A stretch of DNA of 64,000 nt from positions 186,001-250,000 of the forward strand of contig JAHCID010000002.1 of NCBI GenBank assembly GCA_026129405.1. Reading direction: 5' to 3'. The translations under genes were made by a program, and so were the position numbers. Shown piece after piece: positions 1 to 64,000 of the stretch. Numbering within the stretch: position 1 is the stretch's first letter; the number at the start of each line of letters is the position of its first letter. The notes under the pieces were generated by a model, which was given only the letters and a program-made list of their open reading frames with translations, did not search any database and was not told where the DNA came from. This DNA comes from a bacterium (GTDB taxonomy: Bacteria > Desulfobacterota > Binatia > DP-6).

Positions 1-1625
1 ATCGCGGTCTCGCCGCGGGCGACGACGCCGGTGGCGGCGTCGACCACCTGCCACTGCATCGTGGGACCGAAGAGCGGCTGCGACTCGATCGTCACCACCC
101 GCACCTCGCCCGGCTCGAAGCCGCACTGCGCCTGCACCGCTTCGAGCAGCTGCGTGCCGTTCAGGTGGCCGTCGCCGAAGTTCCAGCCGAGCACCATGCC
201 GCCGAGCACCTCGCCCTCCATCCACTCGTAGTCCTCGATGTCGTCGACCGCCTTCGGCAGCGCTTCGAGCAGCGGGCGGCCCTCCAGGTGCATGAAGCGG
301 TGGGCCATCGAGAGCGCGATTGCGACGTCGGCTGCCTGCGGGTCGGGGAGGAGCTTCTCGAGCTGCTCGCGCATGGTGCCCGACGCCTTCACGAGCTTGC
401 CGAGCTTCGCCGCGCTGCCCTTGCGCACGAGCCAGATGTTGTAGGCCCAGTTGCCGGCGTAGTAGCGCATCGAGAGCAGGAACGAGACGTGGCGCGGCAC
501 GAAGTTGCCGTAGGTCGGCACGGCGACGAGCCAGAAGACGAGGAACGCGCACAGCCACGGTGCCGACAGCACCGCCGGCAGCCCCGCCTCGGGATGCACC
601 CCGAAGAGGAAGATGGCGCCGTAGATCATGAGGATGTTCCACTCGATCGGCATGCCGCTCGGGTTGTTGATGGCGATGAAGCCGTGGAAGCACGCCATCC
701 CGACCAGCATCAGCGCGGTGAGCGTCGGGTCGCCGCTCGCGAGCAGCAGTCCGACGGGGATGAAGTACTCGAACGCCGTCCCGCCGTGCGCCATCGCGCC
801 GGCGAGGCGCGACGGTCGCAGGTCGTCGGGGTAGGATACGAACAGCCGCTTCTTCAGCCACCGCGGGAAGAACGGGCCGTTGTTCATCATCACCATGATG
901 ACCGACGGGAAGTGGTGGTTGACCTTCGAGGTGGCCGCCCAGAACCAGATCGCGCACCACACGACCTTGCAGGCGGAGAGCCAGAGGGCGTCGGCGAAGG
1001 CCACGGTCAGGCAGACGAGCGCCACCCAGTAGTGCTCGGCGCGCGCGGCGAGGAAGAGCGTCTTGTCGGTGATCCCGAGGAGCGGGATCAGGACGACGCT
1101 CGGCCACATGAGATCGGGCGTCACCGTGGGGGCGAGCAGCGCGCGCAGGAGCAGCGCCTGGTTGGCGGCGTAGAGCGCGACGTCGAGCCAGGTGCGGCGC
1201 GTGCCGCCGACCAGCGGCAGGCCCGGGAAGAGCGGCAGCTTCGTCGTGCCGGGACGCAGGAAGTGCAGGAAGCCGCCGAAGGGCGGATTGAAGCGCGCGT
1301 TCATCGGGCCCATGCCGCAGCCGAAGCCCATCAGCTCGTAGAAGATCGACCACAGGATCGCCTTCTGGAATGCGACCGCCGTGAACGCCCAGGCGCCCGG
1401 CGCGGTGAAGCCCGGGTAGCCGGCCGAGAAGGAGACGAAGAACGCCCAGCCGCCGGCGTAGAAGAAGAGGTACTTCGCCCAGTACATCGCCATCACGATC
1501 GGCGGCGTCGGGAAGACCTGCGAGGCCCAGGTGCGGCAGACGAGCCGGACGCGCTCGGGGAACGGCGCGCCGAGCAGCCGGGCCGGCTCGTAGGGCGGGA
1601 GGTCGGCGTCGGACGACGTGGGCAT
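1..1625 (-). CDS. DUF3556 family multipass membrane protein (C-terminus off window)
   Basis: About 541 codons are visible and the reading frame is still open at the left edge, so the C-terminus is missing. The N-terminal half holds several hydrophobic segments. Motifs GFGCGMGPMNARFNPP (about residues 98-113), AATSKVNHHFP and DDLRPSRL match what I remember of the mycobacterial DUF3556 transmembrane family, whose function is unknown. The C-terminal visible part (from about residue 400) is soluble and ends in a beta-rich domain. The ATG at 1625 begins MPTSSDADLPPYEPARLLG, which fits the family start. The gene is transcribed leftwards and stands apart from the remnant on its right. Family call is fairly sure; no function can be given. 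Confidence 0.82.
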   Translation of the reverse strand, partial: MPTSSDADLPPYEPARLLGAPFPERVRLVCRTWASQVFPTPPIVMAMYWAKYLFFYAGGWAFFVSFSAGYPGFTAPGAWAFTAVAFQKAILWSIFYELMGFGCGMGPMNARFNPPFGGFLHFLRPGTTKLPLFPGLPLVGGTRRTWLDVALYAANQALLLRALLAPTVTPDLMWPSVVLIPLLGITDKTLFLAARAEHYWVALVCLTVAFADALWLSACKVVWCAIWFWAATSKVNHHFPSVIMVMMNNGPFFPRWLKKRLFVSYPDDLRPSRLAGAMAHGGTAFEYFIPVGLLLASGDPTLTALMLVGMACFHGFIAINNPSGMPIEWNILMIYGAIFLFGVHPEAGLPAVLSAPWLCAFLVFWLVAVPTYGNFVPRHVSFLLSMRYYAGNWAYNIWLVRKGSAAKLGKLVKASGTMREQLEKLLPDPQAADVAIALSMAHRFMHLEGRPLLEALPKAVDDIEDYEWMEGEVLGGMVLGWNFGDGHLNGTQLLEAVQAQCGFEPGEVRVVTIESQPLFGPTMQWQVVDAATGVVARGETA

Positions 1626-1864
1626 GGCGTCGGCGCTTTCGAGCACGGCACGTCGCCCGGCTGCAAGCCGCGCGCAGGGGCGTCGCTATGCGGCGCTGCG
1701 AGCGGGCGCGTGCGGCGCCGCCGTCAGCGCATCGGCCACCTCGTGCGCCGCGCCGAAGCCGGGCAGGAGCTCCGAGAGCCGGTCACGATGTCGCGCGGGT
1801 CCGCCTACGTGCTAGGGCCTCGGCGTGGCGAACGCCTTCCTCGACGCGATCCGGCTCGTGCACC

Positions 1865-2077
1865 GTGGTCGACGTCGAGGGCCTCATCGGACTGAAGCTC
1901 CAGGTCCTCGTGAACGATCCATCCCGCCGCCGCCAGGACGAGGCCGACATCGTCGCCCTGATGACCCTCCACCTGCCGGCGCTCGACGGGCCTTTGCTGG
2001 AGGAGTACTTCGCGCTACTCGATCGGCGTGACGACCTCGCGCGGCTCCTCGACGAAGCCCGGCAGCGGCGCGGCTGA
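1865..2077 (+). pseudogene. C-terminal remnant of a nucleotidyltransferase (MNT/AbiEii-like)
   Basis: The frame encodes VVDVEGLIGLKLQVLVNDP followed by RRRQDEADIVAL and ends in a leucine-rich helix. This is the usual C-terminal piece of small MNT/AbiEii-type nucleotidyltransferases (the 'EgLIglKlqa...DPrR..DeaDi' region). The N-terminal catalytic GSxxxxD half is absent. Upstream, 1825-1860 in another frame reads like more of the same protein (ANAFLDAIRLVH), suggesting a frameshift plus deletion. It is followed after 7 bases by a small ORF that often partners such genes. I infer a dead remnant of a two-gene module, possibly toxin-antitoxin-like. Confidence 0.5.
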
Positions 2078-2084
2078 CGCCCTC

Positions 2085-2237
2085 GTGGCCGACGTGCCGG
2101 ATCAGCGCACGCTGCGCCCCGATCCCCCCGTGCGCTCGCTCGAAGAGTTCGTCGCGTTTCTCGCCGAGGTCGAGGCCGTCGTCGGTCCCGACCGGCGGCC
2201 GCGGCCCCCGACCGTCGGCGACCGCTTCCGTCTGTAG
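2085..2237 (+). CDS. small hypothetical partner of the nucleotidyltransferase remnant
   Basis: A 50-residue protein from GTG 2085 that contains SLEEFVAFLAEVEAVVG and ends RPPTVGDRFRL. Short proteins with this 'leEfl.fL.e.ea.fGp..RpRP.t.gdrF.L' pattern sit beside DUF6036/MNT-type nucleotidyltransferases, which matches the remnant immediately upstream. A longer in-frame start at 2028 exists, but the extra 19 residues overlap the upstream coding sequence and look like its antisense-free shadow. Function unknown; it may no longer be needed if its partner is broken. Confidence 0.4.
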   Translation: MADVPDQRTLRPDPPVRSLEEFVAFLAEVEAVVGPDRRPRPPTVGDRFRL

Positions 2238-2251
2238 GTCGCGGGGCCGCG

Positions 2252-2280
2252 TTGCCGGCGTCCCGGCGCGATGGTAGCGC
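2252..2280 (+). promoter_or_regulatory. candidate promoter of the L,D-transpeptidase gene
   Basis: TTGCCG, 17 bases, then TAGCGC, ending 9 bases before the ATG at 2290. This would give a transcript with almost no 5' leader. Similar spacing recurs before several genes in the window. Confidence 0.35.
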
Positions 2281-2289
2281 GTCGCGCCC

Positions 2290-3312
2290 ATGGCGATGCG
2301 TGTGCGGTGGGGGCGGGCGCTCGTCCTCTGTGCGGCGGTGGTGGTGGCGGTCGAGGCGAAGGTGCCGTTCTGGGGCGCGACCACCTCGAGGCCCCTCGGC
2401 ACCGATCCGAAGACGCTCGCGCAGGGCGAATGGATCTGGGACGGCGACGCGGAGCCGCGCGGCCCGATGCTCGTCATCGTCAGCCTCAACGAGCAGCGCG
2501 CGTACGTGTACCGCAACGGCGTGCGCATCGGCGTCGCCACCGCGAGCACGGGCAAGCCCGGCTACGAGACGCCCACCGGCGTCTTCACGATCCTCCAGAA
2601 GGATGAGGATCACCGCTCGAAGACCTACGACGACGCGCCCATGCCGTATCAGGAGCGACTCACCTGGGGCGGCGTCGCGCTGCATGCGGGCGGGCTGCCG
2701 GGCTATCCGTCGTCGCACGGCTGCGTGCACCTGCCCTCGGCGTTCGCACGCAAGCTGTTCGAGGTGAGCCCGATGGGTATGACCGTCGTCATCGCGGAGG
2801 AGGGCGAGGCGCCGCGCGACGTGGTCCATCCCGGGCTCCTCACCCCGGTCGCGGCGAACGGCGCGACCCTCGATCCGGCGCCCCGGCTCGAAGGCGACCA
2901 GGCCTTCCGTTGGACGCCGGTCGAAGGCGCGGACGGCCCCGTGTCGCTCGTCGTGAGCGGCGCGGACCAGCGGCTGCTCGTCTACCGCAGCGGGTTCGAG
3001 GTCGGACGCGCCCGCGTGACGATCCGGGATGCGAAGCAGCCGCTCGGCACGCACGTCTTTCAGGCCCTCGACCATCCCGCGGGCGCGCCGATGCGCTGGA
3101 AGGCGCTGGCCGTGCCCGGCTACACGGGGACGTCCGCCGCGGCCGACCCGGCGGAGGTGCAGCGCATCGTCGTTCCCGGCGCCTTCCTGACGACGCTGAC
3201 CCCGCTCGTCACCCCCGGCACGACGCTGCTCGTCACGGACGCGGCCGTCCTGCCGAGCACGACCGGGGTGCCCCTCCAGCTGGTGACCGACGGCCCGCCC
3301 CCCGCGGGCTGA
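2290..3312 (+). CDS. secreted L,D-transpeptidase (YkuD domain)
   Basis: This 340-residue protein has an N-terminal hydrophobic signal segment (about residues 8-23) and a YkuD domain (about 60-165). The catalytic signature HAGGLPGYPSSHGCVHLP covers about residues 133-150, with His144 and Cys146 as the expected catalytic pair. Such enzymes form 3-3 peptidoglycan cross-links or attach proteins to peptidoglycan in the periplasm. Residues about 195-270 (VSLVVSGADQRLLVYRSG) look like a second, degenerate YkuD-type start without the Cys, so the protein may be a partial internal duplication. No Shine-Dalgarno sequence is evident. An in-frame ATG two codons later is equally possible. Confidence 0.88.
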   Translation: MAMRVRWGRALVLCAAVVVAVEAKVPFWGATTSRPLGTDPKTLAQGEWIWDGDAEPRGPMLVIVSLNEQRAYVYRNGVRIGVATASTGKPGYETPTGVFTILQKDEDHRSKTYDDAPMPYQERLTWGGVALHAGGLPGYPSSHGCVHLPSAFARKLFEVSPMGMTVVIAEEGEAPRDVVHPGLLTPVAANGATLDPAPRLEGDQAFRWTPVEGADGPVSLVVSGADQRLLVYRSGFEVGRARVTIRDAKQPLGTHVFQALDHPAGAPMRWKALAVPGYTGTSAAADPAEVQRIVVPGAFLTTLTPLVTPGTTLLVTDAAVLPSTTGVPLQLVTDGPPPAG

Positions 3313-3334
3313 CGCCGGCGCGTCCGCGCGCTGC

Positions 3335-3363
3335 TTGGAACCTGGCCAGGTGGCTGGTTCAAT
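3335..3363 (+). promoter_or_regulatory. candidate leaderless promoter of the thaumatin-like gene
   Basis: TTGGAA, 17 bases, TTCAAT, then 8 bases to the ATG at 3372. The predicted transcription start falls at or next to the start codon, and no ribosome binding site is present. Confidence 0.4.
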
Positions 3364-3371
3364 GCTCCAGC

Positions 3372-5399
3372 ATGTGGCGTGCGGTGATGGTTTCGGGGAT
3401 GGCGTTCGGCTTCGCGGCGTCGGCGGCGGCGCAGTGTGATCCGGCGACGCAGTACACGTACACGTTCCAGAACGCCTGCACGCAGCCGATCTGGATCGGC
3501 CAGCGCAGCACGCAGGATCCGTCGGCGTATCCGCCCCAGTCGGGCAACTGGGCGCTCGCCGGCGCGTGTGCGAGCAACGCCGCCTGCCCATCGGGCACAT
3601 GCGACACGCAGGACGGGACGTGCACGTGCAGCACCGCGGCCGACTGTCCCGGCGGCGCCGCCTGCGGGAGCGACGGGAAGTGCAGCACCGCGGCCGTCTT
3701 CTGCATGCCGCAGACGTGGACGTCGGGCAGCTTCTGGCCGCGCACGGGCTGTACCCTCGACACCTCGACGTCCCCGCCGAGCCTCTCCTGCGCGACCGGC
3801 GCCTGCTACGACACCGACAACTCGGGCCGCGCGCTGCTCGACTGCAGCGCCGCGAACGGCGGCGGCTCGCCGACGAACCCGGTGACGCAGTTCGAGGTCA
3901 CGTCCACGTCGGCGACGATCAACTACGACGTCAGCCTCGCCGCCGGCTACAACGTCGAGACCGTGGCCGCGCCCGTCGGCGGCGGCCAGGTCGTGCCCGG
4001 AACGCCGTCGACCGACGTCGTCGCCTGCTACGACGTCGGCTGCACCGCGGACCTGAACGCGTCGTGCCCGGCGCCGCTCCAGGTGATCGAGAACGACGTC
4101 GTCATCGGCTGCCTCGACCCCTGCACGCGCTGCCAGCGTCCCGATCCGCCGGCGGCGCTCCAGTGCAACGACACGCTGCCGGACACCTGGAGCTGCGGCG
4201 CGAGCAACGGCTCGGTCACGTACCTCGACCTCTACTGCGCCAAGAACATGGTCGACGGCACGGCGCAGGCGTCGCCGAACCAGGGCACGCCCACCGCCTT
4301 CTCGCAGCTCGACTGCCCCCCGGTGACCTCCTTCGTGCAGCCGACCTTCGCATCGTCGTACACGCTGCCGCCGGGGCAGGGCGTCTGCCTCTACACGCAC
4401 CCGCCGCAGTCGACGACGCCGGGCTTCAACGACTACCGCTGGGCGGACGCGGTGAGCGGGGCCTCCGCCTGCGGCGCCGGCCAGGACGGCACGCCGTGCG
4501 GCGGCTATCGCACCACGCAGAGCGACGGCAGCTACTACGGCGACGCGCTCGGCTACACCTGCCAGACCGCGACCTTCCCCGTCGACGGCGGCAGCGAGGT
4601 CGCCCATCTCTGCATGCCGCCGCCGACGAGCGGCCTCGGCACCTGCACCAGCGACGAGGCCGGCGGGCTGCCGCTCTACTCGGCCGCGGCCGGGGTGGTG
4701 AACACGTCGTGGCTCCTGGCCGCGCAGCAGGCCGGCGGCGGCGCGCCCTACTACGTCCCGTTCAAGACCGCCTGTCAGGCCGCGTACGCATGGCAGTACG
4801 ACGACATCGCGAGCGGCTTCGGCTGTACGGCGGCGTCGACCGTGCCCGGCGGCCAGCCGTTCACGGGCTTCGCCGTGACCTTCTGCGGCAGCGCCGGCCC
4901 CGGGCCGGGTCCCCATCCGGTCGTCCCGACCGCGCTCAGCGTGCGGGGGCGGGCGGCGAAGGTCGATCGCGCCGGCCGCGGCATCCTGCGGCTGAAGGGC
5001 ACGACCACGCTGCCCACGAGCTTCGCGCTCGAGGAGGCGACGCTCTCGGTCGCCGACCTGCTCGACGCCGTCGGCGGCGGCGGCGAGCTCGTGTCCGGCG
5101 ACACGGCGATGCCGTGGTCGCTCGATCCGAAGCGTCGCAAGAAGAAGGTGGCGATCTTCACGAGCGCCGCCGGCGCGCGGGTGAAGGTCGTGCTCCACCG
5201 TCGGCGTCCGAGCGTCGAGACGGTGAAGGTGCAGGTACTCGTGCGCCGGGCCACGATCGCGCGCCCGGCGGCCTGCGCCGGCGGCGATGCGTCGCTGTCG
5301 CTCGAGACGGCGCTCCTCATCGGCGGCGGGAGCGCGGAGTACCGCGCCGGCGCCGTCGGCCCGTGGCGCTGCAAGGGCAAGACGCTGCGCTCGCAGTGA
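3372..5399 (+). CDS. secreted thaumatin-like protein with Cys-rich insert and C-terminal lineage module
   Basis: The 675-residue product starts with a signal peptide (residues 1-21, cut after AASAAA). A thaumatin/osmotin fold follows: YTFQNACTQPIWIG near residue 30, the GCTLDTSTSPPSLSCATGAC signature near 135-155, and FEVTSTSATINYDVSLAAGY matching the thaumatin core. A Cys-rich EGF/dickkopf-like insert (CPSGTC, CSTAADCPGGAACG) interrupts the domain at about residues 63-100. From about residue 520 comes a separate Arg/Lys-rich beta module containing DPKRRKKKVAIF. Plant thaumatins act against fungal walls; the bacterial role is unknown. The gene is followed by a strong hairpin and a convergent gene. 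Confidence 0.8.
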   Translation: MWRAVMVSGMAFGFAASAAAQCDPATQYTYTFQNACTQPIWIGQRSTQDPSAYPPQSGNWALAGACASNAACPSGTCDTQDGTCTCSTAADCPGGAACGSDGKCSTAAVFCMPQTWTSGSFWPRTGCTLDTSTSPPSLSCATGACYDTDNSGRALLDCSAANGGGSPTNPVTQFEVTSTSATINYDVSLAAGYNVETVAAPVGGGQVVPGTPSTDVVACYDVGCTADLNASCPAPLQVIENDVVIGCLDPCTRCQRPDPPAALQCNDTLPDTWSCGASNGSVTYLDLYCAKNMVDGTAQASPNQGTPTAFSQLDCPPVTSFVQPTFASSYTLPPGQGVCLYTHPPQSTTPGFNDYRWADAVSGASACGAGQDGTPCGGYRTTQSDGSYYGDALGYTCQTATFPVDGGSEVAHLCMPPPTSGLGTCTSDEAGGLPLYSAAAGVVNTSWLLAAQQAGGGAPYYVPFKTACQAAYAWQYDDIASGFGCTAASTVPGGQPFTGFAVTFCGSAGPGPGPHPVVPTALSVRGRAAKVDRAGRGILRLKGTTTLPTSFALEEATLSVADLLDAVGGGGELVSGDTAMPWSLDPKRRKKKVAIFTSAAGARVKVVLHRRRPSVETVKVQVLVRRATIARPAACAGGDASLSLETALLIGGGSAEYRAGAVGPWRCKGKTLRSQ

Positions 5400-5405
5400 C
5401 ACCGG

Positions 5406-5438
5406 CGGCCGGGGCGCGCGTCGGGCGCGCCCCGGCCG
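5406..5438. terminator. bidirectional hairpin terminator
   Basis: Perfect 14-bp inverted repeat CGGCCGGGGCGCGC / GCGCGCCCCGGCCG with a 5-base loop, between two convergent genes. No T-run is present. It could stop transcription from both sides or stabilise both 3' ends. Confidence 0.55.
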
Positions 5439-5448
5439 ATCGCGGCGC

Positions 5449-6225
5449 TCAGCCGCCGAAGTCGTGCGCCCACCATGGGCGGCGGCGCGCATCGAGGACG
5501 CAGCCGATCCCGCTGTCGCGGTAGCCGCTGCGCAGGAGGTTCGCGCGGTGGCCGCTGCTGCCCATCCAGCCCGACATCACCGCCGCCGGCGAGGCGTAGC
5601 CGGAGGCGATGTTCTCGCCGAGCAGGCCGCCCAGGTAGCCGAAGAGACGGATGATCGTCGTCCACCCGTCGTGACTGAGCTTGCCGGACGCGGCCATGTC
5701 GATGGCGCGCCGGCGGGCGGCCTTGGCGAGGGCGGGATGATTCGCCAGCGCCGCGACGCCGGCGCTGCGGCGCTCCTCGTTGGCGAGGCGCAGTACCTCG
5801 GCGACCCAGCCGGACGGGCACTCGCTCTCGCCGGCGGCGAGCGGCGGATCGTCCGGACCCGGCGCGGCCGGCGGGGCGGCGACGGTGAGCCCGACGTTCG
5901 CGCTCCAGGCGGTGGTCTCGTCCGAGTCGACGGCCCGTGCCCGCCAGGCGTGGGTGCCGGACGCCAGCGTCCCCACGGCGACGGTCTGCTTGCGCTTGGC
6001 GCCGCCGATGCTGCGCCAGGGCGTCCAGCCGCCGTCGTTCAGGGTGTGCTGGATCTCGACCGTGACCGCGTCCTTGCGGTCGTTGCCGCGGAAGTTCCAG
6101 CGCAGGCTGGCGTCGCCCTTCTTCGGGACGACGAGGGTCAGCTTCGGGGTGGTGAGGGCGCGGGCGGACCCGACGACGAACAGGCTGGCGAACGTCGCCA
6201 GCGCGACGAGACACTTGTGGAACAT
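5449..6225 (-). CDS. secreted CAP-domain (SCP/PR1-like) protein
   Basis: The 258-residue protein has a signal peptide (residues 1-23, ARA-L). A fibronectin-III-like beta domain follows (about 27-117; WNFRGND, TLASGTHAWRARAVDSDE). The C-terminal CAP domain (about 138-258) shows the family landmarks LRLANEERRSAGVAAL, LSHDGW, GENIASGY, GWMGSSGHRANLL and IGCV. Bacterial CAP proteins of this 'transporter/YkwD' type are secreted and of uncertain function. The start at 6225 is preceded by AAGGAG at a good distance. Convergent with the thaumatin-like gene. Confidence 0.85.
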   Translation of the reverse strand: MFHKCLVALATFASLFVVGSARALTTPKLTLVVPKKGDASLRWNFRGNDRKDAVTVEIQHTLNDGGWTPWRSIGGAKRKQTVAVGTLASGTHAWRARAVDSDETTAWSANVGLTVAAPPAAPGPDDPPLAAGESECPSGWVAEVLRLANEERRSAGVAALANHPALAKAARRRAIDMAASGKLSHDGWTTIIRLFGYLGGLLGENIASGYASPAAVMSGWMGSSGHRANLLRSGYRDSGIGCVLDARRRPWWAHDFGG

Positions 6226-6373
6226 GCCGCGTGGACTCCTTGTACGGGCAGATTTTGCGGAACGGCCGCGTGTGGGACGGGGTCGAGTAGCAGCGTGTAC
6301 CGCTCCTCCGCAACTGTCCGTTGGTACGAAATCGAGGGTCGCCGATATGCACGACTCGGGCTACGATCCGCCC

Positions 6374-6688
6374 ATGGCCACGCGGTCCCGTCCAGGGCGG
6401 CGCGCACTCGCGCGCGAGGAAGCCAAGCTCGCCCGCGAGCGGGCCCGTCTCGCCGAAGTCGAGCCCGGCGGCAGCCCGGAGCGGCCGCGCGAGGTGGAAT
6501 CGCCGGCGCAGATCGACGTCATCGCCGAGCGCGTCGAGTGCACGACGTGCGGCGAGGCGATGCGTCTCGACCAGCACGCGGCACGCGAGGTCGACGGCGT
6601 CACGCTGCGCACCGCCGACCTCACCTGCGTCGCATGCGGCGGGAAGCGCACGCTCTGGTTCCGGCTCGCCGGGACCGTGCTCCAGTAG
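6374..6688 (+). CDS. small zinc-ribbon protein
   Basis: 104 residues: a basic, helical N-terminal half (ALAREEAKLARERARLAEVE) and a C-terminal ribbon with two CxxC pairs (CTTCGEAM at about 56-63 and CVACGGKRTLWFR at about 86-98). The four Cys residues probably bind zinc. An ATG at 6347 is also in frame, but the start at 6374 follows a TACGAT box by six bases and fits the leaderless pattern seen elsewhere. Function unknown. Confidence 0.6.
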   Translation: MATRSRPGRRALAREEAKLARERARLAEVEPGGSPERPREVESPAQIDVIAERVECTTCGEAMRLDQHAAREVDGVTLRTADLTCVACGGKRTLWFRLAGTVLQ

Positions 6689-6698
6689 GCCGCGCGCG

Positions 6699-6728
6699 TT
6701 GACCGCGGACGCCGCCGGGATCTACGGT
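6699..6728 (+). promoter_or_regulatory. candidate leaderless promoter
   Basis: TTGACC, 18 bases, TACGGT, then 6 bases to the ATG at 6735. No ribosome binding site is present. Confidence 0.4.
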
Positions 6729-6734
6729 CCCCGC

Positions 6735-7166
6735 ATGACGCCCGCCGACGCCAACGCCGCCCTCGTCCGTCGCTTCTGGACCGACCTCTACGCGCATCGC
6801 TTCGCTGCGCTCGGCGCCTACTTCACTGACGACGCCGTCTACGACGACGTGCCGATTCCGGCCGCGAAGGTGGTGGGGCCGGCGGCGATCGTGCGCAAGC
6901 TCGAGATCGGCTTCGCGCGCGTGCTGCGCCACACCGAGCACGTCCACCGTGTGGTCGCCGACGCCAGCTGCGTGGTCACCGAGCACACCGAGGACTGGGT
7001 GTTCGCCGAGGACCACGTCGTCTCGCTGCCGTTCGTCTCGGTGCAGGAGGTCGCGCACGGCCGGATCACGCGCTGGAGCGACTACAGCAACATGGCGACG
7101 CTGCTCGAGGCGGCGCCGCCGTGGTGGCTCGCGCACGTGACGGCGGCGTGGGCCGAGCAGCCCTGA
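6735..7166 (+). CDS. SnoaL-like / limonene-epoxide-hydrolase-type NTF2-fold protein
   Basis: 143 residues with the NTF2-like pattern: N-terminal helix VRRFWTDLYAHRFAALGAYF, then DDAVYDDVPIPAAKVVGPAAI, and a curved sheet ending VQEVAHGRITRWSDYSNMATLLE. Asp and Arg residues expected in a limonene-epoxide-hydrolase pocket are present, but the substrate cannot be told. It is cytoplasmic, with no signal peptide. It stands alone between the zinc-ribbon gene and the convergent tonB gene. Confidence 0.72.
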   Translation: MTPADANAALVRRFWTDLYAHRFAALGAYFTDDAVYDDVPIPAAKVVGPAAIVRKLEIGFARVLRHTEHVHRVVADASCVVTEHTEDWVFAEDHVVSLPFVSVQEVAHGRITRWSDYSNMATLLEAAPPWWLAHVTAAWAEQP

Positions 7167-7286
7167 GCCGCGCTCCCGTGCGTCGCGGACGCGCCGCCCA
7201 CCGCCGCGGCGGCGATGCCGTGGGCGCAGGCTCGAACGTGCTCCGGCTCGTCGGCGAAGAGCGACGTCGCCCGCGTCGTTCCGGTG

Positions 7287-8039
7287 TCAGCCCGCCTTCA
7301 GATCGAAGCGGATGGGGAACGTGACGGTGCTCTCGACCGGCTCGTCGCCGCGCCGGGCCGGGATGAACTTCCAGCGCGTGCGCACGGTGCTCGCGGCCGC
7401 CTCGTCGAGGAGCTCGTGGCCCGACGAACGCTGCACGCGCACGTCCGCCGGCGAGCCGTCGGGGCGGACGCGCACCTGGAGCAGCACGACGCCCTGCTGC
7501 CCGAGCCGTCGCGCTGCGATCGGATAGGGCGGCTTCGGGTTCACGCCGTAGGCCGGCCGTGCGCCGCTGCCGCCGTCGCCGCCCGTGCCGTTCCCGGTTC
7601 CGGCCCCGCCGCCACCGCTGCCGCCCGCGGTGCCGGTGCTGCCGGCCGCGCCGTCGCCGCTCGCTGCGGTCGTCGGCGGGGCGGCGCTCGGCCGCGCAGA
7701 CGGCTCGAGCATCGGCCTGGGCTTCGGCTTCGCGGCCACCACCGGAGCCGGCTTTGGCACCGGCACCGGCTTCACGACCGCCTCGGGCTTCGGCGGCGGT
7801 GCCGGCGCGACCGCGGGCGCGGGCGGCCCCTGGGGCGGCGAGGGCGGTCCGGGAATCGCGCCGCCTCCGCCGCCGCCGGGACGGGAGACGAACGCCAGCG
7901 GCATCAGCGTCACCGGCTTCGTGATCGGCACCGGCGCGGCGAGCGGCCACAGCAGCAGAAGCGCCAGGAGCAGCGCGTGCCCGAAGGTCGAGCACGCCCA
8001 GGCCGTCGGACGCCCGATCGCGGGAGCTGTCGCCGTCAT
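7287..8039 (-). CDS. tonB: TonB-family energy transducer
   Basis: 250 residues: one N-terminal membrane anchor (about 17-35, HALLLALLLLWPLAAPVPI), a long Pro/Ala/Gly-rich periplasm-spanning linker with PKPEAVVKPVPVPKPAP and a Gly-Gly-Thr stretch, and a C-terminal TonB domain (about 170-250; PPYPIAARRLGQQGVVLLQV, WKFIPARRG). TonB couples the ExbB/ExbD proton channel to outer-membrane receptors; exbD, exbB and a receptor lie 1-4 kb away on the same strand. The ATG at 8039 has GGGGAAG upstream, partly inside a hairpin. Confidence 0.88.
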   Translation of the reverse strand: MTATAPAIGRPTAWACSTFGHALLLALLLLWPLAAPVPITKPVTLMPLAFVSRPGGGGGGAIPGPPSPPQGPPAPAVAPAPPPKPEAVVKPVPVPKPAPVVAAKPKPRPMLEPSARPSAAPPTTAASGDGAAGSTGTAGGSGGGGAGTGNGTGGDGGSGARPAYGVNPKPPYPIAARRLGQQGVVLLQVRVRPDGSPADVRVQRSSGHELLDEAAASTVRTRWKFIPARRGDEPVESTVTFPIRFDLKAG

Positions 8040-8045
8040 GCGCTT

Positions 8046-8063
8046 CCCCGTTTCTGTACGGGG
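8046..8063 (-). promoter_or_regulatory. hairpin overlapping the tonB ribosome binding site
   Basis: CCCCGT / ACGGGG inverted repeat with a 6-base loop. On the minus strand the 3' arm is the GGGG of the tonB Shine-Dalgarno sequence, so folding could limit translation. Just upstream lies a 10-base direct repeat, TGTGTCCGGC then TGTATCCGGC. Confidence 0.3.
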
Positions 8064-8122
8064 CCGGCCCTGGAGCAGGCAAGCCGGATACAGCCGGACA
8101 CACCTGGACTTTTTTCGCTCGG

Positions 8123-8671
8123 CTATGGCGTTGCGCAGGCCCCGGCTTCGGCGGTGGCGGCGCGCGCCGCGAAGTCGCACTCGCCCAGCGCCGGGCCGAG
8201 GCGTCGCAGCAGGCGCGGGAGCGCCCCGGTGGGACGACCGCTGGCGGCGAGGAGGCGGCAGCCGACGGCGTCGGCGCGCTCCTCGCCGGCCGCGTCTCCG
8301 GCGCCCGCGAGGGCGGCGGCCGCGTCGACGTGACCGCCGGCGACGAGGTGGCCCAGCTCGTGGGCCACGGCTGCGGCCAGCTCGTCGTCGTCGAGCAGGT
8401 CGACCAGCGCGGGCGTCACCTCGATGCGGCCCGAGCGTCGGGCCCAGGCGCCGAGGCCGGGGCGTCGCGACAGCACGACCGTGGTGCGCCCTCCCTGCGG
8501 CAGGCTCCGCAGCAGGCTCGCGGCGGCGGCGGACAGCCGTGCCGCGCGCGCGGCGTCCGCGACGTCGAGCCGCGCCTCGGTGGCCCGCGACCGCACCGGT
8601 CCGCAGGCTGCGAGCGCCAGCGCGAGGACGAGGAGCCACGAGCGGAGCACGTCCCCGAGAGCAACGCCCAT
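8123..8671 (-). CDS. M48-like metalloprotease lipoprotein
   Basis: 182 residues from ATG 8671. The N-terminus is a lipoprotein signal with lipobox LAAC (Cys23). A zinc-peptidase motif HELGH lies at residues 104-108, with the downstream EERADAVGC (Glu about 131) as probable third ligand, the usual M48 arrangement. The domain is shorter than in HtpX or BepA. It probably acts on envelope proteins from the periplasmic face. Longer in-frame starts upstream add only Arg-rich sequence and lose the signal peptide. Same strand as tonB, 83 bases upstream of it. Confidence 0.72.
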   Translation of the reverse strand: MGVALGDVLRSWLLVLALALAACGPVRSRATEARLDVADAARAARLSAAAASLLRSLPQGGRTTVVLSRRPGLGAWARRSGRIEVTPALVDLLDDDELAAAVAHELGHLVAGGHVDAAAALAGAGDAAGEERADAVGCRLLAASGRPTGALPRLLRRLGPALGECDFAARAATAEAGACATP

Positions 8672-8859
8672 GCCCGTGCCGGCGCCCGCCAAGGTCGCGA
8701 TCCGGCGCGCGCGCGGATGCTCCACGTGCCCGTGGCGCGAGCGCCCGCTGCCCGGCGGTTGGGCAGCGGGCGTAGCCCTGCGGGGCTCGACGCGTCGAAC
8801 GGATCCGACACCCTGGACGTCAGACGGGTAGCGGACCCGGTTTCGAAAGGAGAGCAATC

Positions 8860-9093
8860 ATGAAGACCTCGATGCTCGCCATCTTCGGTCTCCTCGCCCT
8901 CGCGATCCCCGCGTCGGCGGACAAAGGCCCCATCCCCATGCGCGACCCGCGCCTGCCGCCCTCGATCCAGAAGCAGGCCGCCGAGCGGCCATACGCGCTG
9001 ACCGGCTCCCAGCGCCCGGCCGCCGGCGAGTGGAACCGCACAGTCCAGGTCATCGGCGGGGGGCGCAGCCGCCAGACCGTCTACACACGCTGA
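8860..9093 (+). CDS. small secreted hypothetical protein
   Basis: 77 residues with a clear signal peptide (MKTSMLAIFGLLALAIPASA, cut before DKGPI). The mature part is only about 56 residues, polar and basic, ending RQTVYTR. GAAAGGAGAG precedes the ATG at an ideal spacing, so expression is credible. It is followed by a hairpin terminator and then the convergent exbD. I do not recognise a family. Confidence 0.65.
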   Translation: MKTSMLAIFGLLALAIPASADKGPIPMRDPRLPPSIQKQAAERPYALTGSQRPAAGEWNRTVQVIGGGRSRQTVYTR

Positions 9094-9099
9094 CCGTCG

Positions 9100-9125
9100 C
9101 GGTCCGGGGCTCCGGCCCCGGACCG
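9100..9125. terminator. hairpin between convergent genes
   Basis: Perfect 11-bp inverted repeat CGGTCCGGGGC / GCCCCGGACCG with a 4-base loop, 6 bases after the stop of the small secreted protein and 29 bases from the end of exbD. No T-run. Confidence 0.5.
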
Positions 9126-9154
9126 GCACCGGCGGCGCGCCGTCCCTGCCGCCG

Positions 9155-9577
9155 TCAGCCCTCGTCGGGCTTCTTCTGCGTGAGCACGCCGATGCGCTCG
9201 ACGCCGGCGGCGCGACAGGTGTCCATCAGCTCGACGACGGTCGCATACGGCAGCGCGCGATCGGCCTCGAGGAAGATCACCTTCTCGGTGCGCGTGGCGT
9301 AGAGCTGGCGCAGCTTCTCCTCGAGCGCGTCCCGCTCGACGATCTCGCCGTTGACGCGCACGACGCCGTCGGTGGTGGCCGACAGCGTCACCTGATCGGG
9401 GACCTGGTTCGCGTCTTCGGCCTGCTTCGCGAGCGGCAGGTCGATCGGCACCTGCACGCGCAGCAGCGGCGTCACCACCATGAAGATCACGAGCAGCACC
9501 AGCATGACGTCGACGAGCGGCGTCACGTTGATGTCGGAGCGGAGATCGTCGCCGCCCGAGCCGTCGTCGAAGGTCAT
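9155..9577 (-). CDS. exbD: ExbD/TolR-family proton-channel subunit
   Basis: 140 residues with the family layout: short cytosolic N-terminus, one membrane helix containing the conserved Asp (INVTPLVDVMLVLLVIFMVV, about residues 16-35), then a periplasmic domain (VTLSATTDGVVRVNGE, PYATVVELMDTCRAAG). It uses the proton motive force with ExbB to energise TonB. Its ATG overlaps the exbB stop by four bases (9574-9577), so the two are translationally coupled. Confidence 0.92.
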   Translation of the reverse strand: MTFDDGSGGDDLRSDINVTPLVDVMLVLLVIFMVVTPLLRVQVPIDLPLAKQAEDANQVPDQVTLSATTDGVVRVNGEIVERDALEEKLRQLYATRTEKVIFLEADRALPYATVVELMDTCRAAGVERIGVLTQKKPDEG

Positions 9578-10137
9578 GCACCTTCTCCGCGCAGCTGGGT
9601 GACGGCGATGTCCTGCGCCCGGACCTCGAGCTCGGTGAGGAGGCGGGCGATGCGCTGCGTGAGCGCGTTGAACAGCCATACGGCCGGGATGGCGACGCCG
9701 ATGCCGATCGCCGTGGTGACGAGCGCCTCGGCGATACCGGCCGACACCTTGCCCACGCCGCCCGCCTCGGAGGTCGCGATCTGCTGGAAGGCGTTGACGA
9801 TGCCCATGACGGTGCCGACGAGCCCGACGAACGGCGCCGTCGCGCCGACCGTCGCGAGCACGCTGAGACCCTTCTTGAGGCTCGAGCCGGTCGCGATGAT
9901 CGTACGCCGGACGCTGCGGTCGTAGGCCTCGCGGCGCGCCTCGGCGCTGATGGGCGCCGTCAGCACCGCGCGCCACTCGGGCTCGAACCGGCCGAGGTCC
10001 TGGGCGGCGGCGCGGATCGCCATCCAGCGCTCGACCGCCGTCGCCAGCGAGGCGATCGACATGCCGAGCAGCAGCAGGACCACGCCCTTGGCGAACGGAC
10101 CCATGACCGTCCAGAGCTCGAACAGCGAGAGGTGCAT
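9574..10137 (-). CDS. exbB: ExbB/MotA/TolQ-family proton-channel subunit
   Basis: 187 residues with three membrane segments (about 14-34, 95-120 and 137-160). The characteristic loop LSVLATVGATAPFVGLVGTV and the TTAIGIGVAIPAVWLFN helix are present. It forms the pentameric proton channel with ExbD and drives TonB. The gene starts 4 bases after the stop of the TonB-dependent receptor on the same strand, so receptor, exbB and exbD look like one transcript. Confidence 0.92.
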   Translation of the reverse strand: MHLSLFELWTVMGPFAKGVVLLLLGMSIASLATAVERWMAIRAAAQDLGRFEPEWRAVLTAPISAEARREAYDRSVRRTIIATGSSLKKGLSVLATVGATAPFVGLVGTVMGIVNAFQQIATSEAGGVGKVSAGIAEALVTTAIGIGVAIPAVWLFNALTQRIARLLTELEVRAQDIAVTQLRGEGA

Positions 10138-10141
10138 CCGG

Positions 10142-12433
10142 CTAGAAGTACACGATCACCCGGCCGCGTACACCAAAGGGATCGCCGGGGGTGAAGTGGA
10201 TGTCGTCGATCGGGCCTCGTGGATTGCCGCAGCGGCCGCCCCGGACCTCGCTCGCGACGCACGAAGTGTCCGCGAAGACCGCCTCCTGCCAATCGAAGTT
10301 GCCGAGGTTCAGGAGGTCGAGGCCGAGCTCGACGTTGCGCCAGCGGTACTTGAGAAAGAGATCCATCAGGACGTAGCCGGGCGCGACGATGGTGCGGTTC
10401 TCGTTGGCGGGACGGTCGTCGAGGTAGCGGATGCGGAACGCCGCCGAGAAGCCGTCGGCGAGCTCCGCGGTGAGGCCGCCGTTCATGAACAGGGTGGGAG
10501 CGATCGGAATCGCGAGACCGTCCTTGTAGCGCGGGTCGGCCCACGAGAGGTCGTAGTCGGCGAACAGCCAGTCGGTGATCCGGAACCGGGTCTCGAAGTC
10601 GACGCCCCAGCGCCGCGTCGGGCCCTGCACGCCGAAGCTCGTGCCGGTCTGCGGACCTTCGATGAAGCCGCAGTCGCCGCAGAACACGACCTCGCTCTCG
10701 AGGTCGATGAGCCACAGCGCCGCGGACGCGGAGAGGCGATCGTCCCACTGGCGCGTGCGCGTGCCGATCTCGTAGCCGACCGACTGCACGAGCGGCTTGA
10801 AGTCGTCGTCGCCGGCCATCTGGGCCTGGATCACGGCGCGGGCGTCGTTCGAGTGAAAGCCGTTGCCGAAGTTCAGGTAGACGTCGGTGTTCGGCTCGGG
10901 CGTCAGGACGAGGTTCGCCTTCGGGCTGACGATGCCCTGGTCGGCGTAGCCGCCGAGCGGCACGGCCTCGAAGTCGGGATCCGTGCCCTGGTTCGAGGGC
11001 AGGCGGTTCCTCACGTCGAACGTGAACCAGTCGCCGCGGAGCCCGCCCTCGAAGCGCAGCCAGTCGGTGAAGACGATGCTCTGCGTGAGGTAGAAGCCGT
11101 ACGAGCCCTCGACGATGTTCGTCTTGCTGACGGTGAAGAAGCGGTCGCGCTGCACCTGGCGGTGCACGGCGACGTCGATGTCGTCGGTGCGGGTCTGGAA
11201 GCCGAGCGTCGTCGTCAGGGGCAGGTGCAGCAGCTCCCAGCGCTTCGCCCAGCTGCCGTTGAACCCGTAGAGCCAGCGCGCGTCGTTCTGCTCGATGCCG
11301 TCGCCGGGCACGGCGCGCTGGCCGGGGCGCGGCGGGCCGCTCTGGAAGGCGTCGAACACGCGCCCGCCGGCGCCCTCGTGGAAGCGCGGGATGTCGCCGT
11401 CGGGGCCCGGGAAGATGGTGTCCTGGTAGAACGTGAAGTTCGACCAGAGCTTCAGCTTGTAGCGGCTGGCCCAGCCCTGGAGCGAGATCGTCTGATCCGC
11501 GGTGGGCTCCCAGTCGTAGTGCAGGTCGAGGTTCTCGCGGTCGGTGCGGCCGCCTTCGGTGGGATCGAGCGAGCCGAAGCGGTCGAGCCGTCCGTCGGAG
11601 ACGAGGCGCTGCGGGATCTGCCCCGACGCGTCCCAGTCGGCCTGGTAGAAGGTGCCCGCGAGGGACAGCACCGCGTTCTCGTGCGGCGTGGCCGTGAGCT
11701 TCCCGTACGCGTTGTAGCGCGCGAAGTGCTCGGGGTGGATGAACGGGCCGTTCGAGTAGTAGGCCTGCGCCGCGAAGAGCGTCTGCACCTCGCCGAACTT
11801 CGGCGAGACGCCCGCGACGAATCGCATGCGGTCGAAGCTGCCGCCTTCGGCGAGCGCGAAGTCCTCCGCAAAGGCCGACTTGGTGACCAGGTTGAGCGCG
11901 CCTGCGTTGGCGAAGTCGCCGAGCTCGGGGAAGTAGGTTCCCTTGCGGAGCTGGAGCGTCTCGATCGTCTCGGGGATGACGAAGTTGAGGTCGGCGTAGC
12001 CCTGTCCGTGGCCGTGCGAGACGAGGTTCACGGGCAGCTTGTCGACGGTGACGAGGAAGTCGGTGCCGTGGTCGGCGTCGAAGCCGCGGATCAGATACTG
12101 CGTCGCCTTGCCGCCGCCCTGGTGCTGCCGGACGATCAGGCCCGGGACGTTGTTCATCACCTCCTGGAGCGTCGTGTGCGGACGCAGCTCGAAGGTCTCG
12201 TAGGCGATGTCGTCGGACGACGCGGCCGACACGGGCGGCCGCGCCTGTACCACGACCTCGGGCAGGCGGATGCCGGCTTCGGCGCCCGCGGTGGGCTCGT
12301 CGCGCTCCTCGACGACGGGCGAGTCGAGCACGTCGCCGGGCGGCGACTCGGGCTCCGGTGCTTCCTGGGCGCGCGCGATCGTCGCCAGCAGCCACACGGC
12401 GACGGCGAGCGCGCGCGATCCTCTCGTGCGCAT
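10142..12433 (-). CDS. TonB-dependent outer-membrane receptor
   Basis: 763 residues: signal peptide (1-22, ARA-Q), a TonB-box-like region (LPEVVVQARPP, about 55-65), a plug domain (TLQEVMNNVPGLIVRQ, YLIRGFDADHGTDFLV, TVDKLPVNLVSHGHGQGYAD, about 75-190) and a 22-strand barrel ending in Phe (GRVIVYF). The substrate is unknown. A neighbouring His-rich protein hints at a metal or metallophore, but HGHGQGYAD receptors of this kind are not all characterised. It is probably the first or second gene of a unit with the His-rich gene upstream and exbB-exbD downstream. Confidence 0.9.
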   Translation of the reverse strand: MRTRGSRALAVAVWLLATIARAQEAPEPESPPGDVLDSPVVEERDEPTAGAEAGIRLPEVVVQARPPVSAASSDDIAYETFELRPHTTLQEVMNNVPGLIVRQHQGGGKATQYLIRGFDADHGTDFLVTVDKLPVNLVSHGHGQGYADLNFVIPETIETLQLRKGTYFPELGDFANAGALNLVTKSAFAEDFALAEGGSFDRMRFVAGVSPKFGEVQTLFAAQAYYSNGPFIHPEHFARYNAYGKLTATPHENAVLSLAGTFYQADWDASGQIPQRLVSDGRLDRFGSLDPTEGGRTDRENLDLHYDWEPTADQTISLQGWASRYKLKLWSNFTFYQDTIFPGPDGDIPRFHEGAGGRVFDAFQSGPPRPGQRAVPGDGIEQNDARWLYGFNGSWAKRWELLHLPLTTTLGFQTRTDDIDVAVHRQVQRDRFFTVSKTNIVEGSYGFYLTQSIVFTDWLRFEGGLRGDWFTFDVRNRLPSNQGTDPDFEAVPLGGYADQGIVSPKANLVLTPEPNTDVYLNFGNGFHSNDARAVIQAQMAGDDDFKPLVQSVGYEIGTRTRQWDDRLSASAALWLIDLESEVVFCGDCGFIEGPQTGTSFGVQGPTRRWGVDFETRFRITDWLFADYDLSWADPRYKDGLAIPIAPTLFMNGGLTAELADGFSAAFRIRYLDDRPANENRTIVAPGYVLMDLFLKYRWRNVELGLDLLNLGNFDWQEAVFADTSCVASEVRGGRCGNPRGPIDDIHFTPGDPFGVRGRVIVYF

Positions 12434-12540
12434 GATGGACGTTCCCCTCGGACGCGACGGCGCACACGGGACGACGCACGCATACGCGCGGCCGCGTCGC
12501 TCGTACGGACTGGAGCGGAGAAACCGGTGGGTGGGACGCG

Positions 12541-12990
12541 TCAGGCGCGCGGCGGACCGCGGGAGCGCGAGCTCGGCCGCACGCGCTCGGGCACGCGCGG
12601 CGCGGCTGTCGCCGGCGTCGAGCCGGCGGTGGCGAGGACGACGACGGGCGGGAGCGCGGCGGGAACCGCGCGCTGGAACGGGGCCTGCCAGTGGACGTGG
12701 GCGGCGTCGTGCGGGACGACGAGGGCGTGGGCGCCCGCCGCGCCGTGCCCATGGTCGTGGTCGCCGTGGTGGTGATGGTGGCCGGCGCCGGCGTGCGAGT
12801 GGTCGTGGTGATGAGACGCGCGCCGGAGCGGCGCGCCGTGGTCGTGCGCGTCGCCGCCCAGATGGACGTGCGCCCGCTGCCCACCCGCATGGACGTGCGC
12901 CACCTGCGCCGCGCGCGGGATCGCGATCCCGAGCGTGAACCCCGCCGCCACCAGCGGGGCGAGACGGAGGAGGCGTCGCCGAGCCGTCAT
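12541..12990 (-). CDS. histidine-rich exported protein
   Basis: 149 residues from ATG 12990 (an in-frame ATG at 13005 adds five residues). An N-terminal segment LAPLVAAGFTLGIAIPRAA acts as signal or anchor. The middle is very rich in His (HVHAGGQRAHVHLGGDAH, HHHDHSHAGAGHHHHHGD), which suggests binding of Zn, Ni, Co or Cu. The C-terminal third is Pro/Ala/Arg-rich and featureless. It sits 107 bases upstream of the TonB-dependent receptor on the same strand, so a role in periplasmic metal buffering for that uptake system is a reasonable inference. Confidence 0.55.
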   Translation of the reverse strand: MTARRRLLRLAPLVAAGFTLGIAIPRAAQVAHVHAGGQRAHVHLGGDAHDHGAPLRRASHHHDHSHAGAGHHHHHGDHDHGHGAAGAHALVVPHDAAHVHWQAPFQRAVPAALPPVVVLATAGSTPATAAPRVPERVRPSSRSRGPPRA

Positions 12991-13178
12991 GGGCGGAGCG
13001 CCCATAGCACGGCGACCCGCGCCGGTTCGACCGGAACGCACCCGGCGCCCGGACGGCGTTCGTTCCGGTGATGCCCGGGCGTGGGCGATGCGCGGCGGAG
13101 GCCTCCGCGTCGTCCGCCGGCAGGGCGAGCGGTTGGAAGGGTGGGTCGTCGTCTGTAGCCTGCCGCTCCGCATCCCGC

Positions 13179-14960
13179 GTGCTTGCCGTCGTCCTCGTCG
13201 CCCTCTCGACCGCCCCGGCCCTGGCGAAGCCCGCCGCCTGTCCCGACGGTCGCTTCCTCCTTCCGGAAGGCACCGCGATCCTGGCGCCGGCCGCGGCCGG
13301 CCGTCAGGGCATCGCGCTCGCCGCCAAGACGATCACGCTCGACGGCAGCTGCGGAACGGCGAAGGCGCGGGTGAAGGCCGCGAAGCGCGCGACCCGCGTC
13401 GCGGCGCGCTGGCGCAGCTGCGGCGAGCGGACGCGCGTCGTCCTGAAGGGGACTCTCGCCGCTCCCGACTGCGGCACGCTCCGCGGCAAGGTGAAGGCGC
13501 GGAGGACGCCCGCGCTCGCCTTCGCGGCGACGCGCTCGGCCTGCGGCGACGGCTACGCCGACACCGCCGGCGGCGAGACCTGCGATCTCGGCGCGGCCGA
13601 CGACGAGCTCTCCATCGCCCTGCTGCTCGCCGTCCACGACCTCGTCGCCGGCGGCGCGACCGACGTGCCGCTCAGCCCCGACGGCACGTTGCGCTTCGTG
13701 CGCACCACGACGCCCACCGGCGGCACCGACGCGATCGTGCGCGGCGGGGCGACGCTGGTGCGCTGGGTGCACGACGGCGACGCCACCAGCATGGTCGCCG
13801 ACCGGGGCGGCGACCAGACGCCGGAGCTGGCGATCGACGCCACGCGCGCGCGTCCCGTGCGGCCACGGTCCGTGTGTATCTCGACGACGACGGCACGGCC
13901 GAGCGCACGGTGACCATGACCCAGGTCGCCTCCGACGGCGTCGAGGTGGAGATCGCCGAGCCCGGGAAGGCCCCGATCGGCTTCGCCGCGCCGCTCTTCC
14001 AGGAGGTGGGCGCCGGCGTCGACCGGGCGCTCGTCGGCGGCGAGAACTGCACCACGGACGAGGTGGGCGAGGCGGAGGCCACGATGGTCGACGCGCTCGG
14101 CACCGGGCTCGCCTGCCTGAAGCGCCTCGGCATGGACTCGGTCGGCAAGTCGATCGCGGGAAAGGTGCTGAAGAACGGCGTCACCTTCCGCTGCTGCGCG
14201 ACCAGCTCGTGCGCGCAGGTGGACATCGTCGCCGCGCTGACCCGCGGCGTCCTGCCGGCGCCCTTCGGCATCAACCTCGGGCCCCGGTTCTTCACCGGCG
14301 AAGGGGCGTGTGCGAACGGCGCGATGGTCCTTCTTCCACGAGCTGCTGCACATGGGTCTCGGCGACTGGCACGCGCCGGGCCTCGAGCGCGACGACAAGG
14401 CGTCGCTGGCGACGGACCGCGTCTACTCGTGCACCGACATGTGCTTCCGTCCCGGCGAGGTGACGAAGCGGTCGTGTGCCACCTGCCTCGGCGTCGACCG
14501 CTGCGACGCCGCGTGCGACGCCTATCCGGATCTCCCCGGCGAGCCGGCGTGCGGCGCGCGCGTCGCGCTGACGAGCGTCGGCTGCCCGTCGCAGGCATGC
14601 ACCTGCTGCCCCGACTGCCCGCCCGGCGTTCGCTTCCGCGAGACCGCGTCGGGCGAAGCGTCGGCGCCGGAGGGCTGGGCGCTGCGCGTGAACTTCCTCC
14701 AGACGCTCGGCGGCGAGCTCACCTGCGGGTCGTGGACGCGTACCCCGTGCGCCCTCTGCGCCTTCGATCTCTCGTGCTGCGAGCGCAAGCCGGGTCAGCC
14801 GGCGGCGACGACGTTCGTGGCGACGCCGCCGTTTCCGTTCATGGACACGTGCGTCTGCCCGGTGCCGCCGCCGCTCGACGCGGGCGCGGTCCTCGCGCAG
14901 ATCGTGAACCCGCAGAACGATGCCGTCGCCGAGGCGAGCGAGCCGATCACCTGTCCCTGA
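13179..14960 (+). pseudogene. secreted HExxH-containing protein broken by two compensating frameshifts
   Basis: The reading starts at GTG 13179 with a signal peptide (VLAVVLVALSTAPALAK) and a module of the kind repeated in secreted proteins of this lineage (CPDGRFLLPEG, CGDGYADTAGGETCDLG). Near 13850-13865, in a CGCGCGCG tract, the sense shifts to another frame (ATVRVYLDDDGTAERTVTMT). Near 14320 it returns to the first frame at FFHELLHMGLGDWH, a zinc-protease-like motif. A Cys-rich tail (CTCCPDCPP, CSWTRTPCALC-like spacing) ends at 14960. Either two sequencing indels or a decaying gene. If restored it would encode about 590 residues of unknown specificity. Confidence 0.6.
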
Positions 14961-14986
14961 TCGGCTCGGCCGGCCGCGGCTCCGCC

Positions 14987-16114
14987 TCAGCGTCCGCGCG
15001 TGCGCGTCTCGAGCCCGACCAGCTCTTCGCCGTCCCACGTCCAGCGCAGCCGCGGGCGCTTCGTCCCGAGGCGCTTCTGGAGCACGTAGCCGGCGACCAG
15101 CGGTAGGGACACCGACGGCTCGACGAAGCACATCGCCGTCGCGGCGTGCTCCCCGACCTTGCCCCACGACTTCGCCTCGTCGAGCGTCGAGCCGGAGAGC
15201 CCGCCCCAGTGCGGCGCGTCGGCCGTCACCTGGACGGCGTAGTCGTGGCCGCGCTCGCGGCCGAAGAGATAGCTCATCACCACGCCGTCGTTGATCCAGT
15301 TCTTCGGCACGCCGCCCGCGACGTAGACCGCGGCGGTCGCACGCGAGCGGACCATCGTCTGCACGATCTCGTGGTTGTCGGCGATGGAGTCGATGCGTAT
15401 GCCCGCGCGGCCCTGACGGCGCATGCGCAGGCGGTGCTCGGTGAGGCCGATGCCGATGGACGAGTCGTTCAGGGCGGGGCTGAAGACCGGCACGCCGCGC
15501 TTGCGGCAGGTGACGAGGATCGACTCGGGGTCGTCGAGCCGCTTCGCGAGCTCGGCCAGATATGCGCGCGACGAGTATGCGCCCTCGGGCATCTCGTCGG
15601 CGATGCGACCGCACCACGAGTCGAACTCCCAGAAGAGCTCCTCGTCGACGTAGGTGTCGTAGATGCGGTCGACGCGCAGCCCGTGCAGCGTCGCGTCGTC
15701 GGCGTCGGGGGTGCCGCGCCAGTGCGTACCGCCGCGCGCCTGATACAGGTCCTGATAGAGGATGGCGCCGGTCGAGACCACGACGTCGACGCAGCCGCTG
15801 GCGACGAGGTCGCGGATCACCTGCCGCAGCCCGGCCGCGATCAGCGGGCCGGCCAGTCCGAGATAGACGGTCGGCCGCTTCGGATCGGTGAGCATCTTCT
15901 CCATCACCCGGGCGACGCTCCCGAGGTTGCGGGCCTGGATGCTGGCGTCGGCGTACTGCGTGACCAGGTCGGCGACGGTGGTCCCGCGTCGGATGCGGAC
16001 CGGCTTCGTCGGGCGGGTGAGCAGCTCGCGTTTCCGCTTCCGCTCCGCCGCGGAGAGGGGCGGCATGGCGGCGAATCCGTTCTCGTTCGGCGGCGGCTTC
16101 GCGAACGGCTTCAT
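14987..16114 (-). CDS. deoxyhypusine-synthase-like NAD-dependent aminobutyl transferase
   Basis: 375 residues spanning the whole DHS fold. The NAD site features VYLGLAGPLIAAGLR and VVVSTGAILYQDL are present, as are SILVTCRKRGVPVFSPALNDSSIG-type residues and the active-site stretch GGVPKNWINDG, whose Lys matches the lysine that carries the butylimine in eukaryotic DHS. DEAKSWGKVG follows. Bacteria lack eIF5A, so bacterial members may make homospermidine or modify another target; the substrate is not visible here. ATG 16114 was chosen over longer starts because a TTAGAA-17-TACACG promoter ends six bases before it. Confidence 0.85.
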   Translation of the reverse strand: MKPFAKPPPNENGFAAMPPLSAAERKRKRELLTRPTKPVRIRRGTTVADLVTQYADASIQARNLGSVARVMEKMLTDPKRPTVYLGLAGPLIAAGLRQVIRDLVASGCVDVVVSTGAILYQDLYQARGGTHWRGTPDADDATLHGLRVDRIYDTYVDEELFWEFDSWCGRIADEMPEGAYSSRAYLAELAKRLDDPESILVTCRKRGVPVFSPALNDSSIGIGLTEHRLRMRRQGRAGIRIDSIADNHEIVQTMVRSRATAAVYVAGGVPKNWINDGVVMSYLFGRERGHDYAVQVTADAPHWGGLSGSTLDEAKSWGKVGEHAATAMCFVEPSVSLPLVAGYVLQKRLGTKRPRLRWTWDGEELVGLETRTRGR

Positions 16115-16120
16115 GCGCCG

Positions 16121-16149
16121 CGTGTAGCACGCGCGCGCCGGATTTCTAA
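16121..16149 (-). promoter_or_regulatory. candidate leaderless promoter of the DHS-like gene
   Basis: Read on the minus strand: TTAGAA, 17 bases, TACACG, then 6 bases to the ATG at 16114. No ribosome binding site. Confidence 0.38.
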
Positions 16150-16194
16150 GGATCGAAGCCGGTAGGCTGCGGATGCGCGCGGCGCGCGCCGACG

Positions 16195-16845
16195 TCAGCC
16201 CGCCGAGCCGATCGCCTCCGCCATCGGGTGCAGACTCGCCGCGGCCGCGGGCCGCGCGCCGACGCGCGCGAACCACGCGGCGACGTTGGCGAGCGACGGA
16301 TCGAACGGCTGGCCCACGCCGCGGCCGAAGTCGAGTGCGCAGTAGAGGATGATGTCGGCGATGGTGAAGCGGTCGCCTGCGACGAACGGCTTGCCGGCGA
16401 GCAGCGGGTCGAGCCACGCCAGGTTGTCGCGCGCCGTCGCCTTGAGGCCGTCGGCGGCCTCGGGCAGGACGCGCAGCCGCGGCTTGAAGATCTCGAGGCC
16501 CTCGGCGAAGCGGAAGCCGTTGTAGAGATGCTCGGTGATCCTGAGCTCGACGCGGCGCTGCCAGCAGCGCGTCTCGGCGCGCTCCTCGGGCGTGGTGCCG
16601 ACGAGCGGCGGCGTCGGGTGCGTCTCCTCGAGGTACTCGAAGATGGCGACGGTTTCGCCGATGACGCGGCCGTTCGCCATCTCGAGCGCCGGTATCTGGC
16701 CGCCGGGGTTCCTGTCGGTGTACGGCGCCTGGCGATTCTCCATGCCGAGCAGGTTCACGTCCTCCTTCGGCAGCGCGATGCCCTTCTCGAGGAGGAAGAA
16801 GCGGAGCGCGCGCGGGTTCGGGCCGAAGGAGTCGTAGATCTTCAT
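16195..16845 (-). CDS. glutathione S-transferase family protein
   Basis: 216 residues from ATG 16845. The N-terminal thioredoxin fold (MKIYDSFGPNPRALRFFLLE, then PGGQIPALEMANGRVIGETVAI with the GSH-binding Glu-Thr pair) is followed by an all-helical C-terminal domain (FVAGDRFTIADIILYCALDF). Such enzymes conjugate or isomerise electrophiles with glutathione in the cytosol. A start 12 codons upstream is possible but the chosen Met aligns with the family. Lies between the DHS-like and NicO genes on the same strand; no functional link is obvious. Confidence 0.85.
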   Translation of the reverse strand: MKIYDSFGPNPRALRFFLLEKGIALPKEDVNLLGMENRQAPYTDRNPGGQIPALEMANGRVIGETVAIFEYLEETHPTPPLVGTTPEERAETRCWQRRVELRITEHLYNGFRFAEGLEIFKPRLRVLPEAADGLKATARDNLAWLDPLLAGKPFVAGDRFTIADIILYCALDFGRGVGQPFDPSLANVAAWFARVGARPAAAASLHPMAEAIGSAG

Positions 16846-16899
16846 GCCGCGGTCGTAGTCGAAGGGCGACCGCCGAGACAAGCCGGCCGTTCGTCGCGT

Positions 16900-17610
16900 C
16901 TACGCCAGGAATCCCGCGTCGCGTCCGATCTCGATCGCCAGCTGGACGCCGACGCCGACGCTCGCCAGGCCGGCGAGCACGCGCAGCCCCGTCTCGGCAC
17001 GCGCGAAGCGCGCGCCGGCCAGCGCGAGCGGGACGCCGAGGAGCGTGCTCATCGCCATCATGCCGCCCACCGACCCGAGGCCGAAGGCCGCGACGTAGAG
17101 CAGCGCCAGTGCCGGATCCGAGATGGTCGCGGCGACCGCGAGCATGAGCCCCGCGCTGCCCGCCATCCCGTGCACGCAGCCGATGAGGAACGGGCGCCGG
17201 TGCGGCACGTGATCGTGGTGCTCGGCGTCCGCGTGGAGGTGCGGATGGACATGGCGCACGCCGTCGTGCTCGTGCGGATGGACGTGCAGGCGTGCACCGC
17301 GCGCCAGCGACCACAGCAACCGCGATCCGAGCACGACCAGCATCACGGCGACGCCGAGCTCGAGCGCATGGCCCAGCGCCGCCGGCATCTCCGCATGCAG
17401 CCCGACGACGGCGATCGCGACCACGAGCAGCGCCGCGGTGTGCCCGAGGCCCCAGATCGCGCCGACCAGGGACGAGCGCCACAGCCCCCGTCCCTGGCTC
17501 ACGATGGTGGAGACCGCGGCCAGGTGGTCGACGTCGAGGGCGTGCCGCAGGCCGAGGAGGAACCCGAGGCCCAGGAGCGCGACGGGTGTGGCGGTGCTGG
17601 TGTCCGTCAT
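16900..17610 (-). CDS. NicO/UreH-type nickel-cobalt transporter-like membrane protein
   Basis: 236 residues with six or so membrane segments. The first helix carries the metal-transport signature RHALDVDHLAAV (HxxxxDH), the second WGLGHTAALLV. A cytosolic/periplasmic His-rich loop (HVHPHEHDG, HVHPHLHADAEHHDH, about 108-135) separates two halves of the protein, as in RcnA and UreH-like proteins. It probably moves Ni or Co. It is divergent from the carbonic anhydrase gene; the metal requirement of that enzyme is zinc, so no direct partnership is implied. Confidence 0.78.
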   Translation of the reverse strand: MTDTSTATPVALLGLGFLLGLRHALDVDHLAAVSTIVSQGRGLWRSSLVGAIWGLGHTAALLVVAIAVVGLHAEMPAALGHALELGVAVMLVVLGSRLLWSLARGARLHVHPHEHDGVRHVHPHLHADAEHHDHVPHRRPFLIGCVHGMAGSAGLMLAVAATISDPALALLYVAAFGLGSVGGMMAMSTLLGVPLALAGARFARAETGLRVLAGLASVGVGVQLAIEIGRDAGFLA

Positions 17611-17737
17611 CGTTCGATCGTCGTCGTGGTGGGATCGTCGTATCGGGTCGCCCGAGGTCGCACGAGCCCCGGACCCGCTGGTGCCGCGACCCTTGAAGCC
17701 GGTTCGCCGACGGGCGACAAGCAGATTCGTGGACAGG

Positions 17738-18439
17738 ATGGACGGTCGACGGGGGGACGCCGGCGGCATCGGGCGTCGTCGCCTGCTTCTCGGGGCGGGT
17801 GCGCTCGCGCTGGCGGGAGGACGCACGCAGCGGGTCTGGGCCGCGGAGGGCGTCGCGCCGGAAGCGCCGCCGCCGACGCCGCAGGCCGCGCTCGAAGAGC
17901 TGCGCACCGGCAACGCGCGGTTCGCGGGCGGCGAGCTCCTCCAGCCGCGGCGCGAGCTCGACCGCCTGAAGCAACTGGGCGAGGGGCAGAAGCCCTATGC
18001 CGCCATTCTCGGTTGCGCCGACTCGCGCGTGCCGATCGAGATCGTGTTCGACGAGGGCTTCGGCGACCTCTTCGTCGTGCGCGTCGCCGGCAACGTCGCC
18101 ACGCCGACCGAGATCGCGAGCCTCGAGTACGCCGTCGCAGTGCTGGGCGTGCAGGCGATCCTGGTCCTCGGGCACGGCAGCTGCGGTGCGGTGAAGGCGG
18201 CGCTCGCCGGCGCCGCCGTTCCCGGCCAGATCAGCACGCTCTACCAGCACATCGTGCCCGGCATCGACCGCACGAAGGACCTCACGACGGCGATCGCGGC
18301 GAACGTGCGCTTCCAGGCGCGCCAGCTGCGCCAGGCGTCGCCGGTCATCGGCGGCGGGCTCACGGCGGGGACGCTCGCGCTCGCCGGCGGCGTCTTCGAG
18401 CTCGGCTCGGGGCGGGTGACGCCCGTCGACGTCGACTGA
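17738..18439 (+). CDS. exported beta-carbonic anhydrase
   Basis: 233 residues. A twin-Arg signal (RRRLLLGAGALALAGG) sends it to the periplasm. The beta-CA zinc ligands are visible as CADSR (about residue 90) and HGSC (about 147-150). It hydrates CO2 to bicarbonate. An in-frame GTG at 17729 lies 7 bases after a GACAAG box and may be the real, leaderless start; the ATG at 17738 is the conventional choice. The C-terminus ends GRVTPVDVD, usual for the exported subgroup. Confidence 0.86.
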   Translation: MDGRRGDAGGIGRRRLLLGAGALALAGGRTQRVWAAEGVAPEAPPPTPQAALEELRTGNARFAGGELLQPRRELDRLKQLGEGQKPYAAILGCADSRVPIEIVFDEGFGDLFVVRVAGNVATPTEIASLEYAVAVLGVQAILVLGHGSCGAVKAALAGAAVPGQISTLYQHIVPGIDRTKDLTTAIAANVRFQARQLRQASPVIGGGLTAGTLALAGGVFELGSGRVTPVDVD

Positions 18440-18477
18440 GTGTCCGCGCCGCGCGGCCATTCGCCGCGCCGTGCGCG

Positions 18478-19167
18478 TCAGGCGGCGCCGCCGCGCGTGC
18501 CGCCCGCCGGCGGACCATAGCCCATGACGAGCTGGGCGACGGTTTCGCCCGCCGCCGCGTTGCGGTAGCCGTGCGCGCGATCGGCCTGGAAGAAGAGCGC
18601 GTCGCCGGGCTCGAGGCGGGCCTGCTCGTCGCCGGCGTGGACCTCGAGGCAGCCGCGCAGCACGGTCAGGTGCTCGACCGTGCCGGGCGCATGGGCCGCG
18701 GCCTCTTCGACGCAGCCGGGACCGAGCGTCAGCTCGTAGACCTCGGGGGCGACGCCGGGCGGCGAGAGCAGCCGCGAACGCAGCTCGCCGCCAGCCGAGA
18801 GGATCACGCGCCCCTCGCCGCCGCGCAGGACGCGGAACGCGACCGCGCCTTCGCGCTGGAGCAGGAGGGCCGCGAACGGGACGCCGAGCGCCGTCGCCAG
18901 CCCCCAGAGCGCCCGCAGGCTCGGCACCGCCTGACCGGCTTCGAGCAGCGCGAGCAGCTCCGCCGGGATGCCGCTGCGCGACTCGAGCTCCTCGAGGCTC
19001 ATGTCCGCCGCCGCGCGGGAGCGCCGGACGTTGCCGCCGACCGCGGCGCCGAGCGCACGGCCCTCCGGGCTGTCCGGCCCGCGCAGGCAATCGCGTCGCT
19101 CGTCCGCCATGACGTCGTGGAGCGCGGCGTCGAGCGGGGGTAGGTCTTGTCCCGGCTTGGGGGGCAT
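18478..19167 (-). CDS. HTH-cupin transcription regulator (paralogue 1)
   Basis: 229 residues: an XRE-type helix-turn-helix (NVRRSRAAADMSLEELESRS, about 45-100) and a C-terminal cupin (about 150-225; HAPGTVEHLTVLRG, EPGDALFFQADRAHGY). Proteins of this build sense a small ligand, often an amino acid or sulfur compound, in the cupin. GGAGGA precedes the ATG at 19167. It closes the minus-strand sulfur cluster and is clearly homologous along its whole length to the protein at 25597-26289, including the unusual N-terminal stretch RRDCLRGPDSPEGRALGAA. Confidence 0.8.
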   Translation of the reverse strand: MPPKPGQDLPPLDAALHDVMADERRDCLRGPDSPEGRALGAAVGGNVRRSRAAADMSLEELESRSGIPAELLALLEAGQAVPSLRALWGLATALGVPFAALLLQREGAVAFRVLRGGEGRVILSAGGELRSRLLSPPGVAPEVYELTLGPGCVEEAAAHAPGTVEHLTVLRGCLEVHAGDEQARLEPGDALFFQADRAHGYRNAAAGETVAQLVMGYGPPAGGTRGGAA

Positions 19168-19253
19168 CTGCGGTTCCTCCCGTCCACTCCATAACACAGG
19201 ACCGGTGCGATGCGCCCGCATGCGCAACGCCATGCCGCGGGGCGCGGCCGGCT

Positions 19254-19694
19254 TCAGGCGGCGCCGGGCAGGAGACCGAGCTGGCGGAGGATCGTGGCGG
19301 AGTCGAAGTACACCCGCTCGCAGACGATGCGGTCCCCGGCGTCGAAGAAGAAGAGCGCCGCCATCGGACAGCGGAACTCCCGGCCGGTGGCGGGGATGCC
19401 GCGCAGCGGGCCGCGATGCGTGCCGAGCAGATCGAACTCGACGAGCACGCCGTCGTCGGTGTGCCGGAGCGCGGTCACCTCGTTGCGCTGGTCGGGGAAC
19501 GCGGCGCGCGACGCGGCGTAATAGCCGCGCACCGCGTCGGCGCCGTCGAACACCTCACCGGTTGCGACCAGCTCGTAGCGCGGGTGCGCGAACGTCCCCA
19601 GCGTGACCTCGAACGCGTGCCGGTTCTCCGAGCCCATGTGCTCGCGCACGACCGCTTCGCGGCGTGCGCGCAACGTCGGGGTGGTCGTCGACAT
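19254..19694 (-). CDS. SnoaL-like ester cyclase / NTF2-fold protein
   Basis: 146 residues. The sequence HPRYELVATGEVFDGADAVRGYY followed by FPDQRNEVTALRHTDDGVLVEF is the ester-cyclase (SnoaL-like polyketide cyclase) pattern. The end ALFFFDAGDRIVCERVYFDS also fits. Many such proteins are catabolic or detoxifying and of unknown substrate. It lies between the sulfonate-type permease and regulator 1 on the same strand; membership of the sulfur cluster is inferred from position only. Confidence 0.72.
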   Translation of the reverse strand: MSTTTPTLRARREAVVREHMGSENRHAFEVTLGTFAHPRYELVATGEVFDGADAVRGYYAASRAAFPDQRNEVTALRHTDDGVLVEFDLLGTHRGPLRGIPATGREFRCPMAALFFFDAGDRIVCERVYFDSATILRQLGLLPGAA

Positions 19695-19738
19695 GGGGCC
19701 CGCCTACCAGGGCCGCGCCGGGGCGTCGATGGGCGCGC

Positions 19739-20503
19739 TCAGGCGACGCCGAACCCCCAGCGCTCCCGCAGCCGTCGCTCGAGCGGCGAGAAGAGGCCGC
19801 GGTCGATGGTGACGCCGAGCCCGATGATGAGGAGCATCACCGCCATCACCCGGGCCGCGTCGTTCAGGTCGCGACCGCCCTGGAGCAGGTTGCCGAGGCT
19901 CAGCGTGTAGTAGAGGAGCTCGGCCGCCATGAGCGAGCGCCAGGCGAACGTCCAGCCCTGCTTCAGGCCCGCGAGGATCGCGGGCTGTGCGGCCGGCAGG
20001 ATCACCTGGGTATAGAGCGACGGCCCGCCCGCCCCGAGGTTGCGCGCCGCCCGCAGGTAGACCGGCGGCAGGTTCTTGACGCCCGCCTCCACGCCGAGCG
20101 TCACCGAGAACAGCGCCCCCATGACGACGACGAAGACGATGGCCCGCTCGTCGAGACCGAACCAGAGGATCGCGAGCGGTAGCCAGCAGACGCTCGGCAA
20201 CGCCTGGAAGCCGAGGACGAGCGAGCCGAGCGTCGCGTCGAGGAGACGCGAGCGGCCGATGGCGACGCCGAGCACGGTGCCGAGTCCGACGGCGATCGCG
20301 TAGCCGACGGCCACCCGCCACAGGCTCGCGAGCGCGCCGCGCACGAAGAGGCCGTCGCGCAGGCCGCCGGCGAGCGCCGCCAGCACGTCTGACGGCGGCG
20401 GAAAGAGATAGTGCGGCCAGATGCCGAGTCGCGCGACGCCTTCCCACAGCGCCAGCAGCGCGACGAAGAAGCCGGCGCGTGCCGCCCAGAGCCCGGTGTT
20501 CAT
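19739..20503 (-). CDS. ABC transporter permease, sulfonate/nitrate/taurine type (SsuC-like)
   Basis: 254 residues with six membrane segments and the binding-protein-dependent permease EAA loop (AARNLGAGGPSLYTQVILPAAQPAI). It belongs to the SsuC/NrtB/TauC family. Its start overlaps the ATPase stop by four bases, and the binding protein precedes both, giving the order SsuA-SsuB-SsuC. The sulfate transporter cluster nearby favours an organosulfur substrate over nitrate, but the sequence alone does not decide. Confidence 0.85.
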   Translation of the reverse strand: MNTGLWAARAGFFVALLALWEGVARLGIWPHYLFPPPSDVLAALAGGLRDGLFVRGALASLWRVAVGYAIAVGLGTVLGVAIGRSRLLDATLGSLVLGFQALPSVCWLPLAILWFGLDERAIVFVVVMGALFSVTLGVEAGVKNLPPVYLRAARNLGAGGPSLYTQVILPAAQPAILAGLKQGWTFAWRSLMAAELLYYTLSLGNLLQGGRDLNDAARVMAVMLLIIGLGVTIDRGLFSPLERRLRERWGFGVA

Positions 20504-21318
20504 GCCGATCCCTCCTGTACGGCGCTGTCGCGCAGCACCGCGAGCACCTCGCGCACGCGCCCGAGCAGGGTCGCGTCCTCGAGCACGCGCGGGCGGGGCA
20601 GGTCGATCGTGAACTCCGCCAGGATGCGGCCGGGCCGCGGCGACATCACGAGCACGCGATCGCCGAGCGCCACCGCCTCGCGGGTGTTGTGCGTGACGAA
20701 GAGGACGGTCTTGCCCGTCTCCGTCCAGATCGCCTGGAGCTCGGCGTGCAAGCGGTCGCGGGTCATGGCGTCGAGTGCGCCGAACGGCTCGTCCATGAGC
20801 AGGATCTGCGGATCGACGGCGAGCGCACGCGCCAGCGCGACGCGCTGCCGCATGCCGCCGGAGAGCTGGTGGACGAAGGCGCGCTCGAAGGACGCCAGGC
20901 CGACGAGCCCGAGGTAGTGCCGTGCCACGACGCGGCGATCGCGGCGGGAGAGCCCGAGCTGGCGCAGCCCGAACTCGACGTTGCCGCGCACGTCGAGCCA
21001 CGGGAACAGCGCCGCGTCCTGGAAGAGCAGGACGCGGTCGTTGCCCGTGCCGCGGACGCGGAAGCCGTCGGTCTCGATGGTGCCGCGGCTCGGGAAGTCG
21101 AGCCCGGCGACGAGCCCGAGCAGCGTCGACTTGCCGCACCCGCTCGGTCCCACGATGCAGACGAATTCGCCGCGTGCGATCTCGAGATCGACGTCGTAGA
21201 GCGCGCTCACCGGGCCGTCGCGGCCCGGGAACGTGCGGTGGACGTGCTGGAGCGCGAGCGCCGGGCGCTCGGGCGCGGTCTCGGGCGGCAGCCGTTGCCA
21301 GACGATGGGGGCCTGCAT
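20500..21318 (-). CDS. ABC transporter ATPase, sulfonate/nitrate/taurine type (SsuB-like)
   Basis: 272 residues. Walker A GPSGCGKST (about 57-65), signature LSGGMRQR (about 153-160), Walker B ILLMDEP and the switch His (FVTHNTREAV) are intact. It powers import by the permease encoded immediately downstream, with which it shares a 4-base overlap, and serves the binding protein encoded 13 bases upstream. Confidence 0.9.
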   Translation of the reverse strand: MQAPIVWQRLPPETAPERPALALQHVHRTFPGRDGPVSALYDVDLEIARGEFVCIVGPSGCGKSTLLGLVAGLDFPSRGTIETDGFRVRGTGNDRVLLFQDAALFPWLDVRGNVEFGLRQLGLSRRDRRVVARHYLGLVGLASFERAFVHQLSGGMRQRVALARALAVDPQILLMDEPFGALDAMTRDRLHAELQAIWTETGKTVLFVTHNTREAVALGDRVLVMSPRPGRILAEFTIDLPRPRVLEDATLLGRVREVLAVLRDSAVQEGSA

Positions 21319-21331
21319 GGCGACGCCTCCG

Positions 21332-22396
21332 TCAGCGTGCGGCGACGCGGTTCTTGCGGGCCGCCACCACGGCCTCGAGCGGCTGGAGCGCCCAGATGCC
21401 GAAGAGCTGCGGGCGTTCGGTGCCGAGGAAGCCGAGCTCGAAGGCCGAGTCGGCCGCCTTCTGCAGCGTGTTCGGCAGGGGATCGGTCGTGAACTCGGTG
21501 TTCTCGAATGCGCTCGCGACCACCGCGTCGGGCAGGGCCTTCGTCGTGATCCGGGCGATCTCGGCGTTGACGACCCTCTGGGCCTTGTCGGGACGCTCGT
21601 TGAGGAACGCGATGCTGTCGACGTGGGCTTCGAGCAGGCGGCGGACGAGATCGGGGTGCTGGGTCAGGAACTCGGTGCGGGCGACGACGACGGTCGTGAC
21701 GAAGCGCCCGTCGGGCCACTCGTCGCGCTCGTCGAGGAAGACCCGGCCGCCGCCCTCGATCACGAGACGCGACACCCACGGCTCCGCCATCCAGGCGCCC
21801 TGGATCTTGCCCTCGCGGAAGAGCGTGAAGATGTCCGCCGGTTGCGCCGGCTGGATCGTGACCGTGCCGCCGCGGTCGGCGGTGTCGAGCCCGTGACGCC
21901 GGACGTAGAGGCGCAGCGCGACGTCCTGCGTGCCGCCGAGCTGCGGCGTCGCGAACGTCTTGCCGGAGAGGTCGGCGGGCTTGGCGATGTTCGCGTCGGC
22001 ACGGACGACGAACTGGGCGCCGGCGCTCGAGGCGCCGGCGATCACGCGCAGCGCCTCGCCCTTGCTCTTCACGTAGCCGTTGATGGCAGGGTTCGGGCCG
22101 ACGTAGCCGACGTCGACCTCGCCTGCGAACAGCGCCTCGATCAGCGCCGGGCCGGCGGGGAAGGTCTTCGGCTCGAGGGCGCCCTCGTCGCCGAGCGCAT
22201 CGGCGAACGTGCCGCGCGCGACGCCGACGATGGCGGCGGCATGCGTGACGTTGGGGAAGTACGCGAGCCGGACGCGGGGCGGTGCGGTGGCCTCGGCGCG
22301 GGCATGGCGGACGGCGGCGAGCACGAGCATGGTGAGCAGGGTGGTCATCCCGAGGACGAGGGCGGCGCGGGTGCGGCGGCGGGCGATGGTGGACAT
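21332..22396 (-). CDS. periplasmic binding protein of the sulfonate/nitrate/taurine ABC family (SsuA-like)
   Basis: 354 residues with a Tat-like or Sec signal (ARRRTRAALVLGMTTLLTML, to ARA near residue 34). The mature part shows the NMT1/SsuA pattern: VRLAYFPNVTHAAAIVGVARGTFA, EVDVGYVGPNPAINGY, FRE.GKIQGAWMAEPW and a Gly-Gly ligand loop ATPQLGGTQDVALR. It captures the substrate for the downstream permease and ATPase. AAGGAG stands 8 bases before the ATG. Confidence 0.88.
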   Translation of the reverse strand: MSTIARRRTRAALVLGMTTLLTMLVLAAVRHARAEATAPPRVRLAYFPNVTHAAAIVGVARGTFADALGDEGALEPKTFPAGPALIEALFAGEVDVGYVGPNPAINGYVKSKGEALRVIAGASSAGAQFVVRADANIAKPADLSGKTFATPQLGGTQDVALRLYVRRHGLDTADRGGTVTIQPAQPADIFTLFREGKIQGAWMAEPWVSRLVIEGGGRVFLDERDEWPDGRFVTTVVVARTEFLTQHPDLVRRLLEAHVDSIAFLNERPDKAQRVVNAEIARITTKALPDAVVASAFENTEFTTDPLPNTLQKAADSAFELGFLGTERPQLFGIWALQPLEAVVAARKNRVAAR

Positions 22397-22423
22397 GGCG
22401 GGGACTCCTTTCGGGCGGGGGTT

Positions 22424-23110
22424 TCAGAGGGGCTCGATGAGGACGTCGGCGACGCCGCAGTCGACCATGTCGAGCGCGTGGGCGGCGGCGAGGGAGAGGT
22501 CGAGGACGCGCGGCTCCACGTAGGGGCCGCGATCCGTGATGCGGACGACGACGATGCGTCCGTTGCGGAGGTTCGTGATGCGCGCGTTGGTGCCGAGCGG
22601 CAGCGTGCGATGGGCCGCCGTCAGCGCCCGCGGATCGAAGCGCTCGCCGCACGCCGTCCGCCGGCCGGCGAATTCCCAGCCGTACCAGGACGCGGTGCCG
22701 AGGTGGGGGAGCGGCTCGGCGGCGGCCGGCCGCGCGGCGAGCAGCGCGAGCAGGAGCGCCAGCGTGCCGGCGCGCCGCGCGGCGCACAGGATGCGGCGGC
22801 GCAGGCGGTCGGGGTCGAACCCGAGCCGCATGCAGATGCGCTCGAACGTGAACGGGTGGCGCAGGGTGCGGCTGCGCAGCCAGGCGAGCTCGCGGCGGCG
22901 GTCGACGGGGCGGCCGTCGAACGCGGGGTTCGAGCCGAGGATGGTGCGGACCGCGTCGTCGAGCGCGGCGAGCATGAGGCGTCGCTCGCGCAGCTGGTCG
23001 ATCGAATCGAAGCCGCGCCGGCCGCCGTGGACGACGCGCAGCCGCGGCGCGAGCCGGACCGGGCGGCGCGGCGCCGGAGGGGAGGTGGGAGCGAGGCGGG
23101 AGTCGAGCAT
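22424..23110 (-). CDS. RlpA-like double-psi beta-barrel protein with unusual N-terminal domain
   Basis: 228 residues. Residues about 30-107 form a soluble helical region (LMLAALDDAVRTILGSNPAF, then HPFTFERICMRLGFDPDRLR) that resembles a small stand-alone domain common in deltaproteobacterial-like genomes. A hydrophobic segment (TLALLLALLAARPAAAEP) at about 112-130 follows. The C-terminal domain (about 135-228) is a complete RlpA fold: GTASWYGWEFAGRRTACGE, LPLGTNARITNLRNGR, VRITDRGPYV. RlpA proteins are septal lytic transglycosylases or binders; the soluble domain in front of the membrane segment would be cytosolic. AAGGA precedes the ATG. It sits between the porin and the binding-protein gene. 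Confidence 0.78.
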   Translation of the reverse strand: MLDSRLAPTSPPAPRRPVRLAPRLRVVHGGRRGFDSIDQLRERRLMLAALDDAVRTILGSNPAFDGRPVDRRRELAWLRSRTLRHPFTFERICMRLGFDPDRLRRRILCAARRAGTLALLLALLAARPAAAEPLPHLGTASWYGWEFAGRRTACGERFDPRALTAAHRTLPLGTNARITNLRNGRIVVVRITDRGPYVEPRVLDLSLAAAHALDMVDCGVADVLIEPL

Positions 23111-23176
23111 GTGTATGTGTCCTTCGTGGGCGTGAACGCCGGGGCGTGGGCATGACGGAGGTCTGGTCGGGGCGAC

Positions 23177-23202
23177 GGCCCGGGAGCGCACGCTCCCGGG
23201 CC
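23177..23202. repeat. perfect 12-bp hairpin in the RlpA-porin intergenic region
   Basis: GGCCCGGGAGCG and its exact complement CGCTCCCGGGCC separated by two bases. It is the first of three perfect 12-bp inverted repeats within 206 bases. Confidence 0.5.
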
Positions 23203-23291
23203 TCGCTACAGCCGCCGTTGCGGCCGATCCTCGTCGCGATCTGGATGGTCATGGTCATGGGGTCGTGTCGGTCGTGTCGAAGGGCGGTGCC

Positions 23292-23344
23292 GCCGTCCGT
23301 CCTGCACGGAGCTCGGGCCCCGTGGAGGGGGGAGGACGGACGGC
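23292..23344. repeat. long intergenic hairpin with nested stem
   Basis: GCCGTCCGTCCT (23292-23303) pairs exactly with AGGACGGACGGC (23333-23344). A shorter CACGG/CCGTG stem is nested inside. No ORF with coding character covers it. Confidence 0.45.
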
Positions 23345-23352
23345 GACACCAT

Positions 23353-23382
23353 CCCCGGAGCCGGTCGTGCCCGGCTCCGGGG
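23353..23382 (-). terminator. terminator hairpin of the porin gene
   Basis: Perfect 12-bp inverted repeat CCCCGGAGCCGG / CCGGCTCCGGGG with a 6-base loop, 9 bases downstream of the porin stop codon. There is no T-run, so it may act as a 3'-end stabiliser or a Rho-assisted stop. Confidence 0.5.
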
Positions 23383-23391
23383 GGAGAGACC

Positions 23392-24852
23392 TCAGTAGGA
23401 GACCTGGAACCGCATCAGGAACACGTCCTCGTGGTTGCGGTCGTCCTTGCCGAACGTGACCTCCTCGTTGAACTCGGTGCGCTCCCAGTTGGCCTGCACC
23501 TTGAAGTTCTTGTTCAGGTACCAGTTGACGCCGAGGCCGTAGTTCGCGGCCCGCTGCGCCGACTGGCCGTTCTTCGCGAAGCCCTTGTCGAAGAGCTCCG
23601 GATCGACCTCGGTGATGCCGCCGCGGGCCGCGAGCTCGAAGGCGCCCCAGCGTCCGTTCCACGGATCGAACGGATTGATCGGGGTCACCATCTTGTAGCT
23701 CGCGTCCTCGCCGGTCAGGACGTACGAGGCCTGCGTGAACCAGCCGCTGTTCGTGAAGGTTCCCTCGGTGCTGGTGCCCGCCTTGGTGTCGTCGAGGCGC
23801 AGGCGCTGCGTCGACTGGATCCACTCACCCATGAGGCCGAACGGGCCCCAGAAGTAGTAGCCCTGCGGCGAGATGCGGGTGCGCTCGCCGTCGCCGAACA
23901 CCGACACGTTGCTCGACGTGGCGTAGCGGAACCACGTGGAGCGGCCCGGCGTGCGCAGGCGGAAGGGGCTGGCGCTCGACGAGTCGTCCTTGACGTCGCC
24001 GAAGGTGGTGGCGAAGCCGACGCCGAAGCCCTTCGCCCAGCTCCAGTCCGTGTTGCGGAACGGCTGCGCCCAGATGCGCGCGGCGCCTTCCTTGTCGGAC
24101 GTGGTGTCGCCGTCGGAATTGCCGCCGTCGACGGTGCCGTTGAAGGCGCCGACCTGCCAGAGCAGGGCCTCGTCCCACAGCGTGCCCGACAGCTGGAAGC
24201 CGACGTCACGGTTCGGGGCGAGGCCGTTCGCGATCGAGCGCTCGATGAAGAGCAGCTCGGAGCCGCCCTCGAGGCGCTCGAGGCTCAGCGGTACCTTGAA
24301 CTTCCCGGCCCGGAACGCCGCCCAGGGCTTGAAGTAGTTGACGTCCATGTAGCCGTCCTGGAGCGTCACCTGCCCGTCGCCGAAGTCCGGCATGATGCGG
24401 AAGTCGAAGTACTTGTAGACGGTGCCTTCGAAGATCGGACGGACGCGACGCAGGTAGAACGAGTCCGTGCCCGTGTCGCCCCCTTCGAGCGGGAACACAC
24501 GGGCGTCCGTCTGGATGTAGCCGCGGAACTTCAGCTTGAAGTCGCCGCTGGGTGACTCGAGGAAGAAGCCGTCCTTCCACCCCGCGAGCACCTTCTGCTT
24601 GCGCAGCTTCTCGTCGACGATCGCCTCGACCTGAGGCTTATCGACGGGTACTCCCTCCTCCCCCTCCGACGCCGAGGCCTTGTCGAGCCCCTGCTTCTGG
24701 ATGATCGCTTCGAGGCGCTCGATGCGATCGAGCAGCTCCTCGCGCGTTGGTTCGCGCCTGGCGAAGGCGTCGCCCGCGAAGGCGGGTAGCGCCAGCAGCG
24801 CCGCGAGGACCGTGGCGCTGCGCCACCGGTGTCCTCTCGACCGAGTGTCCAT
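23392..24852 (-). CDS. phosphate-selective porin OprO/OprP family protein
   Basis: 486 residues: signal peptide (to about 31), a short coiled coil (REELLDRIERLEAIIQKQGL, about 37-58) typical of these trimeric porins, then a 16-strand barrel (GDFKLKFRGYIQTDARVF, FDFRIMPDFGDGQVTLQDGY, FRAGKFKVPLSLERLEGGSE) ending in aromatic VSY. Despite the family name, substrates vary among anions. GGGAGGA precedes the ATG at 24852. Its place between sulfate and sulfonate transporter genes makes passage of sulfur oxyanions across the outer membrane plausible; that is inference. Confidence 0.87.
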   Translation of the reverse strand: MDTRSRGHRWRSATVLAALLALPAFAGDAFARREPTREELLDRIERLEAIIQKQGLDKASASEGEEGVPVDKPQVEAIVDEKLRKQKVLAGWKDGFFLESPSGDFKLKFRGYIQTDARVFPLEGGDTGTDSFYLRRVRPIFEGTVYKYFDFRIMPDFGDGQVTLQDGYMDVNYFKPWAAFRAGKFKVPLSLERLEGGSELLFIERSIANGLAPNRDVGFQLSGTLWDEALLWQVGAFNGTVDGGNSDGDTTSDKEGAARIWAQPFRNTDWSWAKGFGVGFATTFGDVKDDSSSASPFRLRTPGRSTWFRYATSSNVSVFGDGERTRISPQGYYFWGPFGLMGEWIQSTQRLRLDDTKAGTSTEGTFTNSGWFTQASYVLTGEDASYKMVTPINPFDPWNGRWGAFELAARGGITEVDPELFDKGFAKNGQSAQRAANYGLGVNWYLNKNFKVQANWERTEFNEEVTFGKDDRNHEDVFLMRFQVSY

Positions 24853-24916
24853 GACCGTTCCTCCCAAGGATTGGCATTGGCGTGCCTCCGGTGGACCGGT
24901 CAGCGGCGCTCAGGTG

Positions 24917-24997
24917 TCAGCGCATTGGCCTCCCGCAGTCGGGTGAGCCCTGGACGCACGGCGACGCGTGCGTCCAGCACAGCTTGTCATCAATCAT
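24917..24997 (-). CDS. candidate 26-residue peptide with three evenly spaced Cys
   Basis: A short ORF starts at ATG 24997 inside the last codons of the acyl-carrier-like gene and ends 64 bases before the porin start. Its three Cys residues are at positions 7, 14 and 21 (LCWTHASPCVQGSPDC). A perfect 10-bp hairpin lies inside it (24951-24976). The overlap of its start with the upstream stop would allow coupled translation. It may be a second regulatory peptide or chance; no homologue is known to me. Confidence 0.25.
   Translation of the reverse strand: MIDDKLCWTHASPCVQGSPDCGRPMR
24951..24976 (-). terminator. hairpin between the acyl-carrier-like gene and the porin gene
   Basis: TGGACGCACG / CGTGCGTCCA, a perfect 10-bp stem with a 6-base loop, 14 bases after the upstream stop codon. 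No T-run; it could be a partial terminator separating the sulfate operon from the porin gene. Confidence 0.4.
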
Positions 24998-25565
24998 AGC
25001 AACATCCAGGCCAGTCGCGGTCCGTCGCGCGGCGGAGACGCACGACGATTCCGCGATCGGCGAGGGGCTCGAACCGCAACGCGAGGTGTCCGAAGGCCTC
25101 GGCCGGCGTTCGCGGCGCGAGGAGCACGCGCACGTAGGTGCCGCGGCCGAGGCGCCGCGCGTCGGCGAGGATCGTCTCGAGCGCGTAGGGTGTGAGGCGC
25201 AGCGTGCGGGTGATCGCGCCGCCGCCGTGGGGTGTCGAGATCGTGACCCGGGCCAGGGGCGCCGACACGCTCTCCGGTACCTCGGTCGGCCCGGCGGCGA
25301 CCGTGACCAGCGCCTCGACGAGCTCGCCGCAGGTTCGCACGCGGTCGAGGAGCGCGAGCGGAACGTCGATCCCGAGTGCGGCTTCGAGCGCGATGCCGAC
25401 GCCGGCGAGGTCGAGCGAGTCCGCGGCGAGGTCGTCGTGGAGCGAGACCTCGGGTGCGAGCGCCGCGGGGCGAACACCGAGCTCGTCGGCGAGCACGCGG
25501 CGGATCGTCTCGGCGATCTGCTCGCGGCGCGGGGCCGTCGCGGTGGGCGAATGGGCGGTCGACAT
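24990..25565 (-). CDS. acyl-carrier-like protein with extra C-terminal domain
   Basis: 191 residues. Residues about 13-90 form a carrier-protein four-helix bundle (IAETIRRVLADELGV, LHDDLAADSLDLAGVGIALE), with Ser50 in the DSL motif as the phosphopantetheine site. Residues about 100-190 form a second, beta-rich domain I do not recognise (ARVTISTPHGGGAITRTLRL, TYVRVLLAPRTPAEAFGHLA), ending PGCCYD. The two-domain build and its place between regulator 2 and the porin in a sulfur cluster are unusual. Possible jobs include carrying a thioacyl intermediate or binding a partner protein; neither is shown. Confidence 0.62.
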   Translation of the reverse strand: MSTAHSPTATAPRREQIAETIRRVLADELGVRPAALAPEVSLHDDLAADSLDLAGVGIALEAALGIDVPLALLDRVRTCGELVEALVTVAAGPTEVPESVSAPLARVTISTPHGGGAITRTLRLTPYALETILADARRLGRGTYVRVLLAPRTPAEAFGHLALRFEPLADRGIVVRLRRATDRDWPGCCYD

Positions 25566-25596
25566 GGCGAGGTTTCCTTCCGGCGATGCGCCGGGG

Positions 25597-26289
25597 TCAG
25601 GGCCTCCCGCCGTCGGGTCGGCGCGCGGCGTGCGACGCGTAGGCCATGACGCAATGGACTACCGTCTCCGCCGCCGTCGGGTTGTGATACGTGTGCGGCC
25701 GGTCCGCTTGGAAGAAGACGGCGTCGCCGGCCTCGAGACGCGCCATGGCGTCGTCGGCGTGCAGGATGAGCCCGCCGCGCAGGACGACGAGGTGCTCGAC
25801 CGTGCCCGGCGCGTGGGGCTCGGCGGCTTCGACGGCGCCCGGCCGGAACGCGAGCTCGTAGAGCTCGGGCACGAGGCCGGGCGGCGAGAGCAGGCGCGAG
25901 CGCAGATCGCCCGTGCCCGAGATCACCGTGCGGCCCTCGCGGGCGCGCTGCACGCGGAAGAAGACCGCGCCTTCCTGCTGGACGAGCAGGTGCGCGAAAG
26001 GGACGCCGAGCGCCGTCGCGAGCGACCAGACGACGCGCAGGCTCGGCACCGCGCGGCCGTCTTCGAGGCGCGCGAGGATGTCCGGCGCGACGCCGCTGCG
26101 GGCCGCGAGCGCGTCGAGGGCGAGCCCGATGCGCTCGCGCTCGCGGCGCACGTTCGTGCCGATGGCCGCGCCGAGCGCGCGGCCTTCGGGCCCGTCGGGC
26201 CCGCGCAGGGCGTCCCTGCGCTCGGCGACGATCGCCGCGCGGACGACGTCGTCCGGCGTGGCGTCGCCTCTGTGGGAGCGGTCGGTCAC
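25597..26289 (-). CDS. HTH-cupin transcription regulator (paralogue 2)
   Basis: 230 residues: XRE-type HTH (NVRRERERIGLALDALAARS, about 47-100) and C-terminal cupin (HAPGTVEHLVVLRGGLILHA, EAGDAVFFQADRPHTYHN). It aligns end to end with the protein at 18478-19167. Its GTG start overlaps the stop of the YezD-like gene by four bases, so it belongs to the sulfate-transport operon and may feed back on it by sensing a sulfur metabolite. The ligand is unknown. Confidence 0.82.
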   Translation of the reverse strand: MTDRSHRGDATPDDVVRAAIVAERRDALRGPDGPEGRALGAAIGTNVRRERERIGLALDALAARSGVAPDILARLEDGRAVPSLRVVWSLATALGVPFAHLLVQQEGAVFFRVQRAREGRTVISGTGDLRSRLLSPPGLVPELYELAFRPGAVEAAEPHAPGTVEHLVVLRGGLILHADDAMARLEAGDAVFFQADRPHTYHNPTAAETVVHCVMAYASHAARRPDGGRP

Positions 26290-26489
26290 CCGGCCGTTCC
26301 CTTCCGTCGCTCGACCCGGAACTTCTCGAGTCGTTCCACCTGCACCACCACCCCGTCCTGCACGATGGCCGTCACCGACCCGTAGCGCAGGCCGCGCAGC
26401 GCGGCGTGGATGCGATCGAGCGTCTCACGGACACGCTCGATGGTCTGACCGCCCCCGTCCACGGCGTCGTGGTCCCGTGCGTCGTCCAT
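26286..26489 (-). CDS. YezD-like small protein (DUF2292)
   Basis: 67 residues ending GSVTAIVQDGVVVQVERLEK, the diagnostic DUF2292/YezD core. AAGGAG lies 6-7 bases before ATG 26489; a second ATG at 26519 overlaps the cysA stop and lacks this. Members of the family sit beside sulfur-assimilation genes in other bacteria, as here behind cysA. No biochemical role is established. Confidence 0.82.
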   Translation of the reverse strand: MDDARDHDAVDGGGQTIERVRETLDRIHAALRGLRYGSVTAIVQDGVVVQVERLEKFRVERRKGTAG

Positions 26490-26515
26490 GACCTTCTCCT
26501 TCTGCTGACGACCGG

Positions 26516-27574
26516 TCATATCGAGTACTCCTGCACGAAGAGCCGCACCTGGCGGGGCGCGACGTGCACGACGTCGCCCGTCTGGATGCGCAGCTCCGCG
26601 TACTTCTCCCAGCTGACGTCGATGTTCAGCACGACGCCGAAGGCCTCCGAGTAGACGCGCACCTTGACGACCGGGCGCGCCGGATTGACGTGCACCACCT
26701 TCGCCTCGAGGCTCGGGCGGCCGTTCTTCGACTTCAGGATCTCGAGCTCGTGGGAGCGGATGAAGGCGGTGGCCGCGCGCTCCTCGGAGCCGTCGTATTC
26801 CGGTGCCGCGATGTCGAGCGATCCGAGCTTCGCGCGGCCGTCCTGTACGTGCCCGTGGAACACGTTCACGTTGCCGAGGAAGTCCATGACGAAGGGGTTC
26901 GCCGGGTTCTCGAAGATCTCCGCCGGCGTGCCGACCTGCTCGATGCGCCCCTGGCTCATGATGACGACGCGGTCGGAGACCTCGAAGGCCTCCTCCTGGT
27001 CGTGCGTGACGAAGACGCTGGTCACGTGCAGCTCGTCGTGGAGCCGCCGCAGCCACTGCCGCAGCTCCTGGCGGACCTTCGCGTCGAGCGCGCCGAAGGG
27101 CTCGTCGAGGAGCAGCACCTTCGGCTCGGCCGCGAGGGCGCGGGCGAGCGCGACGCGCTGGCGCTGGCCGCCGGACAGCTGCGACGGCAGCGAGCGCTCG
27201 AGCCCCTCGAGCTGCACCAGCCGCAGCAGCTCGTGCACGCGCTGGCGGATGTGCTCCTTGCCCGCCTTGCGCACCTTCAGCCCGAACGCGACGTTGTCGA
27301 ACACGTTCATGTGGCGGAAGAGCGCGTAGTGCTGGAAGACGAAGCCGACGTTGCGCTCGCGCACCGCCGCCGAGGTGACGTCCTCCTCGTGGTAGTAGAC
27401 GCTGCCCTCGTCGGCGACCTCGAGCCCGGAGATGATGCGCAGCAGGGTGGTCTTGCCCGAGCCCGACGGCCCCAGCAGCGCGAGCAGCGAGCCGCCGGGC
27501 ACCTCGAGGCTGACGTCGTCGAGGGCGAGGAAGTTGCCGAACCGTTTCGTGACGTTCTTCACCGTGATGCTCAT
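26516..27574 (-). CDS. cysA: sulfate/thiosulfate ABC transporter ATPase
   Basis: 352 residues. Walker [10 protein letters not shown] (about 34-42), signature LSGGQRQR (about 133-140), Walker B VLLLDEP and FVTHDQEEA are present, followed by a C-terminal OB/TOBE regulatory part (about 240-352) usual for CysA. It overlaps cysW by four bases and is followed by the YezD-like gene. It energises sulfate or thiosulfate uptake with CysT, CysW and the binding protein encoded upstream. Confidence 0.93.
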
Positions 27575-28482
27575 GCTTCACCTCCGGCGGTCTGGAGCCG
27601 CTTGGCCTCTTCGAGCTCGCGTCGCGTCTTCCACTCGAGGACGCTCTTCAGGAGCAGCGTGACGACGGCGAGCATGGCCAGGACCGACGCGACGGCGAAG
27701 GCACCCGGCATGTTGTATTCCTGGAACAGCTTCTCGACCCGCAGCGGCATCGTGTCGGTGCCGCCGGTGATGCGTCCGGAGACGACGTAGACGGCGCCGA
27801 ACTCGCCCATCGCACGGGCGTTGCAGAGGATGAGGCCGTAGAGCAGGCCCCACTTGATGTTCGGCAACGTGATCAGCCGGAACATCTGCCAGCCGCGGGC
27901 ACCGAGGCTCACGGCCGCCACCTCCTCCTCCGAGCCGAGCGCTTCCATCAGCGGGATGAGCTCGCGGGCGATGACGGGGAAGGTGACGAAGCAGGTCGCG
28001 ATGATGAGCCCGGGCAGCGCGAAGATGATCTTGATGTCGTGTTCGCGCAGCCAGGGCCCGAGATAGCCGTGCAGGCCGAAGAGCAGGACCAGCAGGAGGC
28101 CGACCACCACGGGGGAGACGGTGAACGGCAGGTCGATGAGCGCGGTGACGAACGCGCGCCCCGGGAAGCGGAAGCGCGCGATGCCCCAGGCCGCCGCGAG
28201 GCCGAAGATCAGGTTCAGGAGGACGGCGACCGGCGCGACGATGAGCGTGAGCTTCATCGCGTGGAGCGTGTCGTGGTCGCGGGCGATGTTCTGCCAGTAG
28301 ACCGCCGCGCCGTCCGCGAACGCCTCGGTGAAGACGTTCACGAGCGGGACGACGATCAGCAGCACGATGACGCTGACGGCTGCCAGGGTGAGCGTCCAGC
28401 GGACCCAGGTCGGATCCTCGTGGGCGCGAAGAGGGACGGGCGTGGCGCCCGCGACGACCTTGCCTGCCGTGTGGTCAGACAT
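27571..28482 (-). CDS. cysW: sulfate ABC transporter permease
   Basis: 303 residues with six membrane segments and the CysW landmarks [38 protein letters not shown]-type loop, and the C-terminal [20 protein letters not shown]. It pairs with CysT to form the membrane channel. The start lies inside the cysT stop region (8-base overlap) and the stop overlaps cysA, so the three are one translational unit. Confidence 0.93.
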
Positions 28483-29302
28483 GATGGCGCGAGCTCCAGC
28501 GCTCGAGGGCGTTGATGCCGAAGAGCGTGACGAACGAGATCACGAGCAGCACGACCGCGATCGCCGTCGCCTCGTTGTACTGGAAGGCCTCCAGCTGGGC
28601 GACGACGAGAACCGGCGCGATCTCCGTCTGGTAGGGCATGTTGCCCGAGATGAAGACGACCGAGCCGTACTCGCCGAGCCCGCGGGCGAAGGCGAGCGCG
28701 AAGCCCGTGATCACCGCGGGGAGGATCGACGGGAAGATCACCCGCCGGAAGGTCTGGAAGCGATCCGCCCCCAGGCAGGCCGAGGCTTCCTCGACGTCCC
28801 GCTCGAGCCCCTGCAGCACGGGCTCGAGCGTGCGGACGACGAAGGGGAAGCCGATGAAGGTGAGGACGAGGACGATGCCCAGCACCGAGTACGAGCCCTG
28901 GATGCCGAGGGGCACCAGGAACTGCCCGTACCAGCCGTTCTCGACGTAGAGGTTGGAGTAGACGAGACCGGCGACGGCGGTGGGCAGCGCGAACGGGAAG
29001 TCGACCAGCGAGTCGAGGAGACGCTTGAGCGGGAATTCGTATCGCACGAGCACCCACGCGACGAGCAGGCCGAGGACCACGTTCACCGCGGCGGACGCGA
29101 ACGATACGAACAGCGTCAGCCGGTAGGCCGCGATCGCGCGTTCGGTCGAGACCGCGGCCCAGAATTGCTCCAAGGACAGGTTGGTGGCTCGGATGAACCC
29201 GGCCGCGATCGGGATCAACACGAGCAAGGTCAGGTAGGTCATCATGTACCCCAGGCTCAGTCCGAACCCGGGGAGCACGCGGCGGTTGACGTCGGTTGCC
29301 AT
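28475..29302 (-). CDS. cysT: sulfate ABC transporter permease
   Basis: 275 residues. The CysT pattern LPGFGLSLGYMMTYLTLLVL at the start, DFPFALPTAVAGLVYSNLY and ALAFARGLGEYGSVVFISGN in the EAA-loop region are all present, with six membrane helices. It is encoded 37 bases after the binding protein and overlaps cysW. Confidence 0.93.
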   Translation of the reverse strand: MATDVNRRVLPGFGLSLGYMMTYLTLLVLIPIAAGFIRATNLSLEQFWAAVSTERAIAAYRLTLFVSFASAAVNVVLGLLVAWVLVRYEFPLKRLLDSLVDFPFALPTAVAGLVYSNLYVENGWYGQFLVPLGIQGSYSVLGIVLVLTFIGFPFVVRTLEPVLQGLERDVEEASACLGADRFQTFRRVIFPSILPAVITGFALAFARGLGEYGSVVFISGNMPYQTEIAPVLVVAQLEAFQYNEATAIAVVLLVISFVTLFGINALERWSSRHHV

Positions 29303-29339
29303 GGGAGTGTGCCTCCGTTGGTACGGTCAGCCTCTGGAT

Positions 29340-30341
29340 TCACTTCTTCGGCTTGTAGATCTGGTCGAAGACCTTGCCGTCGCCGAAATACTTGTCGTAG
29401 GCGTCGTCCCAGTTCTTCGCGACCTGGGTCACGTCGAAGAGCTTCATGTCCGGGAACGTGGCGCGGTTCGCTTCGAGGATTCCCGGGTCGGTAGGGCGGT
29501 AGAAGTGCTTGGCGATGATCGCCTGGCCCTCGGGGGTGTAGAGGAACTCGAGGTAGCTCTTGGCGGCGGTCGTCGTGCCCTTGCGCTCCGTGTTCTTGGA
29601 AACGATCGCGAGCGGCGGCTCGGCGAGGAAGCTCGCCGACGGGTAGACGATCTCGACCTGCCCCTTGGCCTCCTCGACCTCGAGGTGCGCCTCGTTCTCC
29701 CACGTGAGGTGCACGTCGCCGATGCGCTTCTGCACGAAGGTCACCGTCGAGCCGCGGGCCGCGAGGTCGAGGACCGGCACCTGCTCGTAGAGCTTCGTGA
29801 CGAAGTCGAGCGCCTCCTTGTCGGAGCCGCCGTGCAGCTTCACGTAGCCCCACGCGGCGAGGAAGGAGAGCTTGCCGTTGCCCGAGGTCTTCGGGTTCGG
29901 GGTGATGATCTGGACGTCCGGCTTGATGATGTCCGGCCAGTCCTTGATGCCCTTCGGGTTGCCCTTGCGGACCACGAAGACGATCGTCGAGGTGTAGGCG
30001 GTCGAGTTGTTCGGGAGGTCCTTCTCCCAGCCGAGCGGCATGAGCCCGGCCTTGGCGATGGCGTTGGTGTCCGGCCACATCGCGAGCGTCGCGACGTCAG
30101 CCTCGAGGCCGTCGACGACCGCCCGGGCCTGGCTGCCGGATCCGCCGTGCGACATGCGCACCGTGGGTGCGGCGCCGCCATTCTGCGCCGCCCACTTCGG
30201 GGCCCAGGCGGCATTGAGCGCCTTCCAGAGCTCCCGCGTCGGGTCGTACGACACGTTCAGGAGCTCCTGTGCGGAGGCGGTGAGCGGGGCCATCGCGAGG
30301 AAGGCGGTGGCGATGAGGGCCAACAGGGTACTGGGGCGCAT
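29340..30341 (-). CDS. sbp: periplasmic sulfate-binding protein
   Basis: 333 residues: signal peptide (to ASAQ, about 25), then the Sbp/CysP pattern LLNVSYDPTRELWKALNAAW, VRMSHGGSGSQARAVVDGLE (the oxyanion-binding Ser-Gly-Gly-Ser loop), LPNNSTAYTSTIVFVVRKGN and ITPNPKTSGNGKLSFLAAWG. It delivers sulfate (or thiosulfate) to CysTWA. AGGAG precedes the ATG. Upstream lie a small protein and a cysteine-type attenuator, which should set its expression. Confidence 0.93.
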   Translation of the reverse strand: MRPSTLLALIATAFLAMAPLTASAQELLNVSYDPTRELWKALNAAWAPKWAAQNGGAAPTVRMSHGGSGSQARAVVDGLEADVATLAMWPDTNAIAKAGLMPLGWEKDLPNNSTAYTSTIVFVVRKGNPKGIKDWPDIIKPDVQIITPNPKTSGNGKLSFLAAWGYVKLHGGSDKEALDFVTKLYEQVPVLDLAARGSTVTFVQKRIGDVHLTWENEAHLEVEEAKGQVEIVYPSASFLAEPPLAIVSKNTERKGTTTAAKSYLEFLYTPEGQAIIAKHFYRPTDPGILEANRATFPDMKLFDVTQVAKNWDDAYDKYFGDGKVFDQIYKPKK

Positions 30342-30458
30342 GCTGGGTTCTCCTTTTTCGGCGGATATGGGCGTCGAGTTCAGGACGCGGGTGTGCCGTT
30401 CGCCGGGAGGGGCCCGACGTTCGGGGTGAGGAGCGAAATATCGTGCAGATCTAGGCGG

Positions 30459-30668
30459 CTAGGCCGCCAGGAGGGTCGCGGAGCCTCGACAAAGCCAGCT
30501 CCGCTCCGGGGCGAAGGGCAGGGGAGGCAGCGTGGCGGTCGCCTGCATGGCGCGGGCGGCGTCGCGGAGCGCGCGGGCGCTCTGGTTGCACGAGCGGAGG
30601 TGTCGCTTCAGGCGGAGCCAGCGCCGCTCGAGGTCGGTCAGGGGCTTCGGGGTCGTGGGCTGCTGCAT
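30459..30668 (-). CDS. small hypothetical protein first in the sulfate operon
   Basis: 69 residues from ATG 30668 with AAGGA eight bases upstream. A central basic helix LERRWLRLKRHLRSCNQSAR contains one Cys and a second Cys (WLCRGS) near the end. It lies after the attenuator terminator and 117 bases before sbp, so it is made only on read-through. No membrane segment or known domain. It could be a regulator, a chaperone-like protein, or simply a second leader. Confidence 0.45.
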   Translation of the reverse strand: MQQPTTPKPLTDLERRWLRLKRHLRSCNQSARALRDAARAMQATATLPPLPFAPERSWLCRGSATLLAA

Positions 30669-30732
30669 CGGAGGATTCCTTCTCGTCGGGCCGTGTCGTC
30701 GGATGATGTGGGTGAACGGGATGCGCGGAAAC

Positions 30733-30767
30733 AAAAAAGGCCCGGGGGGTCAGGAACCTCCCAGGCC
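30733..30767 (-). terminator. attenuator terminator of the sulfate operon
   Basis: On the minus strand GGCCTGGG (30767-30760) pairs with CCCGGGCC (30746-30739), followed by TTTTTT. It begins 25 bases after the leader-peptide stop codon and lies before all structural genes. Its 24-base stretch 30762-30739 is almost fully complementary to leader segment 30844-30828, giving a rival antiterminator. Confidence 0.75.
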
Positions 30768-30792
30768 GTGGTCCGCGTTGCGTTCGATCCGT

Positions 30793-30879
30793 TTAGGACA
30801 CGGCGACGAGCGCGCAGCGACCGGCGAGGGAGTTCCCCCGGGCCGAGATACAGCAACAGCAAGTCGCTGCGGGCAGCAT
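30793..30879 (-). CDS. cysteine leader peptide (28 codons, four consecutive Cys)
   Basis: From ATG 30879 the codons read MLPAATCCCCISARGNSLAG and on to a TAA at 30793. Codons 7-10 are TGC TGT TGC TGT. Just before the run, 30871-30863 can pair with 30821-30813 (9 bp), enclosing the Cys codons. Just after the run, GGCCCGGGGGAACTCCC (30844-30828) is complementary to the distal part of the downstream terminator. A ribosome waiting at codon 7 would cover the first stem and leave that segment free. This is the classical design of amino-acid attenuation, here responding to cysteinyl-tRNA supply, ahead of a sulfate transporter. Confidence 0.78.
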   Translation of the reverse strand: MLPAATCCCCISARGNSLAGRCALVAVS

Positions 30880-30892
30880 CGTCACGGGTGCG

Positions 30893-30921
30893 TGTATGCC
30901 GGCGCTCCGCGTCGAAGTCAA
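30893..30921 (-). promoter_or_regulatory. promoter of the sulfate operon leader
   Basis: Minus strand: TTGACT (30921-30916), 17 bases, CATACA (30898-30893), placing the transcript start 6-8 bases before the leader ATG. Directly upstream is the perfect palindrome AGAAATTTCT (30921-30930) and then CGATATCG (30931-30938), possible regulator sites shared with the divergent cytochrome gene. Confidence 0.5.
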
Positions 30922-30983
30922 GAAATTTCTCGATATCGCGGGGCGCACAGCGGCTGGGCGTCGCGCTTGCGGGTCGGGACGCC

Positions 30984-32054
30984 GTGTGGCGCAGTGCTCT
31001 CGTGCAGCGAATCGCCCGGCGCGTCGCCGTCCTCGGTCCCTTCCTAGTGGTCCTGGCCTGCGGCGCGGAGCCGCAGAAGGATGCACCCGCGCCCGCGGCT
31101 CCGGCACCGGCCGCGACGGCTCGGCCGCAGCCGAAGAAGCCGCCCGTCCGCATGACGATGGAGGCGCTGCACAAGCTCGGCGGCGTACCCGCGGGCTGGC
31201 AGCTGACGCCGCCGCCGGGCGACGTCGCGCGCGGCCGCCAGCTCTTCGTCGACTTCGGCTGCAACTCCTGTCACCGCGTCGAGGGCGAGGCGTTCTCGGC
31301 GGAGGCGGGGTCGGGCGGCGTCGGTCCGGACCTCACCGGCATGGGCGCGCACCATCCACCCGCGTACTTCGCGGAGGCGATCCTCAACCCCGACGCCATC
31401 CTCATCGAGGGCGACGGCTACATCAGCGAGACCAACACCTCGACGATGCCGGTGTATCCCGAGATGACGCTGGCCCAGCTCGGCGACATCGTCGCCTACA
31501 TCAGCTCGCTCACGACCGGCGGCGCGCACGCGGGGATGGACCACGCGGCGATGGGGCACGCGGGCATGGGGCAGGCGCCGGCAGACCCCGCAGGCGTGGA
31601 CCACGCCGCGATGGGGCACGCGATGCCCGGCGGCCCGCCGACCGCGGCCACCATGCCGCCGCTGCCGCCGAGTCTGCTGCCGAAGCCGACGCCGCCGCCG
31701 AGCGCGGGACGCAGCTTCTTCGTGCAGACCTACGACGTGCTGCCCGGTCGCGTGCCGGACTTCGAGGCGTGGTTCGAGCGCGAGGGGCGCCAGCGCTTCG
31801 CGGCGATCCCCGGGCTCGTCAGCCTCGACACCTTCGTCGATACGACGCGCAACGGCCCGTCGGTCACGACCATCTTCGGCTTCAAGGACGACCAGTCGCT
31901 GAACGACTTCATGAACGACCACGACCCGGGAACGATGAATCTCGGACTCGCGTTCGACGGCTTCATCGGGACGCACGATCACACGGTGTTCCGGCAGTCG
32001 CCGATCTATCGGGCGCCGAAGCTGTCGTTCGAGTCGCCGGCCCCGGCGCGTTGA
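30984..32054 (+). CDS. lipoprotein cytochrome c with Met/His repeats and ABM-like C-terminal domain
   Basis: About 356 residues from GTG 30984 (GTG 31002 is equally possible). A lipoprotein signal ends LVVLAC. A class-I-type cytochrome domain (about 65-175) has the haem motif CNSCH and the sixth ligand Met in TSTMPVYPEM. Then comes a repeat region MDHAAMGHAGMG, then VDHAAMGHAMPG, rich in Met and His like copper-binding segments. The C-terminal 110 residues (SFFVQTYDVLPGRVPDFEAW, TTIFGFKDDQSLNDFMNDHD) form an antibiotic-biosynthesis-monooxygenase-like barrel. I infer an electron carrier in the outer periplasm, perhaps copper-linked. It is divergent from the sulfate operon. Confidence 0.7.
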   Translation: MWRSALVQRIARRVAVLGPFLVVLACGAEPQKDAPAPAAPAPAATARPQPKKPPVRMTMEALHKLGGVPAGWQLTPPPGDVARGRQLFVDFGCNSCHRVEGEAFSAEAGSGGVGPDLTGMGAHHPPAYFAEAILNPDAILIEGDGYISETNTSTMPVYPEMTLAQLGDIVAYISSLTTGGAHAGMDHAAMGHAGMGQAPADPAGVDHAAMGHAMPGGPPTAATMPPLPPSLLPKPTPPPSAGRSFFVQTYDVLPGRVPDFEAWFEREGRQRFAAIPGLVSLDTFVDTTRNGPSVTTIFGFKDDQSLNDFMNDHDPGTMNLGLAFDGFIGTHDHTVFRQSPIYRAPKLSFESPAPAR

Positions 32055-32126
32055 CGCCCGTGTTCGCTGCGCGGATATCTTTCCGGATCGTCGTGTTTCG
32101 GGGTTGATCCGGCGCGCGGGCGGGGT

Positions 32127-32665
32127 TTGGAGTCCTGCGCCATGCAGGCGTCGGCGTTCTGGACGAGTGGTCCCGCGACGTCGGCCTCGATCGCCGGCGA
32201 GCCGCGGCTCATGGCTCGTCTACGGGAGGCCCTGCGGGTTCGCCAGTCCAGCGCGCGCACGGAGCGCGTTCCGCTCGTGATGTCGCGCGACGAGGTGCGT
32301 TGCGTCCTGGCGTCGATGCAAGGCGAGCCACGGCTCTTGGCCGACCCGCTCTACTGCTCGGGCCTGAGGCTGCGTGAGCGCGCGTCGCTGCGCGTGAAGG
32401 ACGCGGACCTCGCCCGTGGGCAGATCATCTCCCCGAGACGGTGCTCCCGAACGCCGTCGCCCGCGCCGTTCGCGCCGCCGGCCTGACGAAGCCGGCCTCA
32501 TGCCAGACGTTCCGCCACTCCTTCGCGACCCATCTCCTCGAGGACGGCTACGACATCCGCACTGTCCAGGAGCTCCTGGGTCACCACGGCGTCTCGACGA
32601 CGATGATCCATGCGCACGTCCTGAACCGCGGCCCCGCGGGAGTGCGCTCGCCGCTCGATGGGCTG
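32127..32665 (+). pseudogene. inactivated integron integrase (IntI-type tyrosine recombinase)
   Basis: Two frames together match an IntI protein. The first (to about 32440) carries PRLMARLREALRVRQSSARTE and [18 protein letters not shown]. The second (32441-32665) carries [40 protein letters not shown] and [15 protein letters not shown]. The central part, including the IntI-specific insert, is deleted and there is a frameshift. The box-II His is Gln (SCQTFRH) and the catalytic Tyr of MIYTH is His (MIHAH), so the protein could not recombine DNA even if whole. It marks a former integron. Confidence 0.8.
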
Positions 32666-32828
32666 GTGGACGTCGAGCGGGGCGCCGTCCCGAACGAAGC
32701 CCACGGGGTTATGTCGCCGAATTGGATGGTGGTGCGTCGCCGAGCAAGGAGGAGGAGGCATGAGGCCCGTCGGGCAGATTCGACAGATACGAGCGCACGC
32801 GACTGCTGCGGGCGGAACGGCATATGAC

Positions 32829-32883
32829 GCCGAACTGGGTGGCGCCCGCGGTGGGCTGCGCTGCGGGACAATAGACGTTGGGC
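32829..32883 (+). other. attC-like imperfect inverted repeat
   Basis: GCCGAAC at 32829-32835 and GTTGGGC at 32877-32883 resemble the R'' and R' core sites of integron attC elements, with a partly palindromic inner region (GGCGCCCGC versus GCGGGACA). A second GTTGGGC follows at 32888-32894. The left core differs from the consensus by one base. Position between the intI remnant and a typical cassette gene supports it; the call is weak. Confidence 0.3.
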
Positions 32884-32928
32884 AGACGTTGGGCGGACCT
32901 GCTCACCGGCTGAAAATGGGAGACAAGT

Positions 32929-33159
32929 ATGCAACGGTATGCGAACCGCGGTGGCGACTCCGGCGTTGTCGGTTACGACATGGGCCCTAACTTCATCGTC
33001 GTCTACTTTGGTGATCGCTCGAAGTACACGTACACAGCCCAGAGCGCGGGTACGGACAATGTCGAGGCAATGCAGCAGCTAGCGCAGGCGGGGCATGGGC
33101 TCAACGCCTACATCAGCAGCCACGTGAAGCATCGATACGAGTCTAAGGGGCGGTGGTGA
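32929..33159 (+). CDS. KTSC-like small protein, probable integron cassette gene
   Basis: 76 residues with the pattern YANRGGDSGVVGYDMG, FIVVYFGDRSKYTYTAQSAG and LAQAGHGLNAYISSHVKHRY, a widespread hypothetical family often carried on cassettes. GGGAGA precedes the ATG. Base composition is clearly lower in GC than the flanking genes, consistent with recent transfer. Function unknown. Confidence 0.68.
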   Translation: MQRYANRGGDSGVVGYDMGPNFIVVYFGDRSKYTYTAQSAGTDNVEAMQQLAQAGHGLNAYISSHVKHRYESKGRW

Positions 33160-33169
33160 CGGCCGTGTT

Positions 33170-33693
33170 CCATTCGTGAGCGGGTGAGGACATGGTGACA
33201 GATCAGTCCGAGGACATGGGTAACAGTCGCCGGTGTCGATGGAGTCTCCCATAGGCATCCTCGATCTTCATCGAGCGCTCCAAGAGGCGCCCAAGTCGCA
33301 GGCGCCCGACGTAGACGTTCCAGATTCCGTCGTCGATCTCGTCGAGGCCGACGTACTCGCCGATGCAGGTTGTGGACACGGTCCCCACGCATTATTCCAG
33401 CGAATGCCTCCGTTCGCGCTGACGTAGCGGACTTCGAGGCGATCGGGATACGCGAGTGGGGGCGGCTTGCTCGGCATCGGTCTGGGCGACGGCTGGTAGA
33501 CGGACGCGGGCGTCTGCTGGTCCGGCGCTTCGTGCGGGCGTCGGCGCACCAGACCTGATTCGGCGTCACGATCAGCGTGTTGGGCTTGCCGGGATGGCCG
33601 ATCACGCGGCGCGGGGTGCGACGGCGGATCAACCCGCGGCGCTTGAGCAGCGCGGCGGTGACGGAGCGGCCCGGCAGCGACCACGTTGGGTGA
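33170..33693 (-). mobile_element. truncated IS481-family insertion sequence
   Basis: One end is recognisable at about 33170-33227, where GAGGACATGG occurs twice (33186-33195 and 33210-33219) as subterminal repeats, overlapping the transposase stop. The other end is lost at about 33693, where the cupin gene begins. The interior holds a decayed transposase. Confidence 0.55.
33203..33693 (-). pseudogene. IS481-family transposase remnant
   Basis: Three frames carry ordered pieces of one transposase. LPGRSVTAALLKRRGLIRRR and TPNQVWCAD come from the start of the catalytic core. YQPSPRPMPSKPPPLAYPDR and VRYVSANGGIRWNN come from the middle. VSTTCIGEYVGLDEIDDGIW and RSMKIEDAYGRLHRH through LPMSSD are the C-terminus. 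Most of the DDE core between the first and second pieces is deleted, so it is inactive. N-terminal HTH part is missing. Confidence 0.75.
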
Positions 33694-34022
33694 CGAGTGT
33701 ATTCCCCGGTCACTTCCACACGAAGGAGCAAGCGATCGCGGAGATCATGCGAGACGGCTATTGGCCCGTGTCGTGGATCGACAAGCCGGGAAGCGAGCTC
33801 GGGCCCCACCTCCACCGAGGCGACGAAACGCTCTATGTCGTGGACGGGTCCCTCGACTTCTGTGAGACCGAAACCGGTGAGACGCACCATCTCGAGGCAG
33901 GCGACAAGCTCGTTCTGCCGGCGCGCCTTCCTCACAGTGCCAGTACGACCGAGGGTGCGACGTACATAATGGGGATCAAGACGCTCGTGTCGTTCGATGA
34001 GCACATCCTCCCTGCGACATGA
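33690..34022 (+). CDS. small cupin-domain protein
   Basis: 110 residues from GTG 33690: VTSVFPGHFHTKEQAIAEIM at the start and a single cupin barrel with HLHRGDETLYVVDG and EAGDKLVLPARLPHSASTT motifs supplying the metal-binding His/Glu set. The start is at the junction with the IS remnant and may be altered. Members of the family are small metal-binding proteins or isomerase-like enzymes of unknown role. Confidence 0.65.
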   Translation: MTSVFPGHFHTKEQAIAEIMRDGYWPVSWIDKPGSELGPHLHRGDETLYVVDGSLDFCETETGETHHLEAGDKLVLPARLPHSASTTEGATYIMGIKTLVSFDEHILPAT

Positions 34023-34447
34023 GGTGACGCCCAGCCCGCCGGTGCAGACCGACCGCGCTCCGCGCGGCGGCTGGCCGGCAAGACGCGGCGCGGTCTCCTG
34101 CGATCCGGGTCTCGGATTCGAGATCGACGTGTAGGGCGCAGGGCAGTCGTCGCCGAACGCGCCAGGTTCTCGGGCCGAAGGTAGTCTCATGAAGGCGATC
34201 TTGATCCGACACGCTGAGTCGTCAGGGTAGGATGCAGAAGCTGGCCTGTTCGTGAGCCTGCGCAATCCCCACGTCTTCGAGGTCGACGCGACCGGCGCCA
34301 TCTGCGAGGTGCGCAGCTTGTGGCATCCTTCCGCCTGACCCGCCGCCGCAACCGACCGGAGGCGCCGGCGGCAGGGCGGCAGTGGCGTTGGCCGGGCGAC
34401 GTCGGGAGGCACCACCGCAGGCCTCGCGACTGAACGGGAGATCGCCA
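34022..34447 (+). other. stretch of gene remnants without an intact gene
   Basis: Two short pieces can be read. From ATG 34189, MKAILIRHAESSG followed by TAG is the N-terminus of a histidine-phosphatase (RHxE motif). At about 34246-34338, SLRNPHVFEVDATGAICEVR reads as the C-terminal end of an NTF2/SnoaL-type protein. Before them, 34022-34130 ends CDPGLGFEIDV and stop, possibly another broken C-terminus. The stretch looks like accumulated deletion products. Confidence 0.4.
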
Positions 34448-35259
34448 TGGGAGATTCTGGCCACTACGCGATTCGGGGCGGTGTCGAAGGCCGGGAACGG
34501 CTCCGCATTCTCGCGCGCGTCATGCATGCGAGCTCGATGTCGCTGTTCGACCGGCTCGGTCTGCGTGATGGGCTCGTGTGTCTCGATGTCGGCTGTGGCG
34601 GCGGAGACGCCACCGTGGAGCTGGCTCGGAGGGTCGGCCCGCATGGCAGGGTGATCGGCGTCGATATCGACGAGGAGAAGCTCGAGATGGCGCGCACCGA
34701 GGCGCAGCAGCGAGGTGTCGACAACGTGGAGTTTCGCGTGGCCGATGTCCGCGAGGACCTGGGGGCCGGTGACTTCGATGTCGTGTACTCGCGATTCCTC
34801 CTGACGCACCTCAGCGATCCTGCTGCCGCCGTGCGCGCGTTCTACCGCCATCTGCGCCCCGGTGGAGTCCTCGGGGCCGAGGATATCGACTTCAGCGGGC
34901 ATTTCACCTACCCGGAGTCGAAGGCGTTCCGGCGGTATCACGAGCTCTACTGTGCGACCGTGGGCCGACGGGGCGGTGACCCGAACATCGGACCGCGCTT
35001 GCCCGGGCTGCTGAAGCAGGGTGGCTTCGAAGACGTCGGGGTCTGGGTGGTGCAGCCGGTCGGCACGCAGGGGGAAGCCAAGCTCCTCAACCCGCTGACG
35101 ATGGAGAACATCGCCGGCGCCGTGCTGGAGGACGGTCTGGCGTCGCAAGAGGAGATCGACGAAGTGGTGAGGGATCTCTTCCAGTTCGCCGCCGATCCCG
35201 ACACCGTCGCCGGAATGCCACGAGTGGTGCAGGTCGCGGGTCGCCGCGCCGCCGCCTGA
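34447..35259 (+). CDS. class I SAM-dependent methyltransferase
   Basis: 270 residues. Motif I VCLDVGCGGGDATVELARRV (about 38-57), motif II acidic end VIGVDIDEEKLEMAR, VADVREDLGAGDFDVVYSRF and the post-motif LRPGGVLGAEDIDF are all present. The substrate is unknown. GGGAG precedes the ATG. GC is lower than in the flanking core genes. Confidence 0.85.
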   Translation: MGDSGHYAIRGGVEGRERLRILARVMHASSMSLFDRLGLRDGLVCLDVGCGGGDATVELARRVGPHGRVIGVDIDEEKLEMARTEAQQRGVDNVEFRVADVREDLGAGDFDVVYSRFLLTHLSDPAAAVRAFYRHLRPGGVLGAEDIDFSGHFTYPESKAFRRYHELYCATVGRRGGDPNIGPRLPGLLKQGGFEDVGVWVVQPVGTQGEAKLLNPLTMENIAGAVLEDGLASQEEIDEVVRDLFQFAADPDTVAGMPRVVQVAGRRAAA

Positions 35260-35345
35260 CGTCGCTCCGCTGGCGCCGGCCGGCCGCCGGGATCCGAAAA
35301 CGAAACCCGTGCCGCACGTACCTCACCAAACGGCAGGAGGATGCG

Positions 35346-35936
35346 ATGAACCGTCCCGCGACCGAGGTTCGCAGTGCCCGACCCGACGAGGTGCCCCAGG
35401 CGATTTCCGCCATCGTCGCCGCGTTCATCACGGATCCATTCGCACGCTTCCTGTGGCCGTCGCCCTATGCGTATCTGCAATCAGGTCCCGCGTTCGTCCG
35501 CGCATTCGCAGGACGGGGATTCGCGTGCGGGTCCGCATACGTCTGTGCCGACTTCTCCGGCGCTGCGCTCTGGCTACCTCCCGACGTGCACCCCGACGCC
35601 GAGACCCTCGAGACGGTGGTTCGCGAGACGGCGGAACCGGCCCGTCTCGACGATGCCTTCGGTGCCCTCGAGCAGATGGCGCAGGTGCATCCCGCGGGCC
35701 GTCATTGGTACCTGCCGCTCATCGGCGTGGATCCGAGCCGACGCGGGCAAGGTGTCGGCGACGCGCTGATGCGTCACGCCCTGGCGCGGTGCGACGAGGA
35801 CGGCGTGCCCGCGTACCTCGAGTCGACGAACCCGCGTAACGTCTCGCTGTATCGGCGCCACGGCTTCGACGTCGTCGGCGAGATTGCAGTGGGCGCATGC
35901 CCGCTCCTCACGCCGATGTCGAGGCCGCCGCGGTAG
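35346..35936 (+). CDS. GNAT-family N-acetyltransferase
   Basis: 196 residues. The acetyl-CoA-binding signature VDPSRRGQGVGDALMRHAL (Q/RxxGxG/A) is at about 127-145, followed by YLESTNPRNVSLYRRHGFDV, the usual C-terminal strand-helix. AGGAGG lies seven bases before the ATG. Acceptor unknown; such proteins often modify small amines or antibiotics. Confidence 0.85.
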   Translation: MNRPATEVRSARPDEVPQAISAIVAAFITDPFARFLWPSPYAYLQSGPAFVRAFAGRGFACGSAYVCADFSGAALWLPPDVHPDAETLETVVRETAEPARLDDAFGALEQMAQVHPAGRHWYLPLIGVDPSRRGQGVGDALMRHALARCDEDGVPAYLESTNPRNVSLYRRHGFDVVGEIAVGACPLLTPMSRPPR

Positions 35937-36019
35937 GTGCGCTCGTCCGGCTCCGGTCGTGCTATGGGTCGGCCGGCGCGGGCGGCAGTCGGTCGGCCTC
36001 GAAGAACGGGAGTGTCCCG

Positions 36020-36571
36020 ATGGCAGAGCTCCTCGAGAATCCGGTCACGGGCGAGTCGATGCGGGTGCTGGTGTCGACGGCGCAGGCGTTCACGGCCCAG
36101 TATGCTCTCCGTCCCCACGGAGAGATTCCCGGTGAGCACCGACATCCCGGCAAGGAGCAGTCGGTGTCCGTGCTCTCTGGTGAGCTGCATCTACGGGTCG
36201 ATGGGAAGCACTGTATCGTTCGCGCGGGGCAGTCGATGACGCTTCCCGCCGGAGCGCGGCACTTCCAGTGGAATCCATGTGACGACGAGGCCGTCGTCAT
36301 CGAGGATATCCGGCCGGCCGGCCGCATCCACGACTTCTTCCGGGTGCTATTCGGCCTCGCACGGGATGGCAGGACGGATCGCAACGGATATCCGTCTCTC
36401 CTGCTGGCTGCGGCGCTGTTCGCCGAGTTCGACGACGACGTCCAGCCCACTGCGTTCGGGATGCGCCTCGTGTCCTCGGTGCTGGGGCCGATCGCCCTGG
36501 TCGCGGGCTATCGACGCCAGATCGACGAGTATCTCCCGGGTCCTCGCAGGCCTGACGTGCCGGTTCCGTAG
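36020..36571 (+). CDS. cupin-domain protein with helical C-terminal part
   Basis: 183 residues. A cupin barrel occupies about 20-105 (PGEHRHPGKEQSVSVLSGEL, RAGQSMTLPAGARHFQWNP). The C-terminal 75 residues (DFFRVLFGLARDGRTDRNGY, LVSSVLGPIALVAGYRRQID) form hydrophobic helices, an arrangement seen in small cupins of unknown function. Part of the lower-GC zone. Confidence 0.72.
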   Translation: MAELLENPVTGESMRVLVSTAQAFTAQYALRPHGEIPGEHRHPGKEQSVSVLSGELHLRVDGKHCIVRAGQSMTLPAGARHFQWNPCDDEAVVIEDIRPAGRIHDFFRVLFGLARDGRTDRNGYPSLLLAAALFAEFDDDVQPTAFGMRLVSSVLGPIALVAGYRRQIDEYLPGPRRPDVPVP

Positions 36572-36603
36572 GCGGCCCGCGGGCACCGTGCTACGAGGCT
36601 GCC

Positions 36604-37449
36604 ATGTCCCTCGCTTCCACCGTGTTCGCCGACGGCTTCGTCTTCCTCGAAGGGCCACGCTGGCACGCCGGCAAGCTGTGGCTCTCGGACATGCACGACG
36701 ACCGCGTGCTGACGCTCGACGCCCAGGGCACGGTCGAGACCGTGGTCGAAGTGCCCGGCCGGCCGTCGGGCCTCGGCTGGACGCCCGACGACCGCCTGCT
36801 CGTCGTCTCGATGGTCGACCGCCGTCTGCTGCGGCTCGACCCCGGCGGCCTCGCGCCGGTCGCCGACCTCGGCGACATCGCGACCTACCACTGCAACGAC
36901 ATGGTCGTGGACGCGCGCGGCCGCGCCTACGTCGGCAACTTCGGATCGAACCTCGAGGACGGCGGCCTGCCCGATCCCGCCGCGCTGGCGCTCGTCCTTC
37001 CCGACGGCACCGTGCGGATCGCCGCCGCCGACCTGCGCTTTCCGAACGGCACCGTGCTGACGCCCGACGGGCGCACGCTCGTCGTCGGCGAGTCGTTCGG
37101 GGCGTGCCTCACGGCGTTCGACGTCGCCGACGACGGCAGCCTCTCGCGCCGCCGCGAATGGGCCAGGCTCGACGGCGCCATTCCCGACGGCATCTGCCTC
37201 GACGCCGAGAGCGCGATCTGGGTGGCGTCGCCGATCAGCAACGAGGTGGTGCGGGTGCGGGAGGGCGGCGCGGTGACGCACCGGATTCCCGTCGGGCAGA
37301 TGGCCATCGCCTGCATGCTCGGCGGCGACGATCGCCGGACCTTGTTCGTGCTGACGGCGCCGACGACGAACCGCGAGGCGTGCCGCACGGCGCGTGCGGC
37401 GCGGGTGGAGACGGTGCGCGTCGACGTTCCCGGCGCCGGGTTGCCGTAG
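36604..37449 (+). CDS. SMP-30/gluconolactonase-type sugar lactonase
   Basis: 281 residues with the six-bladed propeller pattern: FADGFVFLEGPRWHAGKLWL (metal-binding Glu), VPGRPSGLGWTPDDRLLVVS, YHCNDMVVDARGRAYVGNFG (Asn-Asp ligands), PNGTVLTPDGRTLVVGESF and PDGICLDAESAIWVASP. Such enzymes hydrolyse sugar or other lactones with Ca or Zn. A TACGAG box ends six bases before the ATG, the leaderless spacing. High GC resumes here. Confidence 0.85.
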   Translation: MSLASTVFADGFVFLEGPRWHAGKLWLSDMHDDRVLTLDAQGTVETVVEVPGRPSGLGWTPDDRLLVVSMVDRRLLRLDPGGLAPVADLGDIATYHCNDMVVDARGRAYVGNFGSNLEDGGLPDPAALALVLPDGTVRIAAADLRFPNGTVLTPDGRTLVVGESFGACLTAFDVADDGSLSRRREWARLDGAIPDGICLDAESAIWVASPISNEVVRVREGGAVTHRIPVGQMAIACMLGGDDRRTLFVLTAPTTNREACRTARAARVETVRVDVPGAGLP

Positions 37450-37460
37450 CGGCCGCGGGT

Positions 37461-38116
37461 TCAGCCGAGCCGCCGGGTCGGGTCCGCCATCTCGCCGTCG
37501 ATCTCGACCCAGCCCATGTAGGTCTCCGGCGCGTACGTCCATCCGAGGAGACGCTGGACCTGCTCCGGGTAGCTCCGCACCACGCCGGGGCCGAGGGAGA
37601 GGTCCATGTTTCTCCTCTTGCCGGACGGCCGCGGAATCGAGGCCCAGCGTGAGCCCGGTGCGATACTGATCCGCCGTACGGTTCGTGCCGCCGCCGTGAT
37701 GGGTCGAGCCGAGAAAGAGCAGCCCGGAGCCCGCCGGCATCACGGCCGGCACGGCCTCGGAGGGATCGGCGAGACGATCCTCGCTCCAGACATGGCTGCC
37801 GGGGACGACCTGCGTCGCGCCGTTGTCCGCCGTGAAGTCGCTGACGGCCAGCATGAGCTGCAGCCGCACCTGGCGGCCGTAGTCGGGGTAGCGCCACAGC
37901 ATGGCCCAATGATCGCGGTGCAACGGCTGCGCCCTCGCCGGGGCCGATCTGGATCAGCTGCGCGCCGCCGAGACGCAGCCCCGGACGGACGGCACGCGCG
38001 AGGTCGCCCGAGCCGTAGACCACGGGATGATCGACGAAGTGCTCGGCCGCACCTAGGAGCAGCGGATGGATCGCCAGGTCGGCGGCGCGACGGGTCTTGG
38101 CGAAGAGGGCGCTCAT
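37461..38116 (-). pseudogene. phytanoyl-CoA dioxygenase family protein, frameshifted and 5'-truncated
   Basis: Three frames give one PhyH sequence. The first has TRRMSALFAKTRRAADLAIH and LIQIGPGEGA. The second has LHRDHWAMLWRYPDYGRQVR and SDFTADNGATQVVPGSHVW (the HxD...H iron ligands), plus YRTGLTLGLDS. The third has NMDLSLGPGVVRSYPEQVQR to GEMADPTRRLG and stop. Shifts lie near 37925 and near 37605, the latter in GAGGAGAAAC, where one extra A explains it. The N-terminal 50-60 residues are replaced by the head-to-head AraC fragment. Probably dead, unless the shifts are sequencing errors. Confidence 0.7.
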
Positions 38117-39095
38117 CCGGCGGGTCAGCGCGCTCGTGATCCCGGCGGTGTGGCTCGCGCAGCCGTCGCCGTTCGCCGATGCCGCCGTGTACCAGGTCGC
38201 GGTGCGGACCCTCGAAGCCCAGGCCGAGCGCCTGACGGGCCACCGCTATACGCCGGCGCTCGTCGAGGAGCTCATGACCTACGGCGGGCAGGGCGGCCGC
38301 TCGCTCGAAGAGGTGGCGCGGCGGCTCGCGGTGTCGTCGCGCACGTTGATCCGCCGGCTGCGCGAGGCCGGCACGACGTACCGCGCGCTGCGCGACGTCC
38401 GTCGCCGGCAGCGCGCGCTCGCGTTGCTGTCGGACACCGCGCTGACCGCGGCCGAGGTCGCCTATCGCCTGGGCTACGAGGACGCGTCGAACTTCGGGAA
38501 GGCATGCCACCGCTGGTTCGGCTGCTCGCCGGGAGCGCTGCGCGCGCGCACGCGGGCGGGGCGCGGACGTCCGGTCGCCGCCGCCGCGCTTGTGTCCCGG
38601 CTGGACCGCGAGCAGGTGGGAGCGATGGCGCGTGCAGCGAAGACCGCCGTGAAGCCGGCCTCCGGCGACGCCGCCCGTCTGGTCGACGCGCGCATCCGCT
38701 CCCTGGGCGGCTGGCGCGCGGCGACGCTGGCGACCGTGCGTCGTCTGATCCACGAGGCCGATCCCGACGTCGTGGAAGCGTGCAAGTGGGCGAAGCCGAG
38801 CAATCCGCAGGGCGTGCCGGTATGGTCCCACGACGGCATCGTCTGTACGGGCGAAGCGTACGCGCAGGTGGTGAAGCTGACCTTCGCCCGGGGCGCGTCC
38901 CTCGACGATCCCCGCGGTCTCTTCAACGCCGGCCTGGAGGGCGGCACGCGGCGCGCCATCGACATCCGGGAGGGTGAGTCGCTCGACGCGACGGCGTTCA
39001 AGCGGCTGGTGCGGGCCGCGGTCGCCGAGAACGGACGCGTGCGTGTCGCGAAGACGCCCGGCCGCCGGTGCACGCCCGGCACGCGGGGAGACTGA
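38097..39095 (+). CDS. AraC-type DNA-binding domain fused in frame to DUF1801
   Basis: One open frame joins two domains. Residues about 70-160 are an AraC HTH pair (SLEEVARRLAVSSRTLIRRL, AEVAYRLGYEDASNFGKACH, FGCSPGALRAR) whose usual N-terminal sensor is missing. Residues about 200-325 are a DUF1801 domain (LIHEADPDVVEACKWAKPSN, GEAYAQVVKLTFARGASLDD, FNAGLEGGTRRAIDIREG). An ATG at 38625 with GGTGGGAG upstream could start DUF1801 as a separate 156-residue protein. I infer a truncated regulator lying in front of an intact DUF1801 gene, read as a fusion. Confidence 0.62.
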   Translation: MAKRALIRRVSALVIPAVWLAQPSPFADAAVYQVAVRTLEAQAERLTGHRYTPALVEELMTYGGQGGRSLEEVARRLAVSSRTLIRRLREAGTTYRALRDVRRRQRALALLSDTALTAAEVAYRLGYEDASNFGKACHRWFGCSPGALRARTRAGRGRPVAAAALVSRLDREQVGAMARAAKTAVKPASGDAARLVDARIRSLGGWRAATLATVRRLIHEADPDVVEACKWAKPSNPQGVPVWSHDGIVCTGEAYAQVVKLTFARGASLDDPRGLFNAGLEGGTRRAIDIREGESLDATAFKRLVRAAVAENGRVRVAKTPGRRCTPGTRGD

Positions 39096-39102
39096 CGATC
39101 CC

Positions 39103-39744
39103 ATGGCCGGCGGAGGAGCGCAGCGACCTGCGGCGGTCGGCGTCGCGGAGCACGGCAACTCGGCGGAGCTCGTCACCGTCGCGGGCGACGGCGAGATCCT
39201 GGACCGCCGTCGCATCGACCTCACCGCGCCCGACTTGCCGACGCACCCCCATCACCACGAAGGCTCCTGGGCGGTGGGGCGCTATCGGAACAGCCCGTGG
39301 GCGCGGGCGATCACGCTCGAGGAGGCGGTGGCTCTGGTCGAGCGCGTGCGCGTGGCCGCCGCGCGCGGTGCGTGCGAGCACCTCGCGGCGGTGGCCGGAG
39401 CCGTTCCCGTGTCGATCGCGTGTATCGCGATCCGCCGGTGCCCCGCGCTTCCGCCCACGACCGAGGAGCGGATCGCCGACAATCGCGCGCAGACCGTCGC
39501 GGACTCCGTCATGTACCGCCAGGCGCTCGCAGCGGCGGCCGAGGCCCGCGGCTGGGCGGTGTACTGGTACGATCGTGAGCGCGTGTTCCGGGACGCCGCT
39601 GCGGCGCTCGGGCGCGAGGACGTCGACGCCGTCCTGCACGCCATGGGGCGCGCGGTCGGGTCGCCCTGGCAGGCGCGGCACAAGCTCGCCGCTGCCGCGG
39701 CGCTGGCCGCGACGTCGCGCGACGCCCCGTCATGCTCGCGCTGA
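39103..39744 (+). CDS. hypothetical protein, conserved-type
   Basis: 213 residues from ATG 39103. Visible blocks: SWAVGRYRNSPWARAITLEE, RADNRAQ-like region ERIADNRAQTVADSVMYRQ and GWAVYWYDRERVFRDAAAAL with PWQARHKLAAAAAL near the end. Proteins with these blocks are scattered among uncultured and myxobacterial-type genomes; no function is known to me. It starts 7 bases after the DUF1801 stop and its end overlaps the ankyrin gene by 13 bases, so the three may be one transcript. Confidence 0.62.
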   Translation: MAGGGAQRPAAVGVAEHGNSAELVTVAGDGEILDRRRIDLTAPDLPTHPHHHEGSWAVGRYRNSPWARAITLEEAVALVERVRVAAARGACEHLAAVAGAVPVSIACIAIRRCPALPPTTEERIADNRAQTVADSVMYRQALAAAAEARGWAVYWYDRERVFRDAAAALGREDVDAVLHAMGRAVGSPWQARHKLAAAAALAATSRDAPSCSR

Positions 39745-40670
39745 TCTTCTGGCTCTGCGTCGCGCTCGATGCGGCGGTGGTGCTCCTCGTCTTCGTGCTC
39801 GGGCTCGCCGCGGCGAAGCCGTCCGGAACCGCGCCGGCGCAGGTCGCCCTCGTCCTGCTCGCGCTGCCGGCGGGCGTGCTCGCGGCGGCGGCGGTCACGT
39901 GGGTGCGCAGCCGCTCGCCCCTCTGGCGCGGGCTGGCGTTCGTCGTCGCGGTCGCGCCGCCCGTCGTGGCCGTCGCCACGCAGGCGTCCTGGCGCGTGCA
40001 GCTGCGCGCGTACGGCGACGCCGCCGGGGAGCTGACGTTCTTCACGGCGGGGCCGTCGCGCGACCTGGTCGAGGCGATCCGGCGCAACGATGCGGCGGCC
40101 GTTGCGGCGCTGGTTCCGCAGGTCGACGTGAACGCCGCCGGCCTCGCCGGCATGACGCCGCTGGTGGCCGCCCTGCGCCAGCTGCGTGCTACCCCGGAGC
40201 GGCAGGAGGCGCTGCCGATCCTGCTCGCCGCCGGGGCGGATACCAATCTCGGCGCCGGCTACGAGCTCCCGCTCGAGATGGCGCTCCAGATCGTGCGGCA
40301 GACGGGGCCGGCGCCGGTCCGCATGCTGCTCGACGCGGGGGCGGACCCGAACCGCACCGGGCCGATGGGGACGCCGCTCTGGTTCGCGGGGGCCGGGCAC
40401 AGCGTCGGCATCGACGTGCTGTCGATGCTCCTCGCCCATGGGGCCGACCTGAACGCCACCGGCCCCAGGGGCGAGCGCATCCTCTTCTACGCGGCCGACG
40501 CTCGGAACTGGGACGCCGTCACGTTCCTCCTCGATCGCGGCGTCGATCCGCAGCAGGGTCGTTCGCCGAGCGGGCAGACGTTCGCGGCGATGCTCGACGC
40601 CGACGCCGGATGGGCGAGCGCCGATCCCGGATTCGCCGAGGTCCGCGAACGTCTCGGGCTTCGGCGTTGA
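39732..40670 (+). CDS. membrane-anchored ankyrin-repeat protein
   Basis: 312 residues. The N-terminus has two or three membrane helices (IFWLCVALDAAVVLLVFVLG, VALVLLALPAGVLAAAAVTW, FVVAVAPPVVAVAT). From about residue 110 come four ankyrin repeats (DLVEAIRRNDAAAVAALVP, LPILLAAGADTNLGAGYELP, VRMLLDAGADPNRTGPMGTP, LSMLLAHGADLNATGPRGER). A role in protein binding at the inner membrane is likely; partners are unknown. Confidence 0.8.
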   Translation: MLALIFWLCVALDAAVVLLVFVLGLAAAKPSGTAPAQVALVLLALPAGVLAAAAVTWVRSRSPLWRGLAFVVAVAPPVVAVATQASWRVQLRAYGDAAGELTFFTAGPSRDLVEAIRRNDAAAVAALVPQVDVNAAGLAGMTPLVAALRQLRATPERQEALPILLAAGADTNLGAGYELPLEMALQIVRQTGPAPVRMLLDAGADPNRTGPMGTPLWFAGAGHSVGIDVLSMLLAHGADLNATGPRGERILFYAADARNWDAVTFLLDRGVDPQQGRSPSGQTFAAMLDADAGWASADPGFAEVRERLGLRR

Positions 40671-40722
40671 AGCGGGACCATCCGGCCTGTAACGAGGGCG
40701 GCCTCGAGGAGGTGGCTTCGTT

Positions 40723-42213
40723 ATGACGCGCATGCCGGGATCGGCGCCGACGCAGCTCGAGAATCCGACGGACGCCGCGGGCACGCGCCTGCGGCCCATG
40801 CATCCGCACGTGGTGGTGCTCTTCGGCGCAGCCGGCGATCTCGCCCGGCGCAAGCTGATCCCCGGCCTGTTCCAGCTCTGCCGCGTCGGCCTGCTGCCGG
40901 TCTGTCGCATCGTCGGCACGTCGCTCGAGGAGCTCGACGACGACGGCTTCCGCACCTTCGCGCGTGCCGCCTGCGACGAGTTCTCGCGCTCGCCGTTCAG
41001 CGAGGAGACGTGGGCGGCGTTCGCGGCGACGCTCCACTACGTGCCGCAGTCGGCCGGTCCGGCCGGGCTCGCCGCCGTCGTCGCCGCCATGGAGCGCCAG
41101 CTCGGCGACGGCGTGCGCCGCCTGCACTACGTGAGCGTGCCGCCGCGTGCGGCCCGCGCGGTGGTGAGCATGCTCGGCGACGCGGGGCTCGCCGAGCGCG
41201 CCAGCGTCGTCATGGAGAAGCCGTTCGGCACCGACCTCGCGAGCGCCCGCGAGCTCAACGCCGCGGTGCATGCGGTCTTCGACGAGAGCCAGGTGTTTCG
41301 CATCGACCATTTCCTCGGCAAGGAAGCGGCGCAGAACATCCTCGCGTTCCGCTTCGCGAACGGCCTCTTCGAGCCGATCTGGAACCGCCAGCACATCTCC
41401 CACGTCCAGATCGACGTTCCCGAGACGCTCGCGGTCGGCAAGCGCGCGCCGTTCTACGAGACCGCCGGCGCGTTCCGCGACATGGTCGTGACGCACCTCT
41501 TCCAGATACTCGCCTTCGTCGCCATGGAGCCGCCGACGGCGCTGGAGCCGCGCTCCATCAACGAAGAGAAGAACAAGGTCTTCCGCTCGATGCGCCCGCT
41601 CGACGTGAACAACGTCGTGCGCGGCCAGCACGAGGGTTACTGCTCGCTCGACGGCGTCGATCCGGACTCGCAGACCGAGACGTTCATCGCGCTCAGGTGC
41701 GAGATCGACAACTGGCGTTGGGCGGGCGTGCCGTTCTACCTGCGCACCGGTAAGCACATGGCCGAGGGCGCGCGTATCGTCTCGATCGCGTTCCTCGAGC
41801 CGCCGCGCAGCATGTTCCCGCCGCAGTCGGGCGTGGGGACGAAGGGGCCCGACCATCTGACCTTCGACCTCGGCGAGTCGTCCAAGGTGTCGCTCTCGTT
41901 CTACGGCAAGCGGCCGGGCCCCGGCATGGTGCTCGAGAAGCTCAGCCTCCAGTTCGCGCTCCAGGAGAAGGAGGCGCAGACGGACGTGCTCGAGGCCTAC
42001 GAGCGCCTGATCCTCGACGCCATGAGCGGCGACAAGACGCTCTTCCCGAACGCCGAGGGCATCGAGCGGCTGTGGGAGGTTGCGCAGCCGCTGCTCGACG
42101 ATCCGCCGGAGGTGCAGCTCTACAAGTGCGGCACCTGGGGCCCCAAGTCCATGCACAACCTCGTCGCCCCGTTCGGCTGGCGGCTGCCGTTCGAGCGCGG
42201 CTGGCGCGAGTAG
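40723..42213 (+). CDS. zwf: glucose-6-phosphate 1-dehydrogenase
   Basis: 496 residues, full length. The NADP fold begins VVLFGAAGDLARRKLIPGLF, MEKPFGTDLASA follows, and the active-site motif RIDHFLGKEAAQNI is intact, as is the C-terminal beta+alpha domain (EAYERLILDAMSGDKTLFP, GPKSMHNLVAPFGWRLPF). It oxidises glucose 6-phosphate to 6-phosphogluconolactone, giving NADPH. gnd and pgl are not in the window. GAGGAGG precedes the ATG. Confidence 0.95.
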   Translation: MTRMPGSAPTQLENPTDAAGTRLRPMHPHVVVLFGAAGDLARRKLIPGLFQLCRVGLLPVCRIVGTSLEELDDDGFRTFARAACDEFSRSPFSEETWAAFAATLHYVPQSAGPAGLAAVVAAMERQLGDGVRRLHYVSVPPRAARAVVSMLGDAGLAERASVVMEKPFGTDLASARELNAAVHAVFDESQVFRIDHFLGKEAAQNILAFRFANGLFEPIWNRQHISHVQIDVPETLAVGKRAPFYETAGAFRDMVVTHLFQILAFVAMEPPTALEPRSINEEKNKVFRSMRPLDVNNVVRGQHEGYCSLDGVDPDSQTETFIALRCEIDNWRWAGVPFYLRTGKHMAEGARIVSIAFLEPPRSMFPPQSGVGTKGPDHLTFDLGESSKVSLSFYGKRPGPGMVLEKLSLQFALQEKEAQTDVLEAYERLILDAMSGDKTLFPNAEGIERLWEVAQPLLDDPPEVQLYKCGTWGPKSMHNLVAPFGWRLPFERGWRE

Positions 42214-42226
42214 TCGGCGCCGCCGC

Positions 42227-42790
42227 TCAGGGCAGCGGCTCGTAGCGGATGTCGAGGACCTCGAGCTCTTCGGGGCCGCGCGGCGTGCGCAGCGTGACGA
42301 CGTCGCCCACCGACGCCTTCAGCAGCGCGGTCGCGATCGGCGAGATCCACGACACCCGCCCGCGCGCCGGATCGTACTCGTCGACGCCGACGATGCTGAC
42401 CGTCTGCTCCTCGCCGGACTCGCCCTGGTAGGTGACCGTCGCGCCGAAGTAGACGCGGTCGTGCTCCTTGCCGGCGTTGTCGACGATCACGGCGCTGTCG
42501 AGGCGCTTCGAGAGGAAACGGATGCGGCGGTCGATCTCGCGCAGCTTGCGCTTGCCGTAGATGTAGTCGCCGTTCTCCGAGCGGTCGCCGTTGCTGGCGG
42601 CCCAGGCGATGATGTCGACGAGCTTCGGACGGTCGACCTTCCACAGGCGGTTCAGCTCGTCGTGGAGCCGCTGGCGGCCCGCGGGCGTGATGTAGTTCGT
42701 GAAGCCGCCGGGCAGGCGCGCGTCGTCGTCGGTGACGTCGTCGTCGGTCGCGTCGTCGCCGTCGGGCTCGCGCGTGAAGGCCTTGCTCAT
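42227..42790 (-). CDS. greB: transcription elongation factor GreA/GreB family
   Basis: 187 residues. After an acidic N-terminal extension (DGDDATDDDVTDDDARLP) comes the GreB coiled coil (FTNYITPAGRQRLHDELNRL, ASNGDRSENGDYIYGKRKLR, IDRRIRFLSKRLDSAVIV), with the acidic tip, then the FKBP-like domain (GATVTYQGESGEEQTVSIVG, RVSWISPIATALLKASVGDV). It rescues backtracked RNA polymerase by stimulating transcript cleavage. Convergent with zwf; divergent from the FG-GAP gene. Confidence 0.9.
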   Translation of the reverse strand: MSKAFTREPDGDDATDDDVTDDDARLPGGFTNYITPAGRQRLHDELNRLWKVDRPKLVDIIAWAASNGDRSENGDYIYGKRKLREIDRRIRFLSKRLDSAVIVDNAGKEHDRVYFGATVTYQGESGEEQTVSIVGVDEYDPARGRVSWISPIATALLKASVGDVVTLRTPRGPEELEVLDIRYEPLP

Positions 42791-42992
42791 GGGCCGGAGT
42801 CTAGCCCCTCGGCCCCGGGGCGGGCGAGACGTGGAGGGGCCGGCGCGGCGTCGGCGTTCGCGTGCGAGCGCCGTGCGGACCCGCTGGCGGACCGCCTGCA
42901 AGGCGGTGGGCTCCGGCCCCCCGGGCGCAGTGTGGGCGGTCACGCCCGGGAGGTGGTCGGATGGATGGCACCGCGGCCGTGACCCCCTCGAA

Positions 42993-43021
42993 TTGACAAC
43001 CGGGCCGGGACACGGCTCCAT
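42993..43021 (+). promoter_or_regulatory. candidate leaderless promoter of the FG-GAP lipoprotein gene
   Basis: TTGACA, 17 bases, CTCCAT, then 8 bases to the ATG at 43030. The -35 box is perfect; the -10 box is poor. Confidence 0.35.
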
Positions 43022-43029
43022 GCCGCGCC

Positions 43030-44289
43030 ATGCGCCGATACCTGACGCTCCTCCTCGTGTCGTGTCTGGTCGCCTGTGGCGGAGAAGGGGGGGGCTCCGG
43101 CGGCGGCGCCGCGGCGCCGGTCCCTGCCGCCGACGTCCCGCCGACGCGCGAAGCCCTGACCGGCGGGCCGTTCCCCGCCCTCCTCGTCACGCAGGCGCAG
43201 TTCGTCGAGAAGCGCGGCGCCGACGGGAAGACGGAACAGGTGCCCGGCCCCGCGAAGCTGATCATCGTGCGCGAGACCCCGGAGGGCTGGAAGACGGTGG
43301 TCCTCGAGGACCCGGACTCCAACGTCTTCCACAAGGCAGTGCCGTGGGACGACGGCATCCTCACCATCGGCGGCAACCAGGCGCTGCTGCGCACGTGGAA
43401 GTTCGCCGACGGCGAGTGGAAGCAGGAGACGCACTGGAATCCGAAGTTCGGCGGCAAGTTCGATCGGCTGCGCGACTTCGAGCACGCCGACGTCGACGGC
43501 GACGGCAAGGAAGAGCTGGTGATCGCCACGCACGACCAGGGCGTCATCGTGATCGTCCACCCCGACGAGAACTGGCGCGTCGAGCAGGTCGACGCGACGC
43601 CCAACACCTTCGTGCACGAGATCGAGATCGGCGACATCGACGGCGACGGCAAGCCGGAGTTCTTCGCGACGCCGAGCGCGCCGAACAAGCTCGACGAGGA
43701 GCAGCCCGGCGAGGTGCGCATGTACAAGCGCGACGCCGAGGGCACGTGGCAGAAGTCGATCGTCGACGCGCCCGGCGACACGCACGCGAAGGAGGTCCTC
43801 GCGGCCGACGTCGACAAGGACGGCGTCTCCGAGGTGTACGTCGCGTGGGAGGGCGCGATCGGCCAGGGCGGCGCGCTCGTCCGTCCTGTCACCGTGAAGC
43901 AGTACAAGTGGAAGGACGGGAAGTTCGAGGGCACGACGGTCGCCACGGTGCCGGACCGGCAGATGCGCGCGATCCAGGCCGGCGACGTCAACGGCGACGG
44001 CAAGATCGACATCGTCGCCGGCGCGCTGTCGTCGGGCCTCTGGCTCTTCGAGCAGGGCGACGGCGGCGCGTGGAAGGCGACGGTCATCGACAAGGGCTCG
44101 TCGGGATACGAGCACCCCGTCCATCTCGCCGACCTCGACGGTGACGGCGCGCTCGAGATCTACGTCGCCTCGGAAGAGCAGGGCGAGCTGCGGCGTTACG
44201 CGTGGAAGAACGGCACCTGGGAGAAGACGGTGCTCGCGCCGCTCCACAAGGGCGACATCACCTGGAACGTGACCGACGGGAAGCTCTGA
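43030..44289 (+). CDS. FG-GAP/VCBS-repeat lipoprotein
   Basis: 419 residues. A lipoprotein signal ends LVSCLVAC (Cys16), followed by a Gly/Ser-rich linker. The rest is a beta-propeller with calcium-binding repeats of the DxDxDGxxE type (DVDGDGKEELVIA, DIDGDGKPEFFA, DVDKDGVSEVYVA, DVNGDGKIDIVAG, DLDGDGALEIYVA). It probably faces the periplasm. Role unknown; such propellers often bind carbohydrates or proteins. Confidence 0.82.
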   Translation: MRRYLTLLLVSCLVACGGEGGGSGGGAAAPVPAADVPPTREALTGGPFPALLVTQAQFVEKRGADGKTEQVPGPAKLIIVRETPEGWKTVVLEDPDSNVFHKAVPWDDGILTIGGNQALLRTWKFADGEWKQETHWNPKFGGKFDRLRDFEHADVDGDGKEELVIATHDQGVIVIVHPDENWRVEQVDATPNTFVHEIEIGDIDGDGKPEFFATPSAPNKLDEEQPGEVRMYKRDAEGTWQKSIVDAPGDTHAKEVLAADVDKDGVSEVYVAWEGAIGQGGALVRPVTVKQYKWKDGKFEGTTVATVPDRQMRAIQAGDVNGDGKIDIVAGALSSGLWLFEQGDGGAWKATVIDKGSSGYEHPVHLADLDGDGALEIYVASEEQGELRRYAWKNGTWEKTVLAPLHKGDITWNVTDGKL

Positions 44290-45404
44290 GGGCCGAGCGG
44301 CTCGGCGAGCTGGCGCGGCTGTTCCTGCGCCTCGGCGCCACGGCGTTCGGCGGGCCGGCGGCGCACATCGCGCTCGTCGAGCACGAGGTCGTGGGGCGGC
44401 GGCGCTGGCTCGATCGCGCACGCTTCCTCGATCTCGTCGGCGCGACGAACCTCATCCCGGGGCCGAACTCGACCGAGCTGGCGATCCACATCGGCCACGA
44501 TCGCGCCGGCGCCGCGGGCCTCGTGGTCGCCGGCGTCTGCTTCATCCTGCCGGCTACGCTCATCGTGCTCGTGCTGGCGTGGGCGTACGTACGCTTCGAG
44601 AGCCTGCCGGCGTCCGCCGGCGTGCTCGCGGGCGTCGAGGCGGTGGTCGTCGCCATCGTCGCGCAGGCGCTCTGGCGCCTCGGGCGCGCGGCGATCCGCG
44701 ACCGCACGCTCGCGGGCGTGGCGGTCGCCGCGATCGCGGCGGTCGTGCTCGGGGTGAACGAGCTTCTCGTGCTGCTGGTCGCGGGCGTCGTGGCGGCGGG
44801 GCTGCGCGTCGGCGCCGGGCTCGCCGTCGCCGCCGCGCCGCTCGGCGTCGCGAGCGCGACCGCCGCCACGGCCGTGGCGGCGACGCCGTCGGGGCTCTTC
44901 TGGGTGTTCGTGAAGATCGGCTCGGTGCTGTTCGGAAGCGGCTACGTGCTGCTCGCGTTCCTGCGCACCGATCTCGTGGAGCGCCTCGGGTGGCTCAGCG
45001 AGCAGCAGCTGCTCGATGCCATTGCCATCGGGCAGGTGACGCCGGGCCCGCTCTTCACCACGGCGACGTTCGTCGGCTACCTGCTCGCCGGCGTGCCGGG
45101 CGCGCTCGCCGCGACCGCCGGCATCTTCCTGCCCGCCTTCGTATTCGTGGCGCTCACCGCGCCGGTGATCCGCCGCCTGCGCGCGTCGCCGCTGACGGGC
45201 GGGCTGCTCGACGGCGTCAACGTCGCCTCGTGGGCCCTCATGGCCGTGGTGAGCGTGCCTCTCGCGCGTGCGGCGCTCGTCGACGTGCCGTCGGTGCTGC
45301 TGTGCGCGGCGAGCGGTGCGCTGCTGTGGTGGGGACGGATCGATTCGACCTGGCTCGTGCTGGGCGGTGCGCTCGCCGGCGCCGCCCGCACGCTGCTCGC
45401 CTGA
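44202..45404 (+). CDS. chrA: chromate transporter family (two-domain ChrA)
   Basis: 400 residues with two homologous halves. The first has LFLRLGATAFGGPAAHIALV and GATNLIPGPNSTELAIHIGH, the second FVKIGSVLFGSGYVLLAFLR and AIGQVTPGPLFTTATFVGYL, the duplicated CHR signature. ChrA exports chromate, probably by a chromate/sulfate-like antiport. The only in-frame start is GTG 44202, which overlaps the previous gene by 88 bases; a CTG at 44286 would match homologues better, so the start is uncertain. Confidence 0.82.
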   Translation: MEERHLGEDGARAAPQGRHHLERDRREALRAERLGELARLFLRLGATAFGGPAAHIALVEHEVVGRRRWLDRARFLDLVGATNLIPGPNSTELAIHIGHDRAGAAGLVVAGVCFILPATLIVLVLAWAYVRFESLPASAGVLAGVEAVVVAIVAQALWRLGRAAIRDRTLAGVAVAAIAAVVLGVNELLVLLVAGVVAAGLRVGAGLAVAAAPLGVASATAATAVAATPSGLFWVFVKIGSVLFGSGYVLLAFLRTDLVERLGWLSEQQLLDAIAIGQVTPGPLFTTATFVGYLLAGVPGALAATAGIFLPAFVFVALTAPVIRRLRASPLTGGLLDGVNVASWALMAVVSVPLARAALVDVPSVLLCAASGALLWWGRIDSTWLVLGGALAGAARTLLA

Positions 45405-45412
45405 GCGGGCGC

Positions 45413-46519
45413 TCAGGCGGCGCGGGCGTCGTCGTCCCGGAAGAAGCGGTGGAACGGCACCGGCAACGTCCGCCAGTCGGGCAGCGGCCCGAGCGTATCG
45501 GCGGGATCGACGCTGCTGAACGTGTTCCAGAAGAGCAGCGTGCGATCGCGCCACGGCGGCGTCGCCGCGCGCGCGAGCAGCGCCGCGAGGCACTTGCCGG
45601 TGTACGTCGTCTCGAGACGCACGTCTTCGAGCTCGCGAGCGAGATCGCGCGCCGCCTCCGCCGCGGCGGTCGGCGCGCCGTAGGCGGGGCCGACGAAGTC
45701 GCGGTCGATGGCGAAGTCTTCGAGCGAGAGCGGGGGCGCCGCGACCTCGGGCGCGAGGCGCCGGGCAGCGGCACGGGCGAGCGCGCGCAGCCGCCGCGGC
45801 GACGGCGGCAGGATGTCGGTGACGAGGACGCCGACGACGCGCGTGCGCAGGCCCGCGAGGCGCAGCCCGAGGACGAGGCCCGCGACCGTGCCGCCGCTGC
45901 CGAGCGGGACGAAGATCGCGTCGGGCTCGGGCAGCGCACCCGCGGCGACCTGCTCCGCGAGCTCCAGCGCCGCATCGACGTAGCCGAGCGTGCCGAGCGC
46001 CGACGAGCCGCCGGTGGGGATCACCGCGAGCGGCTCGCCGCGCCAGCGGCCGCGCGCGAGCAGCATCACCCCGCGTCGCACGACGTCGGGTACGCCGGAT
46101 GCGAGGTGCAGCTCGGCGCCCAAAAGGTGGTCGATGAGCAGGCAATGACGCACGTGCGGCGTGACCGGCTGCGGGATCAGCACGAGCACGGTACGCATGC
46201 CGACGGCGCGCGCGCATGCGGCGGTGGCGAGGCCGTGATGCGTGCCGATGCCGCCGAACGTGATGACCGCACGCGATCCGGCCGCGCGTGCCGCACCCAG
46301 GAGCCATTCCAGCTTGCGTGGTTTGTTGCCGCCATACACGGCGCTCGTCCGGTCGTCGCGCTTGATCCACAGCCGCGAAATGCCGCGTGCGCCGCCGAGG
46401 CGGGCGAGCGGGGCGACCGGCGTCGCGCCGTCGACGAGCGTGACGCGCGGCAGACGGGTGGCGAGCGTGGGCCAACGTCGGAGCAGGGCGTTCATCGCGG
46501 CGTCACTTAGCACGTGCAC
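45413..46519 (-). CDS. PLP-dependent ACC deaminase / D-cysteine desulfhydrase family enzyme
   Basis: 368 residues of fold-type II PLP enzyme. The PLP lysine lies in YGGNKPRKLEWLL (about 63-75), then ITFGGIGTHHGLATAACAR and the phosphate-binding VPLGSGGTVAGLVLGLRLAG. The C-terminal part (ETTYTGKCLAALLARA) also fits the family. Substrates in this family are D-cysteine, 1-aminocyclopropane-carboxylate or L-cysteate-like compounds. The sulfur cluster 15 kb away makes a sulfur substrate attractive but is not evidence. An internal Met at 46495 could be the start. Confidence 0.78.
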   Translation of the reverse strand: MHVLSDAAMNALLRRWPTLATRLPRVTLVDGATPVAPLARLGGARGISRLWIKRDDRTSAVYGGNKPRKLEWLLGAARAAGSRAVITFGGIGTHHGLATAACARAVGMRTVLVLIPQPVTPHVRHCLLIDHLLGAELHLASGVPDVVRRGVMLLARGRWRGEPLAVIPTGGSSALGTLGYVDAALELAEQVAAGALPEPDAIFVPLGSGGTVAGLVLGLRLAGLRTRVVGVLVTDILPPSPRRLRALARAAARRLAPEVAAPPLSLEDFAIDRDFVGPAYGAPTAAAEAARDLARELEDVRLETTYTGKCLAALLARAATPPWRDRTLLFWNTFSSVDPADTLGPLPDWRTLPVPFHRFFRDDDARAA

Positions 46520-46653
46520 ATGCGGGTCTCAGCGCACGGTCGCCTGCGACCATGGTCGGCAGCAACGTAAGCGATCGTGCATGAACGCACGCGATGTGGC
46601 TTGCAGTCACACACGGCCAGCGTGCGAAAAGGCCGTCGTTTCGGCGTTTTTTC

Positions 46654-46683
46654 TTGACACTATGACGAGGCGTGACGTACGCG
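46654..46683 (+). promoter_or_regulatory. candidate promoter of the sulfatase-like gene
   Basis: TTGACA at 46654-46659, 18 bases, TACGCG, then 8 bases to the ATG at 46692. A small GCCG/CGGC hairpin followed by TTTTTT lies directly upstream (about 46638-46653). Confidence 0.3.
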
Positions 46684-46691
46684 ATTCCCCC

Positions 46692-48968
46692 ATGCTCGTA
46701 CGGGTGTTCCCAGGTCTGGTCGCTTTGTTCGTCTTCACCGTCGGAGGCCTGGTTGCACCGAGCAGCGCATCGGCCGCGGTTTCGTTCAAGCGTAACCTCG
46801 GACTCTGCGAGCCGCCGAGCGTCTTCTACTCCTCGCGTCACCAGGTCGGTGCGGTTCCCTGCTGCGCCTCGCAGCCGACCATCTGTCCCGGCGGCCTCGC
46901 GTGTCCCGCGGGCGGGATGTGTCTCGACGGCTCGGCGTGCATGCCGTCACCCGGCAAAACGCGGCCGAACATTCTGCTCTTCATCGCCGACGACCAGGGC
47001 GAGTGTCACTACGGCTCGGCGCGCGAGTGTCGCTCCACGCAGAGCGGTACGCCGATCCCCGCGCCCGCGACGCCGAATCTCGACGTCCTCACCGGCTACG
47101 GCACCACGTTCCCGATCGCGCACAACACCGCGGCATGGTGCTACCCGTCGCTCATGACGATGCTCACCGGGCGCTTCCAGAAGAGCTTCGGTGGCCGCAA
47201 CTCGCGGCTCTCGTCGTACTTCGCGACGCTCCCGAGCGTCTTGAAGTCGCTGCCCGGCGACGACGCGCCTGCCGATCCGTGGGATGCGTCGCAGCGCATC
47301 GGCTCATACTGTACCTATCTGGGTGGCAAGTTCACTGCGTCGTCCGGGAATCCCGGCTTCGATGCCGGCGAGCGCGGCTCGGGGCATCGTCTCGGCCGAC
47401 TCTCGTGTCAGCCCGGCGACGACGCCGAGCAGGAGCCGGAGTGCGGGACCGATCAGGACGAGACCTACACGCCGCTCACCGAGCGCGGCATCGAGCAGGT
47501 GTTCCAGTTCATCGACGACATGCTCTACAAGGTGCCGGGCACCACGGCGACGTTCACGTCGCAGCCGTTCTTCATCTGGTACGCGCCGCGCATCCCGCAC
47601 CAGCCGCTGCGCGCCCCGGCCACCGTCGAGAGCTACCTCTTCGGGCCGCGCTTCAACGGCCTGGGCGGCCTGTTCGATCTCGGCCGCTTCTGCAGCGGCT
47701 CGACCTGCCCGCCCTTGGTCCGCGCGTTCGACGAGAGCAACTTCGGCTCGGTACGCGCCTTCTATGCCAACGTCTGGTGGGTCGACGACAACGTCCGCGA
47801 GCTACGCAAGTTCCTCGAGCGCGCCAGCCAGCCGCACTGCGTGGGGCGCAACGGCGAGGGCCGCTACGAGGTGACGTCGCCGCACACCTGTACCGGCACC
47901 TGGATCGACGGCGTCGAGCCGTCCCTCGCCCGCAATACGGTGATCATGTACCTGTCGGACAACGGGTGGCATCTGCCGAACTCGAAGCACCGCTTCGGCG
48001 AGAACGGCTACCGCACGCGCCTGATCGTCTTCGATCCGCGCACGCTGCCCGACCTGGCGTCGCATGCCCGTAACGTGCCGCCCTCGGGCGAGGTCTACGA
48101 GAGCTCGGCGGTCGCGCACACGACCGACCTGCTTCCCACGGCGCTCGGCTTCGCGATCGACTCGCCGACGCCCGTGGCGTGCCCGCCGGGCAACGATGGT
48201 TCGAGCTGCGACGGCCGCGACCTGCGCATGCAGCTCCGCACCGCGCCCGGTGGACCCGCCCCGTCGCGCGACCTGCGCGGGGCGCTCTGTGGGCACCAGA
48301 CGCAGCGCGGGACGAAGGCGACGAAGTTCCGCTACTTCCTCTCCCGTCCGGACAGCGTCGGACGCTGCGTGAACACCGCCCAGCCGGCGTGCACGACGGC
48401 GACGGACTGCGTCCCGGGCAGCGCGTGTGTCGGCGGCTTCTGCGTCCGCGAGGACGAGCGCGCATGCTCCTCGACGTCGCAGTGTGCGGCCGGTGCCGCG
48501 TGTCTCGGCGGCCGCTGCCGTATCGCGCCGTCCTGCATGGACGACGCCGTCTGCGCCGCGCTCCTCCCCGGCCAGCCCACCACCTGCGCGGCGCCCGGGC
48601 AGAAGTACTGCGGCAACGCCCCGAACCAGGGCTGCGGGACGCCCGACGACTGCCCGGCATGCCCGACGGCGAACGGCATCGCGCTGCCCGCCTGCAACCG
48701 CGTCTGCAAGCCGCGCGTCCTCAAGTCGTACTTCTTCGGCAACCGTTTGGAGATGGTCGACCTCTTCGTCGACCCCGACGAGCGCGGGCGGTTCGGCGGC
48801 GACGCCGACAAGATGGCGCTGGCGGGGGCGCTCTCGAACCTGTCCGGCCCGTACGGTCCGACGCTGCGCCGGATGAGCTGCTGCCTCGACGACTGGTACG
48901 ACTCCGGCGTCGGCTCGGTGTGTGCGAGCGGCTTCGCCTGCCCGGCCGATCTCACCTGCAACCAGTAG
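46692..48968 (+). CDS. secreted sulfatase-like protein with deviant CxPxL motif
   Basis: 758 residues with signal peptide MLVRVFPGLVALFVFTVGGL. The alkaline-phosphatase-superfamily sulfatase fold has NILLFIADDQGECHYG (metal Asp pair), the active-site helix WCYPSLMTMLTGR near residue 150, RIPHQPLRAP, and YLSDNGWHLPNSKHRFGENG. The formylglycine motif CxPxR reads C-Y-P-S-L, so Arg is replaced by Leu. Three Cys-rich modules (CTTATDCVPGSACVGGFC and alike) are inserted before the C-terminus. It may hydrolyse sulfate or phosphate esters outside the cell or be non-catalytic. ATG 46662 is also possible. Confidence 0.75.
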   Translation: MLVRVFPGLVALFVFTVGGLVAPSSASAAVSFKRNLGLCEPPSVFYSSRHQVGAVPCCASQPTICPGGLACPAGGMCLDGSACMPSPGKTRPNILLFIADDQGECHYGSARECRSTQSGTPIPAPATPNLDVLTGYGTTFPIAHNTAAWCYPSLMTMLTGRFQKSFGGRNSRLSSYFATLPSVLKSLPGDDAPADPWDASQRIGSYCTYLGGKFTASSGNPGFDAGERGSGHRLGRLSCQPGDDAEQEPECGTDQDETYTPLTERGIEQVFQFIDDMLYKVPGTTATFTSQPFFIWYAPRIPHQPLRAPATVESYLFGPRFNGLGGLFDLGRFCSGSTCPPLVRAFDESNFGSVRAFYANVWWVDDNVRELRKFLERASQPHCVGRNGEGRYEVTSPHTCTGTWIDGVEPSLARNTVIMYLSDNGWHLPNSKHRFGENGYRTRLIVFDPRTLPDLASHARNVPPSGEVYESSAVAHTTDLLPTALGFAIDSPTPVACPPGNDGSSCDGRDLRMQLRTAPGGPAPSRDLRGALCGHQTQRGTKATKFRYFLSRPDSVGRCVNTAQPACTTATDCVPGSACVGGFCVREDERACSSTSQCAAGAACLGGRCRIAPSCMDDAVCAALLPGQPTTCAAPGQKYCGNAPNQGCGTPDDCPACPTANGIALPACNRVCKPRVLKSYFFGNRLEMVDLFVDPDERGRFGGDADKMALAGALSNLSGPYGPTLRRMSCCLDDWYDSGVGSVCASGFACPADLTCNQ

Positions 48969-49061
48969 CGCTCGCGACGCCATGGCGGCGGCGGCGCGTC
49001 CGCCCGGACGCGCGGCGCCGCTTGCTCACCGGGGTTCGGCGGCGTACCACAGAAGCCGGTG

Positions 49062-49445
49062 ATGCGTCGTCGATTCGCCGCCCGCGTGGCTCCGATCGCG
49101 GCTCTGGTCATGCTGCTGGCCGGCGTCGTGCTGTGCCCCACGCGCTGTCTCGCCGGCGACGGGTCCACGCAGACTGCGCCGCCGCCCTGCCATCACGACG
49201 CCGGCGGCACGGACGGCGCGGGAGCGCTGCCGCCGGCCGCACACGCCAGCTGCTGTGCGGCCGCGCTTCAGGCTCCGGCCACGACCCCGAGCGCCCTCGC
49301 CCCCGTGCTGGCGGTCCTGCCCGCGCCGCCGCTCGGGTCGCTGCGCGCCGCGGCGGCCCCGTCGCTCGGCGATCCCGTGCGCTCCGGCGCGCGCGGCGCG
49401 CCGCCGGGACCGCTGTATCTGCGCCTGCGCACGCTCCTCGTTTGA
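49062..49445 (+). CDS. small exported Cys/His protein heading a copper module
   Basis: 127 residues. N-terminal signal APIALVMLL-like segment AARVAPIAALVMLLAGVVLC, then PPPCHHDAGG and HASCCAAALQ, which could bind soft metals. The C-terminal half is Pro/Ala/Leu-rich. GTG 49059 immediately before the ATG could also serve. Genes of this DUF2946-like type precede copper or heavy-metal efflux parts, and the next genes here are a TolC-like protein and a multicopper oxidase. Confidence 0.6.
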   Translation: MRRRFAARVAPIAALVMLLAGVVLCPTRCLAGDGSTQTAPPPCHHDAGGTDGAGALPPAAHASCCAAALQAPATTPSALAPVLAVLPAPPLGSLRAAAAPSLGDPVRSGARGAPPGPLYLRLRTLLV

Positions 49446-49527
49446 GCTGCCCGTCCCGCCTTGCCGGCGGGATGATCGGCCCACCCGCAGCCCGGCCCCC
49501 CGGGGCCGGCTCGTCCGAGGAACGTGC

Positions 49528-50991
49528 ATGTCTCGATCGTCTCTCGACCACCGGCGCGCGACGCCGGTCGCGCTCCGCCTCGGTCTCGCGGCACTGCTCG
49601 CCGCGGCGACCGCGTGCGGCCACGTGCGCCCCGAGGCCGCGTTCCCGGGGGTCCGCGACGCCGTCGTGGCGCGACTCGACCAACGCGTCCACTGGCGTCG
49701 GGGCACGGCGGAGGACGCCGCCGTGGACGCGGCCGTCGACGACCTGCTGGCACAGCCGCTGGACGTCGACGCCGCGGTGCAGGTCGCCCTCCTGCGCAAT
49801 CCGAGCCTGCAGGCGACCTACGAGGATCTCGGCGTCGCCCAGGCGGACCTCGTGCAGGCCGGCCTCCTGCGCAACCCGGTGCTGACCGGTGCCTTCCGCT
49901 TCCCCGATCGCTCGCCGTCCGGGACCAACATCGAGATGGATCTCGCGCAGGAGTTCGTGAACCTCGTCTTCCTGCCGGCGCGCACGCGCATCGCGGCGGC
50001 GCAGGTGGTGGAGGTGCAGCACCGCGTGGCGGCCGAGGTGCTCGACCTCGCCGCCGAGGTGCGCGCCGCCTATTGGGATCTCGTGGCGGCGCACAACACC
50101 GTGGCGGTGCTGCGCACCGTGGCGGAGGTCGCCGACGTGTCACGCGCGCTCACCGAGCGCCTGCACGAGGCCGGCAACGTGAGCGAGCTCCAGCTCGCGA
50201 GCGAGACGGCGCTCGCGACCGAGCTGGAGTTGGAGGTCGCCCGTGCCGAGGCCGAGATCGCGCCGGCGCGCGAACGGCTCGGGCGGCTGCTCGGCGTCGG
50301 CGCGGGCGGCGGGTGGAGCGTGCCGGCGCAGCTCCCGGCCGTGCCGGAGGCGGAGCCGGACCTGCCGGCGCTCGAGGAGGCGGCCTACACCCAGCGGCCG
50401 GATCTCCTCGCCGTGCAGCAGGAGGTCGCCGTGCTGCGCGACGCGCTCGGGCTGCAGCAGGTGACGCGTTGGTTCCCGATCGCCGACGTCGGCGTCGCCG
50501 TCGAGCACGAGCGCGAGGGCACGTGGCTGGTCGGGCCGTCGCTCTCGCTCGTGCTGCCGATCTTCGACCAGGGCAACGCCGAGCGCGGCCGCCTCGAGAG
50601 CCAGCTGCGCCAGAGCGAGGCGCGGCTGGCGGCGCGCGGGCTCGACGTGCGCGCCGAGGTCGGCGCGGCGCGGGCCCGCGTCGCGTCGGCGCGGGCGATC
50701 GCGGGACGCTACCGCACCGCGCTGCTGCCGCTGCGCGCGCGCGTCGTCGCGCTCTCGATCGAGCACTACAACTACATGCTGCTCGGCCCGCTGGCGCTGC
50801 TCCAGGCGAAGCAGGCCGAGGTGGAGGCGCTGCGCGGCTACATCGAGGCGGTGCGAGACTTCTGGCTCGCCCGCACCGCGCTCGAGCGTGCGCTCGCCGC
50901 GCGGCTGCCGGTCGCCGTCGCCGCCGCGCCGGCGACCGACGGCGCACCCGCCGCCGACGCGCATCGGCACCACCACCACGGAGGACACTGA
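49528..50991 (+). CDS. TolC-family outer-membrane lipoprotein (CusC-like)
   Basis: 487 residues. A lipoprotein signal (AALLAAATAC) and two OEP repeats with long periplasmic helices (ALLRNPSLQATYEDLGVAQA, RLHEAGNVSELQLASETALA; TQRPDLLAVQQEVAVLRDAL, YRTALLPLRARVVALSIEHY) mark an efflux outer-membrane factor. The C-terminus is His-rich (HRHHHHGGH), suggesting metal contact. The RND and adaptor partners are not adjacent. GAGGA precedes the ATG; the multicopper oxidase starts one base after its stop. Confidence 0.85.
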   Translation: MSRSSLDHRRATPVALRLGLAALLAAATACGHVRPEAAFPGVRDAVVARLDQRVHWRRGTAEDAAVDAAVDDLLAQPLDVDAAVQVALLRNPSLQATYEDLGVAQADLVQAGLLRNPVLTGAFRFPDRSPSGTNIEMDLAQEFVNLVFLPARTRIAAAQVVEVQHRVAAEVLDLAAEVRAAYWDLVAAHNTVAVLRTVAEVADVSRALTERLHEAGNVSELQLASETALATELELEVARAEAEIAPARERLGRLLGVGAGGGWSVPAQLPAVPEAEPDLPALEEAAYTQRPDLLAVQQEVAVLRDALGLQQVTRWFPIADVGVAVEHEREGTWLVGPSLSLVLPIFDQGNAERGRLESQLRQSEARLAARGLDVRAEVGAARARVASARAIAGRYRTALLPLRARVVALSIEHYNYMLLGPLALLQAKQAEVEALRGYIEAVRDFWLARTALERALAARLPVAVAAAPATDGAPAADAHRHHHHGGH

Positions 50992-50992
50992 C

Positions 50993-52258
50993 ATGGCCAC
51001 CCGCCGCCAGCTCCTGGGTTCGTTCCTCGCCGCCGCGGGCGCGAGCCTCGGCCATCGCCTCGCGCGCGCCGCCGAGCCGTTGCCCACGACGAGCACCACG
51101 CTCGCGCCCGGCGCGGCGGTGGCGCCGCCCCCGGTCGTCACGCCCGACGGTGCCAGCCTGCCGTTCGAGTGGAAGGACGGCGTGAAGGAGTTCCACCTCA
51201 CGGCCGAGCCGGTGTGGCGCGAGTTCGCGCCGGGCATGCGCGTCAAGTGCTGGGGCTACAACGGCACGACGCCGGGCCCGACGATCGAGGCCGTCGAGGG
51301 CGACCGCGTGCGCATCCTGGTCACCAACAAGCTGCCCGAGCGCACCAGCATCCACTGGCACGGCGTGCTGCTGCCGCCCGGCATGGACGGCGTCAGCGGC
51401 CTCACCCAGCCCGCGATCATGCCGGGCGAGACGTGGGCCTACGAGTTCACGCTGCGCCAGCACGGCACGCAGATGTACCACCCGCACGCCGACGAGATGC
51501 TGCAGATGGCCGTCGGCATGATGGGCCTCTTCGTGATCCACCCGCGCGAGGCGGCGACGCCCCCGGTCGACCGCGACTTCGCGATCATGCTGCACGCGTG
51601 GGCGATCCATCCCGGCACCTACCGGCCCGATCCCGCGGTGATGCTCGACTTCAACATGTTCACCTTCAACTCGAAGGTCTTTCCCGCGACCGCGCCGCTC
51701 GTCGTGAAGACCGGCCAGCGCGTCCGCATCCGCTTCGGCAACCTGTCGATGGACGAGCACCCGATGCATCTCCACGGCTTCAAGTTCCGCGTCACCGGGA
51801 CCGACGGCGGGCCGGTGCCGGCGTCGGCGCAGCTGCCCGAGACGACGACGCTCGTCCCGGTCGGCGCCACACGCGACATCGAGTTCGTCGCCGACGTGCC
51901 CGGCGACTGGGTGCTGCACTGCCACAAGTCGCACCACACGATGAACGCGATGGCGCACGACATCGAGAACACGCTCGGCGCGGATCAGCGCGGCGTCGAG
52001 GAGCGCATCCAGGCGCTGTTGCCCGGCTACATGGGCATGGGTCAACGCGGCATGTCCGAGATGCAGGACATGGCGCAGCACATGAAGGGTCCGAAGAACA
52101 CGCTGCCGATGATGGCGGGCAAGGGGCCGTTCGGGAACATCGAGATGGGCGGCATGTTCACGATCGTGAAGGTGCGCGACGAGGTGAGCGCCGACTACGC
52201 CGACCCGGGATGGTACGAGCACCCCGAGGGCACGCGGGCGTGGAAGGTGCGGGCGTGA
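50993..52258 (+). CDS. Tat-exported multicopper oxidase
   Basis: 421 residues. A twin-Arg signal (TRRQLLGSFLAAAGASLGHR) leads to two visible cupredoxin domains. The copper sites are SIHWHGVLLP (about 119), MYHPHADEM (about 161), HPMHLHGFKF (about 255) and LHCHKSHH (about 306). A Met-rich tail (MGMGQRGMSEMQDMAQHMKG) follows, as in copper-tolerance oxidases. It probably oxidises Cu(I) in the periplasm. GGAGGA precedes the ATG, overlapping the end of the TolC-like gene, so the two are coupled. Confidence 0.9.
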   Translation: MATRRQLLGSFLAAAGASLGHRLARAAEPLPTTSTTLAPGAAVAPPPVVTPDGASLPFEWKDGVKEFHLTAEPVWREFAPGMRVKCWGYNGTTPGPTIEAVEGDRVRILVTNKLPERTSIHWHGVLLPPGMDGVSGLTQPAIMPGETWAYEFTLRQHGTQMYHPHADEMLQMAVGMMGLFVIHPREAATPPVDRDFAIMLHAWAIHPGTYRPDPAVMLDFNMFTFNSKVFPATAPLVVKTGQRVRIRFGNLSMDEHPMHLHGFKFRVTGTDGGPVPASAQLPETTTLVPVGATRDIEFVADVPGDWVLHCHKSHHTMNAMAHDIENTLGADQRGVEERIQALLPGYMGMGQRGMSEMQDMAQHMKGPKNTLPMMAGKGPFGNIEMGGMFTIVKVRDEVSADYADPGWYEHPEGTRAWKVRA

Positions 52259-52270
52259 CGCGCGCGCGGC

Positions 52271-53248
52271 CTACCAGCCGCGCAGGTCGACGGGCCAGGT
52301 CTCGACGACGCGCTCGCCGTCCACGATCTGCATCGCGGCGTGATACGCGACCGTCGGATCGACGTGCGCCGGCCACACCCGTACGCGCGTGCCGACGGGG
52401 ACCGGCGGCGAGAAGGTGACGTGCTCGTCGGAGCAGAACCACACGCTTGCGCCCTCGATCGTCGGGTCGCCGTGGTCCATACCGAGCGCCTTCAGGCCGG
52501 CGTCGGCGACGGCGCGCTGCGGACCCGACGAGATCACCGTCGCGAGGATCGACAGCGCCGGACGGAACGGCAGCTCGAGCTTCGCGTAGGCCGTGTCCAT
52601 GAGCGCATAGGAGCCGGCCTGCACCTCGGTCGGCGCGGCGTGCAGGTCGTACGTGCCCGTGCCGCCGGCGGAGACGACGTCGCCGCCGACCGCCGCGTGC
52701 GCGGCATGGAGGATCGCGCTGGCGGCCGCCGTCAGCTCGGCACGGCGGGCGCGCTCGGGCAGCAGCATCGCGTGGCCTTCGTAGCCCATGACCCCGCGCA
52801 CCGAGAGGCCGCGCCGGCGCGCGTGATCGGCGAGGCGGGCGGCGTCGCCGGGGGCGCAGCCGCAGCGCGGCAGCCCCACGTCGACGTCGATCAGCACCTC
52901 GCGCACGCCGCCGGCGACGGCGGCGTCGATGGTGGCCTCGGAATCGACGGCGACGGTGACGCGCGCGTCGAGGCGGCCGAGGCGGCGCGCGTCGAGCACC
53001 TCGTTGGCCAGCAGCAGGTCCTGCCCGAGCCCGGCGGCGGCCATGCCCTCGACCTCGCGGATCGTGGCGCAGGTGAACCCGGACGCGCCGAGCGCCGCCT
53101 GGCGGCGGGCGAGGGCGGTGCACTTGTGCGCCTTCACGTGCGGGCGCAGACGCGGGCCGGGCAGAGCGGCGGCCATGGTGCGCAGGTTGGCGTCGAGCGT
53201 CGCGGCGTCGACGAGGAGCGCGGGCGTGGTGAGGTCGCGGATCGTCAT
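52271..53248 (-). CDS. D-threonine aldolase / DSD1-type PLP enzyme
   Basis: 325 residues. Alanine-racemase-like barrel with the PLP lysine in RPHVKAHKCTALARRQ (about 36-50), IDVDVGLPRCGCAPGDAARL, and a C-terminal beta domain with PTIEGASVWFCSDEHVTFSP, where the His and Cys residues fit the metal site of D-serine dehydratases and D-threonine aldolases. It acts on D-beta-hydroxy amino acids. Its ATG overlaps the crcB stop by four bases. Confidence 0.85.
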   Translation of the reverse strand: MTIRDLTTPALLVDAATLDANLRTMAAALPGPRLRPHVKAHKCTALARRQAALGASGFTCATIREVEGMAAAGLGQDLLLANEVLDARRLGRLDARVTVAVDSEATIDAAVAGGVREVLIDVDVGLPRCGCAPGDAARLADHARRRGLSVRGVMGYEGHAMLLPERARRAELTAAASAILHAAHAAVGGDVVSAGGTGTYDLHAAPTEVQAGSYALMDTAYAKLELPFRPALSILATVISSGPQRAVADAGLKALGMDHGDPTIEGASVWFCSDEHVTFSPPVPVGTRVRVWPAHVDPTVAYHAAMQIVDGERVVETWPVDLRGW

Positions 53249-53622
53249 GCCAACGCGCGACCGAGCCCGAGCCCGAGCACGGTCGCGGCGATGCCCACGA
53301 CGATGCTGGCCGCGACGTAGACGCTCGCGAGGAGCAGGCTGCCCTCGCCCGCGAGCGTCACCGTCTCGATGCCGAAGGTGGAGAACGTCGTGTAGGCGCC
53401 GAGGAAGCCGGTGATGACCAGCGGCCGCACGGCGGGCGAGAGCACGCGGGCCTCGATGGCGCCGACCAGGAGGCCGATGAGGAAGCAACCGCTCACGTTC
53501 ACGACGAACGTACCGTAGGGCAGCAGCACGCCCAGCCGCGTCGTCACGAGCGTGTTCACGAGGACGCGGGCGTTGGCGCCGACGAACCCGCCGATCCCCA
53601 CCCACAGGGCCTCGATCAGCAC
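53245..53622 (-). CDS. crcB: fluoride channel CrcB/Fluc
   Basis: 125 residues with four membrane helices. GTFVVNVSGCFLIGLLVG (NxxG/S pore motif) and ITGFLGAYTTFSTFGIETV (phenylalanine box and STFS-type track) are intact. It lets fluoride leave the cell as a dual-topology dimer. No fluoride riboswitch is recognisable before it. It is the promoter-proximal gene of the pair with the PLP enzyme and divergent from the Fur-family gene. Confidence 0.92.
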   Translation of the reverse strand: MLIEALWVGIGGFVGANARVLVNTLVTTRLGVLLPYGTFVVNVSGCFLIGLLVGAIEARVLSPAVRPLVITGFLGAYTTFSTFGIETVTLAGEGSLLLASVYVAASIVVGIAATVLGLGLGRALA

Positions 53623-53655
53623 GCGTCCGCCCTTCGCAGACCGACCGCCCTCGCG

Positions 53656-53684
53656 TTGCCATCATGGGCCTGCGGCGCTAGCCT
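53656..53684 (+). promoter_or_regulatory. candidate leaderless promoter of the Fur-family gene
   Basis: TTGCCA, 17 bases, TAGCCT, then 7 bases to the GTG at 53692. Supports the GTG start. Confidence 0.42.
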
Positions 53685-53691
53685 CGCGCCC

Positions 53692-54138
53692 GTGCCGAAG
53701 CGCGCCCGGATCGACGTCGAGCAGGCCCGCGCCACGATCCGCGCCGCGGGCCTGCGCAGCACCGGCCCGCGCCTCGCCGTGCTCCAGCGGCTCGAGGCGG
53801 CGCGAACGCCGCTCAGCCACGCCGAGCTGGTCGCCGACCTCGCGTCCTCGGGCTTCGACCGCGCCACCATCTACCGCAACCTCATCGATCTCACCCAGGC
53901 TGGGCTGGTCACCCGCACCGACGTCGGCGACCACGTCTGGCGCTTCGAGCGCAAGCGCACCACGGCGTCGCGCGACGAGGCCGAGCACCCGCACTTCATG
54001 TGCACCGACTGCGGCACCGTCGCCTGTCTGCCCGGTGTCCGGGTGCGCATCAAGGCCGCGGGGTCGGGGAGGCGGCCGTCGGTCCTCTCGCGTGCGGTGT
54101 CGATCCAGCTGAAGGGGACGTGCGACCGGTGCGCGTGA
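53692..54138 (+). CDS. Fur-family metalloregulator
   Basis: 148 residues. The winged helix (IRAAGLRSTGPRLAVLQRLE, LSHAELVADLASSGFDRATI, YRNLIDLTQAGLVTRTD) and the dimer domain with HPHFMCTDCGTVACLP and terminal CDRCA (two CxxC zinc pairs) are clear. Whether it senses Zn, Fe or peroxide cannot be decided. The nearby ZnuABC-type operon makes a Zur-like role possible. Confidence 0.85.
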   Translation: MPKRARIDVEQARATIRAAGLRSTGPRLAVLQRLEAARTPLSHAELVADLASSGFDRATIYRNLIDLTQAGLVTRTDVGDHVWRFERKRTTASRDEAEHPHFMCTDCGTVACLPGVRVRIKAAGSGRRPSVLSRAVSIQLKGTCDRCA

Positions 54139-54590
54139 GGGGGGCCTGGGAGGGGCGGCGTCGGGGCGCGCGGGCGACGGGGCACCGGGCTTCGCTTCGG
54201 CTCGCGCCGGCCGTAGCGCCGCATCCCTCCCGCACCGGCGCGCTCCGGACGCTTCACAGGCGCTCCGCCCGGCGCCCCGTCGCCCGCGCTACGGATGCGC
54301 GCACCTCGTCCCCACCAGACGCGCATCGGAGGCGTCGTGGCGTTGCCGGCTCGATCGCGGCGGGAGGGCCTTGCCGCTCCGCGGCGCACATCTCCACCTC
54401 CTTGCGTGGTTGCGCGGGCGTGCATCGTTGGCGGTGGTGATGCGGGGCGCGACGCCGCAGCGCGGGCGTCGATGCGGCGCCGCGACGGTCGGTCTGGCGG
54501 GAGGAGTGCGGCGGTGCGGCGAGCGGTGCGTTGCGATCGCGCCCCCCGCCACGACGAAACGACGCCCCCGCTGGACAGCCCGGCGCCCCC
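54139..54590. other. non-coding or uninterpretable GC-rich stretch
   Basis: About 450 bases between the Fur-family gene and the TerB-like gene. Open frames exist on both strands but show only Arg/Ala/Pro-rich sequence without recognisable motifs, typical of chance frames at this GC content. No clear hairpin, promoter or RNA was seen. Confidence 0.4.
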
Positions 54591-55175
54591 ATGGCAGCCC
54601 TACCCCTCGTGAACGACGACGCACTGAACGATCGACGCAAGGCCCTCGAAGAGGAGTTCTTCCGCCGCGAGGAGCAGCGGCGCATCGACAAGCTGCGCGC
54701 GATGCGCGAGCGCGACGAGATGCGCAAGGTGCTGCGGGTGGCGACCGGGATCGATACCGACCAGGCGCTCGATCGGCTGATCGAGCTCGGGGTCGGGCCG
54801 GCGACGGTGACCGCCATCGGGCTCGTGCCGCTGGTCGCGGTGGCGTGGGCCAACGGCAAGGTCGAGACCGGCGAGCACGACGCCATCATGCAGGCAGCGC
54901 ACGACGCCGGCGTGGCGAAGGGCTCGGAGGGCGAGGCGATGCTCAAGGCCTGGCTGCGCGAGAAACCCGGCGCGCACCTCGTCGACGCCTGGGTGGCCTA
55001 CGTGCAGGGCTTCTGCGAGCGGCTGTCGCCGGCGGAGCGCGCACGGCTGAGGGACGACGTCCTCGGCCGCGCTCGGGTGGTGGCCGAGGCGTCGGGCGGG
55101 TTCCTCGGGTTCGGCAACCGGGTGTCGCCGGAAGAGGCGGACGTGCTCGCGTCGCTGGAGCGCGCGTTCTCCTGA
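54591..55175 (+). CDS. TerB-like helical protein
   Basis: 194 residues. After a charged coiled coil (NDRRKALEEEFFRREEQRRI, about 10-45) comes an all-helical region with a TerB-like pattern (PLVAVAWANGKVETGEHDAI, MQAAHDAGVAKGSEGEAMLK, VSPEEADVLASLERAFS). TerB-family proteins are linked to tellurite and general stress and bind metals or membranes. The stop overlaps the next start (TGATG), so the pair is coupled. Confidence 0.68.
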   Translation: MAALPLVNDDALNDRRKALEEEFFRREEQRRIDKLRAMRERDEMRKVLRVATGIDTDQALDRLIELGVGPATVTAIGLVPLVAVAWANGKVETGEHDAIMQAAHDAGVAKGSEGEAMLKAWLREKPGAHLVDAWVAYVQGFCERLSPAERARLRDDVLGRARVVAEASGGFLGFGNRVSPEEADVLASLERAFS

Positions 55176-55747
55176 TGGCGCACACGTTCGTCACCCTGGT
55201 CTCCGGTCTGCCCCGCTCCGGCACGTCGATGATGATGAAGATGCTCGAGGCCGGCGGCCTGCCCGTCGTCACGGACGGTATCCGCACCGCCGACGAGGAC
55301 AACCCCGAGGGCTACTACGAGCTCGAGCGGGTGAAGAAGCTCGAGAGCGACCAGAGCTGGCTGCCGGAGGCACGCGGCAAGGTCGTGAAGCTGATCTCGG
55401 CGCTCTTGAAGCACCTGCCCGGGAGCGAGCACTTCAAGGTCGTCTTCATGCGCCGCAGAATGGACGAGATCCTGGCGTCACAGCGGCAGATGCTGATCCG
55501 CCGCGGCAAGCCGACGGACGTGACGCCCGACGCCCAGCTCGCCACGTTCTTCGAGCGCCACCTGCGGCAGGTCGACGAGTGGATGGCGGTGCGGCCGAAC
55601 GTCGAGGTGCTGTACGTCGGCTACAACGATCTCGTGCAGGACCCGGCGCCGCACGCGCAGCGCGTTGCGGCGTTCCTCGACTGCGGGCTCGACGCGACGA
55701 AGATGACGACCGTCGTGAGCGACCGTCTCTACCGGCAGCGCCGGTAG
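55175..55747 (+). CDS. sulfotransferase-family P-loop protein
   Basis: 190 residues. The N-terminal VTLVSGLPRSGTSMMMKMLE is the PAPS-binding 5' phosphosulfate loop, and FKVVFMRRRMDEILASQRQM matches the 3' phosphate-binding region seen in short bacterial sulfotransferase-like proteins. The catalytic base and acceptor site cannot be located, so it may bind a nucleotide without transferring sulfate. Coupled to the TerB-like gene. Confidence 0.75.
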   Translation: MAHTFVTLVSGLPRSGTSMMMKMLEAGGLPVVTDGIRTADEDNPEGYYELERVKKLESDQSWLPEARGKVVKLISALLKHLPGSEHFKVVFMRRRMDEILASQRQMLIRRGKPTDVTPDAQLATFFERHLRQVDEWMAVRPNVEVLYVGYNDLVQDPAPHAQRVAAFLDCGLDATKMTTVVSDRLYRQRR

Positions 55748-55756
55748 GCGGTCGGC

Positions 55757-56050
55757 TCAGTCGGACGACGGCAGCGGCTTCGCCTCCTTCAGCTCGAAGG
55801 GCTGGCCCTCGTAGCGGAGGTCGCACGCGCCGGCCTTGTTGACCAGCACCTCGACGGCGCCGTCGGCCGACTTGTAGCGCTTGCCGAGCTGGAGCTGGCC
55901 GCTGCCCGGCGTCGCGCCGTCGGCGAACGCGCCGCTGTTCTTGATGACGAGGGGCGTGTCGCCGTCGGTGAGCGCGCCCGGACCACCCTTCGTGACGATC
56001 ATTTCGGCGCCGCCGGGCGTGACGTAGATCTTTCCGATCTGTGCAGGCAT
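55757..56050 (-). CDS. small protein with tandem desulforedoxin-like repeats lacking Cys
   Basis: 97 residues from ATG 56050. Two tandem units, GKIYVTPGGAEMIVTKGGPG and GKRYKSADGAVEVLVNKAGA, resemble the 'GkrYkC..CGtEvlVtK.G' start of desulforedoxin/desulfoferrodoxin domains, but the iron-binding Cys are gone (only one Cys remains). A structural or binding role is more likely than redox. This is my reading of the pattern; the family is not firmly recognised. Confidence 0.55.
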   Translation of the reverse strand: MPAQIGKIYVTPGGAEMIVTKGGPGALTDGDTPLVIKNSGAFADGATPGSGQLQLGKRYKSADGAVEVLVNKAGACDLRYEGQPFELKEAKPLPSSD

Positions 56051-56128
56051 GGGCGGTGTCCCTACCAGAGCCGCCCCGCGGAGGAAAAGCACGGGCGCTC
56101 CGTACGTCGACGCGCTATACGGTTGCAC

Positions 56129-56995
56129 GTGACGCATGCCGAGATATACGCCCGGCTACCGGCGTATGCGGCGGGAGAGCTCGACCCCGAGGTCACCGAG
56201 GTGATCCGGAACCATCTCGCCGGCGGCTGCGACGGTTGTCTGCGCGAGGTGTTCGCGCTGCCGCGCGAGCCGGTCCTGCGTCCGGCGAGCGTGCCGCACC
56301 GCCGGCCGCGTCTCGGCACGGCGCTGGCCGTCGGCGCCGCGCTGGTCGCCGCGGGCGTCCTCACTGCGTGGCGGCTCCATGCGGCGCGGATCAAGGACGC
56401 CGAGGCCCGGGTCGCCGCGTCCGACCTTCTCTCGCGCGAGCTGGCGGCGCTGCGCAGCGACCAGACGACGCTCTCCGACGCGCTCGCCCGCATCGAGCGC
56501 ACGCTCGATCGCACCGACGCCGATGCCGCCGCCACACGCGAACGCGCGGAGCTGATCGGCCGCCTGGCGGGCGTCGAGGATCGCGTCGCGGGGCTGGCGC
56601 GGCAGGGCGAGGTGCTCGCCGAGCTCGTCGCCACGCCGCGCGCGCGCCAGCCCGTCGACGAGCTGCTGACGGCGCCGGGGGCCCGCGTCCACGCGCTCGT
56701 GCCCGCGCCGCCAGGACGCGACGGCCGTGGCTACGCGGTGTGGGCGCCCCTGCGCCCGGTGCTGCTCGTGCACGGCTTCGGCCTGCCGCCGCTCCCCGCG
56801 GGCGAGACCTATCGCGTGCGCGTCCGCATCGACGACGACACCACGGTCTCGGTGCCGAAGGTCGCGCTCGACGGCGACGGCCGGCTCGCCGCGGTCGTCA
56901 TGCTGCCCGAGGTGGAGAACGAGGAGGTCACCGACGTCGAGCTGGTCTCCGACCCCGGCGGCCGTGTCGTGCTCACCTCGCGGCCGGAGAGCTGA
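56129..56995 (+). CDS. anti-sigma factor with zinc-finger-like N-terminus
   Basis: 288 residues from GTG 56129. IYARLPAYAAGELDPEVTEV and HLAGGCDGCLREV (HxxxCxxC-type) form the anti-sigma domain. One membrane helix (LGTALAVGAALVAAGVLTAW, about 65-85), a periplasmic coiled coil (ARIKDAEARVAASDLLSREL) and a C-terminal RskA-like beta domain (GFGLPPLPAGETYRVRVRID) follow. It should hold an ECF sigma factor at the membrane, but no sigma gene lies next to it. Its 3' end overlaps the convergent lipoprotein gene by 23 bases. Confidence 0.75.
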   Translation: MTHAEIYARLPAYAAGELDPEVTEVIRNHLAGGCDGCLREVFALPREPVLRPASVPHRRPRLGTALAVGAALVAAGVLTAWRLHAARIKDAEARVAASDLLSRELAALRSDQTTLSDALARIERTLDRTDADAAATRERAELIGRLAGVEDRVAGLARQGEVLAELVATPRARQPVDELLTAPGARVHALVPAPPGRDGRGYAVWAPLRPVLLVHGFGLPPLPAGETYRVRVRIDDDTTVSVPKVALDGDGRLAAVVMLPEVENEEVTDVELVSDPGGRVVLTSRPES

Positions 56996-57497
56996 GCGCG
57001 GTCGGGGTCCAGTCGCCCACGAGGGCCTCGGCGACGGCGCGCGCAGCCAGGCCGAGCGCGTCGGCGACGGTCGGGGCGCCGCGTGTCGGCACGATCCAGC
57101 GGTCGCGGTGCAGCCGCCAGAGCACGGCGCCGTCCCCCGGGGCCTGCAGCGTCGCGTCGAGATCGACGTCGACGAACTCGCCGCGCGGCGTGTCGGGCAC
57201 GAACCGCCGCAGCGTGACGCGCAGCTCGGCCGCGTCGCCGTCGTCCGGTGCGACGGCGAAGCCGCGCGCGGCGAGCACGGCCGCGAGGTCGCGGGCGAGG
57301 ACGTCGGGAGCGGTGACGACGGGCCGCCCGAGCAGCATGGCGACGTCCCACCGGCCGCTGACGACGAGCTGGTCGCCGGTGCGGTTGTCCGGCGCAACGA
57401 TCGCGATGCGCGCCGGGGGATGGGGCGGCGGCGCGATCGGCGGCCGCGCGCAGGCGACGGCGGCGACGACGACGAGCAGGGCGAGAGGCCGGGGCAT
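56973..57497 (-). CDS. lipoprotein at the end of the znu operon
   Basis: 174 residues. Lipobox VAAVAC at Cys16. The mature part starts with PPARIAIVAPDNRTGDQLVV and LARDLAAVLAARGF, then a beta-strand-rich region (ELRVTLRRFVPDTPRGEFVD, VLWRLHRDRWIVPT). This resembles envelope lipoproteins of unknown role that assemble with transport systems. It follows the ABC permease by 6 bases and is probably co-transcribed. Confidence 0.65.
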   Translation of the reverse strand: MPRPLALLVVVAAVACARPPIAPPPHPPARIAIVAPDNRTGDQLVVSGRWDVAMLLGRPVVTAPDVLARDLAAVLAARGFAVAPDDGDAAELRVTLRRFVPDTPRGEFVDVDLDATLQAPGDGAVLWRLHRDRWIVPTRGAPTVADALGLAARAVAEALVGDWTPTALSSPAAR

Positions 57498-57503
57498 GAC
57501 GGC

Positions 57504-58355
57504 TCAGCTCGCGTGCCGTCGCGCGCGCAGCGGCGCGGTGAGGGCGAGCAGGGCGCAGAGCAGGGCGACGGTCATCTGGGCGGGGGGATAGTCGCCGTGG
57601 TGCGCGAGCACGAAGCCCGCGCCCGACGTCGCCAGCGCGACGGCGGGTGCCACGACGAAGAGCGGCCGCATCTCGCGGCACAGATTGCGGGCGACGAGCG
57701 CGGGCAGGACGAGGCACCCGAACGTGAACAGGACGCCGGCGCTGCGGATGCCCACGCCCACCGCGACCCCGACGGCGAGCGACAGCGCCACGTTCCAGCG
57801 CCCGACGCCGACGCCCACCGCCGCTGCCATCGCGGGATCGACGGCGAGGAGGAGCAGCGTGCGGTGCGTGCGCCGGATGGCGACGGCGGCGACCAGCACG
57901 AGCGCGCCGGTGACGAGGACGTCGGCGTGTCCGGCGCCGATGATGCTCGACGACAGGATGCGATGGACCTCTTCGAGGCCGTGCGGGCTGTGCGCGACCA
58001 CCAGGATCGCGACGCTCGCGGCGAGCAGGTACACCCAGCCGGTCAGCGCCTCGTGGGTCGCGCCCGCACCGCCGCCGCGGGCGGTGAGCACCGCCGCCAG
58101 GGCGGACGAGGCGACGGCCATGAGCGAGAGGAAGCCGTCCGAGCGCATCCACGCCGCGTCGCCGCCGAGCTGGTCGCCGAGCCGGAACGCGACGGCCAGG
58201 CCGAGCACGGACGCCTGCGACACCGCCGCGCCGATGAAGATCTGGTCGCGCGCCACGACGAGGACGCCGAGCATCCCGAGGAGCACCGCGAGCAGCCAGC
58301 CGGTGATCCAGGCGGCGTGGAAGAGCGGCCAGGCCGCCAGGAAGTCGGCGATCAC
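57504..58355 (-). CDS. znuB: metal ABC transporter permease (ZnuB-like)
   Basis: 283 residues with about eight membrane helices. The ABC-3 family pattern is seen in LLGMLGVLVVARDQIFIGAA, SQASVLGLAVAF, ILSSSIIGAGHADVLVTGAL and RSAGVLFTFGCLVLPALVAR. The GTG start at 58355 shares four bases with the ATPase stop. It imports zinc or manganese with the two genes upstream. Confidence 0.85.
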   Translation of the reverse strand: MIADFLAAWPLFHAAWITGWLLAVLLGMLGVLVVARDQIFIGAAVSQASVLGLAVAFRLGDQLGGDAAWMRSDGFLSLMAVASSALAAVLTARGGGAGATHEALTGWVYLLAASVAILVVAHSPHGLEEVHRILSSSIIGAGHADVLVTGALVLVAAVAIRRTHRTLLLLAVDPAMAAAVGVGVGRWNVALSLAVGVAVGVGIRSAGVLFTFGCLVLPALVARNLCREMRPLFVVAPAVALATSGAGFVLAHHGDYPPAQMTVALLCALLALTAPLRARRHAS

Positions 58356-59071
58356 GGCACCCCTCCGGGACCCAGTCCGAAGACGCGGGCGAGGCGGTCG
58401 CCGCCGAGAACGGCGTCGCGCGGCCCGGCCGTGACCGTGCCCCGCTCGACGAGCGCCACGTGCGTCGCATGGCGCGCGGCGAGCGCGAGGTCGTGCGTCA
58501 CGACGAGGACGGTCAGGTGCTCGGCGGCGTTCAGGTCCATGAGCAGGCGCAGCAGCGCGTCCTCGGCGCCGGGGTCGAGGTGGTTCGTCGGCTCGTCGAG
58601 CACGAGGAGGCTCGGGCGGCGGACGAGGGCGCGGGCGACCATGGCGCGCTGGCGCTCGCCGCCCGAGAGCGACCAGAGGTCTCGCCGCGCCATGTCCGCG
58701 AGACCGACGCGCGTGAGCGCCGCGGCGACGCGCTCCGACTCTTCGCGCGCCGGCAGCCGCGCGCCCACCGTGCCGAGCAGGACGAACTCGCGCACCGTCG
58801 TCGGCAGCACGGGATTCAGGTCGGCCCGCTGCGGCACGAAGCCCGTGCGCTCGCGGGCGGCGAGCGTCGGGTGCAGCGTCAGGCGGCCGGCGCGCGGCGG
58901 CAGCACGCCGACGATCGCCCGCAGGAGGGTGCTCTTGCCGGCGCCGTTCGGCCCGACGACGAACCACACCTCGCCCGCGTGGACGGTGAGGTCCACGTCG
59001 CGCAGCACCGGGCGGCCGTCGTACGCGAGCGCGAGGCCGTGCGCCGCGAGGACGACGGGGGCGTCGTTCAT
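58352..59071 (-). CDS. znuC: metal ABC transporter ATPase (ZnuC-like)
   Basis: 239 residues. Walker A VGPNGAGKSTLLRA (about 38-51), Q-loop GFVPQRADLN, signature LSGGERQR and Walker B SLLVLDEPTNHLDP are intact. It starts inside the stop of the binding-protein gene (4-base overlap) and its stop overlaps the permease start. Confidence 0.88.
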   Translation of the reverse strand: MNDAPVVLAAHGLALAYDGRPVLRDVDLTVHAGEVWFVVGPNGAGKSTLLRAIVGVLPPRAGRLTLHPTLAARERTGFVPQRADLNPVLPTTVREFVLLGTVGARLPAREESERVAAALTRVGLADMARRDLWSLSGGERQRAMVARALVRRPSLLVLDEPTNHLDPGAEDALLRLLMDLNAAEHLTVLVVTHDLALAARHATHVALVERGTVTAGPRDAVLGGDRLARVFGLGPGGVP

Positions 59072-60084
59072 CCGCGGCCCGCCAGCGCGTCGACCACGTG
59101 GGAGACGTTCCAGTCGGTGACCGCGAGGTAATCGTCGACGCCGGGGCGGGAGCCGACCTGGTTCGCGAGCGCGACGACCTTCGCCTGTGTGTGCTCGGCG
59201 AGGAAGCGGGCGTGGCGCGGGTCGTAGTACGACGCGGCCAGGATCAGCCGCACGTCCTGCGCCTGCATCAGCTCGATCAGCTCGGCCAGGTGCCGCGTCG
59301 TGGGCGGGATGCCGGGCTTGGGCTCCATGTGGCCGACGACGACGAGCCCGAAGCGGCGCGCGAAGTAGGGCCACAGCGGGTGGTCGTCGACGGCCTTGGT
59401 GCCGCGATACGGCCGCATCGCGCCGAGCCAGCCGCCGAGGGCCCCGGCGTCGCCCGCGCCGGCGAGGAAGGCGTCGAGCTTGTCGTAGTCGGCGAGCTGC
59501 ACGAGCTTCTCCCACTCGGCGTACTTCTGCACGAGCGTCTCGCCGAGGAGCTTCGTGCCCACGGCGGTGCGGAACGCGTCGTAGCGCGTGCCGAACGCCG
59601 CCGCCTGCTCGGGAACGAGTCGTGCGAGGCGATCGCGTACGGCGCCGGCGACGCGCAGCCCGTTCATGGGATCGGTGAGGTAGTGCGGGTTGCCGTAGGG
59701 GTGGACGTCGCCCATCGAGCGGTCGACGGTACCGCTCGGCACCTCGGCGGGCGTGATCGCCGTCGCGGCGTCGAGGTAGCCGGGGCCGCCGGGTCGTACG
59801 GCGGCGTTGCGGGCCTGGTCGAGGAGCGCGGGCAGCCAGCCGATCTCGACCTCGAGGCCGTTCAGCACGAGGAGCTGGCAGCGGCTCAGGTCGCGCACGA
59901 AGCTCGGCTTGGCCTCGACGAAGTGCGGATCCTCCGTGCCGCGTGCGAACGTGACGATGGTGACGTCGGGACCGCCGACGCCGGTCGTGATGCTGGCGAG
60001 GTCCGGGGTGGTGGCGCAGACGCGGAGCGGCTCGGCGTGCGCCGCAGCGGCCGCGAGGACGAGGAGCGCGAGGACGCGGATCAT
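59068..60084 (-). CDS. znuA: metal-binding periplasmic protein (ZnuA-like)
   Basis: 338 residues with signal peptide LALLVLAAAAAHA. The cluster A-I pattern is RVCATTPDLASITTGVGG, TEDPHFVEAKPS (first His), GDVHPYGNPHYLTDP (second His), VVGHMEPKPG and the late Asp in SYYDPRHARFLAEHT. No long His-rich loop. It binds zinc (or manganese) for the downstream permease and ATPase. First of three overlapping ABC genes. Confidence 0.87.
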   Translation of the reverse strand: MIRVLALLVLAAAAAHAEPLRVCATTPDLASITTGVGGPDVTIVTFARGTEDPHFVEAKPSFVRDLSRCQLLVLNGLEVEIGWLPALLDQARNAAVRPGGPGYLDAATAITPAEVPSGTVDRSMGDVHPYGNPHYLTDPMNGLRVAGAVRDRLARLVPEQAAAFGTRYDAFRTAVGTKLLGETLVQKYAEWEKLVQLADYDKLDAFLAGAGDAGALGGWLGAMRPYRGTKAVDDHPLWPYFARRFGLVVVGHMEPKPGIPPTTRHLAELIELMQAQDVRLILAASYYDPRHARFLAEHTQAKVVALANQVGSRPGVDDYLAVTDWNVSHVVDALAGRG

Positions 60085-60095
60085 GACGTCGCCTC

Positions 60096-61637
60096 CTAAT
60101 AGCGGTGCGCCGGATGCTGGCCGAAGAGGATCTCGAGACCGAGCCAGACGGTGCTCTGGTCGGGATCCGACAGCCAGTCGGCGTGGTCGTAGTTGTACTG
60201 GAGCCGCAGGCGGGAGAACTCGGTCGGGTTCCAGGTGAGGAGCGGCGAGACGCGCAAGCGATCGGCGCGGTTCGGGTCGTTCTGGCGCCCGCCGACGCTG
60301 GGGCCGCTGCCGGTCGCGTACTCGAAGCGGACGCCCGTAGCCCAGCCGTAGTGGAAGCCCCAGAGGAGCTGCGAGTAGAAGCCCCAGTCGTCCAGCGTCG
60401 CCGGGGGCAGGTCGAGGTCCTCGTGCGGGTCGTGGACGGCGTTCGCCTTGAAGTTGCGCGCCATCACCTCGGACTGCCAGGTCACGTACGGCCAGCCGCG
60501 GAAGTTCGACGACGGCAGCCACTTCACCGTGAGGTCGCCGCCATAGATGGTGGTGCGGCCGGTCGGACCCGAGTCGTTCGGGCCGAACAGCGCGGAGCCG
60601 CCGAGGAGCGCGGTCGTCGAGTCGGTGAGCGTGAAGGCGTTCTCCCAGCGCGTCAGGTAGAGGAGATCGCCGAGGTCGCTGACGTCGCGCCCGAACGCGG
60701 GGCGCAGCCCGACGGTGGTCGGCTCGTCGTCGACCTCCGCGTCGCCGTGCGCGTGATCGTGGCCGCCGCCCGTGTCGCCGAGGAAGCTGACGGCCGTCTC
60801 GCCGCCCGCGTTCTGCGCCCCGAGGTGCACCTGCGAGAACCAGGGCAGCGGCGCCAGCCAGCCGAGGCGGACGCCGGGATTGCGCAGGCCGTCCGGCCCG
60901 AAGAAGCGCGAGTTCACGACCGGCTGATCGATCCACGGCCACTGGTGCGGATGCGTCGGGTTGATGCGGCCGAAGTCGGTGAGGAACTGTCCGGCCTGGA
61001 TCTGGAGGCCGTACGGGAGCGCCTGCGTGGTCGCGAACGCCTCCTCGAGCTCGACGGCGTCGGGCGTGAAGACGATGTGGGCCTCGCCGGTGAAGTACGG
61101 GTCGACGGCGCCCGACAGCGACAGCTCGGCCTGCTGGAGGGTGAAGCCGCGGCGATTCGGATCGTGGCCGCCGCCCTGGAGCTGGCCGAGCTCCTCGTCC
61201 GTCGCGGTCGACGCGCCGACGGCGACCATCGTGTCCATCGCGAGGTCGATGAGCCGCAGGTTCGCGCCGGTCGCGCCGAGCGGCGTCGAGGCGATCGCCG
61301 GCCCCGGCGACGTACCGGGCGTCGTCGGACCGGCGGCGGGCGGCGGCGCGCTCGCCCGGGCCTCCTCGAGCGCGCGATCGAGCGCGGTGGCGGGCGCCGC
61401 CGTTGCGGTCGGCTTCGGCGGCGCGGCCGTCGCGCCGGTGGCCGCCGGGCGGGCTTCGAGCTTCTCGATGAGACGCTCCTGACGCTCGAGCATCTCCTGC
61501 ATCTGACGCATCTGTCGCTTCATGGCGTCGAGCTCCTGCTTGAGCTCGCCGACGGTCTGGGCGCCGGTCTGTGCCGGCCAGGACAGGCCCATGGCCAGCA
61601 CGATCGCGGCCGTGGAGCCTCTCGCGGTGCTTCGCAT
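60096..61637 (-). CDS. outer-membrane porin-like protein of the znu operon
   Basis: 513 residues from ATG 61637. A signal peptide (to TGAQ, about 27), a coiled coil (LKQELDAMKRQMRQMQEMLE), a Pro/Ala linker and a barrel with RRGFTLQQAELSLSGAVDPY, QIQAGQFLTDFGRINPTHPH, LTVKWLPSSNF, ending in aromatic HRY. A loop GGGHDHAHGD is His-rich. I infer a zinc-responsive outer-membrane channel that feeds ZnuA; 11 bases separate it from znuA. Confidence 0.78.
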   Translation of the reverse strand: MRSTARGSTAAIVLAMGLSWPAQTGAQTVGELKQELDAMKRQMRQMQEMLERQERLIEKLEARPAATGATAAPPKPTATAAPATALDRALEEARASAPPPAAGPTTPGTSPGPAIASTPLGATGANLRLIDLAMDTMVAVGASTATDEELGQLQGGGHDPNRRGFTLQQAELSLSGAVDPYFTGEAHIVFTPDAVELEEAFATTQALPYGLQIQAGQFLTDFGRINPTHPHQWPWIDQPVVNSRFFGPDGLRNPGVRLGWLAPLPWFSQVHLGAQNAGGETAVSFLGDTGGGHDHAHGDAEVDDEPTTVGLRPAFGRDVSDLGDLLYLTRWENAFTLTDSTTALLGGSALFGPNDSGPTGRTTIYGGDLTVKWLPSSNFRGWPYVTWQSEVMARNFKANAVHDPHEDLDLPPATLDDWGFYSQLLWGFHYGWATGVRFEYATGSGPSVGGRQNDPNRADRLRVSPLLTWNPTEFSRLRLQYNYDHADWLSDPDQSTVWLGLEILFGQHPAHRY

Positions 61638-61715
61638 CGCAACCTCGCTGTGGTGACGGACGACGGACGACATGCCGTCCCCACGCCCGCGGAAGTCGCG
61701 CGTGCGAGGGCGGCG

Positions 61716-62012
61716 CTACGCTGCGGCTCGTCGCACGAGGGCTGGCGGCCCGCGGCCCGCGGGCGTCGGCCGGTCGACGCCGCCGTAGCTCGGCGGCGTC
61801 GTCGCCCGCAGCGTCGTCGCGGTGAGCACCGTGCCGCCCGATGTGGGCGTGGCCGGCGTCAGCGCCGGCGCGTGGGTGACGACGCAGACCGCGCAGTGCT
61901 CGCGTGACTGCTCGTCGCGGTGCGCATGCCCTTCGAGGAAGAGCGGCACGAGCAGCAGCACCGCCAGCACGAGCGACAGCACACGGGCGCGGCGATGCGT
62001 GACGCGAGGCAC
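61716..62012 (-). CDS. small DUF2946-like Cys/His protein, first in the znu operon
   Basis: 98 residues from GTG 62012. An N-terminal membrane segment (LSLVLAVLLLVPLFLEG) is followed by HAHRDEQSREHCAVCVVTHA, a compact His/Cys motif that could bind zinc, then a polar Pro/Thr-rich tail. It precedes the porin by 78 bases and lies directly behind the promoter and operator-like palindrome. Similar short proteins head copper or zinc operons; here it may buffer or sense the metal. Confidence 0.65.
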   Translation of the reverse strand: MPRVTHRRARVLSLVLAVLLLVPLFLEGHAHRDEQSREHCAVCVVTHAPALTPATPTSGGTVLTATTLRATTPPSYGGVDRPTPAGRGPPALVRRAAA

Positions 62013-62023
62013 GACCGCATGCC

Positions 62024-62052
62024 TCTTAGGCAGGCGACCCGATACGGGTCAA
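62024..62052 (-). promoter_or_regulatory. promoter and operator-like palindrome of the znu operon
   Basis: Minus strand: TTGACC (62052-62047), 17 bases, CTAAGA (62029-62024), then 11 bases to the GTG at 62012. The perfect palindrome GACCCGATACGGGTC (62036-62050) covers the -35 end and spacer, where a repressor would block RNA polymerase. It is not the enterobacterial Zur box. Confidence 0.45.
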
Positions 62053-62092
62053 GCGTCCGACACTGAGACGCATCCGAGTTGCAACGAACGCG

Positions 62093-62485
62093 TCAGTGCG
62101 GCGGACAGAGATCGAGCGCCAGTAGGAACAGGTCGGACGAGCCGGAACGGCGTTCCGCGAGGATGGTGACCGTCTGCTCCGGGCGCGCGTTGGCGAAGCG
62201 GGAGAGCAGCTCGCGCGAGCCCTGGAGCACGACCTTCTGGCCGACGGTGTCGTCGTTCGTCTGCTCCGCGAAGCCGAACGTGCGCAGATCGGACACGGCG
62301 AACGGGTGGTCGGTGCCGAGCGCCGAGACGACGAGCGCCGTCGCGCCGCCGGCGTCCGCGGCGGCGCCGGCGCTGCGATGGCCCTGGAGCCGGACGATCT
62401 CACGGCTGGGCGTACGCTCGGGACCGTGGCCCACGAGCGCGACCCAGAGGACGGCCCACACGGCGGCGCGACGGAGACGCGTCAC
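62093..62485 (-). CDS. hypothetical exported protein behind the HEAT-repeat gene
   Basis: 130 residues from GTG 62485, sharing four bases with the preceding stop. N-terminal membrane/signal segment AAVWAVLWVALVG, then a mostly beta region (EIVRLQGHRS, TALVVSALGTDHPFAVSDLR, VVLQGSRELLSRFANARPEQ) ending LLALDLCPPH. No family recognised. Coupled translation suggests a joint role with the HEAT-repeat protein. Confidence 0.6.
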   Translation of the reverse strand: MTRLRRAAVWAVLWVALVGHGPERTPSREIVRLQGHRSAGAAADAGGATALVVSALGTDHPFAVSDLRTFGFAEQTNDDTVGQKVVLQGSRELLSRFANARPEQTVTILAERRSGSSDLFLLALDLCPPH

Positions 62486-63741
62486 TCGTGCACGTGCCCC
62501 TTCGGAAGGCCGTCTTCCACCAGATGGCGCACCGCCTCGTCCGGATGCGTGGTGCGGATGCGGACCAGCATCGGATCGTCGGGCGCGATGCCCGTGAGCA
62601 TCAGCAGGGTGACCGCGTAGGTCGGCACCTCGGGACGGCCCGACCACGCGAGCCGCTCGAAGGTCTCCTGCGCCGGCCGGCCCCCGATCGCGCTGATCGA
62701 GCGGCCGGCGGCCTGTCGGACCGGCCAGTCGCCCTGAAGGAACGTCTTCTCGAGGAGCGCGAGCGTGCGCGGATCCGTGGCGTTCGCGAGCGCCTCCGCG
62801 GCGGCGACGCGGACGTCGGCGTCCGGGTCGGCGAGCGCGAGCCGGGCGACCCGCTCGGCGCTGCCGGCCGCGTTCGTCGCCACCAGGGCGCGTGCGGCGG
62901 CGGCACGGGCGCCCGGATCGGGTCCCGCGAGCGCGGCGTCGAGCTCGTCTGCCGTCGGCGGGGAGCCGAGTTCGCGCAGCGCCACCCACGACGCCTCGAG
63001 CGTCGCCGCATCCGGCGCCGGCAGCGTGCGCAGCACGGTCGCGAGCGTCGTCAGCTCCGCGGCGGCGACGCCGCGCACGAGGGCGACGCGGACCCAGCTC
63101 GGCAGATCGGTGCGCTGGAGCGCCGCCGTCAGTCGCTCGCGCTCCGCCTCGGACAGCGTGGCCGCGAGGTCCGGCACGCCGGGCAGTGCGAACGCGCCGT
63201 CGGCGACGACGCGCGGCAGGCGGGCGCCGATCTCGTCGAAGACGAGGGCCCGGCGGCGGGCCGCGCGCTCCGCCGGATCGGGTGCCGGCGCCGTCGTCGC
63301 CTCGGCGATACGGGACACGACGCCGGCCGCCTCGGCGACGTCGGTCGCGCCGCCGGCGAAGACGCCCTCGCGGCCCTGCACCGCCTCGACGTAGCGGCCA
63401 CCCGGCGGCAGCGCCGCCGCGAGCGAGGACGAGCGCGCGGCCGGCGCGAGGAAGAGCAGCACCGCGTCGCCGACGCGCAGCAGGTCGGGGGTGGACGAGA
63501 GGTCGCGCCGCTCGACCACCTGCACGTCGGCGGCGTCGCGCTCGCCCTTCAGCACGCGGTCGGCGCGGACGCGGGCCAGTGCGATGCGGCCCTCGTCGAA
63601 GGTACGGACCTCGGTGACGGCGCCGAGGACGACGAGCCGCGCGCGGGCGAGGAGCTGGGCCAGCGCCGGGGGCCGGTCCGTCGCCGCGTGGGCGACGGAC
63701 GCGGCCCCGAGCAGCAGGGCAGCGAGGAGACGTCGAATCAG
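62482..63741 (-). CDS. exported HEAT-repeat protein, probable CTG start
   Basis: About 419 residues if read from CTG 63741. From there LIRRLLAALLLGAASVAHA is a textbook signal peptide, followed by an N-terminal beta domain (LLARARLVVLGAVTEVRTFD, RVRADRVLKGERDAADVQV). The C-terminal two-thirds are HEAT repeats (GARAAAARALVATNAAGSAE, DADVRVAAAEALANATDPRT, GDWPVRQAAGRSISAIGGRP). No ATG, GTG or TTG is in frame upstream of GTG 63555, which would remove the signal and first strands. CTG 63741 overlaps the stop of the upstream gene as CTGA, the same coupling geometry as GTGA seen elsewhere here. Confidence 0.68.
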   Translation of the reverse strand: MIRRLLAALLLGAASVAHAATDRPPALAQLLARARLVVLGAVTEVRTFDEGRIALARVRADRVLKGERDAADVQVVERRDLSSTPDLLRVGDAVLLFLAPAARSSSLAAALPPGGRYVEAVQGREGVFAGGATDVAEAAGVVSRIAEATTAPAPDPAERAARRRALVFDEIGARLPRVVADGAFALPGVPDLAATLSEAERERLTAALQRTDLPSWVRVALVRGVAAAELTTLATVLRTLPAPDAATLEASWVALRELGSPPTADELDAALAGPDPGARAAAARALVATNAAGSAERVARLALADPDADVRVAAAEALANATDPRTLALLEKTFLQGDWPVRQAAGRSISAIGGRPAQETFERLAWSGRPEVPTYAVTLLMLTGIAPDDPMLVRIRTTHPDEAVRHLVEDGLPKGHVHE

Positions 63742-64000
63742 GGGTTGACCCGGAGGCCGGGTGCCGTCCAGCCCCCGCCGTCGACGTCCACGAAGAGCGG
63801 GTTGGTGAAGGCCAGCGTGGTCATGCCGAGCTCGCCGAGGTTGCCGTCGGTGAGGTTGGCGAGCGTCGTGTTGCCGGTGGTCCGCAGGCTGTTCGGCGAG
63901 ACGGGGAAGAGCGGCCGCGAGACGCCGTCGGTCCCCTTCACCATGGCGACGATCCAGACGTCCTCGGTGAGGCCGGTCAGGTTGAAGACCGCCGTCGCCT
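63738..64000 (-). CDS. C-terminal part of a secreted protein (PHP/CehA-McbA-like end), continues past the window
   Basis: The frame is open to the right edge and encodes the last 87 residues: TAVFNLTGLTEDVWIVAMVK, GVSRPLFPVSPNSLR, then MTTLAFTNPLFVDVDGGGWT and stop after GLRVNP. The 'afTNPiFvDvDG.gw..Pg' ending is what I recall from secreted CehA/McbA-type PHP metallohydrolases. The catalytic part is outside the window, so the call rests on this ending alone. Confidence 0.5.
   Translation of the reverse strand, partial: ATAVFNLTGLTEDVWIVAMVKGTDGVSRPLFPVSPNSLRTTGNTTLANLTDGNLGELGMTTLAFTNPLFVDVDGGGWTAPGLRVNP

Follow-up and report, generated by a model that had tools for sequence, protein, structure and literature searches.

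In the window (the whole stretch of DNA analysed, 64,000 nucleotides), a sulfate-transport operon, sbp-cysT-cysW-cysA, is located on the minus strand behind a short leader with four consecutive Cys codons (Table 1). An earlier note on this DNA had placed these genes behind the leader, and the Pfam and NCBIfam matches agree with it. The closest named relatives of the window Sbp come from MAGs labelled 'Deltaproteobacteria' and 'Candidatus Binatia', which points to the class Binatia (Binatota) as the origin of the window. The sbp gene starts about 400 nt past the terminator of the leader. The small ORF lying between the two has no Pfam match, and the sole homologue found (61%) belongs to the near relative L002. 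Beyond cysA and the DUF2292 gene, the minus strand at 23392-26289 carries genes for an XRE/cupin regulator (25597-26289), a phosphopantetheine-binding protein (24990-25565) and a Porin_O_P protein (23392-24867).

Table 1. Features of the leader and of the operon behind it (positions in the window)
Feature	Position	Strand	Basis or remark
Promoter TTGACT (30921-30916), 17 nt, CATACA (30898-30893)	30893-30921	minus	direct reading
Leader peptide ORF VTMLPAATCCCCISARGNSLAGRCALVAVS*, GTG start at the predicted RNA 5' end	30793-30885	minus	direct reading and 25 Binatia leaders
9-bp stem, 5' arm CGCAGCGAC	30863-30871	minus	direct reading; predicted in local leader fold
Putative regulatory codons TGC TGT TGC TGT (Cys x4)	30850-30861	minus	direct reading
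Segment A(+B) GGCCCGGGGG-AA-CTCCC, putative antiterminator arm	30828-30844	minus	covariation with 30749-30739; stall scan, recoding control
9-bp stem, 3' arm GTCGCTGCG	30813-30821	minus	direct reading; predicted in local leader fold
Terminator 5' arm A' GGCCTGGGAGG	30757-30767	minus	direct reading
Terminator 3' arm B' CCCCCCGGGCC, partner of both A' (terminator) and A (antiterminator)	30739-30749	minus	
U-tract of the intrinsic terminator, T6	30733-30738	minus	direct reading
Small ORF, 69 aa, between terminator and sbp	30459-30668	minus	with apparent ribosome-binding site
sbp, sulfate-binding protein	29340-30341	minus	NCBIfam TIGR00971, PRK10752
cysT, sulfate ABC permease	28475-29302	minus	Pfam BPD_transp_1 and operon position
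cysW, sulfate ABC permease	27571-28482	minus	Pfam BPD_transp_1 and operon position
cysA, sulfate ABC ATPase	26516-27574	minus	Pfam ABC_tran, CysA_C_terminal
DUF2292 (OscA-like) small protein gene	26286-26489	minus	Pfam PF10055

Direct reading of the minus strand recovered every leader element that had been described before, each in its place. The ORF of 28 codons runs from the ATG at 30879-30877 to the stop codon TAA at 30795-30793. An in-frame GTG at 30885, two codons 5' of this ATG, is the better-placed start, and the ORF is 28-30 codons long depending on the start chosen. The segment following the Cys codons (30844-30828) reads GGCCCGGGGGAACTCCC and is also able to fold on itself. The GC hairpin of the terminator, at -22 kcal/mol in the window, lies about 25 nt past the ORF stop. 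At gathering scores, no Rfam family was matched in the window. The two 9-bp arms on either side of the Cys codons pair perfectly in the window. Among the relatives this stem is, by eye, good in L001 and L016 and poor or shifted elsewhere, and it was rejected as a key conserved element.

In all of the 25 leaders described below, 36-42 nt (36-40 in most) separate the -35 box from the first start codon, and at this spacing the start codon is only a few bases from where transcription would be expected to begin. A Shine-Dalgarno-like motif is missing in 24 of the 25. Judging from this spacing, the leader peptide is probably leaderless, with the RNA opening directly at its GTG or ATG.

Spread of the leader and the genes behind it

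The earlier note had proposed that the leader be compared in related genomes for conserved Cys codons and compensatory changes. A covariance model built from 18 leaders as the seed detected 25 full-length leaders (E <1e-9) in 20 of 148 Binatia genomes, belonging to seven families; the window's own genome has one leader (E 3.9e-26, the next match being at 0.1). A nucleotide profile built without the family of the window matched positions 30883-30729 with E 8.8e-17. The Cys run, segment A, the terminator and the promoter are all kept over the seven Binatia families, the -35 box as TTGAC in the aligned relatives. Between two and five Cys codons were found at the corresponding place in 25 of 25 leaders, where exchanges of TGC and TGT are synonymous, and compensatory changes are present in the proposed antiterminator. 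In the leaders, the place of the terminator is likewise taken by a strong GC hairpin with a T-run behind it. Short ORFs in which 3-5 Cys codons follow one another are found before sbp in related Binatia, accompanied by the post-Cys segment and the terminator, and close variants have one break in the run (CCRC, CWCC, CTCC, CRC). The homology of the leader over 20 genomes, together with the match obtained when the family was left out, confirms at the level of sequence comparison that the observation is beyond chance.

When 395 genomes of the phylum were scanned, full-length leader matches were obtained solely within the class Binatia. The similar sbp genes of Planctomycetes and other non-Binatia relatives lack this leader; a few isolated CCC ORFs occur among the non-Binatia sbp relatives, with the surrounding leader features missing. 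The same operon lacking the Cys run or the pairing had been regarded beforehand as the case that would speak against an attenuator. It is absent in the window's own family and among the nearest sbp relatives, whereas some distant Binatia have an sbp gene with no Cys leader upstream. About 10 such Binatia loci were found, the Sbp of most being clearly different, and six form a separate, well-supported clade in the sbp tree.

Nineteen of the 25 leaders precede sbp(-cysTWA). Among the leaders outside the model seed, one stands before sbp, one before cysT, two before cysK-cysE, and one before a DUF3034 gene with metY and a metX-metW fusion. That the leader recurs before genes for cysteine synthase, serine acetyltransferase and O-acetylhomoserine sulfhydrylase argues more strongly than anything else for cysteine as the signal, and it suggests that one leader module was apparently placed before several genes of one pathway. 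Two further leaders outside the seed, one before an Alginate_exp porin gene and one before a gene for a phosphopantetheine-binding (acyl-carrier-like) protein, count against the attenuator reading; under that reading, the two genes are candidates for a sulfur response. In genome G003 the phosphopantetheine-binding protein gene is directly behind Cys leader L153, so that the gene of this kind downstream of the operon in the window may join the sulfur response as well. The Cys leader L151 (G119:C156:8805-8970, minus strand) lies before an outer-membrane porin of the Alginate_exp type that is split over two reading frames, perhaps a sulfur-compound porin.

Leaders of another kind were seen in passing. 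L154 (G009:C2:374349-374496, minus strand) and L164 (G048:C70:173546-173644, minus strand) each contain a short ORF rich in aromatic codons (MNPKTSIFFWYFSLW... and MRKSPVFVVWYFIF..., respectively) and a terminator, and aroG (DAHP synthase) follows closely. The identity of aroG comes from an NCBIfam match in L154 and from a protein 74% identical in L164. These two are candidate aromatic-amino-acid attenuators in Binatia; an aroG query against the window's own genome gave no match.

Pairing of the proposed antiterminator, and ribosome position

The segment right after the Cys run had been said to pair with the terminator. This pairing is conserved, and the covarying partner of segment A is the terminator 3' arm B'. 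In an alignment of 21 leaders (four leaders of family f6 with a displaced segment were excluded), A pairs with B' in 89.5% of the cells, 14 cells are changed on both sides, and a covariation score as high was reached in 0 of 500 shuffles. The pair formed by columns 17 and 127 is G-C in 10 leaders, A-U in 10 and G-U in 1, and is broken in none of the 21. A mismatch in A' breaks the terminator's own pair at this place (115-127) in 9 of the 21. Further co-changes of A and B' are C-G at 15-129 in L149, A-U at 14-130 in L012, and A-U at 18-126 in L036 and L153. In the peptide, the column 17 change exchanges Gly and Glu, and the L012 change at column 14 replaces Arg with Gln; read in frame, these changes of residue indicate that the RNA pairing, not the peptide, is what is kept. 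The A:B' pairing covaries on its own, apart from the terminator pairing. It counts against this evidence that the G-C state of column 17 needs about three changes on the sbp tree, the independent events being modest in number. The consensus fold of the leaders holds the terminator alone, and when the RNA duplex energy was compared with that of synonymous recodings it was significant in 7 of the 25 leaders.

Within family f6 (L007, L013, L032 and L151), the segment that could pair with the terminator 3' arm is displaced downstream and, as read from the sequences, sits behind a small ACGAG/CTCGT hairpin. The -35 box of this family is TTGCG.

These conserved elements bear on other explanations of the locus. 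Translational attenuation of the mycobacterial type, in which a stalled ribosome would free the ribosome-binding site of the next gene and the terminator would be incidental or part of another unit, would share with the Binatia leaders, if these are leaderless as is probable, the architecture of a leaderless poly-Cys ORF, to the extent that this is described where Canestrari 2020 is cited in PMC9031893 and PMC9094748. It seems improbable, because the GC hairpin and T-run are conserved at one place in the leaders, A covaries with a terminator arm and not with a ribosome-binding site, and the start of sbp in the window is as far from the terminator as given above. A metabolite-binding riboswitch or a protein-binding leader making no use of the short ORF might also present a conserved RNA with alternative structures. 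However, besides the lack of an Rfam match, the conservation resides in the Cys codons (with synonymous changes), in A and in the terminator, with no additional conserved aptamer-like core, and the consensus fold contains nothing beyond the terminator; such a leader is very unlikely. Rho-dependent control, for which the intrinsic terminator leaves no need, or a terminator that acts constitutively behind a chance Cys run is hardly credible, since TGY runs, by a rough estimate no great rarity given the genome size, are here kept over seven families and reused before cysK-cysE and metY-metX.

With regard to the attenuator itself, the effect of ribosome position was analysed by masking the ribosome footprint at successive codons, folding the RNA at equilibrium and reading the terminator probability. 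The earlier note had reasoned that stalling at the Cys run would leave the segment behind it free for antitermination, and in the window leader the scan places the predicted switch at this run. The terminator probability was 0 with the ribosome at the first and second Cys codons, 0.13 at the third and 0.76 at the fourth, and about 1.0 over the next codons. When the window ORF was recoded synonymously and the ribosome was held at the first Cys codon, the mean probability was 0.93, and 0 of 60 recodings were as low as the real sequence. A comparable step at the Cys run was seen in about half of the leaders. Three results of the folding count against the model. First, in about 10 leaders (e.g. 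L003, L007, L013, L016, L148 and L150a) the terminator wins at equilibrium for any ribosome position, and the attenuator model therefore needs kinetics there. Secondly, the window leader favours the antiterminator at equilibrium when no ribosome is present or when the ribosome is on the stop codon, which means that default termination must come from timing or from local folding. Thirdly, the opening costs of A showed no consistent difference between the free leader and that with a ribosome at the first Cys codon. Accessibility of A alone as the switch is for this last reason unsupported, and it is masking of A by the moving ribosome that the stall scan supports. One possibility, which we infer, is that a late-loading ribosome on the leaderless 5' end crosses A as the polymerase makes the terminator.

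Proposed mechanism and comparison with known attenuators

The following sequence of events may be proposed. Transcription would begin at the leader start codon or a few bases before it, and a ribosome would, as the promoter spacing suggests, load on the RNA 5' end unaided by a Shine-Dalgarno sequence. With Cys-tRNA in good supply, the ribosome would move past the Cys run and cover A while the polymerase makes the terminator; with A covered, A' would pair with B' and transcription would stop. When Cys-tRNA is scarce, the ribosome would be held on the first Cys codons with its footprint ending just before A. The free A could then pair with B', and the CTCCC behind A with A', so that no terminator would form and sbp-cysTWA would be transcribed.

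Taken together, we consider it likely, with a probability of about 0.88, that a Cys-responsive, ribosome-mediated transcription attenuator controls the sulfate-uptake operon. The genes for sulfate uptake and for making cysteine would very probably be transcribed only under cysteine shortage. More tentatively, and at somewhat less than even chance, there may be a cysteine 'ribulon' in Binatia, in which one arrangement, a leaderless poly-Cys ORF joined to an intrinsic terminator, recurs at several sulfur operons and the ribosome on the regulatory codons gates the access of a segment within the ORF to the terminator 3' arm, the decision being set by the delay of leaderless loading and not by a wait at the stop codon. 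The attenuator would provide a concrete and testable rule for the control of sulfur uptake and cysteine synthesis in an uncultured group.

In the enterobacterial trp, his and leu attenuators, the antiterminator takes the terminator 5' arm, and a ribosome that reads through waits at the stop codon, masking the partner. The Binatia leader resembles them in a leader peptide rich in the amino acid that would be sensed, in mutually exclusive terminator and antiterminator, and in the U-tract. Unlike them, its covarying partner is the terminator 3' arm, and the segment to be masked lies inside the ORF right after the regulatory codons.

Poly-Cys ORFs of mycobacteria are said, from the work of Canestrari et al. 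2020, to act on the translation of the next gene. The Binatia leaders are like the mycobacterial ones in having consecutive Cys codons in a short ORF before sulfur or cysteine operons, and probably also in the place of this ORF at or near the RNA 5' end, mostly with no Shine-Dalgarno-like motif. According to the passages of PMC9031893 and PMC9094748 that cite Canestrari 2020, the mycobacterial leaderless ORFs respond to cysteine; they had been predicted earlier, and their leaders show no conserved terminators (PMC1262725). Unlike this translational arrangement, the Binatia leaders have a conserved intrinsic terminator and a covarying antiterminator, which points to transcription. The uORFC-8-2 motif before cysS of Rhodobacterales is a predicted Cys ribosome-mediated transcription attenuator (PMC8632094) and, compared by description, has tandem Cys codons and an intrinsic terminator as well. 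In that motif the Cys codons number two and usually occupy positions 14-15, the gene under its control encodes Cys-tRNA synthetase, and it is restricted to Rhodobacterales (PMC8632094), whereas the Binatia leaders have 2-5 Cys codons nearer the start and are associated with sulfate uptake and cysteine synthesis, that of the window standing before sbp and not cysS. No description of a Cys leader in Binatota was found in the literature searched. The finding suggests that attenuation by Cys codons in a leaderless short ORF is not confined to actinobacteria and is, in this case, coupled to the termination of transcription. The Binatia leader combines features of the mycobacterial and the Rhodobacterales Cys attenuators; the lineage is new for a switch of this known kind, and some parts of the leader are unusual.
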